From Paucisalibacillus globulus (GTDB lineage Bacteria > Bacillota > Bacilli > Bacillales > Amphibacillaceae), in the NCBI RefSeq assembly GCF_900184735.1, contig NZ_LT855405.1:1-64000 (forward strand): 64,000 nucleotides of DNA, given 5' to 3'. A model generated the notes under the pieces. That model did no database searches and was not told the DNA's origin. It worked only from the letters and a program-made list of their open reading frames with translations. A program made the position numbers and the translations under genes. Below are positions 1 to 64,000 of this stretch, piece after piece. How positions within the stretch are numbered: position 1 is the first letter of the stretch; every line of letters starts with the position of its first letter.

Positions 1-94
1 TTCGCCCTTGACACCACACCCGTAAACCATTGTCGTGTTTGTCAAGAGCGATGGCGGTAAGATTTCCACCATCAAAAGTGTGGGTATTTTATTT

Positions 95-1324
95 TTATGG
101 GCTTTTCATAGAACTTTTTACACTACCAACTAATTTATTTCTACCTGCTCCTAAACCAAACAGTACAACTAATATCGCTACAATAATTACCGTGATTAAC
201 GGAACTGTCCAAGCATGTGTCACATCATATAAAAATCCGATAAACATTGGTCCCACAGCTGCCAGGATATAACCAAGAGCTTGAGCCATACCAGATAGTG
301 CAGCAGCTTGCTTTGCATCTCTTGCACGTAATCCCAAGAATGTGAGCGCCAAGGCAAAAGTTCCACTTAGAGCTAATCCGATAAGCGTAATACTAATAAA
401 CAACATGACAGGTGAGGTACCTAGTAATAACCCACTAAATCCTAAAACGGAACACACTCCTAGCGCAATAACTATCAGCCGTTGAGAAGCGAACTTCCCA
501 GCTAACATGGGAACAATGAAGCTCGCTGGTAACCCAATAAACTGGGTGAAAGATAACATCCACCCTGCCGACTCCATACTCATTCCTGTTGAATGTAGAA
601 TCTCAGGCAACCAGGAGACCGTCACATAAAATAAAAATGACTGTAATCCCATATATAAAGCTATTTGCCATGCTAATGCAGAACGCCAAAGATTTGTATT
701 ATGATTCGTTAAGAATGGTGTCTCTTTAGCAGTTGACTTATTCTTATTGATCACAAGTACCCAAACGACTATACCAAGTATGGCCGGCGTTATCCAGACA
801 AATAAGGCAAGTTGCCACCCTAACCCCAATCCACTAGCAAGTGGAACACTAACACCAGATGCCGTCGCAGCAAAAATATTCATCGCTGTAGAATACACGC
901 TTGTCATTAATCCTACTTTTAATGGAAACTTATCTTTAATTACTCCAGGCAAAAGAACATTACAAATCGCAATCCCAATACCCACCAATAACGTTCCAGC
1001 AAACAACAAAATCATCATCGATATCGAGCGAACCGAAATTCCAATTAAAAGGAAAAACAATCCCCATAACATCACCCGCTCATTCGTAAACCGATTACCA
1101 AGTTTTGCTGCAATTGGAGACATAATTGCAAAGGCAATCAAAGGTAAGCTGGTTAACAACCCAACACTCCAATTCGATAATCCAATATCATCCCGAATCG
1201 TACTCATTAATGGACCAACAGACGTAATTGCAGGTCGAAGGTTAAATGCTATCAGTATAATTCCTGATATTAATAAAAATTTATGTAATTGATTTTCTTT
1301 GTCTACATGTTGATCTAACCCCAA
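95..1324 (-). CDS. MFS transporter, CynX/NimT family
   Basis: A 409-residue polytopic membrane protein of the major facilitator superfamily. The early segment around residue 27 (AFNLRPAITSVGPL) and the run of about 12 hydrophobic helices match the CynX/NimT (cyanate/2-nitroimidazole permease-like) branch, whose members export or import small organic anions or drugs. The substrate cannot be told from sequence. The start is a TTG preceded by AAGGGG eight bases upstream. No upstream ATG has a ribosome site. It is read leftward and no partner gene is visible. The first 94 bases of the window, downstream of it, hold short open frames on both strands that I could not assign. Confidence 0.85.
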   Translation of the reverse strand: MGLDQHVDKENQLHKFLLISGIILIAFNLRPAITSVGPLMSTIRDDIGLSNWSVGLLTSLPLIAFAIMSPIAAKLGNRFTNERVMLWGLFFLLIGISVRSISMMILLFAGTLLVGIGIAICNVLLPGVIKDKFPLKVGLMTSVYSTAMNIFAATASGVSVPLASGLGLGWQLALFVWITPAILGIVVWVLVINKNKSTAKETPFLTNHNTNLWRSALAWQIALYMGLQSFLFYVTVSWLPEILHSTGMSMESAGWMLSFTQFIGLPASFIVPMLAGKFASQRLIVIALGVCSVLGFSGLLLGTSPVMLFISITLIGLALSGTFALALTFLGLRARDAKQAAALSGMAQALGYILAAVGPMFIGFLYDVTHAWTVPLITVIIVAILVVLFGLGAGRNKLVGSVKSSMKSP

Positions 1325-1589
1325 AGCTGTTGCCCCTTCCGAATGCTTACTGACATAACTATAGCATAACTCAGGTCGGGAGGGAAAATGTTAGTATTCG
1401 TTGTTTGGGCAGTTAGGTAATTGGGGAAATCAGACTACTTTGAACCTTCTTATGATGGGTGTGAAGGCTTTTTAATACGAATTCATGATTACTTTTATCC
1501 TATTATTTCCTCGGAAATAATCTAATCTTGTCGAATTAGTAGTTTGAGATGTCATACTTTTGGGCTATATATCATTTGGCGTTGGGATT

Positions 1590-2160
1590 TGGGTTGAAGT
1601 GATGAATGGGAGTGTTCTATACATCATTCAGTGTTGAGATTGGGGTTGAAATGATGAATAGGAGTGCGCTATGAGTCTTTTCATACTGAATTTGTGGGTG
1701 AAATGATGAATTGGAGGGTGCTATGAATCTTTTCACACTGATTTTGCCGGTGAAATGATGAATTGGAGGGTGCTATGAATCTTTTCATGCTGAGTTTACG
1801 GGTGAAATGATGAATAGAAGGACTCTATGAATCTTTTCATACTGAGTTTACGGGTGAAATGATGAATTGGAGGACGCTATGAATCTTTTCATACTGTGTT
1901 TATGGGTCAAATGATGAATAGAAGGACTCTATGAATCTTTTCATACTGTGTTTATGGGTCAAATGATGAATAGAAGGACGCTATGAATCTTTTCATTCTA
2001 AATTTACGGGTGAAATGATGAATAGAAGGACGCTATGAATCTTTTCATGCTGAATTTCCAGGTGAAATGAAGTATGGGAGGAGACTATGAATCTTTTCAT
2101 GCTGGTTTTGCCGCTGAAGTGAGGAATAGGGTGACTTTATAAATCATTTCATGCTGACAT
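1590..2160. repeat. 52-bp tandem repeat array 1 (11 units)
   Basis: Eleven head-to-tail units spaced exactly 52 nt, the AAATGATGAA-type core starting near 1597, 1649, 1701, 1753, 1805, 1857, 1909, 1961, 2013, 2065 and 2117. Each unit reads roughly GGTGAAATGATGAAT, then a purine-rich stretch, then ATGAATCTTTTCAT. The middle units are the most alike and the outer ones decay. Fifty-two is not a multiple of three, so no peptide repeat is encoded. TGAAA and TTTCA within a unit could pair. The array fills most of the gene-free interval 1325-2273. A second array of the same family lies at 35.1-35.9 kb. Confidence 0.9.
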
Positions 2161-2228
2161 TGTATGCAAAGCAAAATAAAGAATTGGAGTGTTCACTTTA
2201 CTTAATCCTATCATGCTTCTTCATAGCA

Positions 2229-2268
2229 TTAAAAAAGAAGATGCGGAGCATACTCATCCACATCTTCA
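2229..2268 (-). terminator. Rho-independent terminator of the sigma/anti-sigma operon
   Basis: On the minus strand, GAAGATGTGGA pairs with TCCGCATCTTC (one mismatch) and is followed by TTTTTT, directly after the stop of the DUF4179 gene. Confidence 0.85.
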
Positions 2269-2273
2269 AACGA

Positions 2274-3605
2274 TTACTTCAGATCTATTCGTGTCTCCAA
2301 CTCCGGAAAGACTTGATAACTTGCTTCATACAATAAGAATTTAGTTTTACTATTTACTGATACTTTAGGATACGTAACTTCTACCTTGTCTCCATTATTC
2401 TTAAATGAAACTGCATAAGTATACTCATCTTTTTCTTTATTTACTATACTTGGAAAATTAGGTATTAAGACGTTCGTTTCATAAGTTACAATTGTAGCAT
2501 CTTTCTCATGTTTAATATTCTCAACCCTAAATTCCTCATTGGATCCAATTATTTCTCCTTCTTTAAATGGCGTGGTATGTTCATTTGCAATGAATCCTTC
2601 ACCATGCTCCTCTTTAACTTCTACTCCTTGCAGGGTTACGATATAGGGAATGATCTTATAAGAATAAACGTTTACGTCTCGTGAAACTTTAATCGAATCA
2701 TAAAACCTTTCAACTCGATTATAACCCACTTTTGGATCAAGATAACTTGATATACTAACCGACTCTGGTAGAAACATTTCACCATCTTCACCAATTCCAA
2801 TTACTTCAATCTGAAACGTTTTATTACCACTTATAGATTTATCAACTAATAAATCAGTACTTACAATAAATTTTAACGTAGTTGGAGTCATTTCCACATT
2901 TTTCATATCGAACGAATTTCCTTGGTCATCCTTTTTACTAGGTATGTCCTTAATCACAAGATATTCTGTTTGTTTTTCCGAATCAAATATAAAGCTCCAT
3001 TCTTCTTGTACACCATTAATTTCTGTTATTTGAAGCATTAATTCTGAATGTGCTTCGATCTCTTTTGTATGTTCAAAAGTAAACCTACCTCCATTTGCTA
3101 ATAATTCTTTCGTATCAAAAAGACTAATTCCCTCACCTTGGGGCTTCCCATCCACAAACAACTCATATGCAATTTGCGTAAGTTTGGGTAAGGATTCTAT
3201 CGCAGCTTCTGTTTCCAATCGAAAGGAAACAGCCATTTGATGATTATCTACATAACTCTCTTCTAGTATTATTTTTAACCCTTCATTTTCCACTTCCAAT
3301 CCAAGTGCTTGAGTATGCCCCTCTATCACCATTCTTTGTAGTCCTACATCACCTTGCTGGTATAGAATACTTTTATTTCCAATATCTCCGCTCGCCGTTT
3401 CCTGAAAAGATTGTAACAACATTATTCCGAAAGCCACTACAAATACCGATGCAAGACTTGCAATTATATTTTGTTTTCTAAACATGGTTTGTTTTCCCTG
3501 TTTTTTAGCCTTGATTAAAGCAGCCTGAACGGTCTCATCTAGCTTTATATCAGGGATAGGAATGTTATCTACCATACTATTAATCTCATGTCGAAGCTTT
3601 TCCAT
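2274..3605 (-). CDS. DUF4179 membrane protein, probable anti-sigma factor
   Basis: About 443 residues: a short cytoplasmic N-terminus, one transmembrane helix near residues 45-65 (ASLASVFVVAFGIMLLQSF), then a long extracytoplasmic beta-rich region that begins with the DUF4179 signature. DUF4179 proteins are typically encoded next to ECF sigma factors and act as membrane anti-sigma factors. The inhibitory role here is inferred from that pairing. The start at 3605 is chosen because GGAGGAG lies six bases upstream. A start at 3620 would consist of this ribosome site itself. The coding region overlaps the end of the sigma gene by 20 bases, which implies translational coupling. Confidence 0.8.
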   Translation of the reverse strand: MEKLRHEINSMVDNIPIPDIKLDETVQAALIKAKKQGKQTMFRKQNIIASLASVFVVAFGIMLLQSFQETASGDIGNKSILYQQGDVGLQRMVIEGHTQALGLEVENEGLKIILEESYVDNHQMAVSFRLETEAAIESLPKLTQIAYELFVDGKPQGEGISLFDTKELLANGGRFTFEHTKEIEAHSELMLQITEINGVQEEWSFIFDSEKQTEYLVIKDIPSKKDDQGNSFDMKNVEMTPTTLKFIVSTDLLVDKSISGNKTFQIEVIGIGEDGEMFLPESVSISSYLDPKVGYNRVERFYDSIKVSRDVNVYSYKIIPYIVTLQGVEVKEEHGEGFIANEHTTPFKEGEIIGSNEEFRVENIKHEKDATIVTYETNVLIPNFPSIVNKEKDEYTYAVSFKNNGDKVEVTYPKVSVNSKTKFLLYEASYQVFPELETRIDLK

Positions 3606-4119
3606 AAACATCTCCTCCATTCGTTAACTTTTTCCTGAGGACTTGGAGTGTTCTATGTAATTGGGATTTTACTGTCCCCTCAGGTTTTCCTATTATTTCA
3701 GCAATTTCTGGAATAGAATATCCATAATAAAAGCGAAGTAAAAGTATTGTCTTTTGATTAGGTCGTAAATTTTCAAATGCTGAAGCTAAGTCCATTGACA
3801 TAATGGCATTGTTTTCCTCATTATTTCCTGTTCGATACCATTCAACATCCAATGGAATAACATCAATTGAACGTTTTATATAATCGAGGGAGGTATTAAT
3901 TAGAATTCTTGTTATCCAAGTAGAAAACACACTAATATCTTTTAATTTATGAAAAGCTTTGTACGCTTTAATGATCGTTTCCTGAACTATATCTAAGGCA
4001 GTTTGTTCATTCTTTACGTATGTATACGCAATTCTATATAACTTTTTCTGTTCACTAACTACCAAGGTCTCAAAGGTCTGCTCGTCTATTCTTTTGTTAT
4101 CAGGTTTAAATATAGACAT
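3586..4119 (-). CDS. ECF-type sigma-70 family sigma factor
   Basis: About 177 residues. Region 2 is visible at residues 15-85 (FETLVVSEQKKLYRIAYTYV, then DIVQETIIKAYK and FSTWITRILIN). Region 4 with its helix-turn-helix is at the C-terminus (LRPNQKTILLLRFYYGYSIP, then EIIGKPEGTVKSQLHRTL). This two-domain layout and size are typical of ECF sigma factors, close to the SigV/SigM/SigW type of Bacillus. The start at 4119 has AGGAGGG seven bases upstream, while an in-frame ATG at 4164 lacks a ribosome site. The downstream overlapping DUF4179 gene is its likely anti-sigma factor. The regulon is unknown. Confidence 0.88.
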   Translation of the reverse strand: MSIFKPDNKRIDEQTFETLVVSEQKKLYRIAYTYVKNEQTALDIVQETIIKAYKAFHKLKDISVFSTWITRILINTSLDYIKRSIDVIPLDVEWYRTGNNEENNAIMSMDLASAFENLRPNQKTILLLRFYYGYSIPEIAEIIGKPEGTVKSQLHRTLQVLRKKLTNGGDVYGKAST

Positions 4120-4152
4120 ATGCTCCCTCCTCTCGCATTTCATTTTACTACA

Positions 4153-4168
4153 AAAGTTGGCCAACTTT
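4153..4168. promoter_or_regulatory. 16-bp perfect palindrome upstream of the sigma gene
   Basis: AAAGTTGGCCAACTTT is self-complementary and lies about 35 bases upstream of the sigma-factor start, between the ribosome site and the expected promoter. It could be a repressor site or an mRNA hairpin. Neither is proven. Confidence 0.45.
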
Positions 4169-4424
4169 GTAAATACTTCTGCTTATTAGACATTGAAAAA
4201 ATGCATTTCGTTCCATTAAAAATTTAGATTTGACATTGAGTTGATTTACATTAATACAAATAGTAGAGTTATAGATACAACGTAATATAGTACTACTTTG
4301 GAAGTAGTTATGTATTTTAAACCACCGACTTCACTCCGTAATAATAACAATGGAATCTCTATGCTATGTATAGAATCCGGTGAACCTATTTATTTAACTA
4401 AAAATGGTGAAGGGAGCTAGTTAT

Positions 4425-4586
4425 ATGAACATTGAATCTTCCAATCGTGGTGAAAAAATGATAAATCTAAGAGGAAAATTAGTTTCAGTTGAAAAAGAAA
4501 GATTGGCTGGTAAAAAGGGGTACCTTGTAACTGAAGTTGATAATTTGATGAAGAAAGCAATTGCGGAAAAACATCTTGAGAGATAA
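4425..4586 (+). CDS. Small conserved-looking protein of unknown function
   Basis: A 53-residue charged, soluble protein (ends NLMKKAIAEKHLER) that I do not recognise. AGGGAG lies eight bases before the ATG at 4425, and an upstream in-frame ATG at 4404 has no ribosome site. A plausible SigA promoter, TTGACA (4230) and TAATAC (4252) 16 bases apart, precedes it, and a hairpin terminator follows. The presence of all three signals is the main reason to call it a gene. The interval 4170-4424 holds only this promoter and the divergent sigma-gene promoter. Confidence 0.5.
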   Translation: MNIESSNRGEKMINLRGKLVSVEKERLAGKKGYLVTEVDNLMKKAIAEKHLER

Positions 4587-4620
4587 ATATTCTCTGAGCG
4601 CATTGTAGGCTAGCTTATTC

Positions 4621-4656
4621 AACACACTTCTTACTGAAGTCAGTAGAGGTGTTTTT
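4621..4656 (+). terminator. Terminator after the small ORF
   Basis: AACAC...TACTGA / TCAGTA...GTGTT forms a hairpin followed by TTTTT on the plus strand. Confidence 0.7.
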
Positions 4657-4673
4657 AAAACTATTTTATCAAC

Positions 4674-4707
4674 AAAAAGGGACGAGGAGCAAGATTCTCT
4701 TCGTCCC
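4674..4707 (-). terminator. Terminator of the TRAP transporter operon
   Basis: GGGACGA pairs with TCGTCCC and is followed by TTTTT on the minus strand, immediately after the permease stop codon. Confidence 0.85.
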
Positions 4708-4713
4708 ATTATT

Positions 4714-6696
4714 TTATACCGTAGCTCTTAACTCCATTTCACCACCATCATCAATACGTTGTTTTTGGATGAACCAAATAGCCCCCATCATCACAACTCC
4801 AATAACAGTTGTGACTAATTCTGGATATATCATTAATAATCCACCTACAAATAAGACAAGACGTTCCCAAATTCTTGAATTACGAACTAGGAAACCAATT
4901 ACTGCACTACTTACCGCTATCATTCCTATTAGTGAGGTAGTCAGTGCAAAAATCAACTTCAATGGTGTCACATCAACCAGCACTAATATTGGATTAAAGA
5001 TAAATATATACGGAATGATAAAGGCAGCTATGGCGAGTTTGACAGCCGTTACTCCAGACTTAAATGGATTCGCCCTGGCTATACCTGCACCAGCATAAGC
5101 TGCTAAGCAAACTGGTGGTGTAATATCAGCTACAATTCCGAAGTAGAAAACAAACATATGGGCTGCGATTGCTGCAACACCAAATTCATTGATAAGAACT
5201 GGCGCAGCAATGGTTGCTGTTACAACATAGTTTGCTGTTGTTGGTAATCCCATGCCAAGTATAATACAAGCAATCATCGTAAAGAACAAAGCAAATGGTA
5301 AGATTCCACCTGATAACGCAATAATACCAGCTGCGAATTTCGTACCCAATCCTGTAATACTAACAACACCAGCTATAATACCTGCAGTCGCACAGGCAGC
5401 AATAACCGGAAGTGCAACTCGCGCACCTTGCTCAAAAACCTCAACAATTTGTCTGAGATTCATTCGTGTTTCTCTACGAATAAAACTAATTAGAAATGCA
5501 GAAACAACTCCCATTAATGCTGCACGTTGTGGGGTAAAGCCTGCTAATATGGTGCCGACAATAATGATTAATGGGAGAAGCATGAATCCATTTTTCATCA
5601 TTAATTTTCGGAAACTTGGAAGCTCTGATTTTGGTAGTCCATGAATTTTAAGTTTCTTGGCTTCAAAGTGTGTTCCAATGAAAATACCAGTAAAGTAAAG
5701 AATTGCCGGTATGATCGCTGCTAACATAATGGTTGAATAATCTACTGAAAGGTATTCCATCATGATAAATGCTGCTGCTCCCATGAGCGGTGGCATGATT
5801 TGGCCCCCAGTAGAGGCTGAAGCTTCCGTTGCAGCCGCGAACTCTGGTTTAAACCCAGACTTTTTCATCATTGGTATCGTAAATGAACCTGATGATACCG
5901 TGTTACCTACAGAGCTTCCTGAGACCATACCAGTCATTGCACTTGCAACTACAGCGGTCTTCGCCGTACCTCCTGTGTATCTTCCGGTTAGAGATAATGC
6001 AAGGTCATTAAAGAATTGCCCGATCTTCGTGTGCACCAGAATAACGCCAAAGAATAGGAAGAGGAAAATGAACTTTGCGGATATTTGGATCGGTGTTCCA
6101 AAAACACCACTACTACGGAACCATAGATTCGTAGACATATCATTCACTGCAAACCCTGCGTGGGATAACACCTTTGTAGGAATTAAATTTCCAAATATCG
6201 TATACAGAATCATAATACTTGCTACAATTACAATTGGAACCCCAACCGTACGACGTGTAGCTTCTAGCAATAATAAGATACCGATAATAGATACGATAAC
6301 ATCTAGAGTGGTGTAGCCGTTTATAGTTGCTAGTGTAAGGTCATCATAAAAGATAATCTTGTGGTAACCTGCATACATGGCAACAAAAGCTAAGAGAACA
6401 TCGTACCATGGAACGGTCCTTTGCTTTTTTTGTAACCCCTTCTTTGCCGGAAATAATAAAAAGATAATTCCAAGTGCCGTACCTAAGTGAATGGCTCCTT
6501 GTTGTTGTGAGGGTAGAACACTAGTGAAAGCAGTATATAAATGAAAGACGGTTAGTGAAACACCCAAGAATGTTACTACCCATGCCCATTTACCAAGCTT
6601 TATGCGAAAATTACTTTCTTTGTCGTATTTTTCTAGTATCTCTTTGGCATCAATTTGCTCGTTTGGAACGTGCTTGTTTTCATGATTTTCTTTCAT
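4714..6696 (-). CDS. TRAP transporter permease, fused small and large subunits (TAXI type)
   Basis: About 660 residues with some 18 hydrophobic segments: an N-terminal DctQ-like four-helix part fused to a DctM-like large subunit. Glycine-rich conserved segments of the large subunit are visible in the middle (SSVGNTVSSGSFTIPMMKKS, then EASASTGGQIMPPLMGAAAF) and near the C-terminus (GMGLPTTANYV). Fused QM permeases pair with TAXI-family receptors, and one is encoded immediately upstream. Together they would import an organic acid using the sodium gradient. The substrate is unknown. Start choice is uncertain: ATG at 6714 has no good ribosome site, while ATG at 6696 follows a weak GGATGTGG. Confidence 0.88.
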   Translation of the reverse strand: MKENHENKHVPNEQIDAKEILEKYDKESNFRIKLGKWAWVVTFLGVSLTVFHLYTAFTSVLPSQQQGAIHLGTALGIIFLLFPAKKGLQKKQRTVPWYDVLLAFVAMYAGYHKIIFYDDLTLATINGYTTLDVIVSIIGILLLLEATRRTVGVPIVIVASIMILYTIFGNLIPTKVLSHAGFAVNDMSTNLWFRSSGVFGTPIQISAKFIFLFLFFGVILVHTKIGQFFNDLALSLTGRYTGGTAKTAVVASAMTGMVSGSSVGNTVSSGSFTIPMMKKSGFKPEFAAATEASASTGGQIMPPLMGAAAFIMMEYLSVDYSTIMLAAIIPAILYFTGIFIGTHFEAKKLKIHGLPKSELPSFRKLMMKNGFMLLPLIIIVGTILAGFTPQRAALMGVVSAFLISFIRRETRMNLRQIVEVFEQGARVALPVIAACATAGIIAGVVSITGLGTKFAAGIIALSGGILPFALFFTMIACIILGMGLPTTANYVVTATIAAPVLINEFGVAAIAAHMFVFYFGIVADITPPVCLAAYAGAGIARANPFKSGVTAVKLAIAAFIIPYIFIFNPILVLVDVTPLKLIFALTTSLIGMIAVSSAVIGFLVRNSRIWERLVLFVGGLLMIYPELVTTVIGVVMMGAIWFIQKQRIDDGGEMELRATV

Positions 6697-6727
6697 CCAA
6701 CCACATCCTATCATGTTTCATTAGAAA

Positions 6728-6759
6728 GAAAGGGATCTCCTTTTAAAAAGACCCCTTTC
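6728..6759 (-). promoter_or_regulatory. Intercistronic hairpin between TRAP receptor and permease
   Basis: GAAAGGG at one end pairs with CCCTTTC at the other, and the stem extends inward (TCT/AGA). It lies between the receptor stop and the permease start without a strong T-tract. It could stabilise the receptor mRNA or partly terminate transcription so that receptor exceeds permease. Confidence 0.6.
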
Positions 6760-6774
6760 GTATTGACAAACAAC

Positions 6775-7764
6775 TTATTTCGCTAAATCATCAAAGCTTT
6801 CAATACCTGTTGCTTCTCGTGTAACGATTTGGATGATTTCTGGGTAGATATGACCGATGAATGCAACGTTTTCAATTGGTGCATCGAAGTCTCCCTCACC
6901 ATTTACAGCGTCGATTGCTGGTCCATGAACTGTCATTCCTAAGTCCATATTGCCATCACGCATTGCTGCTAGGTTTTCTAATGATGCACTTGTTTCTCTA
7001 TTCGTTACGTTTATTCCATCAATATTATTATTCCAAACGGTTGCCATTTCTCCCCCTAGTGGGTAGTAAGTTCCACCGGAGCTACCAGTTCCTAATACTA
7101 ATTCAGATGGTTGTTCGGAGACATTTAATTCAGCTATCGGATTATCGAATTCTAATCCTTGTTCTTGATAATACTTAGCTGCTCCTGGATGGATTGGTAA
7201 ATCTTCTAATCCATTTAATGCATTATCAAGTGTCATTTGCGCACCTTGTGCATGGCTAATCTCGCTAGAATTCTCAATCATAACCTTTGCTAATTCATAG
7301 CCTAACTCTTCACTAATCGTATCCGTATTCCCCATTAGAATGGCATATGCTGTAACAGTCGTCACATCTTCCTCTAGGAAATCATAAGACTCTTTCGGGA
7401 TAATAAATTCTCTGTAGGCACTATTTTTCTCAATATGTGCAATGGCATCTTTCGAAAGGCTAAGCATCTTTACATCACCTGCTGATGCTTGTAAGTTAGA
7501 AATACTCGCAGCAGGTAACCCTAGAATCCCAATCGAAATATCAATATTTCCATCCTGTACGCCATCTGCAGCATCTCCAAATCCTTCTTCATAGGCATTG
7601 TAATCTTCAATACCATATGCATCTAAGATAAGCTTGGAGACTGTATTTGTCGCACTTCCAGCCGGTCCAATTGCAATATTCTTCGCCTCTCCACCACAAG
7701 CTACAAGAACTAGGACCATACTCAATAAAATTCCAATAAAACCTATTACCCTCAGTTTTCTCAT
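6775..7764 (-). CDS. TAXI family TRAP transporter solute-binding lipoprotein
   Basis: A 329-residue extracytoplasmic receptor. A lipoprotein signal peptide ends in LVACGG, and the mature part has the TAXI-family signatures GTGSSGGTYYPLGG and NRETSASLENLAAMRDG. It captures the substrate for the fused permease encoded downstream. Unusually, the GTGSSGGTYYP segment lies around residue 220, preceded by a related N-terminal half (AIGPAGSATNTVSKL), and the protein stops at FDDLAK, where family members usually continue for another lobe. The fold may therefore be rearranged or C-terminally shortened. The start at 7764 has AAGGGG eight bases upstream, and the longer reading frame to 7839 lacks one. 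Confidence 0.8.
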   Translation of the reverse strand: MRKLRVIGFIGILLSMVLVLVACGGEAKNIAIGPAGSATNTVSKLILDAYGIEDYNAYEEGFGDAADGVQDGNIDISIGILGLPAASISNLQASAGDVKMLSLSKDAIAHIEKNSAYREFIIPKESYDFLEEDVTTVTAYAILMGNTDTISEELGYELAKVMIENSSEISHAQGAQMTLDNALNGLEDLPIHPGAAKYYQEQGLEFDNPIAELNVSEQPSELVLGTGSSGGTYYPLGGEMATVWNNNIDGINVTNRETSASLENLAAMRDGNMDLGMTVHGPAIDAVNGEGDFDAPIENVAFIGHIYPEIIQIVTREATGIESFDDLAK

Positions 7765-7961
7765 GTACATACCCCTTTTATATGTAGATTTAGCTCCCAT
7801 GGTAACGTTTTCAACTATGAAAGTACGTGTGTATGTCATGAACGAAATTTTAGAAGCTTACTATAAGTATACTTGTTTTTAATGAAAATTCAACAGTTTA
7901 TTTAGTATTTTCTGAGTATTAGGACATAGGTAAAATTTTCTACAATGCTATTTCAATAAAT

Positions 7962-8012
7962 TAAAAAGGGTTTAGCCTACTGTGAAATTAACTCACAATA
8001 AGTCTAAACCCT
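7962..8012 (-). terminator. Terminator of the LuxR-type regulator gene
   Basis: On the minus strand AGGGTTTAG pairs with CTAAACCCT, with an inner TGTGA/TCACA stem, then TTTTTAA follows. It lies just after the regulator stop codon. The rest of 7765-8018 holds only the TRAP promoter region. Confidence 0.88.
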
Positions 8013-8018
8013 CTAATT

Positions 8019-8651
8019 TTATAATGTAATCCAATTATTTTTAATGGCCTTTATTACAGCATTGGTACGGTCTGACACATGTAATTTTTTCAAGATAGAA
8101 CTTACATGATTATTTACGGTTCTAGTTGAAATGTAAAGCTCTTTCGCTATACTTCCATTATTTAAACCTCTGCCCAGCTCCTCCAACACATTCCATTCTT
8201 GCTCAGTTAGAATTCCTGCTGGTCTGTTTGGCTCTTTGCTTGTTAATTTTACATAATCATTCAATAGAACGGTTGAAAGCTTCGGATGGATGTACTGTTG
8301 ATCATTAAGCATCATCTTGGTTGCAAGTATTAGTTCACTTAATTCCATCCCATTAAAAAAGTAACCATGAAGACCGTATCGGAAAAGTTCCCGTAATAAA
8401 GGACTATCGATTTCTGACGTCCATACTGCAACACGGACATTATTTTCTAAGAAGTTCTCAATTGTTTCTATGATGTCAATTTTGGTATTTAAGTCTATAA
8501 TTACCAAGTTACTAGTAATCTTATTTTCTAGTGCATTGAATTCAGTTGAATCTAAAGCATTCCATGTATTTTCTGGTAAATTTTCTTCCAGTTTTTCCAC
8601 TATAATATCACGTACTAAATCTTTTTCCTTAATAAGTATAATCTCAGTCAT
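8019..8651 (-). CDS. LuxR-family response regulator with an atypical receiver domain
   Basis: About 210 residues. The N-terminal 120 resemble a response-regulator receiver: a possible phospho-acceptor Asp sits in LVIIDLN, but the acidic pair normally at the end of strand 1 is absent (ILIKEKD) and the usual lysine after strand 5 is replaced (GYFFNG). The C-terminus is a LuxR/NarL helix-turn-helix (LTEQEWNVLEELGRGLNNGS, then STRTVNNHVSSILKKLHVSD). It is therefore probably a DNA-binding regulator that may not use ordinary phosphotransfer. GGGAGAA precedes the ATG at 8651. A c-di-GMP-I riboswitch and terminator lie directly upstream, so expression should follow c-di-GMP. No histidine kinase gene is adjacent. 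Confidence 0.82.
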   Translation of the reverse strand: MTEIILIKEKDLVRDIIVEKLEENLPENTWNALDSTEFNALENKITSNLVIIDLNTKIDIIETIENFLENNVRVAVWTSEIDSPLLRELFRYGLHGYFFNGMELSELILATKMMLNDQQYIHPKLSTVLLNDYVKLTSKEPNRPAGILTEQEWNVLEELGRGLNNGSIAKELYISTRTVNNHVSSILKKLHVSDRTNAVIKAIKNNWITL

Positions 8652-8726
8652 AGCAGATTCTCCCATCCCATCGTTTTTTTCTTTGTCTTAATGGTAGAAA
8701 TCGCCAATATGAATTATCCCATAGAA

Positions 8727-8752
8727 AATGGCTATTCTATAATAGAATAGCC
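8727..8752 (-). terminator. Riboswitch expression-platform hairpin
   Basis: GGCTATTCTA pairs with TAGAATAGCC and is followed by ATTTTC, between the c-di-GMP aptamer and the regulator gene. It is the likely terminator controlled by the aptamer. Confidence 0.75.
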
Positions 8753-8768
8753 AAAATAATTCAATCCA

Positions 8769-8850
8769 TTTTGGCAACCAGGCGATCATAGTTTTATTAA
8801 ACCTTAGACCCTTAGCTTTGCGTCCTACCCTTTCAGATAGTTTGCCTTTA
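8769..8850 (-). ncRNA. c-di-GMP-I riboswitch upstream of the LuxR-type regulator
   Basis: On the minus strand the GEMM landmarks occur in order: GGCAAAC, a stem capped by GAAA (TATCTGAAAGGGTA), GGACGCAAAGC, then TCTAAGG, and finally a second stem ending GGTTGCC. These are the hallmarks of the cyclic-di-GMP-I class. The intrinsic terminator at 8727-8752 follows. The transcript would continue into the regulator gene at 8651. Whether ligand turns expression on or off cannot be read without folding. Confidence 0.88.
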
Positions 8851-8996
8851 TCAATTTGTTTGTTATATAACTTTTTTCCTATAGACTATAGTAAACCATA
8901 TCTAGTAAAAAAAGCAACTAAAAATACATAATATAGATTACAACAAAATATGGTAACGAAGGAAGACAGCCAAATTCTATTGATCGTATACTATAT

Positions 8997-10691
8997 TTAC
9001 AACTTAAATTTTGCTACTAATCCATTTAACTCTTCTGCCAATTTAGCCAATTGTTCTGAACTTCCAGCAACTTCTTCCATGGATCCACTCACTTGTTGTG
9101 CTGATGCTGATGTTTGTTCCACTCCTGCAGCGGATTCTTCTGAAATTGCTGCAATCTCTTCAATGGAACTATTCATTTCCTGGCTACTTGCCGCAATACT
9201 AGAAAGATTGCTTGTAATTGTTTGAATGTTTTTCACCATATTGGAAACGGCAGTACTGATATGAGTAAACGTTTCATCGGTTGATTCAATTTTCTCTGTA
9301 CCGATTTGGACTTCTTTATACCCCTCTTGAAGGGATTCCGTGACATTGCTAGATTCCCGTTGGATACTAGTTACAATTCCAGTAATATCATTAACAGATA
9401 AGGATACTTGTTCTGCCAGCTTTCTAACTTCATCTGCCACGACTGCAAATCCTTTACCATGCTCCCCAGCTCTTGCAGCTTCAATGGCTGCATTTAAAGC
9501 AAGTAAATTAGTTTGATCTGCGATATCCCTTATAACCGATACTAGGTTCGTAATCTTCTTAGTATGGGAATCAAGCCCTTCCACTTTACCTACAGCATCT
9601 TGGACAATTTGATCAATCTTCCGCATTTGCGTTGTGGATGTTTTCATTAAATTACTACCTTCGTTTGTTAAACGTAATACATCATTTGAATCGTTAACAA
9701 TTTGATCGCCACTATCATTTGCCTCTTGTGTTTTACCTGTAAAAGAACTCATTGCGGATGATAGGTCTCCTGCGCTATTTGCTTGAGTTTCTGTACCTGT
9801 AGCCAGTTCTTCCATCGTCATCGCGATTTGTTCTGCACCTGTACGAACTTCACTTGCAGACTGCGTAAGCTCCTCAGATTGGCTGGATACGGTTTCTGAC
9901 ACATCTTGAATCTCATTTAATAATTGACGGATACTGTCATTCATTTCATTAGAGGCATGCACTAGTTGTGCAATTTCATCACGGTCTTTTGTTTGAATTG
10001 GCTCTTGGCTTAGATCACCAGCTGCAATTGCCTTCATTTTTGCCAATACTTTATGAATGGATTTCGTCATTAGGTTAGCTGAGAAGAATGATAGGAAAAT
10101 CCCTAGGGCAATTACGGCGATGCTTAGATAAAAGCTAACTCTAACGGTCGACAGTCCATTTTCAATTATTGATTGTCCCATTTCGTTAATAATTTCTTCA
10201 CGATGTTTGGCATTTTCTGAGAAACCATTAATAATCTCATCTTCTAACGGCCCCATCTGGTCTGCCAAAATCATTTCCAAGGCACCCGTATCTCCACGAT
10301 CATACGCTGCAAATGCTTCATCTGTTAAAGTGCCCCATTGGAATTTTTTATCGATTAATTCTTTCGTTTTTTCAGAATCACTTATTTCTAGTAGTTGATT
10401 TTCTAATGCAATACTGTTTTCTGTTTGTTCTTCAAATAACGTTCTGTACTTATTTTCTTCATATAAAAAGTAAGCTCTCAATAACCCAGCTCGATTTGCC
10501 ATGTCAAAGGTAATTTCCTCATCAGCAATCAGTAACGGTATTTGTTTATTGATCATTTCCTCCGCATTTTTGTTCATTTTATCTAATGAGTATAGTGTAA
10601 AAGCAGAAAATAAAATAACTAAAATCATGACGAACGAAAATGCTAGTAACAATTTCGCACGTATTGTTCTAAAATTAAGTAAATTTTTCAT
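8997..10691 (-). CDS. Methyl-accepting chemotaxis protein
   Basis: 564 residues. The first transmembrane helix is near residues 10-32, followed by an extracellular four-helix-bundle sensor of about 150 residues, a second helix near 185-208, a HAMP domain, and a long coiled-coil signalling domain. The conserved hairpin tip is present ([20 protein letters not shown], then [20 protein letters not shown]). It senses an unknown stimulus and signals through CheA/CheW. AGAGGGG lies upstream of the ATG. It follows motB by about 24 bases and most likely shares the motAB transcript headed by the 12.4-kb riboswitch. Confidence 0.93.
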
Positions 10692-10714
10692 TATGTTCCC
10701 CTCTTTGTTGTATT

Positions 10715-11476
10715 CTAGTCTATATGGTTTCCGATATCGTAGTTTGGTAGAATCAATACTTCCACACGTCGGTTTTTCGATCGATTCGCATCACTATCAT
10801 TTGGTACGATAGGTTGATGTTCTCCAAATCCTTTAGCACTGAATTTAGCCGGATCTAGCCTGTCGTTCTCTAAAACTAAACTCATGAAATTAACTGCTCG
10901 CATAACACTTAGTTCCCAATTTGAACCGAACCTTGCACTATTCTGTGGCACATCATCTGTATGCCCACTGATTATAATTTGATGTGGCGGGTCGGTAATG
11001 AGAAGTTTTGATATCTCACTCGCAATTTCACTTCCTTCATCATTCACTTCAGCAGTTCCCGGGTCAAAGGAAATATCATTCTTAATAGAAATCATTAACC
11101 CTTCGTCGGACAATTTCGTTTCTAGGGATTCAGTAAGATTATTTTTAGCAATATAGTTATTAATTTTCTTTTGGAGCTCCTGTAAATTTAATAATTCCTC
11201 TTGCCCCTTATCCGGCTTTTCTTTTTTCTCTTTTTCTTCGTTTTCTTGTTCTTCTACTTCAGGAACTGGTATGGGGTGTTCCATAATCCCTTTATCTCCA
11301 CTTGAAAATTCACTCTTAAAAAACGCCGACATTTCTTCATACTTTTGAACATCAATCTCACTCATTGCAAATAGGACAATAAATAAAGCCACGAGCAAGG
11401 TTAATAAATCAGAATAGGGGAGTAACCATGATTCATCAACATGATGGTCTTCTTTTTTGCGCCTATTTTTACGCAT
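10715..11476 (-). CDS. motB: Flagellar motor stator protein MotB
   Basis: 253 residues: a basic N-terminus, the single stator helix with the ion-carrying Asp ([19 protein letters not shown]), an acidic linker (residues 65-100, rich in E and K) and a C-terminal OmpA/MotB peptidoglycan-binding domain (ISGHTDDVP and NRRVEVLI). It anchors the stator to the cell wall. It overlaps motA by eight bases, as usual. The linker is more charged than in B. subtilis MotB. Ion type (proton or sodium) cannot be fixed from sequence. Confidence 0.95.
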
Positions 11477-12251
11477 TTTCTTGTTCCTTCAAGCGTTCCA
11501 ATTCTTTAGTAGTTAAATAAGAACCAAGCTTGTCCTGCACAACCTTTGCAGACTCCCCTGCTGTGATGGAAACAACACCTTCGATAATGATTTCCTTGAT
11601 TTCTACTTCTTTTTTAGACTTTTGTCTTAACTTGTTTGCAAATGGATGCCATAACACATAACCAGTAAAGATACCGAGTAATGTCGCGACAAAGGCAGCA
11701 GAAATTGCTTTTCCTAATGCCGTAATATCAGCCATATCAGCAAGTGCCGCAATTAACCCAATAACCGCACCAAGCACTCCAAGTGTCGGAGCATATGTAC
11801 CAGCTTGTGAGAAAATTGCTGCGCCCTCTTGATGGCGGCTTTCCATTGCTTCAATTTTTTCTAACATAACATCGCGAATGAACTCCGGAGTCTGCCCATC
11901 TACTGCAAGCTGAATTCCGGATGCTAAAAATGGATCATTCATGCTTTCTATTTTAGGCTCCAAAGATAGAATTCCCTCTTTACGTGCAATGTCAGCCATG
12001 TCTGAGAACTGATGAATTAAGTCTTCTACACTTTGTTCTTGTTTATCAGTGAATAGAATTCTAAAAAGTGCTGGAATTTTTTTCAATGTGCTAGTTGGGA
12101 ATGCAATCATAACAGATGCTACAGTTCCAACTAAGATAATGATAATAGCAGCTGGGTTGATAAGTGCACCGAGCCCAACACCTTTTAACACCATTCCAAC
12201 TCCAACGGCAAGAATCCCCAATATAATTCCGATTAGTGATGATTTATCCAT
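11469..12251 (-). CDS. motA: Flagellar motor stator protein MotA
   Basis: 260 residues with four transmembrane helices. It is close to B. subtilis MotA from the first residues (MDKSSLIGIILGILAVGVGM) through the conserved loop (VDGQTPEFIRDVMLEKIEAM) and helices 3-4 (TYAPTLGVLGAVIGLIAALA, then GIFTGYVLWHPFANKL). It forms the ion channel of the stator with MotB. It is the first gene of the motA-motB-mcp unit and is preceded by a c-di-GMP-I riboswitch. Confidence 0.96.
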   Translation of the reverse strand: MDKSSLIGIILGILAVGVGMVLKGVGLGALINPAAIIIILVGTVASVMIAFPTSTLKKIPALFRILFTDKQEQSVEDLIHQFSDMADIARKEGILSLEPKIESMNDPFLASGIQLAVDGQTPEFIRDVMLEKIEAMESRHQEGAAIFSQAGTYAPTLGVLGAVIGLIAALADMADITALGKAISAAFVATLLGIFTGYVLWHPFANKLRQKSKKEVEIKEIIIEGVVSITAGESAKVVQDKLGSYLTTKELERLKEQENA

Positions 12252-12272
12252 GTGTAAACCTCCAATTTAAAA

Positions 12273-12305
12273 TAAAAAAAGCCTATCCTTACGAAAGAAT
12301 AGCCA
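12273..12305 (-). terminator. Riboswitch-controlled terminator before motA
   Basis: GGCTATTCTT pairs with AAGGATAGGC (GGCTATTCT/GGATAGGC stem) and is followed by TTTTTTT, between the aptamer and the motA ribosome site. Confidence 0.82.
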
Positions 12306-12326
12306 ATTAGATATCCATATCTATCA

Positions 12327-12405
12327 TTGGTAGCCTGGCAATCATAGTGTAAAAACCTTAGATCCATGGCTTTGCGTCCTTACCTTTCAGTAAGTTTGCC
12401 TTTGT
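12327..12405 (-). ncRNA. c-di-GMP-I riboswitch upstream of motA-motB-mcp
   Basis: Minus strand: GGCAAAC, the stem TTACTGAAAGGTAA with its GAAA tetraloop, GGACGCAAAGC, TCTAAGG, then a second stem ending GGCTACC. The core matches the aptamers at 8.8 and 20.25 kb. The terminator at 12273-12305 follows. Stator production, and hence motility, should respond to c-di-GMP. TAAATTTCC and CCCGAATT further upstream resemble a weak SigD promoter, and TATAAT near 12436 could serve SigA. Confidence 0.92.
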
Positions 12406-12574
12406 CTGTTATGTGGTTGTAACTTTAGACCTATTATATATATCGTACGAATTCGGGATAAGTTGAGAGGAAATTTATAAATGATATAAAGTAAATCCTT
12501 TTAAGTAGTCAATAAAGGTAAGTAATATAAATTTTTTAATACAAATATTTTTTATGTGTTATACTAGAACGAAA

Positions 12575-12588
12575 CAAACATACGTTCT
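12575..12588. promoter_or_regulatory. LexA (DinR)-like box before the endonuclease gene
   Basis: CAAACATACGTTCT matches the Bacillus consensus CGAACRNRYGTTYG at 12 of 14 positions. It lies between a TATACT -10-like hexamer (12560) and the ribosome site of the endonuclease gene. A prediction only. Confidence 0.4.
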
Positions 12589-12611
12589 GTTAGTTGGGAG
12601 GAGATTTATTC

Positions 12612-13547
12612 ATGGATAAGGAATGGCTAGATACTGATAATTCTTTCAAAGCAAGAATCATTGGAAAGTTGCTTGGAGATGGTAGTATTACCATACAGAA
12701 AGGGAGGAAACCAAGATTTCAATTTACCCATACATCAACTGATATTGGCTGGAGCAAATATAGTTATAATATGTTAAAAGAATATATTCCATTAAATCCA
12801 CCTAAATTTAAAAAGACCATAGACCCCAGACTAAAGAAAGGTTTTAGTCTTGCATATTCAGTCCAATCAAGAACTTCGCCAATTAACACTTATCTACGCA
12901 CAGAATGGTATAACAACGGCCAAAAAGTGATTCCAAATAATCTGCTTAATCATTTCTTTAATGAAGAAACCCTAGCATGGTGGTATATGGACGATGGTCA
13001 CCTTAAAACACATAATAATAAACCTCAAAAAGTTATTCTCTCAACTGAGGGTTTTACAAAACAAGAAAATATATGGCTTATAGAGTTCTTAAAGGACCGC
13101 TACAATTTACAATTTCGAGGTGATAAGCAGAATCGTATTATTTTATATGATCAATTCCAGATATTACATTTCCTATCTTTTGTTTCACCTTATATGCATA
13201 ATAGTATGTGGAGAAAATTACCGACCAGGTGCGATTTCATACATGAATTACCTAGTAGAAGATCCACTCTATATCTGCCTGAAACAACGCAGTTTACATC
13301 ACCCACAAAAGAAATAAATCTTTTACTGAGTAGTCTTAATTCACTTATTCTAGACTATAAAAATGGAAAGTTTTATGATAAATGGTTGACCCCTGTATTA
13401 TCTCATTCATTAATTAGTTTAAGAGGTTATCAGATAGTTTTATCGAGTAAAGTCTCTAGTAATCTCCAATTTCTTTATGAAACTACTGGACTTACATATA
13501 GTCAGCTAGCTTTTTTATGTATTTTTCTTAAGAATTCGGAATGCTAA
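12612..13547 (+). CDS. Free-standing LAGLIDADG homing endonuclease
   Basis: 311 residues with two LAGLIDADG helices: IIGKLLGDGS near residues 15-24 and LAWWYMDDGH near 120-130, each ending in the acidic catalytic residue. This is a monomeric two-motif enzyme that makes a site-specific double-strand cut. It is not inside an intron. It stands alone on the plus strand, 80 bases from the last exon of the nearest intron-containing flagellin gene. The start at 12612 has GGGAGGAG eight bases upstream. Low GC relative to the motility genes and the isolated orientation suggest acquisition. Probable role: cutting flagellin alleles near the intron site and so spreading the linked introns. The target is not shown by sequence. 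Confidence 0.85.
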   Translation: MDKEWLDTDNSFKARIIGKLLGDGSITIQKGRKPRFQFTHTSTDIGWSKYSYNMLKEYIPLNPPKFKKTIDPRLKKGFSLAYSVQSRTSPINTYLRTEWYNNGQKVIPNNLLNHFFNEETLAWWYMDDGHLKTHNNKPQKVILSTEGFTKQENIWLIEFLKDRYNLQFRGDKQNRIILYDQFQILHFLSFVSPYMHNSMWRKLPTRCDFIHELPSRRSTLYLPETTQFTSPTKEINLLLSSLNSLILDYKNGKFYDKWLTPVLSHSLISLRGYQIVLSSKVSSNLQFLYETTGLTYSQLAFLCIFLKNSEC

Positions 13548-13573
13548 TAATCTAGTAAGTCCTCTCACTTAAA

Positions 13574-13613
13574 TATAAAAAAAGAAAAGACCCTAGAGAA
13601 ACTAGAGCCTTTC
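13574..13613 (-). terminator. Terminator of flagellin gene 1
   Basis: AAAGGCTCTAG pairs with CTAGGGTCTTT and is followed by a T-rich run on the minus strand, just after the exon 2 stop codon. Confidence 0.8.
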
Positions 13614-13626
13614 TAACTGAATAAAA

Positions 13627-13740
13627 TTAACGAAGAAGTTGTAGAACTCCTTGCGGTTGTTGGTTAGCTTGCGCTAACATGCTTTGAGCCGCTTGTTGAA
13701 GAATGTTGTTCTTAGTGAACTCCATCATTTCTTTCGCCAT
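13627..13740 (-). CDS. Flagellin 1, exon 2 (C-terminal D0 helix)
   Basis: 37 codons, [14 protein letters not shown] to GVLQLLR, identical in character to the universal flagellin C-terminus. It is separated from exon 1 by the group I intron. Joined in frame after GAT of exon 1 it restores [12 protein letters not shown], the canonical Bacillus flagellin sequence. It is not an independent gene: there is no ribosome site before its ATG. Confidence 0.88.
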   Translation of the reverse strand: MAKEMMEFTKNNILQQAAQSMLAQANQQPQGVLQLLR

Positions 13741-14108
13741 CGTGCGAACATTTACTTTCATAAATGACCAGACTATATCTTCACCCTCTAGTTATCTAGT
13801 AAGGGCCGGGCACTTCGGATTCAGATGAATATGCGGCTTCACCTTTCACCTACGAATTTCATCACCATTGCATTATGCTTTAGGTGGTCTATTCTAGTCG
13901 TTGAACCTTCTCCAGAGTTTCCTCGTAGGAGCTTGGCTGCTGATTGCCCAATCTTGTCTTTTTTCAAACCTTCACGGTTGCTGTTTCCAGCTACGTTGTG
14001 GTAAGACAAGCTCTAAGGGTTTTCCAGCAATTCACCCGGTCGTAATCGCTAACCGTTACCAGTTAGGACGACTGTGACTGTCACTGCTTAAGCAGCAGCT
14101 AAGTCATA
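13741..14108 (-). mobile_element. Group I intron in flagellin gene 1 (368 nt, no ORF)
   Basis: Read on the minus strand, the four conserved core elements occur in order: P (AATTGCTGGAAAACCC, 14032-14018), Q (AATCAGCAGCCAAGC), R (GTTCAACGACTAGA) and S (AAGATATAGTCT, near 13781-13770). The exon 1 side ends in T (GTGGAT) and the intron ends in G (CGCACG), as group I splicing requires. Splice sites were chosen because they rejoin the flagellin frame. The intron has no endonuclease gene. It probably belongs to the phage-like IA class. Confidence 0.9.
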
Positions 14109-14846
14109 ATCCACGTCACGGATACGTGATTCTGCAGCTGTTAGGTTTTCTGAAGATGCACCTAGGTTGTTAATTGTATGTTCTAGGCGGTTTTGTACTG
14201 CTCCTAATGAAGACCTTTCAGATGATACAGATTTGATAGCTTCATCAATTGCAATTAATTGATTATCAAATGTTTTATTTGCAAAGTCCTCAACATCAAT
14301 ATCAGACATCTTAATCGTAGCAGATCCCAATGCACTTGCTTGCATGTTACCAATATTAAGAGTTAATTGTTGACTTTCATTAGCTCCAATTTGGAAGGTT
14401 AAATCAGTTGCCGTTCCATCAAGTAATTCCTTACCGTTAAATTGTGTACGGTTTGCAATACCATTACCATCAGTAGTTCCTAATTCTTTTACTAATTCAT
14501 CGATTTCATTTTGGATAGCGCTAAGTTCATCATCGCCTTGAGTACCAGTATTACCAGCTTGAACAGTTAATTCACGCATTCTTTGAAGGATAGCATGAGT
14601 TTCATTTAAAGCACCTTCAGCTGTTTGGATTAAAGAAATGCCATCTTGAGCATTTTTAGAAGCCATCTCTAATCCACGGATTTGCCCACGCATTTTTTCA
14701 GAGATAGCTAGACCCGCAGCGTCATCCCCAGCTTTATTGATACGAAGTCCAGAAGATAGCTTTTCTAAAGAATTTTGTGTTGCGCCTTGATTTGCACCAA
14801 GTTGACGGTGTGCGTTAAGTGCTGAAATATTGTGATTGATAATCAT
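14109..14846 (-). CDS. hag: Flagellin 1, exon 1 (spliced to exon 2 at 13627-13740)
   Basis: 246 codons. The N-terminal D0/D1 region (MIINHNISALNAHRQLGANQ) and D1 return helix (AAESRIRDVD) are canonical, with a short variable middle. The spliced product would have 283 residues. Without splicing, the frame runs six residues into the intron (YDLAAA) and stops at 14088, giving a flagellin without its C-terminal D0 helix. Conserved leader: GGAGG before ATG and a CsrA-type hairpin at 14875-14898. Unlike the other three copies I see no SigD-type -10 (GTCGATAT) upstream, so this copy may be expressed differently or depend on its neighbour. Confidence 0.92.
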
Positions 14847-14874
14847 TATATATTACCTCCATGTAATTTCTTTT

Positions 14875-14898
14875 GCGAGTCACATCCCTATGTCTCGC
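14875..14898 (-). promoter_or_regulatory. CsrA-type leader hairpin of flagellin 1
   Basis: GCGAG...GGGATGT...CTCGC on the minus strand presents a GGAUGU loop. Stem pairs change in a compensatory way relative to the other flagellin leaders (GTGAG/CTCAC). A second possible site, ACATGGAGG, overlaps the Shine-Dalgarno. In B. subtilis CsrA represses hag this way. Confidence 0.65.
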
Positions 14899-15053
14899 TT
14901 CTATAACAACTCTAAAAAATTATTATTTAAAAATTCGTTATTATATGCTTGGCCAAAAAAATACTAATTTAATTTATTTTCGTACAATTTTCATTCGAAT
15001 CAATCAATATAAATATGGGAGAATTCAACAAAAATAATATATTAATAAATTAA

Positions 15054-15167
15054 TTAACGAAGTAATTGTAATACTCCTTGTGGCTGTTGATTTGCTTGAG
15101 CCAACATACTTTGAGCTGCTTGAGTTAAGATGTTATTCTTTGTGAATTCCATCATTTCTTTCGCCAT
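15054..15167 (-). CDS. Flagellin 2, exon 2
   Basis: 37 codons, [14 protein letters not shown] to GVLQLLR, the C-terminal D0 helix of flagellin 2 beyond its intron. It differs from exon 2 of gene 1 at one residue (ILTQAA for ILQQAA). No terminator hairpin is obvious after it, unlike the other copies. Confidence 0.88.
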
Positions 15168-15535
15168 CGTGCGAACATTTACTTTCATAAATGACCAGAC
15201 TATATCTTCACCCTCTAGCTATCTAGTAAGGGCCGGGCACTTCGGATTCCGATGAATGTGCGGCTTCATCTTGCACCTACGAATTTCATCACCATTGCAT
15301 TACGCTTTAGGTGGTCTATTCTAGTCGTTGAACCTTCTCCAGAGTTTCCTCGTAGGAGCTTGGCTGCTGATTGCCCAATCTTGCCTTTTTTCAAACCTTC
15401 ACGGTTGCTGTTTCCAGCTACGTTGTGGTGAGACAAGCTCTAAGGGTTTTCCAGCAATTCACCCGGTAGTAATCGCTAACCGTTACCAGTTAGGACGACT
15501 GTGACTGTTACTGCTTAAGCAGCAGCTAAGTCATA
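15168..15535 (-). mobile_element. Group I intron in flagellin gene 2 (368 nt, no ORF)
   Basis: Same insertion point and length as in gene 1, with the same P, Q, R and S core elements and only scattered base differences from intron 1. It ends in G before exon 2 and begins after T of exon 1. Confidence 0.9.
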
Positions 15536-16330
15536 ATCCACGTCACGGATACGTGATTCTGCAGCTGTTAGGTTTTCTGAAGATGCACCTAGGTTGTTAA
15601 TTGTATGTTCTAGGCGGTTTTGTACTGCTCCTAATGATGATCGTTGTGATGAAACCTTCTCAATAGCCGTATCGATTAATTGAATGTCTGCATTAAAATC
15701 AACATCGGCTACAGGAGGATCAACAGTATCGTCAACAAATGCAATATCGGATACTCCTAGTGCAACTGCACTCATATTATCAATATTAATTGACATTTGT
15801 TGCTTTTCATTTGCTCCTATTTGGAAAGTAAGGGAAACAGCAGTAGTAATATCAGTTGTTCCATCGGTACCAGGTGTACCCGCAGTTCCGAACGTACCAT
15901 TTAGTAAAGTCTTACCATTAAACTGTGTACGATCTGAAATACCACTACTAGTACCCATACCACCTAATTCCTCTTTTAAAGCGTCTACCTCATCCTGTAT
16001 AGCTTGTAAATCATCTACATCTTGTGTTCCTGTATTACCAGCCTGAACAGTTAATTCGCGCATACGTTGTAAAATTGCATGAGTTTCATTTAAAGCGCCT
16101 TCTGCAGTTTGGATAAGCGAAATACCGTCTTGAGCATTTTTAGAAGCCATTTCTAATCCACGAATTTGTCCACGCATTTTTTCAGAGATTGCTAGACCTG
16201 CTGCGTCATCTCCAGCTTTGTTGATACGAAGACCTGAAGAAAGTTTTTCTAAAGAGTTTTGAGTTGCACCTGTGTTAACACCTAATTGACGGTGTGCATT
16301 TAATGCAGAAATATTGTGATTGATTATCAT
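15536..16330 (-). CDS. hag: Flagellin 2, exon 1 (spliced to exon 2 at 15054-15167)
   Basis: 265 codons. Conserved flagellin ends (MIINHNISALNAHRQLGVNT, ESRIRDVD) flank a longer variable domain rich in Gly, Thr and Asp (GTAGTPGTDGTTDI, then DDTVDPPVADVD). The spliced product would be 302 residues. A SigD-type promoter (16474-16500), a CsrA-type leader hairpin and a TACATGGAGG ribosome site precede it. Unspliced mRNA would stop at 15515 after six intron-coded residues. Confidence 0.93.
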
Positions 16331-16364
16331 AATTTCCTTACCTCCATGTAATGTAATTTTTTTC

Positions 16365-16388
16365 GTGAGTCACATCCTTGTGTCCCAC
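16365..16388 (-). promoter_or_regulatory. CsrA-type leader hairpin of flagellin 2
   Basis: ACACAAGGATGT on the minus strand matches the CsrA consensus RUACARGGAUGU at 11 of 12 positions and sits in a GTG...CAC hairpin about 35-58 bases upstream of the start. Confidence 0.7.
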
Positions 16389-16473
16389 ACTATAACAACT
16401 CATTTCGGAGTTATTACCTAGCTGATAAATGTTTGGCCAAAACATATATACATCATCATGATGTATACCACTT

Positions 16474-16500
16474 ATATCGACAATATTTTTTATTTATTAA
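16474..16500 (-). promoter_or_regulatory. SigD-type promoter of flagellin 2
   Basis: -10 GTCGATAT (consensus GCCGATAT), 15-base spacer, -35 TTAA (consensus TAAA), on the minus strand. The leader contains the conserved TTTGGCCAAA palindrome. Confidence 0.65.
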
Positions 16501-16510
16501 TACTTCGTTT

Positions 16511-16548
16511 AAAGAAAAAAGAGTTTCCACATTTATGGGAAACTCTTT
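16511..16548 (-). terminator. Terminator of flagellin gene 3
   Basis: GAGTTTCC pairs with GGAAACTC and is followed by TTTTTTC on the minus strand. Confidence 0.88.
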
Positions 16549-16554
16549 ACTTTA

Positions 16555-16668
16555 TTAACGAAGAAGTTGTAAAACTCCTTGAGGTTGTTGATTTGCTTGA
16601 GCCAACATACTTTGAGCCGCTTGAGTTAAGATGTTATTCTTTGTGAATTCCATCATTTCTTTCGCCAT
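16555..16668 (-). CDS. Flagellin 3, exon 2
   Basis: 37 codons encoding the C-terminal D0 helix ([20 protein letters not shown] ... VLQLLR) after the intron of gene 3. Lies inside the near-identical duplicated block shared with gene 4. Confidence 0.88.
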
Positions 16669-17036
16669 CGTGCGAACATTTACTTTCATAAATGACTAGA
16701 CTATATCTTCACCCTCTAGTTTTCTAGTAAGGGCCGGGCACTTCGGATTCAGATGAATTTGCGGCTTCATCTTGCACCTACGAATTTCATCACCATAGCA
16801 TTTTGCATTAGGTGGTCTATTCTAGTCGTTGAACCTTCGCCAGGTTTTCACCACAGGCGCTTGGCTGCTGATTATCCAATCTTCCTTCTTTTAAACCCTT
16901 CACGTCTGCCGTTTCCAGCTGCGTTGTGGGGAACAAAGCTCTAAGGATTTCCCAGCAATTCACCCGGTCGTAATCGCTAACCGTTACCAGTTAGGACGAC
17001 TGTGACTGTTACTGCTTAAGCAGCAGCTAAGTCATA
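16669..17036 (-). mobile_element. Group I intron in flagellin gene 3 (368 nt, no ORF)
   Basis: P element AATTGCTGGGAAATCC, then Q, R and S in order, at the same codon as in the other genes. Virtually identical to the intron of gene 4 and more diverged from introns 1 and 2. Confidence 0.9.
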
Positions 17037-17846
17037 ATCCACGTCACGGATACGTGATTCTGCAGCTGTTAGGTTTTCAGCAGAAGCACCTAGGTTATTA
17101 ATGGTATGTTCTAGGCGGTTTTGTACTGCTCCTAACGATGATCTTTGCTCAGATACCTTAGTAATTGCTCCATCTATAAGAGTTAATTGATCATCAAAAG
17201 CATCTGCTACAGGTGCACCATTACCATCTACAAACGCAGTAACATCTATTACAGCTTTTATTTCAGCTTTAGTAGCAGTTCCGTCTGCAGCTGCCCCAGT
17301 CACTCCAAATAGCGCTGAAGCAGACATATTATCAATATTAATTTCTAGTTGTTGTCCGTCATTAGCACCTATTTGGAATACTAAATTGGCAGTCCCACTA
17401 GCAAAGTCACCAGTTAATAAGTCTTTTCCATTAAACTGTGTTCTGTCAGATATCCCCGAACTACCATCAGAAACTCCACCAAGTTCCTCAACTAACGAAT
17501 CTAATTCATCCTGAATAGCCGATAAATCTTCAGCTTCCTGTGTTCCTGTATTACCTGCTTGCACAGTCAATTCACGCATACGTTGTAAAATTGCATGAGT
17601 TTCATTTAAAGCCCCTTCTGCAGTTTGGATAAGCGAAATACCGTCTTGAGCATTTTTAGAAGCCATTTCTAATCCACGAATTTGTCCACGCATTTTTTCA
17701 GAGATTGCTAGACCTGCTGCGTCATCTCCAGCTTTGTTGATACGAAGACCTGAAGAAAGTTTTTCTAAAGAGTTTTGAGTTGCACCTGTGTTAACACCTA
17801 ATTGACGGTGTGCATTTAATGCAGAAATATTGTGATTGATTATCAT
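17037..17846 (-). CDS. hag: Flagellin 3, exon 1 (spliced to exon 2 at 16555-16668)
   Basis: 270 codons, the longest of the four. Typical N-terminal D0/D1 and C-terminal D1 sequences flank an Ala/Gly/Asp-rich variable region (FGVTGAAADGTATKAEIKAV). The spliced product would be 307 residues. Its first about 90 codons and its leader are nearly identical to those of flagellin 2, which fits recent duplication or gene conversion. SigD-type promoter at 17990-18016. Unspliced message would stop at 17016. Confidence 0.93.
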
Positions 17847-17880
17847 AATTTCCTTACCTCCATGTAATGTAATTTTTTTC

Positions 17881-17904
17881 GTGAGTCACATCCTTGTGTC
17901 CCAC
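17881..17904 (-). promoter_or_regulatory. CsrA-type leader hairpin of flagellin 3
   Basis: Same ACACAAGGATGT hairpin as in flagellin 2, base for base. Confidence 0.7.
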
Positions 17905-17989
17905 ACTATAACAACTCATTTCGGAGTTATTACCTAGCTGATAAATGTTTGGCCAAAACATATATACATCATCATGATGTATACCACTT

Positions 17990-18016
17990 ATATCGACAAT
18001 ATTTTTTATTTATTAA
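17990..18016 (-). promoter_or_regulatory. SigD-type promoter of flagellin 3
   Basis: GTCGATAT, 15-base spacer and TTAA, identical to the flagellin 2 promoter. Confidence 0.65.
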
Positions 18017-18028
18017 TACTTCGTTTAA

Positions 18029-18065
18029 AGAAAAAAAGAGTTTCCACATTTATGGGAAACTCTTT
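18029..18065 (-). terminator. Terminator of flagellin gene 4
   Basis: Same GAGTTTCC/GGAAACTC hairpin and T-run as after flagellin 3. Confidence 0.88.
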
Positions 18066-18071
18066 ACTTTA

Positions 18072-18185
18072 TTAACGAAGAAGTTGTAAAACTCCTTGAG
18101 GTTGTTGATTTGCTTGAGCCAACATACTTTGAGCCGCTTGAGTTAAGATGTTATTCTTTGTGAATTCCATCATTTCTTTTGCCAT
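18072..18185 (-). CDS. Flagellin 4, exon 2
   Basis: 37 codons of the C-terminal D0 helix, starting ATGGCAAAAGAA at the 3' splice site. Differs from exon 2 of gene 3 by a silent base near the junction. Confidence 0.88.
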
Positions 18186-18553
18186 CGTGCGAACATTTAC
18201 TTTCATAAATGACTAGACTATATCTTCACCCTCTAGTTTTCTAGTAAGGGCCGGGCACTTCGGATTCAGATGAATTTGCGGCTTCATCTTGCACCTACGA
18301 ATTTCATCACCATAGCATTTTGCATTAGGTGGTCTATTCTAGTCGTTGAACCTTCGCCAGGTTTTCACCACAGGCGCTTGGCTGCTGATTATCCAATCTT
18401 CCTTCTTTTAAACCCTTCACGTCTGCCGTTTCCAGCTGCGTTGTGGGGAACAAAGCTCTAAGGATTTCCCAGCAATTCACCCGGTCGTAATCGCTAACCG
18501 TTACCAGTTAGGACGACTGTGACTGTTACTGCTTAAGCAGCAGCTAAGTCATA
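18186..18553 (-). mobile_element. Group I intron in flagellin gene 4 (368 nt, no ORF)
   Basis: Same site, length and P-Q-R-S order as the other three. Practically identical to intron 3. Confidence 0.9.
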
Positions 18554-19315
18554 ATCCACGTCACGGATACGTGATTCTGCAGCTGTTAGGTTTTCTGAAG
18601 ATGCACCTAGGTTATTAATGGTATGTTCTAGGCGGTTTTGTACCGCTCCCAATGAAGACCTTTCAGATGATACAGATTTGATAGCCGCATCAATTGATTT
18701 CAATGATGCATCGAAGCCTGTTGTTGCGTTATCAAAACCAGCAGTAGTTGAGAATAGCTCGACGTCAATAGAATTTACTGTATGACCAGCTGTTCCTAAA
18801 TTACTTGCTTGCATATCATTTATTGTTATGCTTAATTGTTGACCTTCATTTGCTCCAATTTGGAAAGTAAGTGCTCCTGCTGAACCATCAAGTAAGTTCT
18901 TTCCATTGAATTGTGTTCTATTAGCAATACCATTTCCATTTGCGGTCCCAAGTTCATTAACTAAATTGTCAATTTCATCCTGAATAGCTTTTAATTCATC
19001 TCCACCTTGAGTACCAGTATTACCAGCTTGTACAGTGAGTTCACGCATACGCTGTAAAATTGCATGAGTTTCATTTAAAGCACCTTCAGCAGTTTGTATT
19101 AATGAAATTCCGTCTTGTGCATTCTTCGAAGCCATTTCTAACCCGCGGATTTGTCCACGCATTTTTTCAGAGATTGCTAGACCCGCAGCGTCATCTCCTG
19201 CTTTGTTAATACGAAGACCTGAAGAAAGTTTTTCTAAAGAATTTTGAGTTGCACCAGTGTTAACGCCTAATTGACGGTGTGCGTTAAGTGCTGAAATATT
19301 GTGATTGATAATCAT
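18554..19315 (-). CDS. hag: Flagellin 4, exon 1 (spliced to exon 2 at 18072-18185)
   Basis: 254 codons with canonical flagellin ends and a short variable domain (SAGALTFQIGANEGQQLSIT, then FSTTAGFDNATTGFDASL). The spliced product would be 291 residues. Its variable part is closer to flagellin 1 than to 2 or 3. It is the most upstream of the four, with its own SigD-type promoter (TAAA, 14 bases, GTCGATAT) and CsrA-type hairpin. Unspliced message stops at 18533. Confidence 0.93.
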
Positions 19316-19346
19316 ATTTTCCTTACCTCCATGTATTGTACTTTTT

Positions 19347-19370
19347 GTGAGTCACGTCCTTGTGTCTCAC
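19347..19370 (-). promoter_or_regulatory. CsrA-type leader hairpin of flagellin 4
   Basis: GTGAG...ACAAGGACGT...CTCAC on the minus strand. The five-base stem is perfect, with AGGA in the loop. Confidence 0.65.
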
Positions 19371-19423
19371 TTCTTAAATGTTTGGCCAAAACATTTACTA
19401 ACATCTATGATGTTGTACCTATT

Positions 19424-19449
19424 ATATCGACATAAAAAAAAGAAGTTTA
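19424..19449 (-). promoter_or_regulatory. SigD-type promoter of flagellin 4
   Basis: -35 TAAA, 14-base spacer and -10 GTCGATAT, the best SigD match in the window. Confidence 0.7.
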
Positions 19450-19535
19450 ATCTTTTTGGTAAAAAATTAATCTTTTAGAAGCAATATGTATCAAGACTCC
19501 TTTTAATAGTTTTAAAATCAAAAAAGCCCATGGCA

Positions 19536-20099
19536 CTACCCCATAGACTCCTCACCAACCAAACTATTAGACACCAACTTCCGCCGTCTATCAACCATTA
19601 CCCGATTCAAAATCTGATACAACAACTCCCGATCCTCATCAAACAAATTTGTAAACTGCACTCCATAACCAAATATGTCCCTTTCAGTATAAAGTTCCTT
19701 CCTAATAATTCTCCCTTTTAAGATAAACATACTATTCTTCAGAGAGAATCTGACCTTAATCATCAAGTCATCCGTCATTGGATATTCATGTTCACAGACA
19801 AATTTCACTCCACCAAGACTAATATTCTTCAATTCTGCATTAAAGAACTTAGGATTTAATTCCTCATTATCGACATCTAGAAATTCAATAAAGCAGTTAA
19901 CATCCTCCAAGTTAACTCGGAAGTTTTCTCTAAGATTTACCCCTGTAAAGGAAGGATATTTAGGAGTTTCTCTTTTTTCACTACTAACTACTGGTTCTTT
20001 TTCATTTTTTCTAAAAGATCGCTTCATTATTAAATATAAGGACAAAATTACTACAAGAATAATTCCAATAAGAATATATACCCATACCTTGTAATCCAA
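19536..20099 (-). CDS. Membrane-anchored PilZ domain protein (c-di-GMP effector)
   Basis: About 187 residues: one N-terminal transmembrane helix (VWVYILIGIILVVILSLYLI), a short linker, then a PilZ domain with the c-di-GMP contacts RENFR (RxxxR) and NISLGG (NxSxxG). In Bacillus, PilZ proteins such as YpfA/DgrA slow the flagellar motor when c-di-GMP is high. The location between flagellins and a c-di-GMP riboswitch supports a motility role. Start: a GTG at 20108 is too close to AGGAGG, whereas TTG at 20099 lies eight bases from it, so TTG is preferred. Confidence 0.85.
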   Translation of the reverse strand: MDYKVWVYILIGIILVVILSLYLIMKRSFRKNEKEPVVSSEKRETPKYPSFTGVNLRENFRVNLEDVNCFIEFLDVDNEELNPKFFNAELKNISLGGVKFVCEHEYPMTDDLMIKVRFSLKNSMFILKGRIIRKELYTERDIFGYGVQFTNLFDEDRELLYQILNRVMVDRRRKLVSNSLVGEESMG

Positions 20100-20149
20100 A
20101 TCTTGCACCTCCTATCCCCAAAGGTGGTATCCGAAAAGTTAGGTCCTCG

Positions 20150-20184
20150 CAACAAAAAAGGGAGAACCAAAGAAATGGTCCTCC
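20150..20184 (-). terminator. Riboswitch-controlled terminator before the PilZ gene
   Basis: GGAGGACCA pairs with TGGTTCTCC and is followed by CTTTTTT on the minus strand, between aptamer and gene. Confidence 0.85.
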
Positions 20185-20207
20185 ATTAAACTCCAGTCCC
20201 AGTTTTC

Positions 20208-20290
20208 TTCGGTAGCTAGGCTGCCATAACAATAGTGCTTTAGGCCCTTGGCTTTGCGTCCTTACCTTTCAGTAAGTTTGCCATTTTCGG
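20208..20290 (-). ncRNA. c-di-GMP-I riboswitch upstream of the PilZ gene
   Basis: Minus strand: GGCAAAC, TTACTGAAAGGTAA (GAAA-capped stem), GGACGCAAAGC, CCTAAAG, then a stem ending GCAGCCTAGCTACCG. A TATAAT -10 box (20313-20318) precedes it. An obvious intrinsic terminator follows, so control is at transcription termination. Confidence 0.93.
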
Positions 20291-20391
20291 TAAAACCTAT
20301 TTATTTAGTGCCATTATACTATAAATATTTCCATAATTCGACAAAATTTGATAAGAAAGTATTAATATTTTTCATTATTTAAATTTCGCCA

Positions 20392-20422
20392 ACAAAAAAA
20401 AGCATGCCGAAGCACGCTTTTC
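20392..20422 (-). terminator. Terminator of the pot operon
   Basis: AAAAGCGTGC, loop TTCG, GCATGCTTTT and a run of T on the minus strand after potB. Confidence 0.88.
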
Positions 20423-20432
20423 ATCTATAATA

Positions 20433-21284
20433 TTAAACTAATAACTTCCGATCCTTCCGACTAGTAAATCTCATAAAGATCATCAACGACAATAGCACCA
20501 ATATCATAAGTAGAAGTGAAAGTGCCGCACCAAGCTGCCAATTCATCTCCACTAAGAATGCATCCCGAATCACATTACCAACCATCAACAGTTTTCCACC
20601 TGTGAACAAGTCTGTCACAACGAACACACTAATAGCCGGGACAAACGTAATAATAAATCCTGCAAGAATTCCAGGGAAAGTCAAAGGTAGCGTTACATTT
20701 AAGAAAGTCCTCACCGGTCCTGCCCCTAAATCCTCTGCAGCATCCAAATACGTTTTATCCAACTGTTCAATAGAAGAATATATCGGCAATATCATAAATG
20801 GAAGGAACCCGTATACAAGGCCTAGGATAACTCCACCAGGAGAATACATCAACTGCAATGGTTCCTCGATAAAGCCAAGGTCCATTAAGAAGTTATTTAC
20901 GACACCCTGATTATTTAATAAAATAATCCAAGCATACAAACGAATCAGTAAGTTGGTCCAAAACGGTACCATCACTAATAACAACAATATGTTCTTCCAT
21001 TTACCAGCATTAGCAATGAAATACGCAAATGGATAAGCAATAACCAAACAAACCAATGTTGCAACAAATGCCCACCATACTGACTGCCATATTACTTTCG
21101 CATACAATGAACTGAATGCTGACGTATAGGCTTCTGTACTAAACTCGTAAATAATTGCGCCAAAGTCACCATTCGTTGTAAAACTAATCACCGCAATAAA
21201 GAGAACCGGAATGACTAAGAAAAGCGTAAGCCAGAATAAACTTGGGGATAACAATAAATAAGCTTTCTTAAAACTTCTTCTCAT
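20433..21284 (-). CDS. potB: Spermidine/putrescine ABC transporter permease PotB
   Basis: 283 residues, six transmembrane helices, with the EAA loop that contacts the ATPase (YLDAAEDLGAGPVRTFLNVT, then LPLTFPG). Best match is PotB-type: long N-terminal helix (LLSPSLFWLTLFLVIPVLF) and MVPFWTNLLIRLYAW. It forms the inner-membrane channel with PotC. It overlaps the potC stop by four bases (ATGA). It is last in the operon. Confidence 0.92.
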   Translation of the reverse strand: MRRSFKKAYLLLSPSLFWLTLFLVIPVLFIAVISFTTNGDFGAIIYEFSTEAYTSAFSSLYAKVIWQSVWWAFVATLVCLVIAYPFAYFIANAGKWKNILLLLVMVPFWTNLLIRLYAWIILLNNQGVVNNFLMDLGFIEEPLQLMYSPGGVILGLVYGFLPFMILPIYSSIEQLDKTYLDAAEDLGAGPVRTFLNVTLPLTFPGILAGFIITFVPAISVFVVTDLFTGGKLLMVGNVIRDAFLVEMNWQLGAALSLLLMILVLLSLMIFMRFTSRKDRKLLV

Positions 21285-22069
21285 TTCGCTTCTCCCCCTT
21301 TTCGCATCCTCAATCCAACCACAAATACTACAATAAACATAATCGCTATTATAATAGTAGAAAGTACGTTAACTTCTGGTGATACTCCTAGACGAACCAT
21401 TGAGTAAACGAGTACTGGAAGGGTATTATCTCCAGGCCCCAAGGTAAAGAATGAAATAACAAACTCATCAAGTGAAATTGTAAATGCTAGAAGTGCTCCA
21501 GCAAGAACCCCTGGGAAAATCAATGGGAATGTAACCTTCCAGAACGTTTGCCACTCATTTGCTCCTAGATCCTTAGCCGCTTCCTCCAATGAATTATCAA
21601 ACGATGACAATCTAGCAAGCACAACCAACATCACATACGAAATCGTAATTGCCACATGCCCTGGGACAGCCGTATTTAGCCCCAGTGACATATTCAACAA
21701 TCCATAAATCGCAAGCAACGCAACCGCAACAACGATATCCGGAATTACCACGGGTATATAGAATAGAAACTCCACTGACTTTTTCCCAATAAATGTGTAA
21801 CGATGCAGTGCTAGTGCTGCGAGCGTTCCTAAAATCGTTGAGATAATCGTTGTAATAACCGCTAAGTAAATACTGTTCATCGTAGCGCTTATCAATTGTT
21901 TATTTTGCAGAATGGATCCGTACCATTCCAGTGTGAATCCCGTCCATACAGTACCAAGCTTAGAATCATTAAATGAGAATATAACGACGAATATAATAGG
22001 AATATAAAAGAATAAAAAGACGAGTAGGGAAAACGAAAACAAAATCTTCTTCGTTCTAGGTCTCATCAT
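21281..22069 (-). CDS. potC: Spermidine/putrescine ABC transporter permease PotC
   Basis: 262 residues, six helices, with EAA loop LEEAAKDLGANEWQTFWKVT and the PotC-type start (FYIPIIFVVIFSFNDSKLG). Partner of PotB in polyamine uptake. A hairpin separates it from potD. Confidence 0.92.
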   Translation of the reverse strand: MMRPRTKKILFSFSLLVFLFFYIPIIFVVIFSFNDSKLGTVWTGFTLEWYGSILQNKQLISATMNSIYLAVITTIISTILGTLAALALHRYTFIGKKSVEFLFYIPVVIPDIVVAVALLAIYGLLNMSLGLNTAVPGHVAITISYVMLVVLARLSSFDNSLEEAAKDLGANEWQTFWKVTFPLIFPGVLAGALLAFTISLDEFVISFFTLGPGDNTLPVLVYSMVRLGVSPEVNVLSTIIIAIMFIVVFVVGLRMRKGGEAK

Positions 22070-22098
22070 TTTCCACCTACCTTCTTAAGAATACTGAT

Positions 22099-22158
22099 AG
22101 GGACAGTCCATCATCGTTCTAGCACAAAAACGCTTTAACGTGGTGAGGGACTGTCCCC
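22099..22158 (-). promoter_or_regulatory. Intercistronic hairpin between potD and potC
   Basis: A perfect ten-base inverted repeat, GGGACAGTCC and GGACTGTCCC, with a 38-base loop. No T-run. Similar GGGACA hairpins occur at 33553 and 62341. Confidence 0.75.
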
Positions 22159-22169
22159 CTAACATTTAA

Positions 22170-23240
22170 CTATTCAACCTTTGTTTCTTGGAACAAACGG
22201 TTCATTAATTGTGTACGGTCTGCATCAAGTGGAAGGTTCCACTCAGCACGCTTAATCACTTCTTCAGGGAAGTTTAAGCCAGGGCTGTTTTTAATATTGT
22301 CTGGTAAAATTTTCACTGCTTCTTCATTCGGATTTCCATAAGGAATGAATTCAGATAATTGTTTACTTACCTCTGGGCGAAGCAGGTAGTCAATAAATAC
22401 TTCGGCAGTGTACTTGTTCTTGGATGTTTTAGGAATAACCATCATATCCATCCAAGCAACACCACCCTCTTCAGGTAGTACAAAGTCAATATTCTCATTT
22501 TCTAACCAAGCTGTTGCAGCTGCACCAGAATAACCATGTGCAATCCAAGCTTCCCCGCTAACTAAGCGGTCAGATGGTGTTCCATCAAATGCTAATACAT
22601 TTGGTACTAACTCTTTCAGTTTATCGAATCCTTCTTGAAGTTGTTCTTCAGTAGGATCATTCATATCATTTCCTAATAATTGTTGAAGCATATTGGATAT
22701 TTCTTTTGATTCTTCTAGTAAAAGAACTTTTCCAGCATATTCAGGATTCCAAAGGTCTTCCCAGCTAGTAGGCGCTTCTTTTACGAATTCTTTATTATAA
22801 GCAATCCCGTCATATCCACCCATAAATGGAACAGAGTATTTATTGTCAGGATCAAAAGGTAGGTTATGCCATGCATCCCCGATATTTTCGTAGTTTGGAA
22901 TGCTATCAAAATCAATTTCTAATAGCAAGTCATTATCAGCCATCTGCTTTACATAATAGTCAGATGGAAAAACTAAATCATAAGCAACAGTACCACTTTG
23001 AACTTTTGTAAGCATTTCATGGTTTGAGTTGTATGTAGAGTACACAACATCTACCCCGAACTCATCTTCAAAACCATCTAGTACTTCCTGTGGAATATAT
23101 TCACTCCAGTTAAAAACGATCAGCTCATCACTTAATTCCTTATCTCCACCAGCGTTATCCGCGTCCTCATTATCAGAACCACATGCTGCTAGAAAAACGA
23201 TTAACATACTTAAAAGTGCAAATACAAGAAACTTTTTCAA
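22170..23240 (-). CDS. potD: Spermidine/putrescine-binding lipoprotein PotD
   Basis: About 356 residues. Lipoprotein signal peptide ending FLAACGS, then the PotD/PotF receptor fold (LIVFNWSEYIPQEVLDGFED, SDYYVKQMADND, SVPFMGGYDGIAYNKEF). It delivers polyamines to PotBC. Start: the ATG at 23261 has no ribosome site, while a TTG at 23240 follows TGGAGATGGGAAG, so it is preferred though not certain. Confidence 0.92.
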   Translation of the reverse strand: MKKFLVFALLSMLIVFLAACGSDNEDADNAGGDKELSDELIVFNWSEYIPQEVLDGFEDEFGVDVVYSTYNSNHEMLTKVQSGTVAYDLVFPSDYYVKQMADNDLLLEIDFDSIPNYENIGDAWHNLPFDPDNKYSVPFMGGYDGIAYNKEFVKEAPTSWEDLWNPEYAGKVLLLEESKEISNMLQQLLGNDMNDPTEEQLQEGFDKLKELVPNVLAFDGTPSDRLVSGEAWIAHGYSGAAATAWLENENIDFVLPEEGGVAWMDMMVIPKTSKNKYTAEVFIDYLLRPEVSKQLSEFIPYGNPNEEAVKILPDNIKNSPGLNFPEEVIKRAEWNLPLDADRTQLMNRLFQETKVE

Positions 23241-23270
23241 TACTTCCCATCTCCAATCCATTTTTTTATA

Positions 23271-24344
23271 TTATTTTTTTAGAACTACCGTATTTTTCGG
23301 ATTCCAGCTTACATACACATCATTAGTATTGGTTAATTCCTCGATATTATCATGGGATTCATGAATCGTAAGCTCTTTCCCATTTGGCATGGTGACTACT
23401 ATTTTCGTCACTGATCCAACATAAATTCTCTCTTTAAAGGTACCTTTTAGATTGATAGTCCCTTCAAACGGAACTGCGCTAGCCTTCATCTTTTCCGGTC
23501 GTACCGAAATAAATGCTTCTTCGTTTAGTGCGACATTCTGGCTATTCGGGATTTCAATCGTTTGACCTGAGAATTCCATGGTAGCCTTGTCACCATTGAT
23601 CGCGGTGACTGTCCCTTCGATGATATTGGTTTGACCAATAAAGTCAGCCACAAATCGTGTTGTTGGATTTTCATATATTTCACGAGGCAGACCGATCTGC
23701 TCGATTTTTCCTTTATTCATGACCACGATTCTGTCAGACATCGTTAATGCTTCTTCCTGATCGTGGGTTACATAGATAAACGTAATGCCCAATGTTTGTT
23801 GGAGGTGTTTTAATTCCAACTGCATTTGTTTACGTAGTTTTAAGTCGAGTGCTCCTAGTGGTTCATCCAATAGAAGGACCTTGGGATTGTTCACGATAGC
23901 ACGGGCAATGGCGATTCGTTGTTGCTGTCCACCACTTAGTTGCTTCGGTTTACGATTACCGTATTCCTCTAATTGAACAAGCTTCAGTGCCTTTGTCACA
24001 CGCTCTCTTATTTCGTCTTTACCTACTTTTTTCATCTTTAATCCGAATGCCACATTATCGTATACATTCATATGTGGAAATAAAGAATAGCTTTGAAACA
24101 CTGTATTAACTTCTCGTTTGTATGGCTCCATGTCATCGACTTGCTTGCCATTAAGTAGAATCTTTCCTGATGTTGGTTTTTCAAAACCAGCAATCATACG
24201 AAGTGTTGTTGTCTTCCCACATCCAGACGGACCTAGCAAAGTTAAAAACTCCCCAGCTCGAATATCTAGATTGATATCATCCACTACATTTGCTTCATCA
24301 AACTCTTTCGTTACATGTTCTAATTGCACCATCTGAACACTCAA
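23271..24344 (-). CDS. potA: Spermidine/putrescine ABC transporter ATPase PotA
   Basis: 357 residues: Walker A GPSGCGKTTT (residues 38-47), Q-loop, signature LSGGQQQR, Walker B VLLLDEP and H-loop VTHDQEEAL, then a C-terminal TOBE domain. TTG start with AGGAGG nine bases upstream. It is first in the operon, so the order is potA-potD-potC-potB rather than the usual ABCD. A possible structured leader lies at 24525-24620. Confidence 0.93.
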   Translation of the reverse strand: MSVQMVQLEHVTKEFDEANVVDDINLDIRAGEFLTLLGPSGCGKTTTLRMIAGFEKPTSGKILLNGKQVDDMEPYKREVNTVFQSYSLFPHMNVYDNVAFGLKMKKVGKDEIRERVTKALKLVQLEEYGNRKPKQLSGGQQQRIAIARAIVNNPKVLLLDEPLGALDLKLRKQMQLELKHLQQTLGITFIYVTHDQEEALTMSDRIVVMNKGKIEQIGLPREIYENPTTRFVADFIGQTNIIEGTVTAINGDKATMEFSGQTIEIPNSQNVALNEEAFISVRPEKMKASAVPFEGTINLKGTFKERIYVGSVTKIVVTMPNGKELTIHESHDNIEELTNTNDVYVSWNPKNTVVLKK

Positions 24345-24524
24345 ACTTCCATCCCTCCTTTAATCTTTCACTAGAGGTGGACAACCCTCTATGCTTCACG
24401 AGTCACTACCATAACAATTACTTTTTCCTTATGGCGTATAACTATACTAATGCCCGATAAATCGACAATATAAGCCTGCTATTTCATGCGCTTCATGAAA
24501 AAGAATGACAATCAGTCATAATTT

Positions 24525-24620
24525 TTGGCATTAAAAATACACCCTTCTCTACCAGGCAAAGGCATTGCATCACGCAAGCTGTCCTTACCCGTTGGGTGCG
24601 TACTGTTCGGTAAAACTATA
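24525..24620 (-). ncRNA. Possible structured leader RNA of the pot operon (unidentified)
   Basis: On the minus strand GCACCC/GGGTGT, TACC/GGTA and TTGC/GCAA pairs nest around GGGTAAGGACAGC, and a short hairpin ATGAC/GTCAT with TCTTTTT follows at about 24502-24520. This looks like an aptamer plus terminator, 180-280 bases before potA. I could not match it to a known riboswitch class. The rest of 24345-24930 holds no gene that I can see. Confidence 0.3.
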
Positions 24621-24948
24621 AGATATAAGATTACGAAATCAATAAATTAAATTTCTCTAAAAAGAGGCTTTCTGTCCTTTCCCCATTAATGTATGTAAGT
24701 CAACTAGTACATATCACTTTTTTGCTCTATTTATAGTTAATTCTCATTTCAACTACTTCTGCTAGTAGGAAAGATTATATAACTTTCCTATTTGCTAAAA
24801 AAAATATAGCAGTTTTTGTTCCGTAATTCAATAGTTTTTTTTAATAATTTATTTGTTTTATGTTCGTGTTAGAGAAAGTAGGTAACTTTTAGAAAGAGTA
24901 ACGCTTGTTTTGTTATATATTAACAAGATTTATGATATAATAAAGTAA

Positions 24949-25086
24949 GAAAACCGAGTGGCGGTAACCACTCGGTAGTAACAATTATAAACCGCATAAA
25001 GAGCGGTTGACCTCGGGAAAAGCATTATGTATAGTCTAGGATGGAAATAACCGCCACATCCTTTGGTCAGGGGGCGGTTATTTTCT
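24949..25086 (+). ncRNA. Type I antitoxin RNA, copy A
   Basis: Begins after an extended -10 promoter (TGATATAAT, 24933-24941). Opens with the strong hairpin CCGAGTGG/CCACTCGG, then AACCGC/GCGGTT, and ends at the terminator TAACCGCC/GGCGGTTATTTT, which overlaps the last codons of the convergent toxin gene. It overlaps the toxin mRNA 3' end and carries a GCGGTTGACC segment also found in the toxin leader. The same layout recurs at 28.2 and 31.4 kb. Assigned as antitoxin by arrangement. Confidence 0.8.
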
Positions 25087-25182
25087 GTTTATAAAGACGA
25101 TTACCGTTACAACCAGGGTTATAGCTGAAATTAAAGCAATATTGTATTGTACCAATAAGCTTAACGCCTCGTAAATCGTCAT
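25078..25182 (-). CDS. Holin-like type I toxin, copy A (34 aa)
   Basis: 34-residue peptide, MTIYEALSLLVQY then a hydrophobic helix, ending VIVFINRK. Size, single membrane helix and basic tail match the Bacillus holin-like (Hol_Tox/TxpA/BsrG-like) toxins, which damage the membrane when made in excess. GGGAGG lies seven bases before ATG but is buried in a hairpin with CCATCTCC, and GGGCGGTT near the 5' end can pair with AACCGCCCC after the stop. Both are known ways of keeping such mRNAs silent. Antisense RNA converges on the 3' end. Confidence 0.82.
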   Translation of the reverse strand: MTIYEALSLLVQYNIALISAITLVVTVIVFINRK

Positions 25183-25275
25183 GTTACCACCTCCCTTAAA
25201 AGGAGATGGTCAACCGCCCACCATGCTTATATAATTGTTATCTTAATTGTAACACTGTTAATCGCCAGTTATTTA

Positions 25276-25289
25276 AGAACAAACGTTCT
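25276..25289. promoter_or_regulatory. LexA (DinR)-like box upstream of toxin A
   Basis: AGAACAAACGTTCT contains the exact core GAAC-N4-GTTC and matches CGAACRNRYGTTYG at 12 of 14 positions. Centre is about 100 bases upstream of the toxin start. The same offset is seen in copy C. The remaining gene-free sequence to 25500 shows nothing else I can support. Confidence 0.45.
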
Positions 25290-25506
25290 AATCCAGCTTA
25301 CGAATTACTTCACGTTTCTTCATTCCAAACCCTCGGATCTAATTCTTCTTATCTATATAGCCAAACACCCATTCGATAAAGAAAGTTCGCGAATACTGTC
25401 ATTCACCACTTCTGTTATCTCATACTCTAAAAACAACAAGTTATACATACACACCATATTTATACTCAAATCACTGCCATAATGAAGAAAAAGGCGGTGA
25501 TTTTTT

Positions 25507-26451
25507 TTGTTGGAAATAAAAAATGTTAAAAAGCACTATAGAAAAGAGGTAGCCCTTGACCATGTTTCACTCACGATTCCAACAGGCTCTTGCTTTGGGT
25601 TAGTGGGTCCTAATGGTGCTGGAAAATCCACCTTATTAAAGATTTTGGCTTCTATTATCCAAGATTATCATGGTGATATACAACTAACTAAGAAGAATGA
25701 TCAACTAAAAAGGATAACTGGTTATGTACCTCAGGAGTTATGCCTTGAACAAACACTATCAACCATTGACAATTTATATTTTTTCGGAAAATTGTATGGA
25801 CTTAGTGGGAAGGAATTAAAGAAGCGAGCGACGGAAGTATTACACGATATTGGACTATCGAACCGATCAAAAGACAAAGTAATGCATTTCTCGGGTGGCA
25901 TGAAACGTCGTTTAAACATTGGTTGTGCACTCATGCATAATCCGGAGCTAATCATCATGGATGAACCGACTGTCGGGATAGACCCGCAATCGAGAAGGTA
26001 TATTTTCCAGATGATCCAAGGGTTGCAGAGTAAAGGTTGTACTGTTATATACGCTACGCATTACATGGAAGAGGTGGAACAGCTTTGTGATCAAATTGCT
26101 TTTATTGATCGAGGAAAAATTATTGAAACCGGATCAATTCCTAGTTTACTGCAAAAGTATGCCATTCCTTCCGTTTTTGCTAAAGCAAAAAATCATTTCC
26201 CCAATAAGATTGGCGAGTTTGGCAAGATCACAAAACGAAAGGATGGACACCTAATCAAAACTGACACTCCACTAGAAGTGATGGAGGAAATACTAACATG
26301 CTATAAAACAAACCCTAAAGACCTAGAGCGTTTGGAACTTGTCCAACCCCGGCTAGAGGATGTGTTCTTTACATTGACGGGTAGTGAGCTTCGAGAGGGA
26401 AATCCATCCATACGTCCAGAAAATACGATCAAACAGGAGGTTTATCAATGA
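25507..26451 (+). CDS. ABC transporter ATP-binding protein (ABC-2 type exporter)
   Basis: 314 residues: Walker A GPNGAGKST (residues 34-42), signature FSGGMKRR, Walker B LIIMDEP, H-loop YATHYMEE, plus a C-terminal extension of about 90 residues usual for ABC-2 exporters of drugs, lantibiotics or linearmycin-like compounds. Start is TTG at 25507 or 25510 after AGGCGGTGAT. It overlaps the permease gene by four bases. It forms one transcription unit with the permease, LytTR and DUF3021 genes. Confidence 0.9.
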   Translation: MLEIKNVKKHYRKEVALDHVSLTIPTGSCFGLVGPNGAGKSTLLKILASIIQDYHGDIQLTKKNDQLKRITGYVPQELCLEQTLSTIDNLYFFGKLYGLSGKELKKRATEVLHDIGLSNRSKDKVMHFSGGMKRRLNIGCALMHNPELIIMDEPTVGIDPQSRRYIFQMIQGLQSKGCTVIYATHYMEEVEQLCDQIAFIDRGKIIETGSIPSLLQKYAIPSVFAKAKNHFPNKIGEFGKITKRKDGHLIKTDTPLEVMEEILTCYKTNPKDLERLELVQPRLEDVFFTLTGSELREGNPSIRPENTIKQEVYQ

Positions 26452-27194
26452 GTGCGATGCTTATTTTAGAAATGAAGAAGAACCTACAAGATCGAGGATT
26501 ACTTTTTTGGATGGTAATTCTCCCAATTGCTTTTATCGTTCTAGCAGTTAGTATTTTCGCATCTGGAACGGAGGAAGCTTCCAAACAAGATATAATATTG
26601 TCCATTATTCCGGGATACGCAGTCATGTTTGTGTTTTTCATCATGATTTCAATGGTCTCTGCTTTTCTAAAAGATAGAGACCTTGGAATGACAGCAAGAA
26701 TAGCCAGTACACCCCTTTCCCCTAAACTGTATTTACTTGGCAAATGGATACCATACACGCTTATCGTGTTCATACAAATTGTAATTCTAATAGTTTTCGG
26801 CAAACTTGTATACCAAGTACCAATCGAACAGCCTATATTTCTAGTTATCTTAGCAATTGCGCTATCCTTCACTGCAACAGGGCTCGGGCTTGCACTAGGA
26901 TTATTTGTCCAAACAGAAAACATGGGCATTGCTATCACGCAGGTAATTGGACTTGGCGGCGCGATGTTAGGCGGACTTTGGGTACCACTGGAGCTCATGC
27001 CCAAATTCATCCAAACTATTGCCCACTTTCTCCCACAATTTTGGGCACATCAAGCCTTTCAAGATGCATTAAATGGTACACTAATAGAAAAAGATCTCTT
27101 TCTAGCTGTACTTATCATTTTGGCATTCGGCTTTGGGGCATTTATTGTTGCCATATTACGGTATCCGCACTTTTTGAAACAAGCACGAGGCTAA
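26448..27194 (+). CDS. ABC-2 type transporter permease
   Basis: 248 residues with six hydrophobic helices; the segment GAMLGGLWVPLELMPKFIQT and preceding FTATGLGLALGL are typical of ABC-2 permeases. Forms the export channel with the ATPase encoded just upstream. AGGAGG lies within the end of the ATPase gene. Substrate unknown. Export of an antimicrobial or lipid-active compound is the usual role for this four-gene layout. Confidence 0.88.
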   Translation: MSAMLILEMKKNLQDRGLLFWMVILPIAFIVLAVSIFASGTEEASKQDIILSIIPGYAVMFVFFIMISMVSAFLKDRDLGMTARIASTPLSPKLYLLGKWIPYTLIVFIQIVILIVFGKLVYQVPIEQPIFLVILAIALSFTATGLGLALGLFVQTENMGIAITQVIGLGGAMLGGLWVPLELMPKFIQTIAHFLPQFWAHQAFQDALNGTLIEKDLFLAVLIILAFGFGAFIVAILRYPHFLKQARG

Positions 27195-27218
27195 TGGAGT
27201 TCTTCAGGGGTAAGGGGG

Positions 27219-27689
27219 ATGAAGATGAAGATGAAGGTAAACATTGATATTGATGATAAGCATGATGAAACAACCATTACGATTCAAGCAAAGCAGTGGT
27301 CAGAGGAGCTGGAGGAAATCATCCAAGTACTCCAAAAGCGAAAATCTAAGCGCCTATTCGGCATGGAAAACGATCAAACTGTTTTGCTAGAGCCTGGGGA
27401 CATTGATTATATTTATGCAGAGAACCGAAAAGTATTTGCTGCGCTTTCTAATCTGAACATCGAAATAAAAATGAAACTTTACGAAGTGGAAGAAATTTTG
27501 ATACCTCATGATTTTATGCGATTTTCCAAATCAGTAATCGGCAATTTAAATCATATTCAGCGTTTTGAATTATCGTTTAATGGGAATCTTTGTGTTTACT
27601 TTCATTCCGGAAACAAAGAATATATCACGCGTAACAATGTGGCAAAAGTTAAAGAAAAACTATTTATGGGAGGGCAAACAAATGATTAA
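27219..27689 (+). CDS. LytTR-family DNA-binding regulator
   Basis: 156 residues. N-terminal about 50 residues are acidic and unassigned; residues 55-150 form a LytTR DNA-binding domain (VLLEPGDIDYIYAENRKVFA, then FMRFSKSVIGNLNHIQRFEL). No receiver domain, so it is a stand-alone regulator of the type paired with DUF3021 proteins. It probably controls its own exporter operon. Overlaps the DUF3021 gene by eight bases. Confidence 0.88.
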   Translation: MKMKMKVNIDIDDKHDETTITIQAKQWSEELEEIIQVLQKRKSKRLFGMENDQTVLLEPGDIDYIYAENRKVFAALSNLNIEIKMKLYEVEEILIPHDFMRFSKSVIGNLNHIQRFELSFNGNLCVYFHSGNKEYITRNNVAKVKEKLFMGGQTND

Positions 27690-28092
27690 GGAAATATTGA
27701 AACGTAGTCTGGTGGGTATTGCATTTGGTGGTATTGCGACATTTATTGCCCTCACTATTATTAAATTTTCCCATATTGAACAAAGTGCAGCAGAGGTTTG
27801 GAATCATATGTTAGCAAGCATGCTTTTAGGTGTATACTTCGGTATAGCATCTTTAATATATGAAACGGATAAATGGAATCCATTGAAAAAAACAATCATC
27901 CATTTCGGACTTTCGATTTCTGCTTACTTCTTAATTGCTCTTCCTGTCGGCTGGATCCCTTTTACTCCACTATCGGTTGGGGTAGGTATTTTGTTATTTA
28001 CTGTTTTGTATAGTCTATATTGGATTGGATTCCTTCTTTACTTTAAAAGGGTGGAGGCTTCTATGAATAAACAATTGAATCAAAAGGGATAA
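27682..28092 (+). CDS. DUF3021 membrane protein
   Basis: 136 residues, four transmembrane helices (residues 11-29, 40-60, 75-92, 98-118). DUF3021 proteins are nearly always encoded after a LytTR regulator and are thought to hold or sense for it. Start at 27682 after GGGAGG, inside the end of the LytTR gene; the longer open frame upstream is out of context. Confidence 0.85.
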   Translation: MIKEILKRSLVGIAFGGIATFIALTIIKFSHIEQSAAEVWNHMLASMLLGVYFGIASLIYETDKWNPLKKTIIHFGLSISAYFLIALPVGWIPFTPLSVGVGILLFTVLYSLYWIGFLLYFKRVEASMNKQLNQKG

Positions 28093-28166
28093 AGCCTATA
28101 GCTAACTCATGGTTACGGAGCTAAGTATTGTTATATTTCATCAGGTTTTATGGTATAATAAAGTAA

Positions 28167-28300
28167 GAAAACCGAGTGGCGGTAACCACTCGGTAGAACA
28201 ATGATAAACCGCATAAAGAGCGGTTGACCTCGAGAAAAAGCAATGTGTATGTCATAGATGTAACCGCCTAATCCTTTGGTCGAGGGGGCGGTTATTTTCT
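28167..28300 (+). ncRNA. Type I antitoxin RNA, copy B (orphan)
   Basis: Same promoter (TATAAT at 28154-28159), CCGAGTGG/CCACTCGG hairpin, AACCGC/GCGGTT hairpin and GGCGGTTATTTT terminator as copies A and C. No intact toxin gene faces it. Confidence 0.75.
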
Positions 28301-28312
28301 ATTTACCATGAC
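28292..28312 (-). pseudogene. Toxin remnant, last codons only (copy B)
   Basis: The minus strand reads GTC ATG GTA AAT AGA AAA TAA, matching the C-terminal codons (NRK and stop) of toxins A and C. Sequence upstream of this is unrelated, so the toxin body, ribosome site and promoter have been lost. Confidence 0.7.
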
Positions 28313-28358
28313 GCATTGAACTCAACTAGCAAGAAACGAACGAACATTGCATTTTTTT

Positions 28359-29663
28359 CTAAAACAATTGCATTTGTTGGGTGTCTTCTAATATAGATGA
28401 ATTATCCTCAACAACATATCCTAAAGCCTTATACTCTTTTTTCCTTTTTTCATACATTTTCTGTAACATTTCACAATGACTATCTACATAATCATATACT
28501 CTAACCTCATGTTTGTTTTCATCCAGCCGATGAAGTCTACCGATATATTGTTGAAGTGTACCCTTCCATGAAAATGGGAAAGTTAAGAACATGGTATCTA
28601 AGCGTGCAAAGTCAAATCCCTCACCTATATATTTTCCTGTCGCGATAATCAAAAGCTCTTCTTCCTCTGGTAATGTACTTAATTCCTTTAAGGCACTTTC
28701 TTCTTCTTGTTTAGTCAAATTGCCCATAAGGATTACGATATTTCTTGCAAAACCAGTAAACATAGATTGAAGTTCTAAAACATGTTCTCTTCTTTCGGTA
28801 AGAATAATAGGTGTAGAACCTTTCCCTAACTCAAGAAGAACATCGTTGAATATCATTTCATTTCGCTTCTTATCTTCTACTAATGCGGTGTATAAATCAT
28901 GTATATTTTCATCCTTAGATTTAAACTCTGTAAACCTCGGTATTAATACATGTCTAAAAGGCCGAACTTTTGCTTGTTCCTTTGCACTAACTTTATATCG
29001 AATAGGCCCACATTGCATGGTCATAAGCGGGTGGAGCCCATCTTTCCTTGTAGGTGTTGCAGTTAGACCGTGCACGTATTTTGCTTCAACTTCCTTTAAT
29101 ACACTTTCAAAACTAAATGCTGAGATATGATGACATTCATCAACAATCACTTGACCGTACTGTTTTACAATGTCTTTCACTTCTCCACCAGAATTTAGAC
29201 TTTGTATTACTGCTTCCTCTTGCGTTGAAAGTAGTTTCCCTTTAAATTCTACATTTATTGCCTTCCCACTATTAGAGTGGTTGACTAATGAAAATTCAAT
29301 TGACTCGTCTATTAATAGACTTTCAATCTCACTTAGGCACCCACGGGGAAATATTAAATATTCTCCATCATCTTCAAATCCCTTAATATTCCTAGGTATA
29401 TTATTAAGCGATAGTCTTTGTGCCTTTGCTTTGTAGTAAGCTGGATTAGAAAATGATGCAAGTTTTGTTAGCTTAAGAATTAATTCAGAAGGGATTCCCT
29501 TCTTAGCAATATAAATTTCATTACGAAAAATAGCTGTAATCTTATTTGGATTTGAATCAGCGTTTTCATCGATTATTTTTATTGTTGGTTCCTGCTCGAT
29601 TGTTGATATCATTAATCTTTTAATATCATTTATATCTAATTTTTTAACGCTAGCTATTCCCAT
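28359..29663 (-). pseudogene. TOTE-type helicase half, lacking the Walker A motif
   Basis: 434 residues. Recognisable superfamily 2 helicase motifs: VIVDECHH (motif II), LTATPTRKDG (III), then the C-terminal lobe (ATGKYIGEGFDF, QYIGRLHRLD). But the region that should carry GKT (motif I) is missing: LLSTQEEAVIQ joins directly to SLNSGGEVKDI, where relatives have roughly 80 more residues. The repeated AVIQ at both edges suggests deletion between short direct repeats. Its frame is shifted relative to the primase gene just upstream, with which it is normally fused. Probably non-functional, but an active remnant cannot be excluded. Confidence 0.75.
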
Positions 29664-30397
29664 TGTTCAGGACAGACTTTGAAATTTTCATCTACAAAAA
29701 CACTATGACCATTTTTTCTTGGATTGTATTGAAGTGGAAGTGCGATCAAATTACCGATGCCGCCCTCCCGAAGTGTATCCTGGTTCGGAAACATTCGGTC
29801 AAAGGAATCAATATTCTTTCCCTTTTCCATAACTTTAGATAATAATTGTTTTCCTAATTTTCTAGTAAGCACAGCAGGTATTGGCTCCTTAAAAAATATC
29901 CAAACATGACAACCGTTTCCTGACCGAGATATCTCTGTATAAGCAGGAATGCTATGCTCTTTGCAAACATCTAAAAACATTCTAGCCTCTTCTTGCCAAG
30001 CACCTTTATCAAAATCAACGGCTAGAAACCAACTAGTGTTATCTTTTAAAAGGGGATAAATGCCTATGGTTTGTTTACCGGACAGATGATCATAAATAAC
30101 TTGATCCGTTAAAGGAAGGTAGTGTTTAGTTGGTGATTTTCCAACTTTAGCCGGTGAATAATTTGTTTGACCCTTTTTATCCGTCCAATGATACGCATAA
30201 ACATCTTCTCTTCCCCTAAATAGGCTTCTAAAAATTTGCATTCTTTTCCTTATTTTAATTTCACGGTTATCGAAAGATTCCTTCGGTAGATTTATAGGAA
30301 TATTATGTATATTTAATAGTTGCTTCAAAGTACTATTTTCTTTTTCTAATTGGGTAATCCTTTTTAATAAAGATTGTATTTGTTTTTCAGTAGTCAC
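29654..30397 (-). pseudogene. TOTE conflict system primase half (N-terminal part)
   Basis: 247 residues: an N-terminal coiled coil (residues 5-32), then an archaeo-eukaryotic primase domain with acidic motif FLAVDFD and SRSGNGCHVWIFF. This arrangement is the primase part of TOTE conflict proteins, which continue into a helicase in one polypeptide. Here a stop follows CPEQWE, and the helicase continues in another frame from an overlapping ATG. The simplest reading is a small indel splitting one gene; the ATG/stop overlap could allow coupled translation instead. The primase half itself looks intact. Confidence 0.75.
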
Positions 30398-30500
30398 CTT
30401 ATAACTCCCCGAATTCTATACATATTTGTTATTATTATACTAACCAAAAATATGTTGATTCAACCAATATATAAGTCTTCATAATTGGAGTGTTATCAGT

Positions 30501-30977
30501 ATGGCTAAGAAGAAGAAAAAGAAAGATACCCCAAAGCATAAGCGATTAAATCGCCAGAGCAGAATCCAATCTGCGAGACTTTGGATACCAAAATACGAAG
30601 GTAAGAATCTTGTTCACGGATATAGTAAACATTTTGCTGTAAATAAATTTTGTGCAGTATCTGAACTGGGGTTCCTTGGTTATACTTTTAAAGAAACCTA
30701 CAAGCAAAAATTAAAAGATTCAGAGATTCAAAAACAACGAGATGCTGAAAAACGTAAAGAGGCTAAGAAGAAGCAACAGAAAGATGATTTATTTTTTGAT
30801 AGTGATGAAACCTTTGCACACATTGCAGGTTATACTGCAGGGGGAGTTCCATACGGTTTTACATGGGAAGAGGAAGGTACTATGCAAGAACTGTTTGACT
30901 CTAATAATAATGAGAATCAGGAGAATGGAAAGAATTCCGCAAAAATAGACGTTCATGATGAAAATTTACCGTTTTGA
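30501..30977 (+). CDS. Basic protein of unknown function next to the primase-helicase
   Basis: 158 residues, not recognised. Very lysine-rich start (MAKKKKKKDTPKHKRLNR), a conserved-looking core (RLWIPKYEGKNLVHGYSKHF, then VNKFCAVSELGFLGY), a coiled, charged middle (residues 66-95) and an acidic tail. The basic N-terminus suggests nucleic-acid contact. Divergent from the primase gene and followed after seven bases by the next gene, so the two form a pair. Confidence 0.7.
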   Translation: MAKKKKKKDTPKHKRLNRQSRIQSARLWIPKYEGKNLVHGYSKHFAVNKFCAVSELGFLGYTFKETYKQKLKDSEIQKQRDAEKRKEAKKKQQKDDLFFDSDETFAHIAGYTAGGVPYGFTWEEEGTMQELFDSNNNENQENGKNSAKIDVHDENLPF

Positions 30978-31001
30978 AACCGAATGAAAGAAGGATGTTC
31001 T

Positions 31002-31322
31002 ATGAAGAAACCTAAAGAAGAACGTAAACGTGATATAGAAATTTTGGATAAGTATCATCAACATTTAACGGAAAAAGAGCTCGAGCCACTTTTTCAACAC
31101 TTTAATCAATGGAAATCAGGAGAGTTAGCATACTACGAACTTACTGAATTTATTCATGAATTTCATAAGAAAAATCAAAAAATATGGTCTACTTTTAATT
31201 GTACCGGTCTCGATAGGGAGAATTTGATTTTTCATGCTAAAAGAGATTTAAATATGTTTAATGAAAAAGATTTGCAGAATGAGCTATATCAAAGATGGAT
31301 GCATTTTTATGACACAATGTAA
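31002..31322 (+). CDS. Hypothetical protein, partner of the preceding gene
   Basis: 106 residues, soluble and charged, not recognised (EILDKYHQHLTEKELEPLFQ, then HFNQWKSGELAYYELTEFIH). GAAGGATG precedes the ATG at 31002. Predicted helical. It may be a small partner of the preceding protein. Confidence 0.7.
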   Translation: MKKPKEERKRDIEILDKYHQHLTEKELEPLFQHFNQWKSGELAYYELTEFIHEFHKKNQKIWSTFNCTGLDRENLIFHAKRDLNMFNEKDLQNELYQRWMHFYDTM

Positions 31323-31411
31323 GTGTCATTTAACAAGACTTCGTACGAAAGAGATTACAAAAGAATAACGTTTTTATCATAATTCCTTTCAGAATGTGCT
31401 ATAATGAAGAT

Positions 31412-31552
31412 AGAAAACCGAGTGGCTGCAACCACCCGGCAAACACAATTACAAACCGCATAAAGAGCGGTTGACCTCGGAAAAAGCATTATGTATATTC
31501 TAAGATGGGAATAACCGCCACATCCTTTGGTCAAGTGGGGCGGTTATTTTCT
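31412..31552 (+). ncRNA. Type I antitoxin RNA, copy C
   Basis: Extended -10 TGCTATAAT (31397-31405). First hairpin CCGAGTGG/CCACCCGG carries one mismatch; then AACCGC/GCGGTT and the terminator TAACCGCC/GGCGGTTATTTT overlapping the toxin end. Same layout as copy A. Confidence 0.8.
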
Positions 31553-31648
31553 ATTTAAAATGACGATCAGAGTTACTATCAATGTCAAAGTCGCAATAAA
31601 TGCTACAATAACTTGTACTGATAGAGTTAGTGCTTCGAAAATCGTCAT
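31544..31648 (-). CDS. Holin-like type I toxin, copy C (34 aa)
   Basis: 34 residues, MTIFEALTLSVQV then a hydrophobic helix ending LIVILNRK. Same length, first five residues bar one, and tail as toxin A, with a changed helix. AGGAGG lies before ATG and pairs with an upstream CATCTCCTT (CATCTCC/AGGAGGTG), hiding the ribosome site. The antisense RNA converges on its 3' end. Confidence 0.82.
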   Translation of the reverse strand: MTIFEALTLSVQVIVAFIATLTLIVTLIVILNRK

Positions 31649-31736
31649 ATTACCACCTCCTTTTAAAGGAGATGATCAACCGCCCACCATGCTTATATAA
31701 TTGCTATTTTTATTATAGTATATTACCAATCTGACA

Positions 31737-31750
31737 AGAACATACATTCT
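31737..31750. promoter_or_regulatory. LexA (DinR)-like box upstream of toxin C
   Basis: AGAACATACATTCT matches CGAACRNRYGTTYG at 11 of 14 positions and sits about 95 bases from the toxin start, as in copy A. On the minus strand it abuts TTGTCA, a possible -35. Confidence 0.35.
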
Positions 31751-31784
31751 GTAGTAGTTTTTTCTATAAAATTCCGAGTAATAA

Positions 31785-32633
31785 CTATCCCTTAATTGCC
31801 CCTTCCGTCATCCCCTTCGCAATTCTCCTCTGGAAGATCCCATAAAGAATAATCACCGGTACAATCGCAATCACAAGACTCGCAAATAAAGTGCCCCAAG
31901 CATTTGTATATTGCGCTTCATTACTAATATAATCGATTGCTAGAGCCAGCGTATAATTGGTTTTGGTTTGGAGGAAGATGAGCGCCATAAAATACTCATT
32001 CCAAAATTGAATACAATTCATAATCGTGACGGTTATAATGCCTGACATGGAAAGTGGCGTTACGATCTTAAATAAAATTCCATATGGAGACAGGCCATCT
32101 ATTGCAGCAGACTCTTCCAATGACTTCGGGATGGTGCTCATAAAGCTCGTGAGGACAAAAATGCTAAAAGGTAATTGACTGACTGCATAGACAATAGCTA
32201 GACCAAAAATATTATCAAGCAAATTCAAATCGTCTAGGAGGAAAAACAACGGGATCCAGCCTAATACCATTGGAATCATCATAGCAGATATGTAAACAGT
32301 GAAAAGCACTTTACTTCCTCGGAAATTCATTCGTTCAATAGCATAGGCTGTAGGAATCGCTAATACAAGTGTCAAAACAGCACCAAGCAACGTAACTAGT
32401 AAACTATTAAACACACTGACATCAATATTATAATTCGTCCATGCCTGGCTAAAGTTCGCAATGTTAAACGTTTCTGGCCATCCCCAAGGATTCCGGTAAA
32501 TCTCTGCATTGGATTTAAACGACCCCAGAAACATCCAAAAAATTGGATACAGTACAGCAATGGTCCACAATATGAGCGGTATTCGAATGCCCGTCCTACC
32601 CATAATTTGTCCAACACTCCGCTTCATGTCCAC
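31785..32633 (-). CDS. Carbohydrate ABC transporter permease (MalG-type)
   Basis: 282 residues, six helices, EAA loop LEESAAIDGLSPYGILFKIV followed by TPLSMSG. Second permease of a sugar importer whose receptor and first permease are encoded upstream. No ATPase gene is present, so a shared MsmX-like ATPase elsewhere is likely. Confidence 0.9.
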   Translation of the reverse strand: MDMKRSVGQIMGRTGIRIPLILWTIAVLYPIFWMFLGSFKSNAEIYRNPWGWPETFNIANFSQAWTNYNIDVSVFNSLLVTLLGAVLTLVLAIPTAYAIERMNFRGSKVLFTVYISAMMIPMVLGWIPLFFLLDDLNLLDNIFGLAIVYAVSQLPFSIFVLTSFMSTIPKSLEESAAIDGLSPYGILFKIVTPLSMSGIITVTIMNCIQFWNEYFMALIFLQTKTNYTLALAIDYISNEAQYTNAWGTLFASLVIAIVPVIILYGIFQRRIAKGMTEGAIKG

Positions 32634-32639
32634 CCCTCC

Positions 32640-33542
32640 TTAGTACTCTACTTTCTCACGTCTCATAAGAAACTGTAAGAATAATACGGTTATCAAAGAC
32701 AATACCAAAATCATCACACCAATCGTGGCACCATAACCGAAATTATATTGCTTAAAGGCCTGTTGATATAGGTAGGAACCCATCACATGTGTGGAATTAT
32801 TTGGTCCACCACCTGTCATGACTTGAACCAGGATGAAGGATCCATTTAATGTGGTAATGACAATGTATAAAATAGAAACTTTCACCTGTGGCCAAACTAG
32901 CGGTAATGTGATTTTCCAAAACTGTTGCCATTCCGAAGCCCCATCAATCTTAGCCGCTTCATAAAAACTTTTCGAGATATTCGCAATACCTCCCATTAAC
33001 ATCAACATAAATAATCCTATCCCAGCCCATACAGCAGGTAAAACAATACTTGGGAGTGCCCACTTCTCATCTCCAAGCCAAGGTTTTGCCCACTCTTCTA
33101 ACCCTAAAAACTCTAGACCTGAATTTACTAATCCTAAGCTAGGATTATAAATAAATGTCCACAAAATACCGATTACTACCACGGACATGATATTTGGAAA
33201 GAAGAACACTATTCGATAGAACGGTGCTTCTTTTATTTTCAATTGAGTAAGTGCAACCGCAAAGAACATGGCTAGAACCATAATTCCCAATATCTTGGTC
33301 ACCACTAGAAAGTAATCATGCATAATCGTATCGGGAATAATGCTATCTTTAAATAATTTAATATAATTTGCAAAACCGACAAATTCCTTAACACTAGACG
33401 ATCCAGACCAATCAAAAAATGAAAAATATAGCCCACTAAACAAGGGATACAAGGTAAAAATAGAAAACAATATGAAAGTAGGAACTAAGCAGAAAGCTAA
33501 AAAAATATATTTTTGCTTTTTAGACTGCACCATTCGAATCAC
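32640..33542 (-). CDS. Carbohydrate ABC transporter permease (MalF-type)
   Basis: About 300 residues with six helices and EAA loop FYEAAKIDGASEWQQFWKIT. Pairs with the following MalG-type permease, six bases away. Start uncertain: GTG at 33542 or ATG at 33533, neither with a strong ribosome site, which fits coupling to the upstream hairpin region. Confidence 0.9.
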   Translation of the reverse strand: MIRMVQSKKQKYIFLAFCLVPTFILFSIFTLYPLFSGLYFSFFDWSGSSSVKEFVGFANYIKLFKDSIIPDTIMHDYFLVVTKILGIMVLAMFFAVALTQLKIKEAPFYRIVFFFPNIMSVVVIGILWTFIYNPSLGLVNSGLEFLGLEEWAKPWLGDEKWALPSIVLPAVWAGIGLFMLMLMGGIANISKSFYEAAKIDGASEWQQFWKITLPLVWPQVKVSILYIVITTLNGSFILVQVMTGGGPNNSTHVMGSYLYQQAFKQYNFGYGATIGVMILVLSLITVLFLQFLMRREKVEY

Positions 33543-33552
33543 TCATTTCTAT

Positions 33553-33593
33553 TGGGGACAAACCCTCATTATTAACACGAGTGACTGTCCCCA
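33553..33593 (-). promoter_or_regulatory. Intercistronic hairpin between sugar receptor and permease
   Basis: TGGGGACA pairs with TGTCCCCA (eight bases) around a 25-base loop. Same GGGACA family as at 22099. Confidence 0.7.
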
Positions 33594-33599
33594 TCATTC

Positions 33600-34919
33600 T
33601 TATTCTAGTCCTGCACGATATTCTTCAGCTGCTTTTTCTGCTTCTGCTACGAATTCTTCTGCTGTCATGTTCCCTAGCATTAAAGAGATTAGCGCATTGC
33701 CAATAGGAGTTTCTAAATCAGCACTCATTGGATGTGGTTTTTCATAAATCTGTACCACGTCCGGATCATTTATCATCGCATTTGCTTCCATCAAGTATTC
33801 TGGTACATTTTCATTCTGTGTTAAGTCCACCCCATTGAGGTTCATAATGGCCCCTGTATGTTCCGAGAAAGAACTAGCATATTCTCTAGTGAATACAAAC
33901 TCCACGAAAGCTTTCGCTGCATCTGGATTTTCCGCTTCCTGCGCTATGGCTAACGGTCGTAAATCCGGAACAATCGCATACTTCTCATCTGCTGCATTCA
34001 TTGGTGATGGAATAAATCCAAAATCAAATCCATCTGGAATATCATTTTTCATCTCATTTGGTAACCAGAATCCAACTGGGATGAACGCATTCTCATGAAG
34101 CAAGAAGTTCATTTGAGACTGGGTATGGTTCAATGCCCCTAGACCAGAATCAAACATACCTTCCTCTACCATTTTTTCAACCCGTTGCATAATTTCTAAT
34201 ACTTGCTCACTAGACCAAGCACCCTCTTTTCCAGTAATCACATCAGCTAGTAACTCTTCCCCGCCTGCTGCTGCAAATGCTGGATAAAGCATTCCGCGTA
34301 GGAAGTAATATGGATGTTGACCAGTCGTTACAAACGGATCAATTCCTTCACCAGCTTTAATCTCACTCATCGATTCCATAAACTCATCAAAATTCGTTGG
34401 TACGGTATAGCCATTTTCTTCAAATAATGCTTTGTCATACCATGTACCCCATGTATCAAAGACAAGCGGTAGTGAATAAATTTTCCCGTCATAATTAGCC
34501 GGCTTTACAATAAAACTATCCGCAAGCTTATCACCACCTTCGAGTTCAACCCCCGCTACCCAATCAGTCAAATCCATTAGTTGGCCATCTTCAACCATCT
34601 GTGTTTCACTAGATCCTGCCCCATCAATGTACACGACATCAGGTGGATCATTGGATACCCATCTCGAACGCATTTCTTCATTGATATTTGGACCAGCATG
34701 TTCAATGATATTGACATCAGGATAGGCTTCTTTAAAATCGGCAATTACTTCCTTCCACCAGGAATCACCATAACCACCAACAAAATATTGAATCTCCAAA
34801 TCCCCCGCTATTTCACCATCTTTTCCAACATTTGAACCAGAATCCTTATCATCGGAACAAGCAACTACAAAAGCTAGCAGAAATGCCATGATTAATGTTA
34901 ACCAAATATTCCTCTTCAT
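33600..34919 (-). CDS. Sugar ABC transporter substrate-binding lipoprotein
   Basis: 439 residues. Lipobox FVVACS after a hydrophobic signal, then a family 1 receptor (LEIQYFVGGYGDSWWKEVIA, YSLPLVFDTWGTWYDKALFE, GFWLPNEMKNDIP). Layout resembles N-acetylglucosamine/chitobiose receptors (NgcE-like) but the sugar is not certain. First gene of a three-gene operon. Start at 34919, with GGGGG upstream; the longer frame adds residues without a ribosome site. A short gene-free interval to 35080 holds its promoter. Confidence 0.88.
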   Translation of the reverse strand: MKRNIWLTLIMAFLLAFVVACSDDKDSGSNVGKDGEIAGDLEIQYFVGGYGDSWWKEVIADFKEAYPDVNIIEHAGPNINEEMRSRWVSNDPPDVVYIDGAGSSETQMVEDGQLMDLTDWVAGVELEGGDKLADSFIVKPANYDGKIYSLPLVFDTWGTWYDKALFEENGYTVPTNFDEFMESMSEIKAGEGIDPFVTTGQHPYYFLRGMLYPAFAAAGGEELLADVITGKEGAWSSEQVLEIMQRVEKMVEEGMFDSGLGALNHTQSQMNFLLHENAFIPVGFWLPNEMKNDIPDGFDFGFIPSPMNAADEKYAIVPDLRPLAIAQEAENPDAAKAFVEFVFTREYASSFSEHTGAIMNLNGVDLTQNENVPEYLMEANAMINDPDVVQIYEKPHPMSADLETPIGNALISLMLGNMTAEEFVAEAEKAAEEYRAGLE

Positions 34920-35079
34920 TTTCTGTTTAACCCCCTTTTTATGCTTACTCTCAAGAGCTGGTGGCATTTAGGTAATCCACCCCTCTTTCTTCTTAAAAAT
35001 ATATGTACAACTTAGAAATTCATGCTTGAAAAAAATTCCTTCTAAAAAGCTATTATGGCGGATTTTGGTTTCTTGGGAG

Positions 35080-35915
35080 TTAGGGGGAGGATAGGGCTTT
35101 ATTCTTCATTTCAAGAGTGATTCTGTTTAATAATGATGTGCTAAGTTCGTTCATTATTCTTTTCATAACAAGTTTTATTCTGAAATGATGTGCGAGAGTC
35201 TCTTATTCTTCATTTCAACATCAGTCCCTTTCCGAAATGATGTGCGAGAGTCTCTCATTCTTCTTTTAACACCAGTTCTATTCCGAAATGATGTGCGAGA
35301 GTCTCTTATTCTTCATTTCAACATCAGTCCCTTTCCGAAATGATGTGCGAGAGTCTCTCATTCTTCATTTCATCATCAGTCCCTTTCCGAAATGATGTGC
35401 GAGAGTCTCTCATTCTTCATTTCATCTCCAGTTCCAATCCAAAATGATGTGCGAGAGTCTCTCATTCTTCATTTCATCTCCAGTTCCAATCTAAAATGAT
35501 GTGCGAGAGTCTCTCATTCTTCATTTCATCTCCAGTTCCAAACTAAAATGATGTGCGAGAGTCTCTCATTCTTCATTTCATCTCCAGTTCCAATCCAAAA
35601 TGATGTGCGAGAGTCTCTCATTCTTCATTTCATCTCCAGTTCCAATCTAAAATGATGTGCGAGAGTCTCTCATTCTTCTTTTCATCTCCAGTTCCAATCT
35701 AAAATGATGTGCGAGGGTCTCTCATTCTTCATTTCATCTCCAGTTCCAATCTAAAATGATGTGCGAGAGTCTCTCATTCTTCATTTCATCTCCAGTTCCA
35801 ATCCAAAATGATGTGCGAGAGTCTCTCATTCTTCATTTCATCTCCAGTTCCAATCTAAAATGATGTGCGAGAGTCTCTCATTCTTCATTTCATCTCCAAA
35901 TCTCTCACCAAATGT
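35080..35915. repeat. 52-bp tandem repeat array 2 (about 15 units)
   Basis: About fifteen head-to-tail units of 52 nt: (A/G)AAATGATGTGCGAGAGTC, then TCTCATTCTTCATTTCATC, then TCCAGTTCCAATC. Central units are almost identical; end units decay. Aligned without gaps, the unit shares AAATGATG, AT..TC.TTTCAT and AGTT with array 1 at the same spacing, so both belong to one family. GAAATG/CATTTC in a unit can pair. No reading frame is kept. It fills the gene-free interval before the hydrolase gene. Confidence 0.9.
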
Positions 35916-36042
35916 TGCAAGAAATTCTATCAATCTTCACTTCAACACAAAACTAACATCAAAATGAACAATAACCCGAGCAACTTGTTCTATTATGCCT
36001 ACCAGGAAAATATATTTTAACTAATAGAAAGGGGGATTCTTT

Positions 36043-36855
36043 ATGTCTGGTAAATATATTGAAGTAGATTCCGGTGTAGAGCTTTTTGTTCAAGATGTTG
36101 GGGAAGGTGATCCCATTGTGTTTATACCAGGGTTTACGTTTACGACCGAGGTATTTGATAAACAAGTGGAGTACTTTTCCAAAACGAATCGGGTAATTGT
36201 TATCGACCCAAGAAGTCACGGGAGGTCTACGATAACGGTACATGGGAATGATTATGTTACACATGGTGCAGATTTGGCTAGTGTTCTGCAGCAATTAGAA
36301 GTAAGAGATGCAACACTTGTGGGATGGTCCTTTGGCTGTCTGACAGCTTGGGAATATTTCAAGGAATATGGTACAGATGGTATTAAATCGATGGTTTTGG
36401 TGGATATGCCACCGAAGTCACTATCCGCTGATCCGGAAGATTGGGTTGAAGGGGCACTTGATGATATTGCAGCTATCTACAATAACTCTCTTAGGACCCC
36501 ACAAGGGCAGCGTGAATTTATAAAAGCCTACATAACCGGGGTGATGGTACAGCGGGATATGAGTGAGGCTGAGTTGACTTGGCTGGTTGAGCAGTCTATG
36601 AAAACACCATATTACATTGCTGGTAATCTTTTTGCATCGGGAATGTTTGCGGACTATCGAAAAGAGGCCAAGCAAGCGTATGAGACACTTCCAACATTAA
36701 CGGTTGTAGCGGATCATTGGGCAGAGACTGCCGTTGAATTCACAAAATTTCTATCTCTAGATACTAGAGTTGAAATTCTTGGTGGTCATATGATGTTTTG
36801 GGAACATGCCGAGAAGTTTAATAGAATACTAGAGGACTTTATTAAATCTAACTAA
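36043..36855 (+). CDS. Alpha/beta hydrolase
   Basis: 270 residues. Nucleophile elbow GWSFGC (Ser near residue 97), oxyanion segment FIPGFTFT, a likely acid in VVADHW, and the catalytic His in GGHMMFW. Small-molecule esterase/haloperoxidase-like fold. Substrate unknown. GGGGG precedes ATG, and a strong terminator follows. It stands alone. Confidence 0.88.
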   Translation: MSGKYIEVDSGVELFVQDVGEGDPIVFIPGFTFTTEVFDKQVEYFSKTNRVIVIDPRSHGRSTITVHGNDYVTHGADLASVLQQLEVRDATLVGWSFGCLTAWEYFKEYGTDGIKSMVLVDMPPKSLSADPEDWVEGALDDIAAIYNNSLRTPQGQREFIKAYITGVMVQRDMSEAELTWLVEQSMKTPYYIAGNLFASGMFADYRKEAKQAYETLPTLTVVADHWAETAVEFTKFLSLDTRVEILGGHMMFWEHAEKFNRILEDFIKSN

Positions 36856-36862
36856 TTAATAA

Positions 36863-36904
36863 GAGTGCCATTTCTCGCCCTGTTCATGAGCAGAAATGGC
36901 ACTC
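36863..36904. terminator. Bidirectional terminator
   Basis: GAGTGCCATTTCT pairs with AGAAATGGCACTC between convergent genes. It can serve the hydrolase on plus and the small membrane protein on minus. Confidence 0.85.
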
Positions 36905-36906
36905 TC

Positions 36907-37080
36907 CTATTTATTATTTATTTCCTCTAAAAGTTCAATGATTTTTTGATTTTGTTGAACTTGTACTTCACTATTTGCCTTAATTCCATGGATCCATACC
37001 AAAAGAAAAACTGTAACCGCAATTGGAATAATTAAACCAACTAAAGAAAATAACAAACCAATAAGTCCAAAAGCCTCCAT
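36907..37080 (-). CDS. Small membrane protein (57 aa)
   Basis: 57 residues beginning MEAFGLIGLLFSLVGLIIPI: one long hydrophobic helix, then a charged helical tail (VQQNQKIIELLEEINNK). GAGG lies five bases before the ATG. It resembles short single-helix Bacillus proteins with a coiled-coil tail. No function is known. Confidence 0.65.
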   Translation of the reverse strand: MEAFGLIGLLFSLVGLIIPIAVTVFLLVWIHGIKANSEVQVQQNQKIIELLEEINNK

Positions 37081-37102
37081 CTATTCCTCACTCCATTCTC
37101 TA

Positions 37103-37807
37103 TTAGTTAAGTGTACCAATATCCTGAACAATATGTTGCTCTTTAAGAAATTTCTCTGTTGCTTTTTCTAGCCCAACCAAGACCTCGACCCAGAAATCTT
37201 TTTCTATCGTTTTTTCAAAATATGCGTCAGTATAGGAACTATGGTCAATAGGACTATGTTCACTCACACCTTCCATATTTTCAACTAACACATCTACCCA
37301 TTCTTGATTCAAATCTCGAATCATTGTAATGTTTTTTATCATATCATCATCTAACTTAAAGGACTCGTTCGACAGTAAATCGACTGGGTAGATTCCGTAA
37401 GTCTCTTCATTATATACTCCTAGTTCTTCAGCAAATTGACTTGCTAAGCGAAAAAAGTAAATACCCGTACTAGCAGCATTATTAGAGGTTAGATTAGAAA
37501 CTTCTTCACCATCTAATCGATTTATATCAATCGCAAAAAGTTGATAATCTTGTGCATTCATCTTAATATTACTATTACTCTCAATCAGAAAGCGCAAATG
37601 CTCGGCGCTAATTCTACCTGTTTCCAAAATCTCATTGTAATACTTGTGACCTTGTAAAATATTAAAAGCCATTTCTGAGTAATCATTAAACACCTGTAGT
37701 GACAAATATTCCTCATATCGCTTGTTTTCCTGTGTTTGTTTGAAGGCAAAAACCCCGACTAATGCGACTAGTCCGGCCAACAATAGCATACTTATTTTAC
37801 TTCTCAT
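37103..37807 (-). CDS. Membrane-anchored protein of unknown function
   Basis: 234 residues. N-terminal signal anchor (ISMLLLAGLVALVGVFAF), rest extracytoplasmic, helical and acidic. Not recognised. AAGGAAGGG precedes the ATG. Followed by the small membrane protein gene. Confidence 0.75.
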   Translation of the reverse strand: MRSKISMLLLAGLVALVGVFAFKQTQENKRYEEYLSLQVFNDYSEMAFNILQGHKYYNEILETGRISAEHLRFLIESNSNIKMNAQDYQLFAIDINRLDGEEVSNLTSNNAASTGIYFFRLASQFAEELGVYNEETYGIYPVDLLSNESFKLDDDMIKNITMIRDLNQEWVDVLVENMEGVSEHSPIDHSSYTDAYFEKTIEKDFWVEVLVGLEKATEKFLKEQHIVQDIGTLN

Positions 37808-37820
37808 AATAAACCCTTCC

Positions 37821-37981
37821 TTACCTTGCTTTTCGTTTTCTTACAATATCAAACAATATAGGAATAAACACTAATACTGGAATTAGCTTAACTAAACAGT
37901 AGAAATTAAAATGCTCAATCTCACTTGCATCAAATTCTTTAATAACCTATTCAACTTTTCCGTATCTAAAGAAGATAACAT
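37821..37981 (-). pseudogene. Frameshifted small membrane protein
   Basis: An ATG overlapping the ASCH stop codon (TAATG) opens MLSSLDTEKLNRLLK. Deleting or adding one base in the following AAAG switches to a second frame, EFDASEIEHFNFY then a hydrophobic helix and a basic end (VRKRKAR). Together they read as one small single-helix protein of about 53 residues broken by a one-base indel. I infer the break; no homologue was compared. Confidence 0.4.
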
Positions 37982-38439
37982 TATTTTTTATATACTACCC
38001 TAAACTCCTCACAAACAATAGGGAGTTTATCATGAAACTCTTCATCTGTTCCTTCTAATTCTGTTTTGAAGAACCATTCATGAACTTCTCGCCAATATCG
38101 TAGTGAACGGTCTCCTTCTCCTTCTAAATAAGCAAATTCCTCTGTCACTTCATCAAATGGAACGATGTCGATTGATGTTGTTTCGATAATGGCTACTGCT
38201 TCTCCATCTCCGTTAAGGATAATGCTTAAATCACCGACCTGTGGTAATGGTTCGTTATCTCCACCAAAATAATTATAATTTGATGCAGTCGCTGTTTTGG
38301 TTCCTTCAAGGACTAGTCCAAGTAGTTTATCAGCTAATTCTTTAGAATTACCAAACGCCCACGCTTCATATTTATCCGGAGCATTCGGATTTGTTTTCTT
38401 GTACGCTTCCCAGATTTCTAGGACAGATTCTTTGTTCAA
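37981..38439 (-). CDS. ASCH domain protein
   Basis: 152 residues. ASCH signature: a WAFGNSKELADKLLGLVLEG start, KTATAS, then GDLSIILNGDGEAVAIIETT and the LRYWREVHEWFF end. ASCH domains adopt a PUA-like fold and bind RNA or act as N4-acetylcytidine amidohydrolases. Activity here is not established. Last complete gene of a minus-strand run from 41692. Confidence 0.85.
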   Translation of the reverse strand: MNKESVLEIWEAYKKTNPNAPDKYEAWAFGNSKELADKLLGLVLEGTKTATASNYNYFGGDNEPLPQVGDLSIILNGDGEAVAIIETTSIDIVPFDEVTEEFAYLEGEGDRSLRYWREVHEWFFKTELEGTDEEFHDKLPIVCEEFRVVYKK

Positions 38440-38456
38440 TTAAAACACCTAGCTTT

Positions 38457-39116
38457 CTAAATAAAAATGGATACTCCAAGGTTGTAGACGGAATGAATGA
38501 TAATAACAGACCACAAGGAGTTAGATTTTCGATAAATAAGTCCAAAAATAAATCCTATAATAAAGACCTGAATGAATGTGAATAGGATTCCAGGACGTTC
38601 AAACAATTCATGATGAAACCAGATTGGAAAATGAATTGTTAAGAATAGCAATGCCGTTATGGAATTCGCCTTCCAAAAAGTGAATTGTTGCATGAGTTTT
38701 CTCAAGATAAAGCCACGGAAAACAATTTCTTCTGTAATACCAACTAGAATGACCGTATTTAGCCAAGTATGAAGCCCCAAATTAAGATTTATTTCTGTTT
38801 GCGAGAATAGTAGATTTGCCATTATGAAAAAAATGACCAATGCAAATGAAACCCACGTTGCCCAACCAAAGCCCTTACTTAAGTTCTCCCTTAATCCTAA
38901 GAATTTTAATGGTTCCTTCTTTTCAACTAGTTTAACTAGTATGATGATAGGCGCAACCCATACGAGTAATTTAATCACCGCTCCAACAATCGAAGCTACA
39001 GTAGGATCCATTGTATTTATAAAATCTACCAACCAAAGCTCACGGATTGTCCATATCAGATAAAAGAGGATAAAATACACCCAAAGATAATGTTTATGTA
39101 AAAGAATCGTCATCAC
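38457..39116 (-). CDS. CPBP family intramembrane metalloprotease
   Basis: 219 residues, about seven helices. Active-site motifs EEIVFRG (EExxxR), FLTIHFPIW (FxxxH) and a late HSVYN are all present. CPBP (Abi) proteases process membrane proteins or confer immunity to bacteriocins. Substrate unknown. Start GTG at 39116 or ATG at 39113. Confidence 0.88.
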   Translation of the reverse strand: MMTILLHKHYLWVYFILFYLIWTIRELWLVDFINTMDPTVASIVGAVIKLLVWVAPIIILVKLVEKKEPLKFLGLRENLSKGFGWATWVSFALVIFFIMANLLFSQTEINLNLGLHTWLNTVILVGITEEIVFRGFILRKLMQQFTFWKANSITALLFLTIHFPIWFHHELFERPGILFTFIQVFIIGFIFGLIYRKSNSLWSVIIIHSVYNLGVSIFI

Positions 39117-39119
39117 CCC

Positions 39120-39671
39120 TTAAACAGGACTTTCCAATGTCTTTTCTAGCGTTTTCTTATGTAAATCAGCTAAATTGAAAAGGTCGAATATGCCTTCCTT
39201 TATTTCTTTCAATAAACGCTTGGCTTCTGTCCAAGCCAAATCATAAATCTTTTGATCGATGACATCTGTAGTAAGAGCTTCTTCCAACTCATCTTCGTCT
39301 AATAAATAGACTTCTCCCGTTGGCAGTGCAACAATATCCAGAAACAAATCATCTATAGTTGGGATTCCATTATCTGTTCCATATGCCTGACAAATATCAA
39401 TGTACCACTGCACGATATTTCCATTCTGGTCGAATGTGGTGGTTACCATGTGATTCTTACCAAAAGGAAATTGCTGAAGCCACATGTAACCATCATCGAC
39501 TAAACATAACTCTCTATTTTCATATGTGATCCAGAGGGGCTCCCTTACTTTAACCATATCAATTAAGGTAATATAACCCTTAAACGATTCAGCATCTAAA
39601 TAGGATTGAGCATATCGTCTCTTCGTAATCCGCTGCCAATCATGACGGTTCCCATACTTACGCTTCAGCAA
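39120..39671 (-). CDS. DUF402 protein (nucleotide phosphatase-like)
   Basis: 183 residues. DUF402 core: YENRELCLVDDGYMWLQQFP, then WYIDICQAYG, PTIDDLFLDIVALP and GEVYLLDEDELEEAL. Family members hydrolyse nucleoside di/triphosphates (Ntdp-like) with metal-binding acidic residues, which are present. It follows the AmiE-like gene closely and is probably co-transcribed with it, but no link to wall salvage is known. Confidence 0.82.
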   Translation of the reverse strand: MLKRKYGNRHDWQRITKRRYAQSYLDAESFKGYITLIDMVKVREPLWITYENRELCLVDDGYMWLQQFPFGKNHMVTTTFDQNGNIVQWYIDICQAYGTDNGIPTIDDLFLDIVALPTGEVYLLDEDELEEALTTDVIDQKIYDLAWTEAKRLLKEIKEGIFDLFNLADLHKKTLEKTLESPV

Positions 39672-39689
39672 GCCATCTCTTCCTTTCTA

Positions 39690-40736
39690 TCAAAAGTTTG
39701 AACGAATAATATTATGCAGTCTCGGACGTAATCTTAGTATTGGTGGTTTTCTACCAAAATGTACTCTGTTCGTTAGTAGAATCACGTGTAAATCTACCTC
39801 GGGGTCGAACCAGATACTAGTACCAGTAAAACCTGTATGACCATAAGAACTTTCTGAGAAATAATCACCACAAGAAGAGTATGTCGGACCCTTTAATATC
39901 CAACCAAGTCCACGATGTTCCGCATCAAATCCGGTATAGTTTTTTCGAGATAGATGGAGGGCTACCTCCGATAAGATACGCTTCCCATTATATACACCAT
40001 TATTCTCAATCATTTGGGTATACTTAGCAAGGTCACCAACCGTAGAAAACAGCCCAGCATGACCACTAATACCACCCATAGACTCTGTATTCTCGTCATG
40101 AACAATACCAGATTTATAGACTTGAAGTGTTTCACTAAACTCTGTAACTGCATAACGATTCTGTTCAAAGCTTGGGTTAAACCCAGTTTCATGCATTTCT
40201 AGCGGGACAAAAATCTCACGCCCGACAAAGTCAGTAAACTTCTCACCCGTCACGGTCTCAACAATTTTGTATAGTGTAATTAATCCCAGATCACTGTACA
40301 CCACTTTTTCCCCTGTTGGATAGACAAGTTCCTGGTTATAAATACGATTCAGAATCTGTTCGGTATTCAAATTTTCTTTAAAATATTCAATATGTGATGG
40401 TAATCCAGAAGTATGTGTTAATAAATGCCTTATCGTTAACTCTTCTTTTCCTTGTTGACCAAATTCAGGTAGGAAAAAGGAAACCCGGTCATCCAGTCTA
40501 ATTTCCCCATCATCCATTAGTTCTAACAACGCAGGTAACGTTGCCACTACCTTGGTCAGGGAAGCTAGGTCAAACACAGTATCTAGCTGCATCGGAGCCT
40601 TTTCTGGGAACACGACTCGATTTCCAACCGCTTCTTGCAAAATCACATTTCCTTTATGCGAAACATGGATAACTGCTCCTGGAATATGGTTCAACTCTAC
40701 TTCTTTTTGTAAAAAATCAATTACTTTATCGCGCAT
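39690..40736 (-). CDS. AmiE-like serine hydrolase (class C beta-lactamase fold)
   Basis: 348 residues. SLTK (SxxK), VYSDLG (Y-x-N/D) and GHTGFTG (H-x-G) catalytic motifs are present. B. subtilis YbbE/AmiE, of this fold, removes peptides from MurNAc and is encoded with nagZ, namZ and murQ. The genomic setting here supports the same role. Unlike secreted versions there is no signal peptide, so it would act in the cytoplasm. Starts three bases after the upstream GNAT gene. Confidence 0.8.
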   Translation of the reverse strand: MRDKVIDFLQKEVELNHIPGAVIHVSHKGNVILQEAVGNRVVFPEKAPMQLDTVFDLASLTKVVATLPALLELMDDGEIRLDDRVSFFLPEFGQQGKEELTIRHLLTHTSGLPSHIEYFKENLNTEQILNRIYNQELVYPTGEKVVYSDLGLITLYKIVETVTGEKFTDFVGREIFVPLEMHETGFNPSFEQNRYAVTEFSETLQVYKSGIVHDENTESMGGISGHAGLFSTVGDLAKYTQMIENNGVYNGKRILSEVALHLSRKNYTGFDAEHRGLGWILKGPTYSSCGDYFSESSYGHTGFTGTSIWFDPEVDLHVILLTNRVHFGRKPPILRLRPRLHNIIRSNF

Positions 40737-40738
40737 GG

Positions 40739-41692
40739 TTAAATCTCCTTTTGATAGCCTTCATAGCTTTTCCAAACTTCATAGCCTAATTTACCGTAGA
40801 AATCAATTAATCCCGTCCAATCAATGACAATCTGGTTAATTCCTCTTTCTCTAAGAAAAGCAATACCTGCTTGAACAATAGCAAGACCGTAACCCTTTTT
40901 TCGCTTCTTGGCATCCACGCCAAGCGGACCTACACCACCAAGTTTATCATCAAATAGCGGAGCCCAGTTAATATTCCCCATAATAATCGGAGAATCTGGA
41001 TCATTTATCCGACAAAATCCAACCATCTCCCCATTCTCTTTCAACACTACAAATTCACGGCCAGTTCCACCTTCTTGAAAATAAAGTACTGCCTCATGCT
41101 CCCATCTCCCAGGGAAACAGCGATGAAGAAAGCCTAGAAATTCTTCTTTCTCGGATTCTTGTAAAATACTAAACTCCGCATCTGGTTTACTTGGCCAATC
41201 AATTTCCTCGGCCTGGTCATAGGAACGAGTCATATCTACATTAGACTGGTCATGTTGATAACCCTTTTTTTCAAACCAGGATATGGTGTGCTGATCTTCT
41301 TGCGGTATTCCTGGAAGATAATGATACATATCCCGCCCTAAGAAGATAGTCTTAAGCCCTCTCTGTTTAATAATTGCTTCTGCATGTTTAAGAAGTTCAG
41401 ATCCAATTCCCTTGTTACGATATTGAGAATCTACTAAAATAGCTTGAATCCAACCAATATCATCACGCATTTTCACTTCTGTTTCTTCTTTTAGAACTTT
41501 CACAATGACAAAGCCAATTACCTCGTCCTCATCATTCACAACAATACGTGACCCTTCATACGAGATATTTTTATCTAGAAAACTATTCTGTCTAAAAAGC
41601 TCTGTCCGCATTGGAAATCGTTCTTGCAATTCCTTATTCCATAAAGCTACTAATTCATCCAATCGTTCTATGTGCCAAGGCATATACCGCAT
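40739..41692 (-). CDS. Double-GNAT acetyltransferase
   Basis: 317 residues with two GNAT domains: the first has the acetyl-CoA loop DSQYRNKGIGSELLKHA (residues 90-106), the second KKRKKGYGLAIV (near 265). AAGGAGG precedes the ATG. Two-domain GNATs in wall-recycling clusters include the clostridial glucosamine acetyltransferase GlmA, so acetylation of an amino sugar is a reasonable guess. Paralogue of the protein at 42650. Confidence 0.8.
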   Translation of the reverse strand: MRYMPWHIERLDELVALWNKELQERFPMRTELFRQNSFLDKNISYEGSRIVVNDEDEVIGFVIVKVLKEETEVKMRDDIGWIQAILVDSQYRNKGIGSELLKHAEAIIKQRGLKTIFLGRDMYHYLPGIPQEDQHTISWFEKKGYQHDQSNVDMTRSYDQAEEIDWPSKPDAEFSILQESEKEEFLGFLHRCFPGRWEHEAVLYFQEGGTGREFVVLKENGEMVGFCRINDPDSPIIMGNINWAPLFDDKLGGVGPLGVDAKKRKKGYGLAIVQAGIAFLRERGINQIVIDWTGLIDFYGKLGYEVWKSYEGYQKEI

Positions 41693-41710
41693 GACTTTTT
41701 CCTCCTTAAG

Positions 41711-41748
41711 TAAAATAAGCCAACCCTCAAATGAGTTAGCCTATTTTC
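41711..41748 (-). terminator. Terminator after murR1
   Basis: AATAGGCTAAC pairs imperfectly with GTTGGCTTATT and runs into TTTTAC on the minus strand. It separates murQ-GNAT-murR from the following GNAT-amiE unit. Confidence 0.65.
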
Positions 41749-42618
41749 TTACTTTTTCTTACCATTCTGTGTAATGAAGTCAATCGCGTCTCTCGTGACA
41801 TCAATATACTCCACTGTTTCATCATATTTTAATGTTGCTACTCGCATGAATAGAATATCAATAACTTGTAATTGCCCAATACGTGAAGAAGTAGCACCAC
41901 TTCTAAAAGTTGGCTCTCTAGTTGCCGATGTGTATAGCCTAATATCTGCTTGTTCGGTCACTTTTGAGCTCCCGTATCGCGTTAAGCTAATGGTCTTCAT
42001 ATTCTTTTGCTTTGCTAGTTCAAGCACTTTAGCAACTTCATTGGTTTCACCTGAGAACGATATCCCAACAACAACTTCATCTTCATCCCCATTAGCGACT
42101 AGCGTTGCCGCCATATGGATATCTGAAAAGGCATGCACCGTTTTATTGATTCGTAAAAATTTCTGTTGAGCATCTTTAGCAATAATGCCAGATGCACCGA
42201 CACCAATAAAATGGATCTTCTTCGCATTCAATAACAATTGTACAGCCTTCTCCAATTCATCGATTTGTAGAAGTTCCGCTGTTTCTTTAATCGTTTGTAT
42301 GCTATTCGTTGTCATCTTCTCAATAATGGATTGTAATCCCTCATCCGGTCTAATATCACGAAAACCTTCATTTGTTGTTTTTTGTAAATCCCCTGCAATC
42401 CGGAACTTTAAATCTTGGAATCCCTTTAAGTCTAAAGATTTACAAAGCCGAATGACCGCAGCCCCACTCGTATCGCTTCTTTTTCCTAACTCTTGCGCTG
42501 TTAACTTGATCGCCTCTTCTGGTTGTTCAATGATAAAAGCTGCTATTTTCCTCTCTGAGGGAGGTAACGACGGTAACATCTCTGTTAGCATCGTTAAACC
42601 TCCTGTCATGTAAGACAT
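41749..42618 (-). CDS. murR: MurR/RpiR family regulator 1
   Basis: 289 residues. N-terminal RpiR helix-turn-helix (SERKIAAFIIEQPEEAIKLT, then SDTSGAAVIRLCKSL) and a C-terminal SIS sugar-phosphate domain (GVGASGIIAKDAQQKF, GISFSGETNEVAKVL). MurR proteins bind MurNAc-6-phosphate and control murQ genes, which lie directly upstream here. A close paralogue is at 54478. The conserved N-terminus (GGLT) supports the 42618 start over an internal ATG that has a better ribosome site. Confidence 0.88.
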   Translation of the reverse strand: MSYMTGGLTMLTEMLPSLPPSERKIAAFIIEQPEEAIKLTAQELGKRSDTSGAAVIRLCKSLDLKGFQDLKFRIAGDLQKTTNEGFRDIRPDEGLQSIIEKMTTNSIQTIKETAELLQIDELEKAVQLLLNAKKIHFIGVGASGIIAKDAQQKFLRINKTVHAFSDIHMAATLVANGDEDEVVVGISFSGETNEVAKVLELAKQKNMKTISLTRYGSSKVTEQADIRLYTSATREPTFRSGATSSRIGQLQVIDILFMRVATLKYDETVEYIDVTRDAIDFITQNGKKK

Positions 42619-42649
42619 GAGATCAACTCTTTTCTTCTTTCTATACTAC

Positions 42650-43597
42650 CTATATATCCTTTTTCATTACATGAAATTTTCTTGTGATATGGAATCCAGT
42701 TTTTAAATACAAATGGCCAGCTGCACTCTTCTCACCAGTCCATAAGAACCAAGCATTGTGAAGCCCCTCTGCCTTCATTTGGAATAAACACTCTTGAAGT
42801 AAAAGTTTCCCCAAACCTTTACCTTGTTGATTAGGATCGACTCCAAATGGGCCGAATCGCTCTGGTATTCCTTCATATCCACCATATAAACAAAATCCTA
42901 CCAATTCTTGGTGGTGTCTGGCAATTAAAACCCTCTCCATTGGTAAGACCTGAAGAAGTCCCTCACGAATTGCTCTTCCCCAATCTGGGTTAAATACATG
43001 ATTCGCAAATTGGATAACTTCATATAAATCCTTATCTTCTGCAATAGAAATGGTATAGCCTTCTGCCTCACGCTTCTTTTTCAGTTCAAGGATTTCATCT
43101 GAAAGCTTAAAATCTAATAAATTGCGGTCCATAGCTACAGGTGAATACAGTTTCTGGAAACCATGGTTTAATAAAAACTCATATGCTTCCGGATAACTCT
43201 CCTCATCCAAACCAGGTAATATATAGTTTGGCGCATAAGAGGCAAAGAATATACTGGTACGATTATTCTCCTTAAAGAACGCATCGACTTGGTTCAATAA
43301 TTCAGAACCAATCCCTTTACGATGGTATTCTGGATCAACGAAGAAGAACGTAATCCAACCATTCTCTTCTTCTAACTCTGTTCCAATCATCGGTAGAAGA
43401 CGGCGTAAACCGTAAACCACTCCGACTAATTTATCCTCATCAAATGCTAAAGAAAGTCCTTTCGGATCAAAGTTTGCATCTAATAATACTAAATTACGAA
43501 ATCTTTTAGCTGTGATTGGATCTCGTGGTAGACTATTATTCCAAAGGTTGACGATCTGTACCTCATCCCCAGATTGATAGCTTCGATATGTTATCAT
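42650..43597 (-). CDS. Double-GNAT acetyltransferase, murQ-linked
   Basis: 315 residues with two GNAT domains (VDPEYHRKGIGSELLNQVDA, then VDPNQQGKGLGKLLLQECLF). GGGGG seven bases before the ATG at 43597 fixes the start; the longer frame overlaps murQ. Lies between murQ and murR, so amino-sugar acetylation (GlmA-like) during wall salvage is plausible but unproven. Confidence 0.82.
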   Translation of the reverse strand: MITYRSYQSGDEVQIVNLWNNSLPRDPITAKRFRNLVLLDANFDPKGLSLAFDEDKLVGVVYGLRRLLPMIGTELEEENGWITFFFVDPEYHRKGIGSELLNQVDAFFKENNRTSIFFASYAPNYILPGLDEESYPEAYEFLLNHGFQKLYSPVAMDRNLLDFKLSDEILELKKKREAEGYTISIAEDKDLYEVIQFANHVFNPDWGRAIREGLLQVLPMERVLIARHHQELVGFCLYGGYEGIPERFGPFGVDPNQQGKGLGKLLLQECLFQMKAEGLHNAWFLWTGEKSAAGHLYLKTGFHITRKFHVMKKDI

Positions 43598-43610
43598 GTG
43601 GAATCCCCCT

Positions 43611-44522
43611 TCAGTTGCCAGTACTTGCGATTTCGATTGCTTTTCGAACAAATCCATTTGCTTGGTCAATTGCATTCTTAGCTTCTTCTAACGTAACTTT
43701 CGCCTTAATCATCACGATTGCCGGCTTCACTTCATTATTCGACTGCTCTAAAGTTTCTTTTGCTTTCTCATAGGAGACATTTGTAATAGTAGATACAATA
43801 TTAATAGCACGTTCTTTTAATTTATGATTGCTTACTTTCACATCCACCATAAGGTTCTCATAAACCTTACCAATCTTGATCATCGTAGTCGTAGTCAACA
43901 TATTAAGAATAAGTTTATGAGCTGTGGCTGCTTTCATTCTGGTAGAACCAGTGATCACTTCTGGCCCAGTAACCACCTCAATTTTCACATCCGCAAATTG
44001 ACTGATAATAGCATTGGCATTACTTGTTAAACTGATTGTCGCAGCTCCAATTTTCTGAGCATATTTTAGTGCCCCCGCAACAAAAGGAGTCCGACCGCTT
44101 GCAGCGATTCCAACTACTACATCAATTTCGGTTAATCCTCTTTCTTCTAAATCATGGGCACCTAGCTCTTCACTGTCCTCAGCACCTTCAACTGCCTTTT
44201 CAATTGCTTTCATCCCACCAGCCATAACACCTTGCACAAGGTCAGGTGGCGTACTATAAGTTGGCGGACATTCCACCGCATCAAGGATTCCAAGTCTACC
44301 ACTGGTACCAGCACCAACATAAAATAATCTCCCACCATTTTTCAAAGAATGATAGATTTTCTCCACAGCCTGCTCCACTTGCGGTAACACTTGTTGAACG
44401 GCCTGAGCCACTTTAAAATCTTCATTATTAATAACCGACAATATCTCACCAGTAGACATATTATCAATAGCCATCGAATGTTCATTTCTCATTTCCGTAA
44501 CCAAAGCTGAAAGTTTATTCAT
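43611..44522 (-). CDS. murQ: N-acetylmuramic acid 6-phosphate etherase MurQ, copy 1
   Basis: About 303 residues, SIS-fold etherase. Signature [20 protein letters not shown] holds the catalytic Glu region; [13 protein letters not shown] carries the second. It splits MurNAc-6-phosphate into GlcNAc-6-phosphate and lactate. ATG at 44522 is ten bases after AGGA. First gene of a murQ-GNAT-murR unit. Confidence 0.93.
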
Positions 44523-44589
44523 TCGCATACCATCCTATTTTATTTCTTTTAGTAGTTGGGTAGAGGGTTGATTGTTTTGAGATTAGTGG

Positions 44590-45320
44590 GTGCATGATGC
44601 TTGAGTTTGGGCATATGGTCTCGTTTGGGCACATGCTCCAGAGTTCCGGGCACATGGTGCACTCGTTTGGGCGCATGGGCCAGATTTCCGGGTACATCCT
44701 ACTCGCGTTTGGGCGCATGCTCCAGAGTTCCGGGCGCATGGTGCGCTCGTTTGGGCGCATGCTCTAGAGTTCCGGGCTCATCCTACTCGCGTTTGGGCGC
44801 ATGGGCCAGATTTCCGGGCACATGATGCGCTCATTTGGGAGCATAGTCCAGATTTCTGGGCTCATCCTACTCGCGTTTGGGTGCATGCTCCAGAGTTCCG
44901 GGCTCATCCTGCGCTCGTTTGGGCGCATGTTCCAGATTTCCGGGTACATCCTGCGCTCGTTTGGGCGCATGCTCCAGAGTTCCGGGCTCATCCTGCTCTC
45001 GTTTGGGCGCATGCTCCAGAGTTCCGGGCTCATCCTACTCTCATTTGGGCGTATGGGCCAGATTTCCGGGCACATGGTGCGCTCATTTGGGCGCATAGTC
45101 CAGATTTCCGGGCTCATCCTACTCGCGTTTGGGCGTATGCTCCAGATTTCCGGGCTCATCCTACTCGCGTTTGGGCGTATACTCAAGATTTCCGGGCTCA
45201 TCCTGCTCTCGTTTGGGCGCATAGTCCAGATTTCCGGGCTCATCCTGCGCTCGTTTGGGCACATGTTCCAGTTTTTCAGGCACATCCTACTCCCATTTGG
45301 GCGCATGATCCATACTCACG
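44590..45320. repeat. 42-bp tandem repeat array 3 (about 17 units)
   Basis: About seventeen 42-nt units reading TTTGGGCGCATG, CTCCAGAGTTCCGGG, CTCATCCTGCGCTCG. As 42 is a multiple of three, several frames on both strands stay open. The minus frame repeats a 14-residue unit, MRPNASRMSPEIWS, broken once near 44762 where TGG became TAG. No ribosome site precedes any start, so I treat it as non-coding repeat DNA. GC-rich against its surroundings. It fills the gap between murQ and the ABC operon. Confidence 0.88.
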
Positions 45321-45384
45321 AGCACATCCCCCCACATACTCCACCAAACTATAAAACAACTCCACTATCCCAACAACAATCCCT

Positions 45385-46350
45385 CTACTCTTTCACGCCT
45401 CCCAGGGTCAATCCTTTTACAAAGTGACGTTGGAAGATTAAAAATACAATAATCATTGGTATTGCTGCTATTGCTGCACCACTCATTAGTAGTTTGAAAT
45501 CGGCTAAGTTTGCATCTTGTAAAGTTTTCAAACCAACTGGTAATGTGTAAAGCTTTGCACTGTTTAATACGATAATTGGCCATAGGAATGAGTTCCACAC
45601 GTTCATAAATGTGAATATTCCTAGTGCTGCTAGACCTGGCCTTGCTAGTGGTAGGACAATTTTCCAATATGTTTTCCATTCACTTGCTCCGTCAATTTTG
45701 GCGGCTTCTATTAATTCATCTGGAATGGATAACATAAATTGCCGCATGAGGAATACCCCAAATACCATGGATAGATCTGGTAAGATGAGTGCCCAGTGTG
45801 TATCCATTAATCCTAGATCTCGAATCATAATGAACATTGGAACAAGTGTTACTTGTGAAGGAATCATCATAGTTGAAATGATTAACCAGAAGATGAGATT
45901 CCGTCCTGGAAATCGCTTTTTGGCGAGAACATAGCCTGCCATTGAATCAAGTAACAGGATTCCGATGGTAACAACAATTCCGATATAGAGACTGTTAAAG
46001 AACCACATTCCCATTTGATTTTTCTCGAATAAGTTTTTAAATCCTGAGAAAGTATCCTTTACAATCATGCTCATGACTTCACGATGATAGGCTTCTTGTT
46101 CAGCGTCTCCTGCTTTCTCAGCATCTCTTGCTTTTCCCCAATGCTCCAAGTATTCCGTAATCCCAATCGGATACATTTTTGGTGGGTTGGCATTTACATA
46201 GGAGGTTGGGCGCTCCAATTCTTCATCCTGAAAACTTTTAAGCTGTAAAGATGTACTAAACACCCAATAAAGTGGTAAAAGGGAAATAACAGCTGCTACT
46301 GATAACAACAAGTAAGTAATTAGCTTATTTACTTTAAATCGCTTCTTCAT
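45385..46350 (-). CDS. Carbohydrate ABC transporter permease (MalG-type), system 1
   Basis: 321 residues, six helices, EAA loop LIEAAKIDGASEWKTYWKIV then LPLARPGLA. A long periplasmic loop (residues 35-110) follows helix 1, larger than usual. Last gene of the PIG-L-nagZ-anmK-receptor-permease-permease operon; probably imports wall-derived sugars. Confidence 0.9.
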   Translation of the reverse strand: MKKRFKVNKLITYLLLSVAAVISLLPLYWVFSTSLQLKSFQDEELERPTSYVNANPPKMYPIGITEYLEHWGKARDAEKAGDAEQEAYHREVMSMIVKDTFSGFKNLFEKNQMGMWFFNSLYIGIVVTIGILLLDSMAGYVLAKKRFPGRNLIFWLIISTMMIPSQVTLVPMFIMIRDLGLMDTHWALILPDLSMVFGVFLMRQFMLSIPDELIEAAKIDGASEWKTYWKIVLPLARPGLAALGIFTFMNVWNSFLWPIIVLNSAKLYTLPVGLKTLQDANLADFKLLMSGAAIAAIPMIIVFLIFQRHFVKGLTLGGVKE

Positions 46351-46361
46351 GTATTTCCCTC

Positions 46362-47351
46362 CTATTTATTCCGATTCAAGACTTTGTATTGTAGTACGGA
46401 TATGATGAAAATAATTACGAATAGTACAACAGATTGTGCTGCAGCTAATCCAAATTCAAAGTCTCTAAAACCAGTTTTGTAGATTAAGTGTACTAATGTT
46501 TCCGTTGCATAACCTGGTCCTCCACCAGTCATTAAGATAATCTGTGTAAACACTTGGAAGGATCCAATCGTACTTAGAAGTGTTAAGTATACAGTTGAAG
46601 GTGTTAGCATTGGGATGGTGATTTTAAGCCATTTTTGAAATGCATTGGCACCATCAATCGTAGCCGCTTCATATAGTGAGTCTGAAATAGAACTCATAGA
46701 AGCCATATATAGAATAATTCCAACACCAAATGGAATTAACATTTGCATAATGATAATTGCCCATAAAGCTGAATCCGTCTGACCGAGCCAGTTTATCGGC
46801 TCCATTCCAAACCAACCCATAACATGGTTAAATAAACCAAACTCATAGTTGTACATCCAACGCCAAACCATCGCGATAATTACCATGGATGTAACGGTTG
46901 GTAAATAAAATGCTGCTCGGAAAAAGTTCTGAGCAAACCTTCCTAATGAATGGATTAATGATGCTGCGATTAATGCCGTGATAACGTTAAAAGGTACGGT
47001 TACTACGGTATAAATCGTTGTATTAAGTAATGCCTGTCTAAATGCTTCACTTTGAAAAACTTTCAGGTAATTATCAATTCCAGCAAATGTATTGGCTTCT
47101 ATAATCTGATATTCCTGGAAAGATAATAGAAATGCCCACACTACTGGTATGGCAATAAACAATGTGAATAAAATCAACTTCGGGAGTAAAAAGAGGTATG
47201 CCGCATAGTTTTTACGCATTTGTTTTCCTGTTCTTTTTAAACTCTCTCCAGCATTTTTAAATCGAGCTGATAATTGCAATTTTCTCCCTCCCCGTTGTCT
47301 TTCCTGGGTATGTAATACTTTACTTTCGTCTGAAATGACCGGTATCTTCAT
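46362..47351 (-). CDS. Carbohydrate ABC transporter permease (MalF-type), system 1
   Basis: 329 residues, six helices, EAA loop LYEAATIDGANAFQKWLKIT. It has a 50-residue hydrophilic N-terminus; an internal ATG (MRKNYAAYLF) near residue 45 with AGGA upstream may be the true start. Partner of the following permease. Confidence 0.88.
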   Translation of the reverse strand: MKIPVISDESKVLHTQERQRGGRKLQLSARFKNAGESLKRTGKQMRKNYAAYLFLLPKLILFTLFIAIPVVWAFLLSFQEYQIIEANTFAGIDNYLKVFQSEAFRQALLNTTIYTVVTVPFNVITALIAASLIHSLGRFAQNFFRAAFYLPTVTSMVIIAMVWRWMYNYEFGLFNHVMGWFGMEPINWLGQTDSALWAIIIMQMLIPFGVGIILYMASMSSISDSLYEAATIDGANAFQKWLKITIPMLTPSTVYLTLLSTIGSFQVFTQIILMTGGGPGYATETLVHLIYKTGFRDFEFGLAAAQSVVLFVIIFIISVLQYKVLNRNK

Positions 47352-47430
47352 TCAACTTTCAGTGTAAAACGTGTTGGAGAGGCGGAACCTTACTTGAAGT
47401 ACCCCATATCCAACACTCAGATTAAAATCC

Positions 47431-47460
47431 GGTAGACTCCGGAACGAGCCGAAGTCTACC
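47431..47460 (-). promoter_or_regulatory. Intercistronic hairpin between receptor and permease, system 1
   Basis: GGTAGACT with CGG pairs with CCG and AGTCTACC around a short loop; then GGATTTTAATC. It could be a partial terminator or mRNA-stabilising stem. Confidence 0.8.
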
Positions 47461-47470
47461 AGACTACTAA

Positions 47471-48829
47471 TTATTCTCCTAGTAATGCTTCAACTTCTGG
47501 TTTGGCTGTTGCCATTGCTTCTTCAGCTGTTTTCTCACCGTTGAATACTAGTTGTAGTTCACGTTGGATGATTTCGTCGATTTTCTTCCATTCTGGATGA
47601 CGAGGAAGCATCACAACTTGTTCTGACATTTCTTGTGCACGAGCCATTTCTGGGTTTTCAGCAAATGGATCCATTTCTGCAGCACTGATACGTGCAGGGA
47701 AGATTCCATAAGACTGAGACATTAAGAATTGCTCATCAGTATCAGAGATAGATTTCATGAACTCTGCTACTACTTCTTTCTTAGCGTCGCTATCTTGTTT
47801 GAACATAGTCCAACCACCAACTCCACCGATTGTCACAGGCTCACCACTTGAACCTGTTGGGTAGTTAGCAACCATGAAGTTAGTTGGGTATGCTGTTTGA
47901 GCAGAAGAAATTGCCCATGTTGCCCATGGCTCCATTGCTACTGTACGTTGTTCTTCACTAGCCCAAGCTTGGAATGTACCACCTACATCAGCACCACCCA
48001 TGGATACTGGAGCTGCTTCATGTTTTAGTTTGATATCTGCTAATGCTTGAATAGCTTCAATTGCTTCAGGTGAATCGAATGTGAACTCTGTTAGATCGTC
48101 ACTTAATGGCTGACCACCATTCATGTAGAAGAACGGCCATGCTTCATAATATCCAGGTAGGATATAAGTAGAGAATCCATATACATCAATTTCTCCATCG
48201 CCATCACGATCAAATGTTAATTTCTCTGCCGCTTCAACAAACTCATCCCAAGTCCATTCGCCATTTTCAGGTACTGTTGCACCAGCTTCTTCAAATAGGT
48301 CTAAGTTTAATAGCATAGAGTGAACCGTAATAGAGTTTGGAATACCGTATAGTTTGTCATTATACGTATAAGCATCTAATGCATTCTCATAGAAATCACC
48401 AAGTTCTTCTTCTGTGAAGAAATCATTTAGAGGCTCAATAACACCTTGGTCGATGTGATCAATACTTACTGCACTACCACTAATGTCTACTGGTGCGATA
48501 TCCGGCCAAGATTGACCTGCAATGTTTACACCTAATTTGTCAGGCATTTCAGCCCAAGGTACTTGAACTAATTCAATTTCTACTCCTGGATGATCCTTTT
48601 CAAATTCCTCAATTTTTTCTTCTAACCAGAAGTATTGGTTACCTTTACCTTCTTCACCAGAAGTGTCCCCTTCTTTTGCCCAACGAGGACCATCCCAGAT
48701 TGTGATCTTACCAGTCCATTCGCCATCTTCCCCTGTTTCACCGTCTGAATCGTCACCACATGCGCTAAGTACTAGTACAAAGCTGATTGCAAGTAGCATC
48801 ATGACAAATAACTTCATTTTTCCTTTCAT
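47471..48829 (-). CDS. Sugar ABC transporter substrate-binding lipoprotein, system 1
   Basis: 452 residues. Lipobox VLSACG, then a family 1 receptor (GKITIWDGPRWAKEGD, EFEKDHPGVEIELVQVPWAE, KLYGIPNSITVHSML). In this operon the ligand is likely a muropeptide-derived sugar such as GlcNAc-MurNAc. That is inferred from neighbours (anmK, nagZ upstream; permeases downstream). Confidence 0.9.
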   Translation of the reverse strand: MKGKMKLFVMMLLAISFVLVLSACGDDSDGETGEDGEWTGKITIWDGPRWAKEGDTSGEEGKGNQYFWLEEKIEEFEKDHPGVEIELVQVPWAEMPDKLGVNIAGQSWPDIAPVDISGSAVSIDHIDQGVIEPLNDFFTEEELGDFYENALDAYTYNDKLYGIPNSITVHSMLLNLDLFEEAGATVPENGEWTWDEFVEAAEKLTFDRDGDGEIDVYGFSTYILPGYYEAWPFFYMNGGQPLSDDLTEFTFDSPEAIEAIQALADIKLKHEAAPVSMGGADVGGTFQAWASEEQRTVAMEPWATWAISSAQTAYPTNFMVANYPTGSSGEPVTIGGVGGWTMFKQDSDAKKEVVAEFMKSISDTDEQFLMSQSYGIFPARISAAEMDPFAENPEMARAQEMSEQVVMLPRHPEWKKIDEIIQRELQLVFNGEKTAEEAMATAKPEVEALLGE

Positions 48830-48893
48830 GATTAACTTCCCCCTAACTATTTTTTGAGATAATAAGTAAAAACTAATGTATGAATGCTAAAAG

Positions 48894-50099
48894 TCATTTC
48901 ACCTCCTTAACGTTTCCCCAAGCTACTTTGCCCATCATGACTTTCCGTTTAGCTCCTGTAGCTGGTGGAAAATTATTCGTTCTTTTATTCAAATACTGAT
49001 ACCCCAGTAACGCAAAGACCATTGCTTCTTTGGCATCAGCAGGCATACCAATCTCATCCATCTTACGGAGCCTGACATCGGTCGGTAAACCGCTTTCAAT
49101 TTCTTTCATTAGTGATGGATTGTAACATCCTCCACCACTTATAAATACTTCTTGAATTGATGCTGACGGTAAATGAGCCTTTATTTGATCGGTTAATGTT
49201 ATAGCCGTTAACTTAGTCACCGTTGCCATTCTATCTGGTAAACTTATCGAAAGTTTATCTGCAGTATCCCAAAGCTTACTTGCGTAGTCCTCACCAAAAA
49301 GCTCTCTCCCAGTTGATTTAGGTGGTGCTAGTGCATAATACGGTTCATTTAATAGATCTTCTAACCAATCGTCGATCACCTTGCCACTAGCTGCGATTGC
49401 ACCGTCCTTGTCATAACTATGTTTTCCATTTGTAATTCTATTTGCGAAGTAATCCATAATCATGTTTCCAGGACCAGTGTCATAAGCCTTAACCTGATTC
49501 TCTTCCCCATTTGCTGGTAAGATGGTTAGATTCGTAATTCCGCCAATATTAACTAGTACTCTACCTATCTCTTTATCACGGAAAAGTAGATAATCAGCGT
49601 AAGGAACAAGTGGTGCCCCTTGGCCACCAACAGCCATATCTCTAGTTCGGAAATCGCCAACAGTTGTAATTCTTGTCTGTTCCGCAATCGTACTAATATC
49701 GCCAATTTGCAGAGTTGATGTTATATGATGACCACCAATCGTTATTGCTTCCGGTTGATGGAATATCGTTTGACCATGTGAACTAATGAAGGCTATTTCC
49801 TCTGGACGTAGACCTGCATCTTTAATCACTGTCAATGCTGCATCCCCATATAATCTTCCAAGCAACATATTCATGCTTGAAATCATTTGTATGGTTGCTT
49901 GATTAGGATCACATAGTGCTAATATTGCCTGCTTCACCTCATCCGAGTAAGAAATGGAATCGAAATGTTTCAATTCCAATTGGACGTTCTCCTTCTCTTC
50001 AGAAATCTTCACTACAGCAACATCAATTCCATCTAAGGAAGTTCCTGACATGATACCGACCGCATAACAAAAACCATTCTTTAACAACTTGGTCACCAT
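48894..50099 (-). CDS. anmK: Anhydro-N-acetylmuramic acid kinase AnmK
   Basis: 401 residues. Signature GIMSGTSLDGIDVAVV, then SSHGQTIFHQP, GDFRTRDMAVGGQGAPLVPY and YDTGPGNMIMDYF. Opens 1,6-anhydroMurNAc and phosphorylates it to MurNAc-6-phosphate, feeding MurQ. Its presence means anhydro-muropeptides, the products of lytic transglycosylases, are salvaged. Start among ATG 50099, a following GTG or TTG is uncertain. Confidence 0.94.
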   Translation of the reverse strand: MVTKLLKNGFCYAVGIMSGTSLDGIDVAVVKISEEKENVQLELKHFDSISYSDEVKQAILALCDPNQATIQMISSMNMLLGRLYGDAALTVIKDAGLRPEEIAFISSHGQTIFHQPEAITIGGHHITSTLQIGDISTIAEQTRITTVGDFRTRDMAVGGQGAPLVPYADYLLFRDKEIGRVLVNIGGITNLTILPANGEENQVKAYDTGPGNMIMDYFANRITNGKHSYDKDGAIAASGKVIDDWLEDLLNEPYYALAPPKSTGRELFGEDYASKLWDTADKLSISLPDRMATVTKLTAITLTDQIKAHLPSASIQEVFISGGGCYNPSLMKEIESGLPTDVRLRKMDEIGMPADAKEAMVFALLGYQYLNKRTNNFPPATGAKRKVMMGKVAWGNVKEVK

Positions 50100-50105
50100 C
50101 CCTTC

Positions 50106-51698
50106 TTATTGTGGAAGTGTAACTGGTAATCTCCCTTTAACTTTCACTCTTCCAAATATCGCTTCTACAGCCGCTTGTAATGCTGGTGCTGTAAATTCAT
50201 AGGTTGCAAGATAGCCTGGCACTTCTGGTAAATACGCAATATCATATGGACTTCTTGTTGCGATAACAATTACTTGTGGGTTTGCCTGATAGAGTTCTTC
50301 TACCATTTTTGCTTGTTGATCACCCGGTTTAACGGATAATGTTCCAACAATCACTGCTTTATAATCTTTTGCAAGCACTGATACACTCGCTATTTCAGAC
50401 GCGGTTGGCGGGTTTGATAGTTCAAATACCTCTGTATTGTCATGCAAACGTTGAACGGTTTCACCTAAAGAAAAGGTGGCATAACGTTTATCTTCCACTT
50501 GCATGGCATAGTTATTCTTTGGATAAACAACTAATACACGGTCTGATTCCTCCACAGCTAATGGAAGGATAGAGTCATTTTTCACAACGGTAATTCCTTG
50601 TTTGTAAATTTCATAAGCTTCCACCTCATGAAGCTTAGAACCTACAACACTAGCAACAACTGGCTCTGAATCTAGCGGAATATCATTCCAATCTAAGTAG
50701 TTTTCTTTCAGTACCATAACACGCTGATAAGCATCATTTATCGTATCCTCTGAAATTTCACCAGACAACAGCGATTCTTTTACGTAACTAATCGCCTCAT
50801 ATTGTCTGGATTGAAGATGGGAAATCATAATTAAATCTACGCCGGCCTTTAGTGCCTCCACTGCCCCTTCTGCCGTTCCAATTCCTTCTGATATCGCATT
50901 CATTTCCATACAGTCAGTCGTCACAACGCCATTGTACCCAATTTCCTCGCGTAGTAATCCCGTGATGACCTTCTTGGACAATGTCGCTGGTACATTTTCC
51001 TCTGTTTCAATTGCAGGAAAATAGACATGTGCTGACATAATCGTGTCTGCACCTTGTTCAATGACATCAATGAATGGTTTTAACTCAATCTCTTTCAATC
51101 GGTCCATATCATGGGCAATGGTTGGTAGATCCAAATGGGAATCTACATTTGTATCTCCATGTCCGGGGAAGTGTTTTAATGTCGTAATCACCCCAGCATC
51201 CTGCATCCCTTTCACAGCCTGCTTACCAAATTCCGAAACTACCGAAGCAGATTCTCCGTAAGAACGAACACCTATTACTGGATTGTCCGGATTATTATTA
51301 ACGTCTAGTACTGGAGCCAAATTCCAATTTACGCCTAACGCTTTTAATTCACGCCCAGTAAGAAGTCCTGTAATATAGGCATTTTCACTTCTACCAGTTG
51401 CTCCCAGTAACATAGAACCAGGAAAAATAGTTGCACCTTCTCCTAGCCTACGAACAACTCCATTTTCTTGGTCAATACAGATTAATAATGGTTTTTCATG
51501 TCCGGCATTTTTTGCTTCTCGCTGTAATTCCGTTGTTAGAGCAAGAACCTCTTCTGGTGTTCCAATGTTTCTAGCAAATAAAATAACCCCACCAACATGA
51601 TGTTCTCGAATTAGTTTTTTAATCTCCGGTGTCGCTTTCTTTCCTTTAAATCCGAACACCATCAACTGTCCTATTTTCTGTTCTATTGTTTTATCCAT
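50106..51698 (-). CDS. nagZ: Beta-N-acetylglucosaminidase NagZ (GH3), cytoplasmic type
   Basis: 530 residues. GH3 dyad KHFPGHGDTNVDSH (His) and nucleophile VVTTDCMEMNA (Asp), followed by a second domain of about 180 residues. Removes GlcNAc from GlcNAc-MurNAc or its anhydro form. The B. subtilis enzyme is secreted; this one starts MDKTIEQKIGQLMVFGFKGK with no signal peptide, so it acts inside the cell. GGAG lies eight bases before the ATG at 51698. Between PIG-L and anmK in one operon. Confidence 0.93.
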   Translation of the reverse strand: MDKTIEQKIGQLMVFGFKGKKATPEIKKLIREHHVGGVILFARNIGTPEEVLALTTELQREAKNAGHEKPLLICIDQENGVVRRLGEGATIFPGSMLLGATGRSENAYITGLLTGRELKALGVNWNLAPVLDVNNNPDNPVIGVRSYGESASVVSEFGKQAVKGMQDAGVITTLKHFPGHGDTNVDSHLDLPTIAHDMDRLKEIELKPFIDVIEQGADTIMSAHVYFPAIETEENVPATLSKKVITGLLREEIGYNGVVTTDCMEMNAISEGIGTAEGAVEALKAGVDLIMISHLQSRQYEAISYVKESLLSGEISEDTINDAYQRVMVLKENYLDWNDIPLDSEPVVASVVGSKLHEVEAYEIYKQGITVVKNDSILPLAVEESDRVLVVYPKNNYAMQVEDKRYATFSLGETVQRLHDNTEVFELSNPPTASEIASVSVLAKDYKAVIVGTLSVKPGDQQAKMVEELYQANPQVIVIATRSPYDIAYLPEVPGYLATYEFTAPALQAAVEAIFGRVKVKGRLPVTLPQ

Positions 51699-51718
51699 AT
51701 GTATCACTCCATGTTTAT

Positions 51719-52438
51719 CTATAATTCAAATCCAGGAATAGATTTTCCTTTTCTTGTATTCATTCCCACTGGGAATTTTAATGTCTGAGCATATGTTGTT
51801 CTGGCCACACATCCCCTTACCGTGCCAAGTGCTTTATAATAGTCATAGTAGCGAAAATCACTAGAATTCATAATGAACCAATATTGGGATAATGCTTCTA
51901 AATAGGTATCGAATTCTTCCGATACATCTACAAAGATATCGGGTACATACCCTTCCATGTCCTCCCAGTTTTCACTATGAAACATTCTAGTAAGAGAGTG
52001 TGGAGCTAACCCATCTATATCAAATCCAGGGAGGGCCGCTTTTAACCATGCTGCCTGAACAATTCTAGGGCAAAGTGCATGATCCGGATGCATACTGTTC
52101 TCCCAATGCGTAATGACAATGTTTGGTTTTAGTTCTCTGAAAATCTTTGCAACTCTCGTTACAGTTTCCTCATCCTCTTTTAATTCGGCATCCTTGTAAT
52201 CTAGTGTTATACTTTTTCCACCTAAAATAGCAGCAGCCTTTTCCGCTTCTTTGATCTTCTGTTCTCGATATTTATTAGGATGTATGTGAGGTGGATTTCC
52301 TTTTTCACCTGCAGTTAAATGTAGAAATGTTACTTCATGACCAGCCTTCGCATATTTATGAGCAATTGCACCTGCTTGGATTTCCCCATCTCCACAATGT
52401 GCTCCAACTACCATTACATGATGTTTCTTTTCGTTCAT
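51719..52438 (-). CDS. PIG-L family deacetylase with a variant metal motif
   Basis: 239 residues. Fold and second motif HPDH are PIG-L/LmbE, but the first motif reads AHCGDGE instead of AHPDDE. Members deacetylate GlcNAc-containing substrates with zinc. First gene of the salvage operon, so the substrate may be a wall-derived amino sugar. Activity with the variant motif is uncertain. Confidence 0.82.
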   Translation of the reverse strand: MNEKKHHVMVVGAHCGDGEIQAGAIAHKYAKAGHEVTFLHLTAGEKGNPPHIHPNKYREQKIKEAEKAAAILGGKSITLDYKDAELKEDEETVTRVAKIFRELKPNIVITHWENSMHPDHALCPRIVQAAWLKAALPGFDIDGLAPHSLTRMFHSENWEDMEGYVPDIFVDVSEEFDTYLEALSQYWFIMNSSDFRYYDYYKALGTVRGCVARTTYAQTLKFPVGMNTRKGKSIPGFEL

Positions 52439-52579
52439 CTGTCACACCTCACCTTTTGATTTCTATATCTTATAAATCTTTGATATCGCTTACATTTTAC
52501 TATTAAAAATAAGAAATTATCCGTAATTCAGAAAACTCCTTTGAGAATACTAATATTTTTTCACTCATAATTCACTATT

Positions 52580-52618
52580 ATTATACATGAATATAATGTA
52601 ATTGAAATACTAATTCAC
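52580..52618 (-). promoter_or_regulatory. Promoter and MurR-like operator of the PIG-L operon
   Basis: Minus strand: -10 TATAAT (52585-52580), 16-base spacer, weak -35 TTTCAA inside GTGAATTAGTATTTCAA (52602-52618). This 17-mer matches the perfect palindrome at 62089 at 14 of 17 positions. Region 52439-52782 also holds the divergent SpoIID gene promoter. Confidence 0.45.
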
Positions 52619-52782
52619 AATTTTTTATAAAAAATTGTTTTCTTATTTCAACAAAATACACCAATTTACCTATTTGATTCATAAAAAGGTAATATCTACC
52701 TACAAGAAATTAGCAGGGTTATTTGAGTATTTGTTGAATAGTAATTATATATAGTACTTTATAAAAAACGGAGGTGTTCGTT

Positions 52783-54324
52783 ATGTCGAAGGGAATAAAG
52801 AAAATACTTCTAGTGAGTTTACTAGCATTTCTCACCTTGCTTACACAAGCGATTATTACTCATGCCGAAAGTGAGACACAATTGATTCGTATTGGTGTTG
52901 TTCCTTCCAGTGACTCTGTAAGTATTGGAAGTGATGAGGATTTTACAATCACAAATAAGGATACTGGGGAAATCATTTACAGCGGGGAAGCCGAAGTAGT
53001 TTCAGTAGAATTATCCTCATCGTCCACTGTTGAAACCAACTATCGTCTTCAAACAGCCTGGACTTCTGATGAGGCTAATATGCTAGATTGGATGACTAGA
53101 GCTGAAGCAGCAGGTTATGAGACTTACATTGAAGACTATAATGGTGGTTGGCGCTTATTAATAGGGAAGTTTCCTCAGGATGCTGGTTGGGGAGAGCGAG
53201 AAGCATTTCGGCAAGAAGTGATTGCATTAGGACTTGCTGGAAATGACTCTTATTGGCGATTAATTACCATTTCTTCTGGTGAATCTGAGATACGGGTAGT
53301 TGCTGACGGATTTGAAGAGATTGTAACTGCAGCTGTCCAAATTAGTTCTGAAAATGGATTAATTAAGATTAATGGTAAGCAATATCGTGGAATCGGGGAA
53401 GTTGGTTTTAATAGTAGTGGTACTCTAGCAGGTATTAATGAATTGCCACTAGAAGAATACTTATATGGAGTTGTACCGTTAGAATTACCACCTGTTCCTT
53501 ATGAAGAACTAGAAGCTCAGAAGTCACAGGCAGTTGCCGCTAGAACGTATGCCATTTCTGGATTAGGAAAACGCAATGCAGATGGATATGACTTATTACC
53601 TACCACTTCTGACCAAGTGTATGGAGGGTATGATGCAGAGCACCCTATCTCTACACAGGCTGTTCAAGAAACAAATGGGGTTGTTGCTACTTATAACGGG
53701 CAGTTAATTAATGCTGTCTATCATTCTACTAGTGGGGGTATTACGGCAAACAATGAGGATGTCTGGTCATCAGGTCCGGTTCCTTATCTACGCTCTGTTC
53801 CTGTTAGTGAAAGAGTCATCTCTGCTGATAAAAAAGAAGGCAGAAATTCTCAACAAATTAATAGAGTACTAGAGTTTGAAAAAGAATGGTCCCGTTATTA
53901 TCGATGGAATCATGAATGGACTAACGAAGAGATGAGTCAAGTAGTTAATGATCACTTTAATGTAGAGGTAAATGAAGTCTATGAAGTAAATGCATTAGAC
54001 TACTCTAATGGTAGAGTGATGGAAATCGAGTTTGTAACAGATAACGGAACCTTCTATGAATACAAAGATCAAATTCGATGGGCTCTAAAGTATGTAAATG
54101 ACAATGGGACACTGAGTGTTTTACGAAGTACATTCTTCCAGATTGAGCCTATCATCGATGAAGAAACAGATACTGTCACCGGGTTTTCGGCAGAAGGTGG
54201 TGGCTGGGGACACGGTGTAGGAATGTCCCAGGTAGGTGCAATGGGAATGGCAGTTTATGGGTATTCGTATGAAGAGATATTGAAACACTTTTATACAGGA
54301 ATTGAATTAGAGGAACGTTATTAA
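52783..54324 (+). CDS. SpoIID/LytB domain protein (probable lytic transglycosylase)
   Basis: 513 residues. Signal peptide (KKILLVSLLAFLTLLTQAII, cleavage near THAES), an SPOR-like N-terminal segment, then the SpoIID domain with the catalytic-Glu motif GVVPLELP, QKSQAVAARTYA and HSTSGG, ending WGHGVGMSQVGAMGMA. SpoIID cuts denuded glycan to leave anhydroMurNAc; LytB-type relatives modulate amidases. Divergent from the salvage operon that encodes AnmK, so it may supply its substrate. GGAGG lies eight bases before the ATG. Confidence 0.88.
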   Translation: MSKGIKKILLVSLLAFLTLLTQAIITHAESETQLIRIGVVPSSDSVSIGSDEDFTITNKDTGEIIYSGEAEVVSVELSSSSTVETNYRLQTAWTSDEANMLDWMTRAEAAGYETYIEDYNGGWRLLIGKFPQDAGWGEREAFRQEVIALGLAGNDSYWRLITISSGESEIRVVADGFEEIVTAAVQISSENGLIKINGKQYRGIGEVGFNSSGTLAGINELPLEEYLYGVVPLELPPVPYEELEAQKSQAVAARTYAISGLGKRNADGYDLLPTTSDQVYGGYDAEHPISTQAVQETNGVVATYNGQLINAVYHSTSGGITANNEDVWSSGPVPYLRSVPVSERVISADKKEGRNSQQINRVLEFEKEWSRYYRWNHEWTNEEMSQVVNDHFNVEVNEVYEVNALDYSNGRVMEIEFVTDNGTFYEYKDQIRWALKYVNDNGTLSVLRSTFFQIEPIIDEETDTVTGFSAEGGGWGHGVGMSQVGAMGMAVYGYSYEEILKHFYTGIELEERY

Positions 54325-54334
54325 CAATAAATTT

Positions 54335-54368
54335 GGAGGGCCAGTATTAAACTGGCCCTTCCTTGATT
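54335..54368 (+). terminator. Terminator of the SpoIID/LytB gene
   Basis: GGAGGGCCAGT, loop, ACTGGCCCTTCC, then TTGATTATT. Confidence 0.85.
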
Positions 54369-54413
54369 ATTCACCTAGAATAATTCCCATTCTACCTCAA
54401 AACATGTGAACAA

Positions 54414-54472
54414 AAAATATCCTGACATAATATCCCATTGCCTTTAGCAATTAGATCCTCCTGTCAGGATAT
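54414..54472 (-). terminator. Terminator of the NamZ-MurQ2-MurK-MurR2 operon
   Basis: TATCCTGACA pairs with TGTCAGGATA and is followed by TTTTTTG on the minus strand, after murR2. Confidence 0.88.
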
Positions 54473-54477
54473 ACTTG

Positions 54478-55353
54478 TTATTTATTTTTCGCATTCATTT
54501 GCCCTTTAAAATATTCCACCGCTTCACGAGTCGCATCAAGACGTTCTACGGTCTTCTCATATTCCTCTGAAGCAACACACATAAATAGAATATCAATCAA
54601 GTGAAGCTGCGCTATTCTAGATGAAGTTGCACCACTTCGATTTACTGCTTCTCTGGCAGAGGAAGTGAATAGATTAATATCTGCATAATTAGTTAACATC
54701 GTATTTCCATATTTGGTGATACTGATGGTTTTAGTATCCTTCTTTTTGGCAAGTTCCAATAGCTTGGCAACCTCTAACGTATTACCAGAAAAGGAAATAC
54801 CAACCACCACATCATTCGGGCCTTTATTCGCTATAGCCGTTGATGCCATATGCAAATCAGAATAAGCATGAACATGTTTATTAATACGAATGAACTTCTG
54901 CTCAGCATCTTTCGCCGTTATAAAAGAGGCTCCAAATCCTATAAAGGTGATAGAATCTGCATGGATTAATGTTTTCACAGCTTCCTTCAAACGCGAAATA
55001 TTTACCATATTTACTGTATCTTTTAAGGTTTGCATCGTGTTTGCTGTAACTTTTTCAATAATCTTCAAATAATCTTCATGAGGTTCTATATCACGAAATT
55101 CAGCATTGCTACCTTCCTGAAGATCACCAGCAACACGTAGCTTTAATTCCTGGAAACCACTAAAACCTAAGGACTTACATAAACGTATCACCGCTGCCCC
55201 ACTTGTGTTGCTCTCCTGCCCCAAAGCTTGGGCAGTGAGTAATACCGCTTCTTTCGGATGTTCCAGGATAAATTGTGCGATTTTCCTTTCCGATTTCGGT
55301 AGGCTTTCGATCATTTCTTTTATGATGGTTAATCCGCCCTTTAAATGGGACAT
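54478..55353 (-). CDS. murR: MurR/RpiR family regulator 2
   Basis: 291 residues, same layout as MurR1: helix-turn-helix (SGAAVIRLCKSLGFSGFQEL) and SIS domain (GISFSGNTLEVAKLLELAKK). About half identical to MurR1 by eye. Last gene of the second salvage operon. The palindrome TTGAAATAATATTTCAA upstream of that operon is a candidate target. Confidence 0.88.
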   Translation of the reverse strand: MSHLKGGLTIIKEMIESLPKSERKIAQFILEHPKEAVLLTAQALGQESNTSGAAVIRLCKSLGFSGFQELKLRVAGDLQEGSNAEFRDIEPHEDYLKIIEKVTANTMQTLKDTVNMVNISRLKEAVKTLIHADSITFIGFGASFITAKDAEQKFIRINKHVHAYSDLHMASTAIANKGPNDVVVGISFSGNTLEVAKLLELAKKKDTKTISITKYGNTMLTNYADINLFTSSAREAVNRSGATSSRIAQLHLIDILFMCVASEEYEKTVERLDATREAVEYFKGQMNAKNK

Positions 55354-55375
55354 ACGCTATTCACCTACCTTATGA

Positions 55376-56350
55376 TTAAATAGTGGCCAACCTACGAAGA
55401 TTCCTTTCAACATCAGCTGTTACATCGATACCAATCTGTAAATAAGCACCGACCAACGAGCCAACCACCGGTGGAAATTCCGGAGTGACCAAGGACATTC
55501 TCTTCGGATAATCAATTAGCGCATCTTGAAGTAGAGTCGAAAGAATACTGGAATTTGCAAATAATCCACCACATAAAATAACGGCAACTTTTTCTTCCTC
55601 TGTAAAGAGCTTCTGATCGAGTGTAATGATACTTTGCGCTATCTCCTTTGCAACTTCTCTTAAAATAGAAACGGCAACAGCATCCTTTTTCTCAAACGCT
55701 TTAAATACTAGTTTTGAAAGTCGAGATATTTCGAGTTTTGGACTATCCGAATGATAAATTTTATCGATAAGTTCTCTACCTGTACGAACATTATATAAAT
55801 CAAATAGCATCTCTAGTAATAACGTATTGGGTCCACGACCATCTACAAATTGTAATACAGCCTGAATTCCTTTTTTACCGACATCATAACCGCTTCCTTC
55901 GTCTCCTAGCAGGTAGCCCCAACCACCGACACGTCCTTGTTCTTGGTTACGATTTATTCCATACGTAATGGATCCGGTTCCTGAAATTTGAACAATTCCA
56001 GGCTTACCAAATGTTCCAGAATAAAGCGCATTAATAGAATCAGGTTCAACTTTAATTGTTGTTTCCTGGGAAAAGTAAGGGGTTAGGATATCCGCAATAT
56101 GTAATGCAGATTCTGTCGTACCGGCTCCGGCTATCCCAGCAAAAACACTAGTAACATACTGTAAACTATTTGGCACTTCACCTTCGATATCTTGAAACAC
56201 TTGATTGAATATTTCCATTAGTGCTTCCTTAGAGACAGCATTAGGATTAGTCGATCCGTATACTTTATTCGTAACGACATTCCCATCTCTATCCGCTAAA
56301 ACTACTTGTGTTTTTGTTCCGCCACCATCTATTCCAATTACATAATTCAT
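55376..56350 (-). CDS. BadF/BcrA-type amino-sugar kinase (MurK/NagK-like)
   Basis: 324 residues, ASKHA-fold kinase: IGIDGGGTKTQ (phosphate 1), FAGIAGAGT, GTGSITYG and WGYLLGDEGSGYDVG. Members phosphorylate GlcNAc and/or MurNAc; the clostridial MurK does both. Here it fits between NamZ and MurQ, making MurNAc-6-phosphate from free MurNAc. It replaces the missing PTS import-phosphorylation step. Confidence 0.88.
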   Translation of the reverse strand: MNYVIGIDGGGTKTQVVLADRDGNVVTNKVYGSTNPNAVSKEALMEIFNQVFQDIEGEVPNSLQYVTSVFAGIAGAGTTESALHIADILTPYFSQETTIKVEPDSINALYSGTFGKPGIVQISGTGSITYGINRNQEQGRVGGWGYLLGDEGSGYDVGKKGIQAVLQFVDGRGPNTLLLEMLFDLYNVRTGRELIDKIYHSDSPKLEISRLSKLVFKAFEKKDAVAVSILREVAKEIAQSIITLDQKLFTEEEKVAVILCGGLFANSSILSTLLQDALIDYPKRMSLVTPEFPPVVGSLVGAYLQIGIDVTADVERNLRRLATI

Positions 56351-56356
56351 ATCACA

Positions 56357-57235
56357 TCACCCTAAAACAGCACTTTTTGTTTCTAGATACGTTATTGATT
56401 CTCGTAAATTATCTTCGTAGTCTGTTAAAATTTCGAAAGCTTCTTCAGAGGATATATTAAACTTGCTTACTAGTACAGCAGCTTTCAAACGATTATCACA
56501 AGCTTGAAGTGCTTCTTTGGCAGTATCCTCACTGACTTCAGCAATCTCACAGATAATCCCAATGGTTCTTTTTCTTAATTTATGATTGGATGCTCGAACA
56601 TCGACCATATAATCCTCGTAAACTTTTCCTAGTTTAATCATCGTGATAGTCGAAATCATATTCAGTACTAGTTTTTGAGCAGTTCCAGCTTTTAAACGTG
56701 TTGAACCACGTACGATTTCTTCTCCGACCAATAATTCAATTGGCCCATCCACAATTTCCGCAATCTTAGTATCCGGCTTGCAGACAATCCCTGCCGTAAA
56801 CACTCCTAGTTCCTTTGCTTTTTCAATTCCACCAATAACATATGGCGTTCTACCACTCGCAGCAATTCCGATTAATACATCTTTGTCGGTCAAGATATTT
56901 TCAACATCAATTGCCCCTTGAAATTGATTATCCTCTGCATTTTCAACTGCAAAGCGAATAGCATGATCGCCACCAGCAATAATCCCTTTAAATACATCAG
57001 GACTTACTCCAAAGGTTGGTGGGCATTCTGATGCATCGAGAACACCTAATCTACCACTAGTCCCTGATCCCATATAGATTACTTTTCCACCATTTCTAAT
57101 TGCTTCGACACATGCATCAATGACAGGTTTTATTTGAGTTAATGCGTTTTCTACAGCTAATGGAACGGATTTGTCTTGATTATTCATCGCCGTAAGTAAA
57201 TCCTCCACAGCCATTTGATCTAAGTGTTGTGTCAT
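56357..57235 (-). CDS. murQ: N-acetylmuramic acid 6-phosphate etherase MurQ, copy 2
   Basis: 292 residues with GSGTSGRLGVLDASECPPTF and NAEDNQFQGAIDV, the active-site motifs of MurQ. Start at 57235 with GGAGAGG upstream; the longer frame overlaps namZ. A second etherase alongside copy 1 suggests separate regulation or subtly different substrates. Confidence 0.93.
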   Translation of the reverse strand: MTQHLDQMAVEDLLTAMNNQDKSVPLAVENALTQIKPVIDACVEAIRNGGKVIYMGSGTSGRLGVLDASECPPTFGVSPDVFKGIIAGGDHAIRFAVENAEDNQFQGAIDVENILTDKDVLIGIAASGRTPYVIGGIEKAKELGVFTAGIVCKPDTKIAEIVDGPIELLVGEEIVRGSTRLKAGTAQKLVLNMISTITMIKLGKVYEDYMVDVRASNHKLRKRTIGIICEIAEVSEDTAKEALQACDNRLKAAVLVSKFNISSEEAFEILTDYEDNLRESITYLETKSAVLG

Positions 57236-57260
57236 TTTCACCTCTCCTTTACGCATTGTC

Positions 57261-58415
57261 TTATGTTGTATATAGTAAATAGTTCTTTCTAATCGCTTCA
57301 AATTGTTGTGTTTGTTCTCTGGATTGAGTCCTTATTGCACTTGTGTTGCCTAGCTCAATTTGTTTACGTAATTGGTCGGTACCTGCTAATAAATCCAAGA
57401 AGTATTGGTTTCTCTTACCTGCTTGAATAAATTCAACCTTATCCGGATAAAGGCGGTAGATCGTTTCTAATAACGAAATACCAATTTCAAATGCATGAAG
57501 ATTATGTCGGTCTGATACATGGACTTGAACCCCTTCACAAACCTCCCCCTCATGCTTGGAATACATGGGTTTAAAAACAGCCTGCCGAAAACGTACTCCC
57601 TTTAAGTTTAGTGCGTTCATCTCATCGGCTAATTCTCTTCCATCGATAAAAGGAGCACCAATTACCTCGAATGGCTTTGTTGTACCTCTTCCCTCGGATA
57701 GATTAGTTCCTTCTATTAAACATGTTCCTGGATATAAGACACACATATCCATTGTCGTTGTATTAGGTGTCGGGGAAACCCAGAAGAGATCTGTCTGATC
57801 AAAGTACATATCCCTTGACCATCCTTCCATTGGAACAACTTCTAAGTCACAATCAATGGAAAACTCATTCTTAAACAAATGTGCTAACTCACCAATTGTC
57901 ATCCCATGCCTTACTGGAATTGGAAATTTACCAACAAAAGAACGAAAGTCTTCGTCTACTAGATTCCCTTCCATCGTTACCCCATTGATCGGGTTCGGAC
58001 GGTCTAGTACGACCACCTTCTTGCCTTCTCGACCGCAAATTTGCATCGTATTGGCTAATGAGTATATAAACGTATAGTAACGAGTTCCGATGTCTTGTAA
58101 ATCACAAAACACAACATCTACATTTTTCAGCATTTCTACATTGGGCTTTTTCTCTTTGTTATATAAGCTATATACAGGGACTCCGGTATACGCATCTACA
58201 CTGGAGTCTATTAACTTTCCTTCTTGCACTTCTCCTCTTAAACCATGCTCAGGTCCAAAGAGAGCTGTTAATTGAATATTAGGATGTTTATAAAACAGAT
58301 CAATAGTTGATTCTAAGTCGTGGTTGACTCCAGTTAGATTTGTTAACAGACCAATCTTCTTCCCAATGTATTCTTCTGTATTGTTTTCTAAAAATACTTC
58401 TAAGCCGAGTTTCAT
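57261..58415 (-). CDS. namZ: Exo-N-acetylmuramidase NamZ-like (DUF1343), no signal peptide
   Basis: 384 residues. DUF1343 signatures: GLLTNLTGVNHDLES, FGPEHGLRGEVQEG, DLQDIGTRYYTFIYS, PTPNTTTMDMCVLYPG and GTNLSEGRGTT. NamZ (B. subtilis YbbC) releases MurNAc from non-reducing ends of glycan. The B. subtilis protein is exported; this one begins MKLGLEVFLENNTEEYIG without a signal, so it should act on imported disaccharide. AGGAGG lies seven bases before the ATG at 58415. Confidence 0.92.
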   Translation of the reverse strand: MKLGLEVFLENNTEEYIGKKIGLLTNLTGVNHDLESTIDLFYKHPNIQLTALFGPEHGLRGEVQEGKLIDSSVDAYTGVPVYSLYNKEKKPNVEMLKNVDVVFCDLQDIGTRYYTFIYSLANTMQICGREGKKVVVLDRPNPINGVTMEGNLVDEDFRSFVGKFPIPVRHGMTIGELAHLFKNEFSIDCDLEVVPMEGWSRDMYFDQTDLFWVSPTPNTTTMDMCVLYPGTCLIEGTNLSEGRGTTKPFEVIGAPFIDGRELADEMNALNLKGVRFRQAVFKPMYSKHEGEVCEGVQVHVSDRHNLHAFEIGISLLETIYRLYPDKVEFIQAGKRNQYFLDLLAGTDQLRKQIELGNTSAIRTQSREQTQQFEAIRKNYLLYTT

Positions 58416-58430
58416 TGTCATTCCTCCTGC

Positions 58431-59285
58431 TTAACCTTTGATTGCACCTTTCATTGCACCACCGATAAAGAAGCGTTGCAGTAAAAGGAAAATGGTTATG
58501 ATTGGAATCATAGAAATGATCGCTCCAGCTGCAATTAAACGCCAATCTGATGTAAAGGTACCAGATAACATGTTTAGTCCAAGTGGTAATGTGTACATAT
58601 CATTGTCATTTACAATAATTAATGGCCATAAGAAATCTCCCCATGCCGATACAAAGGTAAAGATGGTTAACGTTACCATTGCTGGTTTTACCAATGGCAT
58701 TAAGACACGTAGCCAAATTTGGAAACTGTTTGCTCCATCCATTCTCGCTGATTCGTCCAATGATTTTGGTACCGTCATGAATGCTTGACGCATAAGGAAT
58801 ACACCAAATGCAGTAGTCACATGTGGTAATACCATTCCAAGATAGGTATTCTGTAAGCCTAGCTTTAATGAAATGATATAAACCGGAATCATTAATAATT
58901 GGAATGGAATCATCATGGTTGCAATAATCAGTACGAAAATAATATTTTTCCCTTTAAAGTTCATTCTTGCTAATGGATACGCAGCAAGAGAACAGAATAG
59001 TACGTTTAATACAACGGTTAATACGGCTACGACTGCACTATTGAATAGGTATCGCCAAAAAGGAAATACTTCCATTACCGTACCGAAGTTCTTGAAAGTT
59101 GGCTCTTCTGGTAATAATTTTGGTGGGTATTGAAAGATATTTTCACCACCAGATTTTAATGCTGTTGATAATAACCAGAGAAAAGGTCCAATCATAAATA
59201 GAGTCACAACAATTAATAGAATATATAGGGATATCTTCTTAACTATTTTCCGATAAGGTGCTTGATTCTTTTGTTTAGCCATCAT
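58431..59285 (-). CDS. Carbohydrate ABC transporter permease (MalG-type), system 2
   Basis: 284 residues, six helices, EAA loop LDESARMDGANSFQIWLRVL. GGGGG precedes tandem ATGs. Followed after about 15 bases by namZ, so transporter and enzymes form one operon. Confidence 0.9.
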   Translation of the reverse strand: MMAKQKNQAPYRKIVKKISLYILLIVVTLFMIGPFLWLLSTALKSGGENIFQYPPKLLPEEPTFKNFGTVMEVFPFWRYLFNSAVVAVLTVVLNVLFCSLAAYPLARMNFKGKNIIFVLIIATMMIPFQLLMIPVYIISLKLGLQNTYLGMVLPHVTTAFGVFLMRQAFMTVPKSLDESARMDGANSFQIWLRVLMPLVKPAMVTLTIFTFVSAWGDFLWPLIIVNDNDMYTLPLGLNMLSGTFTSDWRLIAAGAIISMIPIITIFLLLQRFFIGGAMKGAIKG

Positions 59286-59293
59286 GATTCCCC

Positions 59294-60169
59294 CTATTCC
59301 GAATTATCCTTACCCATAACTTTTAAGTTAATGAGTGAGAATACTAGAGTTAATATGAATAAAATAACACCAGCCGCACTTGCATATCCCATATTCAAAC
59401 GGTCAAATGCTTCTGTATAAATGTAAAATACTAGTGTTTCTGAACTATGAAGTGGTCCCCCACCAGTCATCACATATATTTCTTCAAAAACTTTCATAGC
59501 AGCAATGGAAGACATAATCGTTACAATCAGCACAAATGGCATTAACATTGGAATCGTAATACGGGTCATCTTCTGCCACCAGTTTGCACCATCAATATCT
59601 GCTGCTTCATATAAACTATCAGGAATAGATTGTAAGCCTGCTAGATAAATAATCATATAGTAACCTAAACCCTTCCAAACGGTTACAACCATAACTGCAA
59701 ATAACGCAGTATTGGTAGATGTTAGCCATGGGATTGGTTCAGAAATTATATTCAATAGATCAAGTACATAGTTTAAAAGTCCATTTTCTTTATAAACCCA
59801 GTCCCAAGCAATACCTGCTACGACTAGGGAAGTTACTACTGGAATATAAAATGCACTACGGAAGAATGCAATTCCTTTTAGCTTTTGGTTTACTAATACA
59901 GCTAAAAAGATTGGTATTATTACTAGTGCTGGCACTACGCCAACTAAGTAGATTAATGTATTGGTTAGTGTTTTCCAGAATAGGTCATCTTGGAAAAGCT
60001 GCTTGTAGTTATCAAATTGTACAAATGATGGATCGGTGATCATATTGTAGTCGGTGAAGCTCATCCAGATTGCTTGTAGCATTGGATAGAAGATGAAGGC
60101 TCCTAGTATGATGCAGCCTGGTAATAAAAATAAGTATGGTGTAAGCTTATTTGTTCTCAAGGATTCCAC
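59294..60169 (-). CDS. Carbohydrate ABC transporter permease (MalF-type), system 2
   Basis: About 291 residues, six helices, EAA loop LYEAADIDGANWWQKMTRIT. Start either GTG at 60169 or TTG at 60160, the latter following GGGGTGG. No ATPase gene is near. It is separated from its receptor gene by a repeat element. Confidence 0.9.
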   Translation of the reverse strand: MESLRTNKLTPYLFLLPGCIILGAFIFYPMLQAIWMSFTDYNMITDPSFVQFDNYKQLFQDDLFWKTLTNTLIYLVGVVPALVIIPIFLAVLVNQKLKGIAFFRSAFYIPVVTSLVVAGIAWDWVYKENGLLNYVLDLLNIISEPIPWLTSTNTALFAVMVVTVWKGLGYYMIIYLAGLQSIPDSLYEAADIDGANWWQKMTRITIPMLMPFVLIVTIMSSIAAMKVFEEIYVMTGGGPLHSSETLVFYIYTEAFDRLNMGYASAAGVILFILTLVFSLINLKVMGKDNSE

Positions 60170-60224
60170 CCCGTTCTTTTGGAGGTTTTGATAAAAATTT
60201 ATTTTATGCTTCCTAATGAAGACC

Positions 60225-60461
60225 GCGGCCCGAATACACTCCGCTTTCCATGGGCGGCTGGTGAGCCTCGGGCCAACAGGATGTTGGTCACAAAGGCGTT
60301 GCCACAGGACGTGGCGTTCTTAGCCTTTGAACCCCCATTTCCTGCTGTGGGGTCTCACCTATGCCTGTCCTCCCATAGGACTAGGAGCGCTTCGTCAGCG
60401 TAACATCGCACGCAGAAAAAGCGCTCTTCTTTTTCAAGGAGTCTCCGTGTATTCGGGCCGC
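60225..60461. repeat. 237-bp palindromic (MITE-like) element
   Basis: Ends are a perfect 15-base inverted repeat, GCGGCCCGAATACAC and GTGTATTCGGGCCGC. Interior is GC-rich with further inverted segments and no gene. It resembles the GAATACACTCCGCTTTCC intergenic repeats common in Bacillaceae. It lies between receptor and permease genes of system 2, where the other operons have a hairpin. Confidence 0.82.
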
Positions 60462-60577
60462 TCAGTGCTTCAATCTAAATTAGTTTTCTAAATCTATTAA
60501 TTCAGTCAATACTCAACAAAATAACTTAACAGTAAAGTTTCACTGGAATAATAGAATTCCCTAATCTTTAGTTCCTA

Positions 60578-61882
60578 TTATTTTGCTAGGATCTCATTCC
60601 ATGCTTGTTCTGCTTGGTCTAGGGCTTCTTGTGGTTCCATTTCCCCTAGCATAGATGCTGAGATTGCATCGTACATTGCTTGTCTTAGTTCGTCATAGTT
60701 TTCCATTGGTGGTACTAGTAGTTCTGCTGACTCTAATTGAGATGCAGATACGATACGTACTAAGTCAGTTGCTTCAGCATCTTCTCCTGCTTCTGTGAAG
60801 AATGGATCTGCTAATGCTTCTACGTTAGATGGTAGAATTGGTGTTAATTTAGAGAATTCTAATTGATTTTCACCGTTTGTTAAGAATAAAGCGAATTTAA
60901 CTGCTGCTTCTTCATGTTCTGTTTGACTTGGAACAACAACGTTTTGTACAGACATTGTTTTCTTACCAGACTTACCTGTGATTGCTTCTGAAGGTAATGT
61001 ATTTTCATAGATTTCTGGTGAGTTTTCTTTAACTTGTACAATGAATTGTGAACCGTCAAAGAAAGCAACTTGACCTGCTTGATACATATCAATTGTAGAA
61101 CGTTGGTCACCAGTTAATGCTTCTCTTGGAATTAATCCATCTTGGTATAATTTAGTGAAATATTCAAACGCATATAGCCCTTCAGCTGTGTTGAATGCAG
61201 CTTGTGTTCCGTCTTCGTTTGTTAATTCAGCACCCATCATTACCATATGTTGAAGTACTAAAGATAAATCCATAGATGGGAAGTAACCGTATTTACCAGT
61301 TTCTTCTTTAATAATTTTTGCATATTCTGCTGCTTCTTCATAAGTAGTTGCAGGTTTTTCAGGATCTAATCCTGCTTCTTCAAAAATTAATTTGTTATTT
61401 AATGTTACAGATGTAGAAAGATACCAAGGAATAGCGAATGTTTTACCATCGATTTGGTTTGCTTCCCATGCACCTTTAACATATAGAGCTTTATCTTCTT
61501 CTGATACAGCTTCTTCCATATTTACAAGTGCATCCAATTCAGCAAGCTGAGATGCGAATGTTGGGTTAAGGTTCACCACATCAGGAGCTGTATCTGTACT
61601 TACTGCAGTAAGAATTTTTTTACTTAAATCTGCTGCTGGTACATCTAACCAGTCTACTTTAATATTTGGATTTTCAGCTTCGAAATCCTCAATAATACCG
61701 TTGATGTAATCAGTGAATGTTGGTTGTAATTGCATAGTCCAGAATTCAATTGTGACTTGTTCATCACTATTTGAAGACCCCTTACTTTCATCTGAGCCTT
61801 TTTTGTCATCGTTACCACATGCTGCAAGTAGAAGCATCGTTATAACAAGTACAAAGGCTACAAAACCTAATTTCTTGTTCAT
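60578..61882 (-). CDS. Sugar ABC transporter substrate-binding lipoprotein, system 2
   Basis: 434 residues. Signal peptide with lipobox LLAACG, family 1 receptor fold (VTIEFWTMQLQPTFTDYING, GKTFAIPWYLSTSVTLNN, GQVAFFDGSQFIV). First gene of the operon that runs through permeases, NamZ, MurQ2, the kinase and MurR2, so MurNAc-containing disaccharide is its probable ligand. Start at 61882, after AAGGGG. Confidence 0.9.
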   Translation of the reverse strand: MNKKLGFVAFVLVITMLLLAACGNDDKKGSDESKGSSNSDEQVTIEFWTMQLQPTFTDYINGIIEDFEAENPNIKVDWLDVPAADLSKKILTAVSTDTAPDVVNLNPTFASQLAELDALVNMEEAVSEEDKALYVKGAWEANQIDGKTFAIPWYLSTSVTLNNKLIFEEAGLDPEKPATTYEEAAEYAKIIKEETGKYGYFPSMDLSLVLQHMVMMGAELTNEDGTQAAFNTAEGLYAFEYFTKLYQDGLIPREALTGDQRSTIDMYQAGQVAFFDGSQFIVQVKENSPEIYENTLPSEAITGKSGKKTMSVQNVVVPSQTEHEEAAVKFALFLTNGENQLEFSKLTPILPSNVEALADPFFTEAGEDAEATDLVRIVSASQLESAELLVPPMENYDELRQAMYDAISASMLGEMEPQEALDQAEQAWNEILAK

Positions 61883-61992
61883 CATTATTCCCCTTTCAAC
61901 CTTTTGATTGTTCTTACGAAGCAATAACCTTTCCCTAATACCCCCATAAACTGGCTTAATCTAAAAATCTAGTAGACTTAGAGCCTGTTTAT

Positions 61993-62008
61993 ATGTAAAC
62001 CCTTTCAA
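61993..62008 (-). promoter_or_regulatory. Possible CcpA (cre) site
   Basis: ATGTAAACCCTTTCAA matches WTGNNARCGNWWWCAW at all but one fixed position (C for the central G). It lies about 36-51 bases downstream of the predicted start of transcription, where CcpA would block elongation. Confidence 0.45.
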
Positions 62009-62050
62009 TTAGAGAAAAAAATTATTTGGGTTATTCTTTTACCCAAACCA

Positions 62051-62079
62051 AGTATATTAAATAATATTCCACTAGTCAA
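62051..62079 (-). promoter_or_regulatory. SigA promoter of ABC system 2 / NamZ operon
   Basis: -35 TTGACT, 17-base spacer, -10 TATACT on the minus strand. About 160 bases upstream of the receptor start. Confidence 0.75.
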
Positions 62080-62088
62080 CTATATTTT

Positions 62089-62105
62089 TTGAAATAATAT
62101 TTCAA
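62089..62105. promoter_or_regulatory. MurR/RpiR-like operator palindrome
   Basis: TTGAAATAATATTTCAA: perfect seven-base arms around a 3-base centre, ten bases upstream of the -35. RpiR-family operators often have this GAAAT/ATTTC shape. Assigned to MurR2 by context only. Confidence 0.55.
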
Positions 62106-62229
62106 TATAAATTCATCAAGCCCCTTATATTACTAACTCAAGCAAGCATACTACAATAACGTACTAAAATTTAGAATAATTTTATTTTATTATGTTTTGT
62201 ATTTTTTAAAATTTATTTTAATATCAATT

Positions 62230-62275
62230 ACAGAAAAAAGAACAGATGAAACCATATGGGGTTTCATCTGTTCTT
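62230..62275 (-). terminator. Terminator after the TPR gene
   Basis: AAGAACAGATGAAACC pairs with its complement across ATATGG-type loop and is followed by TTTTTTC on the minus strand. Confidence 0.85.
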
Positions 62276-62340
62276 CTAACTATTATTTAGGGTTTCGTAT
62301 TCTTAAATAAAACGTTAAGATAATACACTATCGGCTAATT

Positions 62341-62359
62341 GGGATAGGGAACCTGTCCC
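62341..62359. repeat. GGGAYAGG/CCTGTCCC hairpin
   Basis: Eight-base stem with one G-U pair and a GAA loop, just after the TPR gene stop. Same sequence family as the GGGACA hairpins at 22099 and 33553. Confidence 0.5.
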
Positions 62360-62371
62360 GCTACGACAACA

Positions 62372-63349
62372 TTAGTATCCGATAATCTCTAGGAATTCGT
62401 CATCTTCGATTAAGTTATGGAACATGGGGTCTTCGTATGCCCAATCCTTATAGCTTGGATCAATCTCTATCGTTTTGGCTAACAGCTTGAGTGCTTCTTC
62501 TTTTTGTTCCATGTACATTAACGTAAGGCTTTTCCCATAATATCCATATGGGGACTCAGGAAACTTTTCTATCATTGTGTCGTACACGTTAATAGCTTCC
62601 TCTACCTTATCTAAATCAACTAAGACAGAACCTTTATAATAGTAGGCATCAATTTGTGATGGGTCTAAGGCAATAATTTGATCACTAAACGAAACTACTT
62701 CTTCAAAATTTCCAATCTCATCATGGATATACATCAAATACCACAATGCATCAATATCTCCAGGATTCTTTTCGTTATATTTGTTAAGCGCTTCTAATGC
62801 TGTTTCATATTCACCGATAAAATAATTTGCAATCCCTTTTCCATAAAAGGCATATGCACTATTGGGGTTAATTTTTAACGCCTCTTAATAGTAAGTCAAT
62901 GCTTCTTGATCTCGATTCATTGCTGACAGTGCATTTCCCATATTAATAAATTCCGAATCATCGTCTGGTTTTAAATTAATTGCTTCTTTGGCAAAGTCAA
63001 TTGCCTCTTCAAATCTACCTAACTCATTTAAAGCCCAAGATTTATTACTGAGCGATGCTTCAAAGTCTGGGTCTAACTCCAATGACTTATCTAATGAAAC
63101 TAATGCTTCATCAGCACGTCCAAGTTCAAGTAAGAGATATCCGCGCTCTCCATGTAGACTTGCATCATTTGGATATTTTTCAATTCTTTCATCGATATAC
63201 AATAACGCCTCTTCAAATTCACCATTTTCATAGTAAGCTTGTACCTTCTCACTATCGAAATTCATGTCAACCTGAAACAAAGTTGCTGGACTACAACCAA
63301 ATAATAATGAAGCTCCTAAAAATAGAATTAGTATAGATATTTTTTTCAT
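62372..63349 (-). pseudogene. TPR lipoprotein interrupted by one stop codon
   Basis: 325 codons in a single frame: lipoprotein signal (FLGASLLFGCS) and about seven tetratricopeptide repeats (for example ERGYLLLELGRADEALVSLD, YYKGSVLVDLDKVEEAINVY). Codon 155, directly after ALTYY, is TAA where the repeat pattern predicts Gln (CAA); the frame continues as EALKINPNSAYAFYGKG. So it is one C-to-T change away from intact. Either a recent pseudogene or a sequencing error. The halves are 62885-63349 and 62372-62746 if called separately. Confidence 0.8.
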
Positions 63350-63871
63350 TCTAGTTATCCCCTTATGATAGATAATAGTTCAAAAATCTTAAATAGTACC
63401 TTGTCACCCAATTGCTTTATTCAACATTCACATTATTTATAGAATAGCATATTCAACTATTTTGTGGGGACGAGTGTAATTAATTTTCGGGATTATCTTG
63501 TCTATAGAGTTAAAGTCTATCCTCATACAAAAGTCCTTACGCAAAAATAGACCATTTGGCGAATATCTAACGATACCCCGAAATGATAATATGATTGCGA
63601 GAATGGAAATTATATAATTATGAATTTTATGTAAATTTTAGGAGGTGTTAATGATAAAGGGGGTTTTTTATCTTCATTTTTCTAGGTGAATATTTTTAGC
63701 TTAATTGCCGTAACAAATTACTACTTGCCAGTAAAGCTTTACATGATAGATTGATGTCAAGATTCAGTAATACTAGGAGATCAAGGAAGCTTTATAAGAA
63801 AAACTGAAGATACCATCTTGTGAGTAGCTGATAAGATATACCCAAAATTTTATCCTTTGGAGGTATGTGGT

Positions 63872-64000
63872 GTGAAAAGAGCGTTTAAAATGTTGATTAG
63901 TGTTATTGGTTTTACTTTGTTAATCACTTTAGGTATGACTGTTATGAATTCGGATGAAGCATCTGCTTATAATTGGACTCGTACATTACAAGAAGGTTCC
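63872..64000 (+). CDS. Secreted protein, N-terminal part (runs off the window)
   Basis: 43 codons visible. GTG start seven bases after GGAGG; signal peptide with basic start (MKRAFKM), hydrophobic core and likely cleavage at ASA before YNWTRTL. The remainder is outside the window, so no function can be named. The interval 63350-63871 holds the TPR gene promoter region and no gene that I can support. Confidence 0.7.
   Translation, partial: MKRAFKMLISVIGFTLLITLGMTVMNSDEASAYNWTRTLQEGS

Follow-up and report, generated by a model that had tools for sequence, protein, structure and literature searches.

Group I introns in all four flagellin genes of Paucisalibacillus globulus and a neighbouring LAGLIDADG endonuclease gene as their candidate homing partner

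Using a covariance search, exon mapping and comparison across relatives, we confirmed that the inserts in a tandem array of flagellin genes in Paucisalibacillus globulus have the sequence of group I introns, predicted to be spliced, and found that the free-standing endonuclease gene next to the array looks like the engine that spreads such introns between flagellin genes and between species. We consider it likely that a LAGLIDADG endonuclease encoded outside the introns and standing under LexA placed these introns, or their ancestors, at the codon junction GAT/ATG by homing in trans, and that their splicing is obligatory. The coordinates in Table 1 refer to the window, the whole 64,000-nt stretch of DNA that was analysed.

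Table 1. Features of the flagellin array and of the adjoining endonuclease locus
Feature	Position	Strand	Basis or remark
Promoter-like site, TG before TATACT (extended -10)	12536..12565	+	Upstream of the box; consensus scan only
LexA-like box AAACATACGTTC, one mismatch to GAACNNNNGTTC	12576..12587	+	Precedes the endonuclease gene
Free-standing LAGLIDADG endonuclease gene LAG-A (311 aa)	12612..13547	+	PF03161, E 9.4e-31
Terminator-like stem	13585..13613	-	Between convergent flagellin array and endonuclease gene; consensus scan only
Flagellin copy 1, exon 2	13627..13740	-	Flagellin_C match
Group I intron, copy 1	13741..14108	-	RF00028, 78.6 bits; 97.3% identical to intron 2
Flagellin copy 1, exon 1	14109..14846	-	Reading frame and Flagellin_C search
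Flagellin copy 2, exon 2	15054..15167	-	Flagellin_C match
Group I intron, copy 2	15168..15535	-	RF00028, 80.2 bits
Flagellin copy 2, exon 1	15536..16330	-	Reading frame and Flagellin_C search
Flagellin copy 3, exon 2	16555..16668	-	Flagellin_C match
Group I intron, copy 3	16669..17036	-	RF00028, 72.9 bits
Flagellin copy 3, exon 1	17037..17846	-	Reading frame and Flagellin_C search
Flagellin copy 4, exon 2 (37 codons and stop)	18072..18185	-	Flagellin_C positions 51-86
Group I intron, copy 4	18186..18553	-	RF00028, 72.9 bits; 368/368 identical to copy 3
Flagellin copy 4, exon 1 (254 aa)	18554..19315	-	Flagellin_N and N-half of Flagellin_C; NCBIfam flagellin Hag

Flagellin introns in the array and among relatives

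The original prediction had placed a group I intron at one shared codon in each of four tandem flagellin genes and had proposed a covariance search as the check. Run with cmscan, this search matched all four inserts to Intron_gpI (RF00028) on the minus strand at full model length, with 72.9-80.2 bits against a gathering score of 50 (spans 13749-14103, 15176-15545, 16677-17046 and 18194-18563), and the whole genome holds just these four matches. Exon mapping returned the predicted boundaries exactly, with an insert of 368 nt in every copy between the codons GAT and ATG. Without splicing, each of the four first exons would continue into YDLAAA and a stop, while all four second exons comprise 37 codons beginning MAKEMMEF and Pfam breaks Flagellin_C between the exons at model position ~51-55. 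Pseudogenes or frameshifts were rejected in view of the exact insert length, the single codon and the ribozyme core.

An additional intron-less C-terminus, which had been named as evidence against the prediction, was looked for genome-wide (23 contigs, estimated 99.97% complete), and a Flagellin_C search found no intron-less flagellin able to supply it. Eight of the nine matches are the halves of the four array genes and the ninth, C1:75091, is FlgL (TIGR02550), so that an intron-less flagellin elsewhere was rejected. As no other flagellin was found in the genome, every flagellin is predicted to need splicing, and without it no full-length flagellin would be made.

Rfam places three c-di-GMP riboswitches in the surrounding motility genes, and a c-di-GMP aptamer within the introns was rejected because these three lie elsewhere. 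The introns might nevertheless let the host switch flagellin production on or off, for instance in response to temperature, with the endonuclease incidental. The lack of a flagellin without an intron in this genome and the nearby riboswitches agree with such a role, as does the temperature-dependent splicing reported for flagellin introns of thermophiles (Hayakawa and Ishizuka 2012, cited in PMC4853749), whereas the Rfam scan found no regulatory element inside the introns and their presence and absence across species looks, from sequence comparison, like the turnover of a mobile element. We regard a host switch as rather unlikely; it would be compatible with homing in trans.

Within the array, the first 207 nt of flagellin copies 2 and 3 do not differ, and the 200 nt upstream are 99% identical. 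Introns 1 and 2 are more alike (97.3%) than their second exons (81.6%), which calls for local conversion, and we suggest that the rise to four intron copies in this genome would have come about mainly by tandem duplication together with local gene conversion.

Flagellin introns at this codon are not rare. Of the 159 family genomes, at least 32 have the GAT/ATG intron (site A), and three insertion sites are in use in flagellin genes, site A and two further ones. Sites were typed on 123 gpI matches, of which 122 exceeded the cut-off and one did not; this set leaves out three of the four window matches, which were already known. Because 24 weaker listed matches, and further ones beyond the matches listed, were left unsorted, low-scoring site-A introns may be missed and the site-A counts are lower bounds. 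Four intron-bearing paralogues had been called unusual, which is overstated: other genomes also have several (G347 has three, and G301, G254, G021 and G075 have two apiece), although four is the most seen. All 63 site-A introns from 54 genomes have U at -1, a terminal G and an early in-frame stop; all 50 introns that were aligned keep the U.G pair of the 5' splice site, and double compensatory changes occur at 47 of their 100 predicted pairs. Hand-picked pairs across families had introns 92-94% identical at an RpoB identity of 89-91%, while the same-genus pair G065/G069 had introns 83% identical, a contrast that speaks for mobility.

The flanking exons differ between intron-bearing and empty genes. 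Codon -3 is GAC in 54/54 of the former vs 18/26 of the latter (p 5e-5) and codon +1 is GCG in 52/54 vs 18/26 (p 0.0015), while GAA at codon +3 (52/54 vs 22/26) was not significant (p 0.08); codons -14 and -13 differ too. These counts take one gene per genome and state, with the divergent flagellin-like genes of G040 and G125 dropped. This exon footprint speaks indirectly, as does the match of endonuclease clade to intron site, for the predicted cleavage of the empty site, but it could partly reflect splicing pairs, and the T at -1 certainly does.

The endonuclease gene and its link to the insertion site

The longest open reading frame within the array introns has 63 aa, and the introns thus carry no endonuclease gene of their own. 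LAG-A, which the original prediction had not mentioned and which is encoded outside any intron, has two LAGLIDADG-type motifs in one chain, GKLLGDG and WWYMDDG, and a profile of 31 homologues matches, over positions 6-206, most of the chain of I-SceI (LAGLIDADG_2; structures 1r7m, 3ool, 3oor) with E 4.5e-24; unlike I-SceI, it has ~105 extra C-terminal residues, which have no Pfam match. A recent phage or plasmid origin was rejected, the matching records being nine from phages, which cover 48-61% of the query at 23-31% identity, and two from plasmids, which cover 60-65% at 27-31%.

Among the 31 homologues, D127 and D128 are invariant, LLGD at 20-23 is nearly so and D23 is kept in at least 90%. 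Together with a dN/dS of 0.25-0.35 in three close endonuclease pairs, these conserved motif residues point to selection on the protein. This bears on a purely vertical history, in which an intron-bearing flagellin was tandemly duplicated three times and the neighbouring LAGLIDADG gene is a decaying leftover with no present role. The endonuclease copies of G016, G193, G240, G257 and G341 are indeed broken, and the identity of introns 3 and 4 and of the first 207 nt of copies 2 and 3 fits such duplications. The signs of selection, however, the conversion asked for by introns 1 and 2 and the similarity of introns across families all argue against it, and we judge it quite unlikely. In G096 and G011 the endonuclease genes have stops at the gene end, and a weak clade-C match was seen in G063 (29%).

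LAG-A and the site-A intron go together. In the family, the intron occurs in 15 of the 16 genomes (of 159) with LAG-A vs 17 of the 143 others (Fisher p 2e-11, the Fisher values overstating independence because the genomes are related). A search of the order found LAG-A in 32/397 genomes, and 23 of the 30 new ones had a site-A intron in the fetched region; LAG-A relatives are present in 46 genomes, and the fetched flagellin region of 38 of these holds the intron. Where the region includes a flagellin, the two genes are convergent at 41 of 42 loci, with a median gap of 170 nt. The intact endonuclease of G480 lies beside an empty, sequence-variant site, and for that of G527 no flagellin was found within 17 kb.

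Judged by sequence, separate endonuclease clades go with separate intron sites. Family genomes with a site-A and without a site-C match have a clade-A endonuclease in 9/9 cases where there is one (among them G058, with a site-C-like remnant lacking an Rfam match), and those with site C only have clade C in 5/5 (p 0.0005 for nine clade-A/site-A vs five clade-C/site-C genomes). This match between clade and site would also suit a maturase or RNA chaperone for the flagellin introns, linked to them by the need for splicing; we hold that to be very improbable, since no LAG-A match was obtained in 17 of the family's 32 genomes with a site-A intron, broken endonuclease genes accompany site-A introns in G016, G193 and G240, and a gene that aids splicing constitutively would hardly be expected to have a LexA-type box. 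Upon removing the RpoB component, endonuclease and intron distances in 30 genomes did not correlate (partial -0.02; 1076/2000 permutations as high). Hence, a tight cassette of intron and endonuclease is not supported, and the two appear loosely coupled rather than inherited as one.

LexA-like boxes and a model of homing in trans

The LexA/SOS core of Firmicutes is given as GAACn4GTTC (PMC2248561). Allowing at most one mismatch, this core precedes 33/40 intact endonuclease genes vs 17/384 other ORFs, and in its exact form 16/40 vs 2/384; only endonuclease genes of 280 aa or more were counted, which leaves out shorter and broken ones, their start codons were chosen by rule, and the controls are ORFs of at least 150 aa rather than proven genes. 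The same dyad also stands before lexA of this genome, and before a Y-family polymerase. The LexA-like box is significant only across the cross-species set of sequences: the window box, with its one mismatch, is by itself within chance (18 in the window vs 19.8 expected), the exact dyad occurs at 25 places genome-wide (15 of them inspected), not above a backward-read control (33), and promoter-like sites here are no commoner than in shuffles. We suggest that the candidate endonuclease is probably switched on by DNA damage; a literature search gave, among the matches listed, no homing endonuclease under LexA control.

In the model that we favour, the endonuclease would recognise the uninterrupted exon junction around GAT/ATG and cut the empty allele, and repair of the break would copy the intron with flanking exon from an occupied copy, in which the target would be gone. 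Since LexA of the host would repress the endonuclease gene, breakage of an empty site would increase the endonuclease dose until all copies were filled, and expression would then cease. What the sequences show is the identity of the introns and their codon, the failure to find an intron-less copy, the family of the endonuclease, its linkage to the introns, its site-specific clades and the LexA-like boxes of relatives; splicing, cleavage, homing, LexA repression and this feedback are the parts of the explanation that we infer. A wider proposition is SOS-gated homing in trans into flagellins across Bacillales by LexA-controlled chromosomal LAGLIDADG enzymes with clade-specific sites, intron and endonuclease being exchangeable partners: cutting an empty flagellin would induce SOS and derepress the endonuclease, in a loop that would end once every flagellin copy was filled. 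For this proposition we see the chances as even.

Relation to known systems and significance

Single flagellin introns had been described as known, and they are indeed already published: group I introns, in the same broad bacterial group, lie within flagellin genes of thermophilic Bacillaceae (Hayakawa and Ishizuka 2009, 2012; PMC3984707, PMC4853749), and subgroup IA2 is reported for other flagellin introns (PMC4853749). The present case differs in that four paralogues all bear an intron, at one of three sites, with a free-standing endonuclease linked to them. Collaborative homing in phages likewise joins an intron without an endonuclease gene to a separate adjoining gene whose product is expected to cut the insertion site. 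Here, in contrast, the setting is a bacterial chromosome and a motility gene in many species, with LexA-like boxes, predicted cleavage and a LAGLIDADG enzyme, whereas F-CphI is EndoVII-like (PMC6083498).

Flagellin gene models that ignore these introns end early, without the last helix. Most of the natural states are represented: the intron occurs with an intact endonuclease, with a broken one (G016, G193, G240) or alone, and an empty site is found beside a broken endonuclease in G257 and G341 and, as a sequence variant, beside an intact endonuclease in G480. Overall, the system is probably one of collaborative (trans) homing on bacterial chromosomes, and is probably gated by DNA damage. Such homing has been described for a few phages, and would have here a widespread bacterial candidate. 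This opens two questions to experiment: by what route an intron lacking an endonuclease gene and an endonuclease encoded elsewhere acquire a common target, and whether a link exists between homing endonucleases and the host's response to DNA damage.

Flagellin introns in the window and its relatives

We found that all four flagellin genes, arranged in tandem on the minus strand, are split at GAT|ATG (site A) by a 368-nt insert, and Rfam Intron_gpI matched each of the inserts (72.9-80.2 bits) and nothing else genome-wide. A Flagellin_C search of the genome (3.92 Mb, 23 contigs; the relative G096 belongs to the same genus) found no further flagellin, intron-less or otherwise; the ninth match, considered as an extra flagellin, was rejected as FlgL. 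Given these matches, the lack of any further flagellin match in the genome and an unspliced message predicted from its sequence to terminate at YDLAAA* with its last 37 residues missing, the original prediction of four tandem genes split at one codon was right, including its coordinates, which exon mapping bore out. It had also called four intron-bearing paralogues unusual: four is indeed the highest copy number seen, but multiple copies also occur elsewhere, with three in G347 and two each in the relatives G301, G254, G021 and G075. Three c-di-GMP-I riboswitches flank the flagellin array region.

Features of the window
Feature	Position	Remark
c-di-GMP-I riboswitch	8770-8856	precedes LuxR-type regulator gene
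c-di-GMP-I riboswitch	12326-12410	precedes motAB
LexA-like box AAACATACGTTC	12576-12587	between TATACT hexamer and endonuclease start codon
LAGLIDADG_2 gene, free-standing, 311 aa	12612-13547	just downstream of flagellin array, facing it
Flagellin intron 1	13741-14108	- strand
Flagellin intron 2	15168-15535	- strand
Flagellin intron 3	16669-17036	- strand
Flagellin intron 4	18186-18553	- strand
c-di-GMP-I riboswitch	20208-20292	precedes PilZ-domain gene
BsrG-type type I toxin-antitoxin RNA	24953-25238	
LexA-like box, exact	25277-25288	
BsrG-type type I toxin-antitoxin RNA	31418-31704	
LexA-like box, one mismatch	31738-31749	

Group I intron matches at E 0.001 or better occurred in 77 of 159 family genomes. 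When the 123 matches were classed by exon context, 34 fell at site A (in at least 32 genomes), 34 at site C (the second flagellin site, close to the C-terminus) and 16 at site B, a third near residue 69 (69|70), where the intron is about 280 nt; 39 lay outside these sites, one at a decayed site C and most, judging by motifs, presumably in ribonucleotide-reductase-like frames. Across the family and 23 genomes of the wider order, the site-A set comprised 63 introns in 54 genomes, with G099 left out as its first exon was unmatched. All 63 have T before the intron, G at the intron end and an early in-frame stop, and 47 of 100 predicted pairs show double compensatory changes among 50 aligned introns. 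Site-A introns are of a known kind, common in the order. At site C (e.g., loci L119, L127 and L104), 32 of 33 genes examined carry last-exon-like sequence that agrees with the true last exon in 98% of amino acids over 9 residues and in only 38% of codons, so that an unspliced message would yield full-length flagellin, unlike at site A.

The linked endonuclease and its intron sites

The earlier reading missed the linked endonuclease gene. A profile of 31 homologues matched I-SceI (E 4.5e-24, positions 6-206), while the C-terminal 105 residues (window 13230-13544), which gave no Pfam match, reach past the I-SceI core. Relatives of this gene (LAG-A) occurred in 16 of 159 family and 32 of 397 order genomes (two counted in both; 46 in total), and in 38 of the 46 the flagellin region that was fetched contained a site-A intron, including G480, where the intron sits in another copy and the site nearest the intact endonuclease is empty and variant in sequence. 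In three others (G104, G257, G341) the site is empty and the endonuclease broken or fragmentary, three (G527 and the weak matches G381 and G186) had no flagellin found in the fetched region, and in G170 and G188 the locus runs into a contig end. With rows under 80 bits dropped, LAG-A was convergent with flagellin at 41 of 42 loci with flagellin in the region and lay within 500 nt at 29 of them, the farthest being 6.3 kb away (G065). A separate scan of named genomes, several of them also in the G-numbered set, found eight relatives: a group I intron lay on the opposite strand within 1.6 kb at all six uncut loci (Oceanobacillus halophilus, O. luteolus, O. oncorhynchi, Ornithinibacillus caprae, Lentibacillus populi, Rossellomorea aquimaris), and the two Ornithinibacillus gellani loci, both contig-end pieces, had no intron match.

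A second clade, LAG-C, was present in ten family genomes (one short fragment, several broken), all ten with a site-C intron match. Among endonuclease-bearing family genomes, clade A accompanied site-A without site-C matches in 9/9 (one, G058, retains a site-C-like remnant unrecognised by Rfam), and clade C accompanied site C only in 5/5 (two broken copies; p 0.0005). Target recognition would give this match, as would an endonuclease serving as an intron-specific helper; the helper is less likely because 17 of 32 site-A family genomes had no LAG-A match and a broken endonuclease lies beside the site-A intron in G016, G193 and G240. The site-B-only genomes G149, G093 and G054 matched neither clade at the thresholds used.

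Signs of intron mobility

Immediately around the insertion site, intron-bearing genes were more uniform in their synonymous codons than empty ones, with mean agreement of 0.75 versus 0.53 at codons -5 to -1 and 0.94 versus 0.71 at codons 0 to +4. Farther out, the two groups were similar, at 0.49-0.61 versus 0.47-0.54 beyond codon -10 (codons -14 and -13 excepted) and 0.56 versus 0.60 beyond codon +10. GAC stood at codon -3 in 54/54 intron-bearing versus 18/26 empty genes and GCG at codon +1 in 52/54 versus 18/26, and GAA at codon +3 did not differ significantly. The uniformity near the site fits co-conversion or a required target; one component of it, the T at -1, is needed for splicing. In picked cross-family genome pairs, introns were 92-94% identical at 89-91% RpoB identity, exceeding some same-genus pairs. 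In the array of the window, introns 1 and 2 share 97.3% identity and their second exons 81.6%, while introns 3 and 4 are identical and the preceding 150 nt of exon 80.7%; these comparisons point to conversion tracts at the intron or beside it, in addition to tandem duplication. Endonuclease and intron distances were uncorrelated once RpoB was accounted for (partial -0.02), and the partners therefore seem to have been exchanged rather than moved as a simple cassette.

LexA-type boxes before endonuclease genes

The dyad GAACnnnnGTTC, which PMC2248561 gives as the core of the LexA box in Firmicutes, lies upstream of 16 of 40 intact endonuclease genes exactly and of 33 within one mismatch, compared with 0.25% and 2.85% in 2000 dinucleotide shuffles, and with 2 and 17 of 384 other reading frames at the same loci (Fisher 8e-30 at one mismatch or fewer, relatedness ignored). 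On its own, the box before the endonuclease gene of the window is not beyond chance there, and the exact dyad occurs at 25 places in this genome, no excess over the backward-read control (33); of 15 places inspected, one is flanked by lexA and a resolvase gene, and another precedes a Y-family polymerase. The two boxes near 25 and 32 kb lie ~34-39 nt upstream of the BsrG-type RNAs. At locus L264 (G000:C1:64276), the Kiwa-type gene may be damage-inducible, because an exact LexA-type dyad stands 95 nt before this KwaB-like defence gene.

Collaborative homing is known, and so are flagellin introns, which PMC3984707 and PMC4853749 cite as already published for thermophiles. Among the matches listed, from a search with subscription papers mostly outside it, no report joined flagellin introns to a linked homing endonuclease gene or placed a homing endonuclease under LexA control. 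We infer a loop in which a cut would elicit the SOS response, SOS would raise endonuclease, the sites would be filled, and silence would follow.
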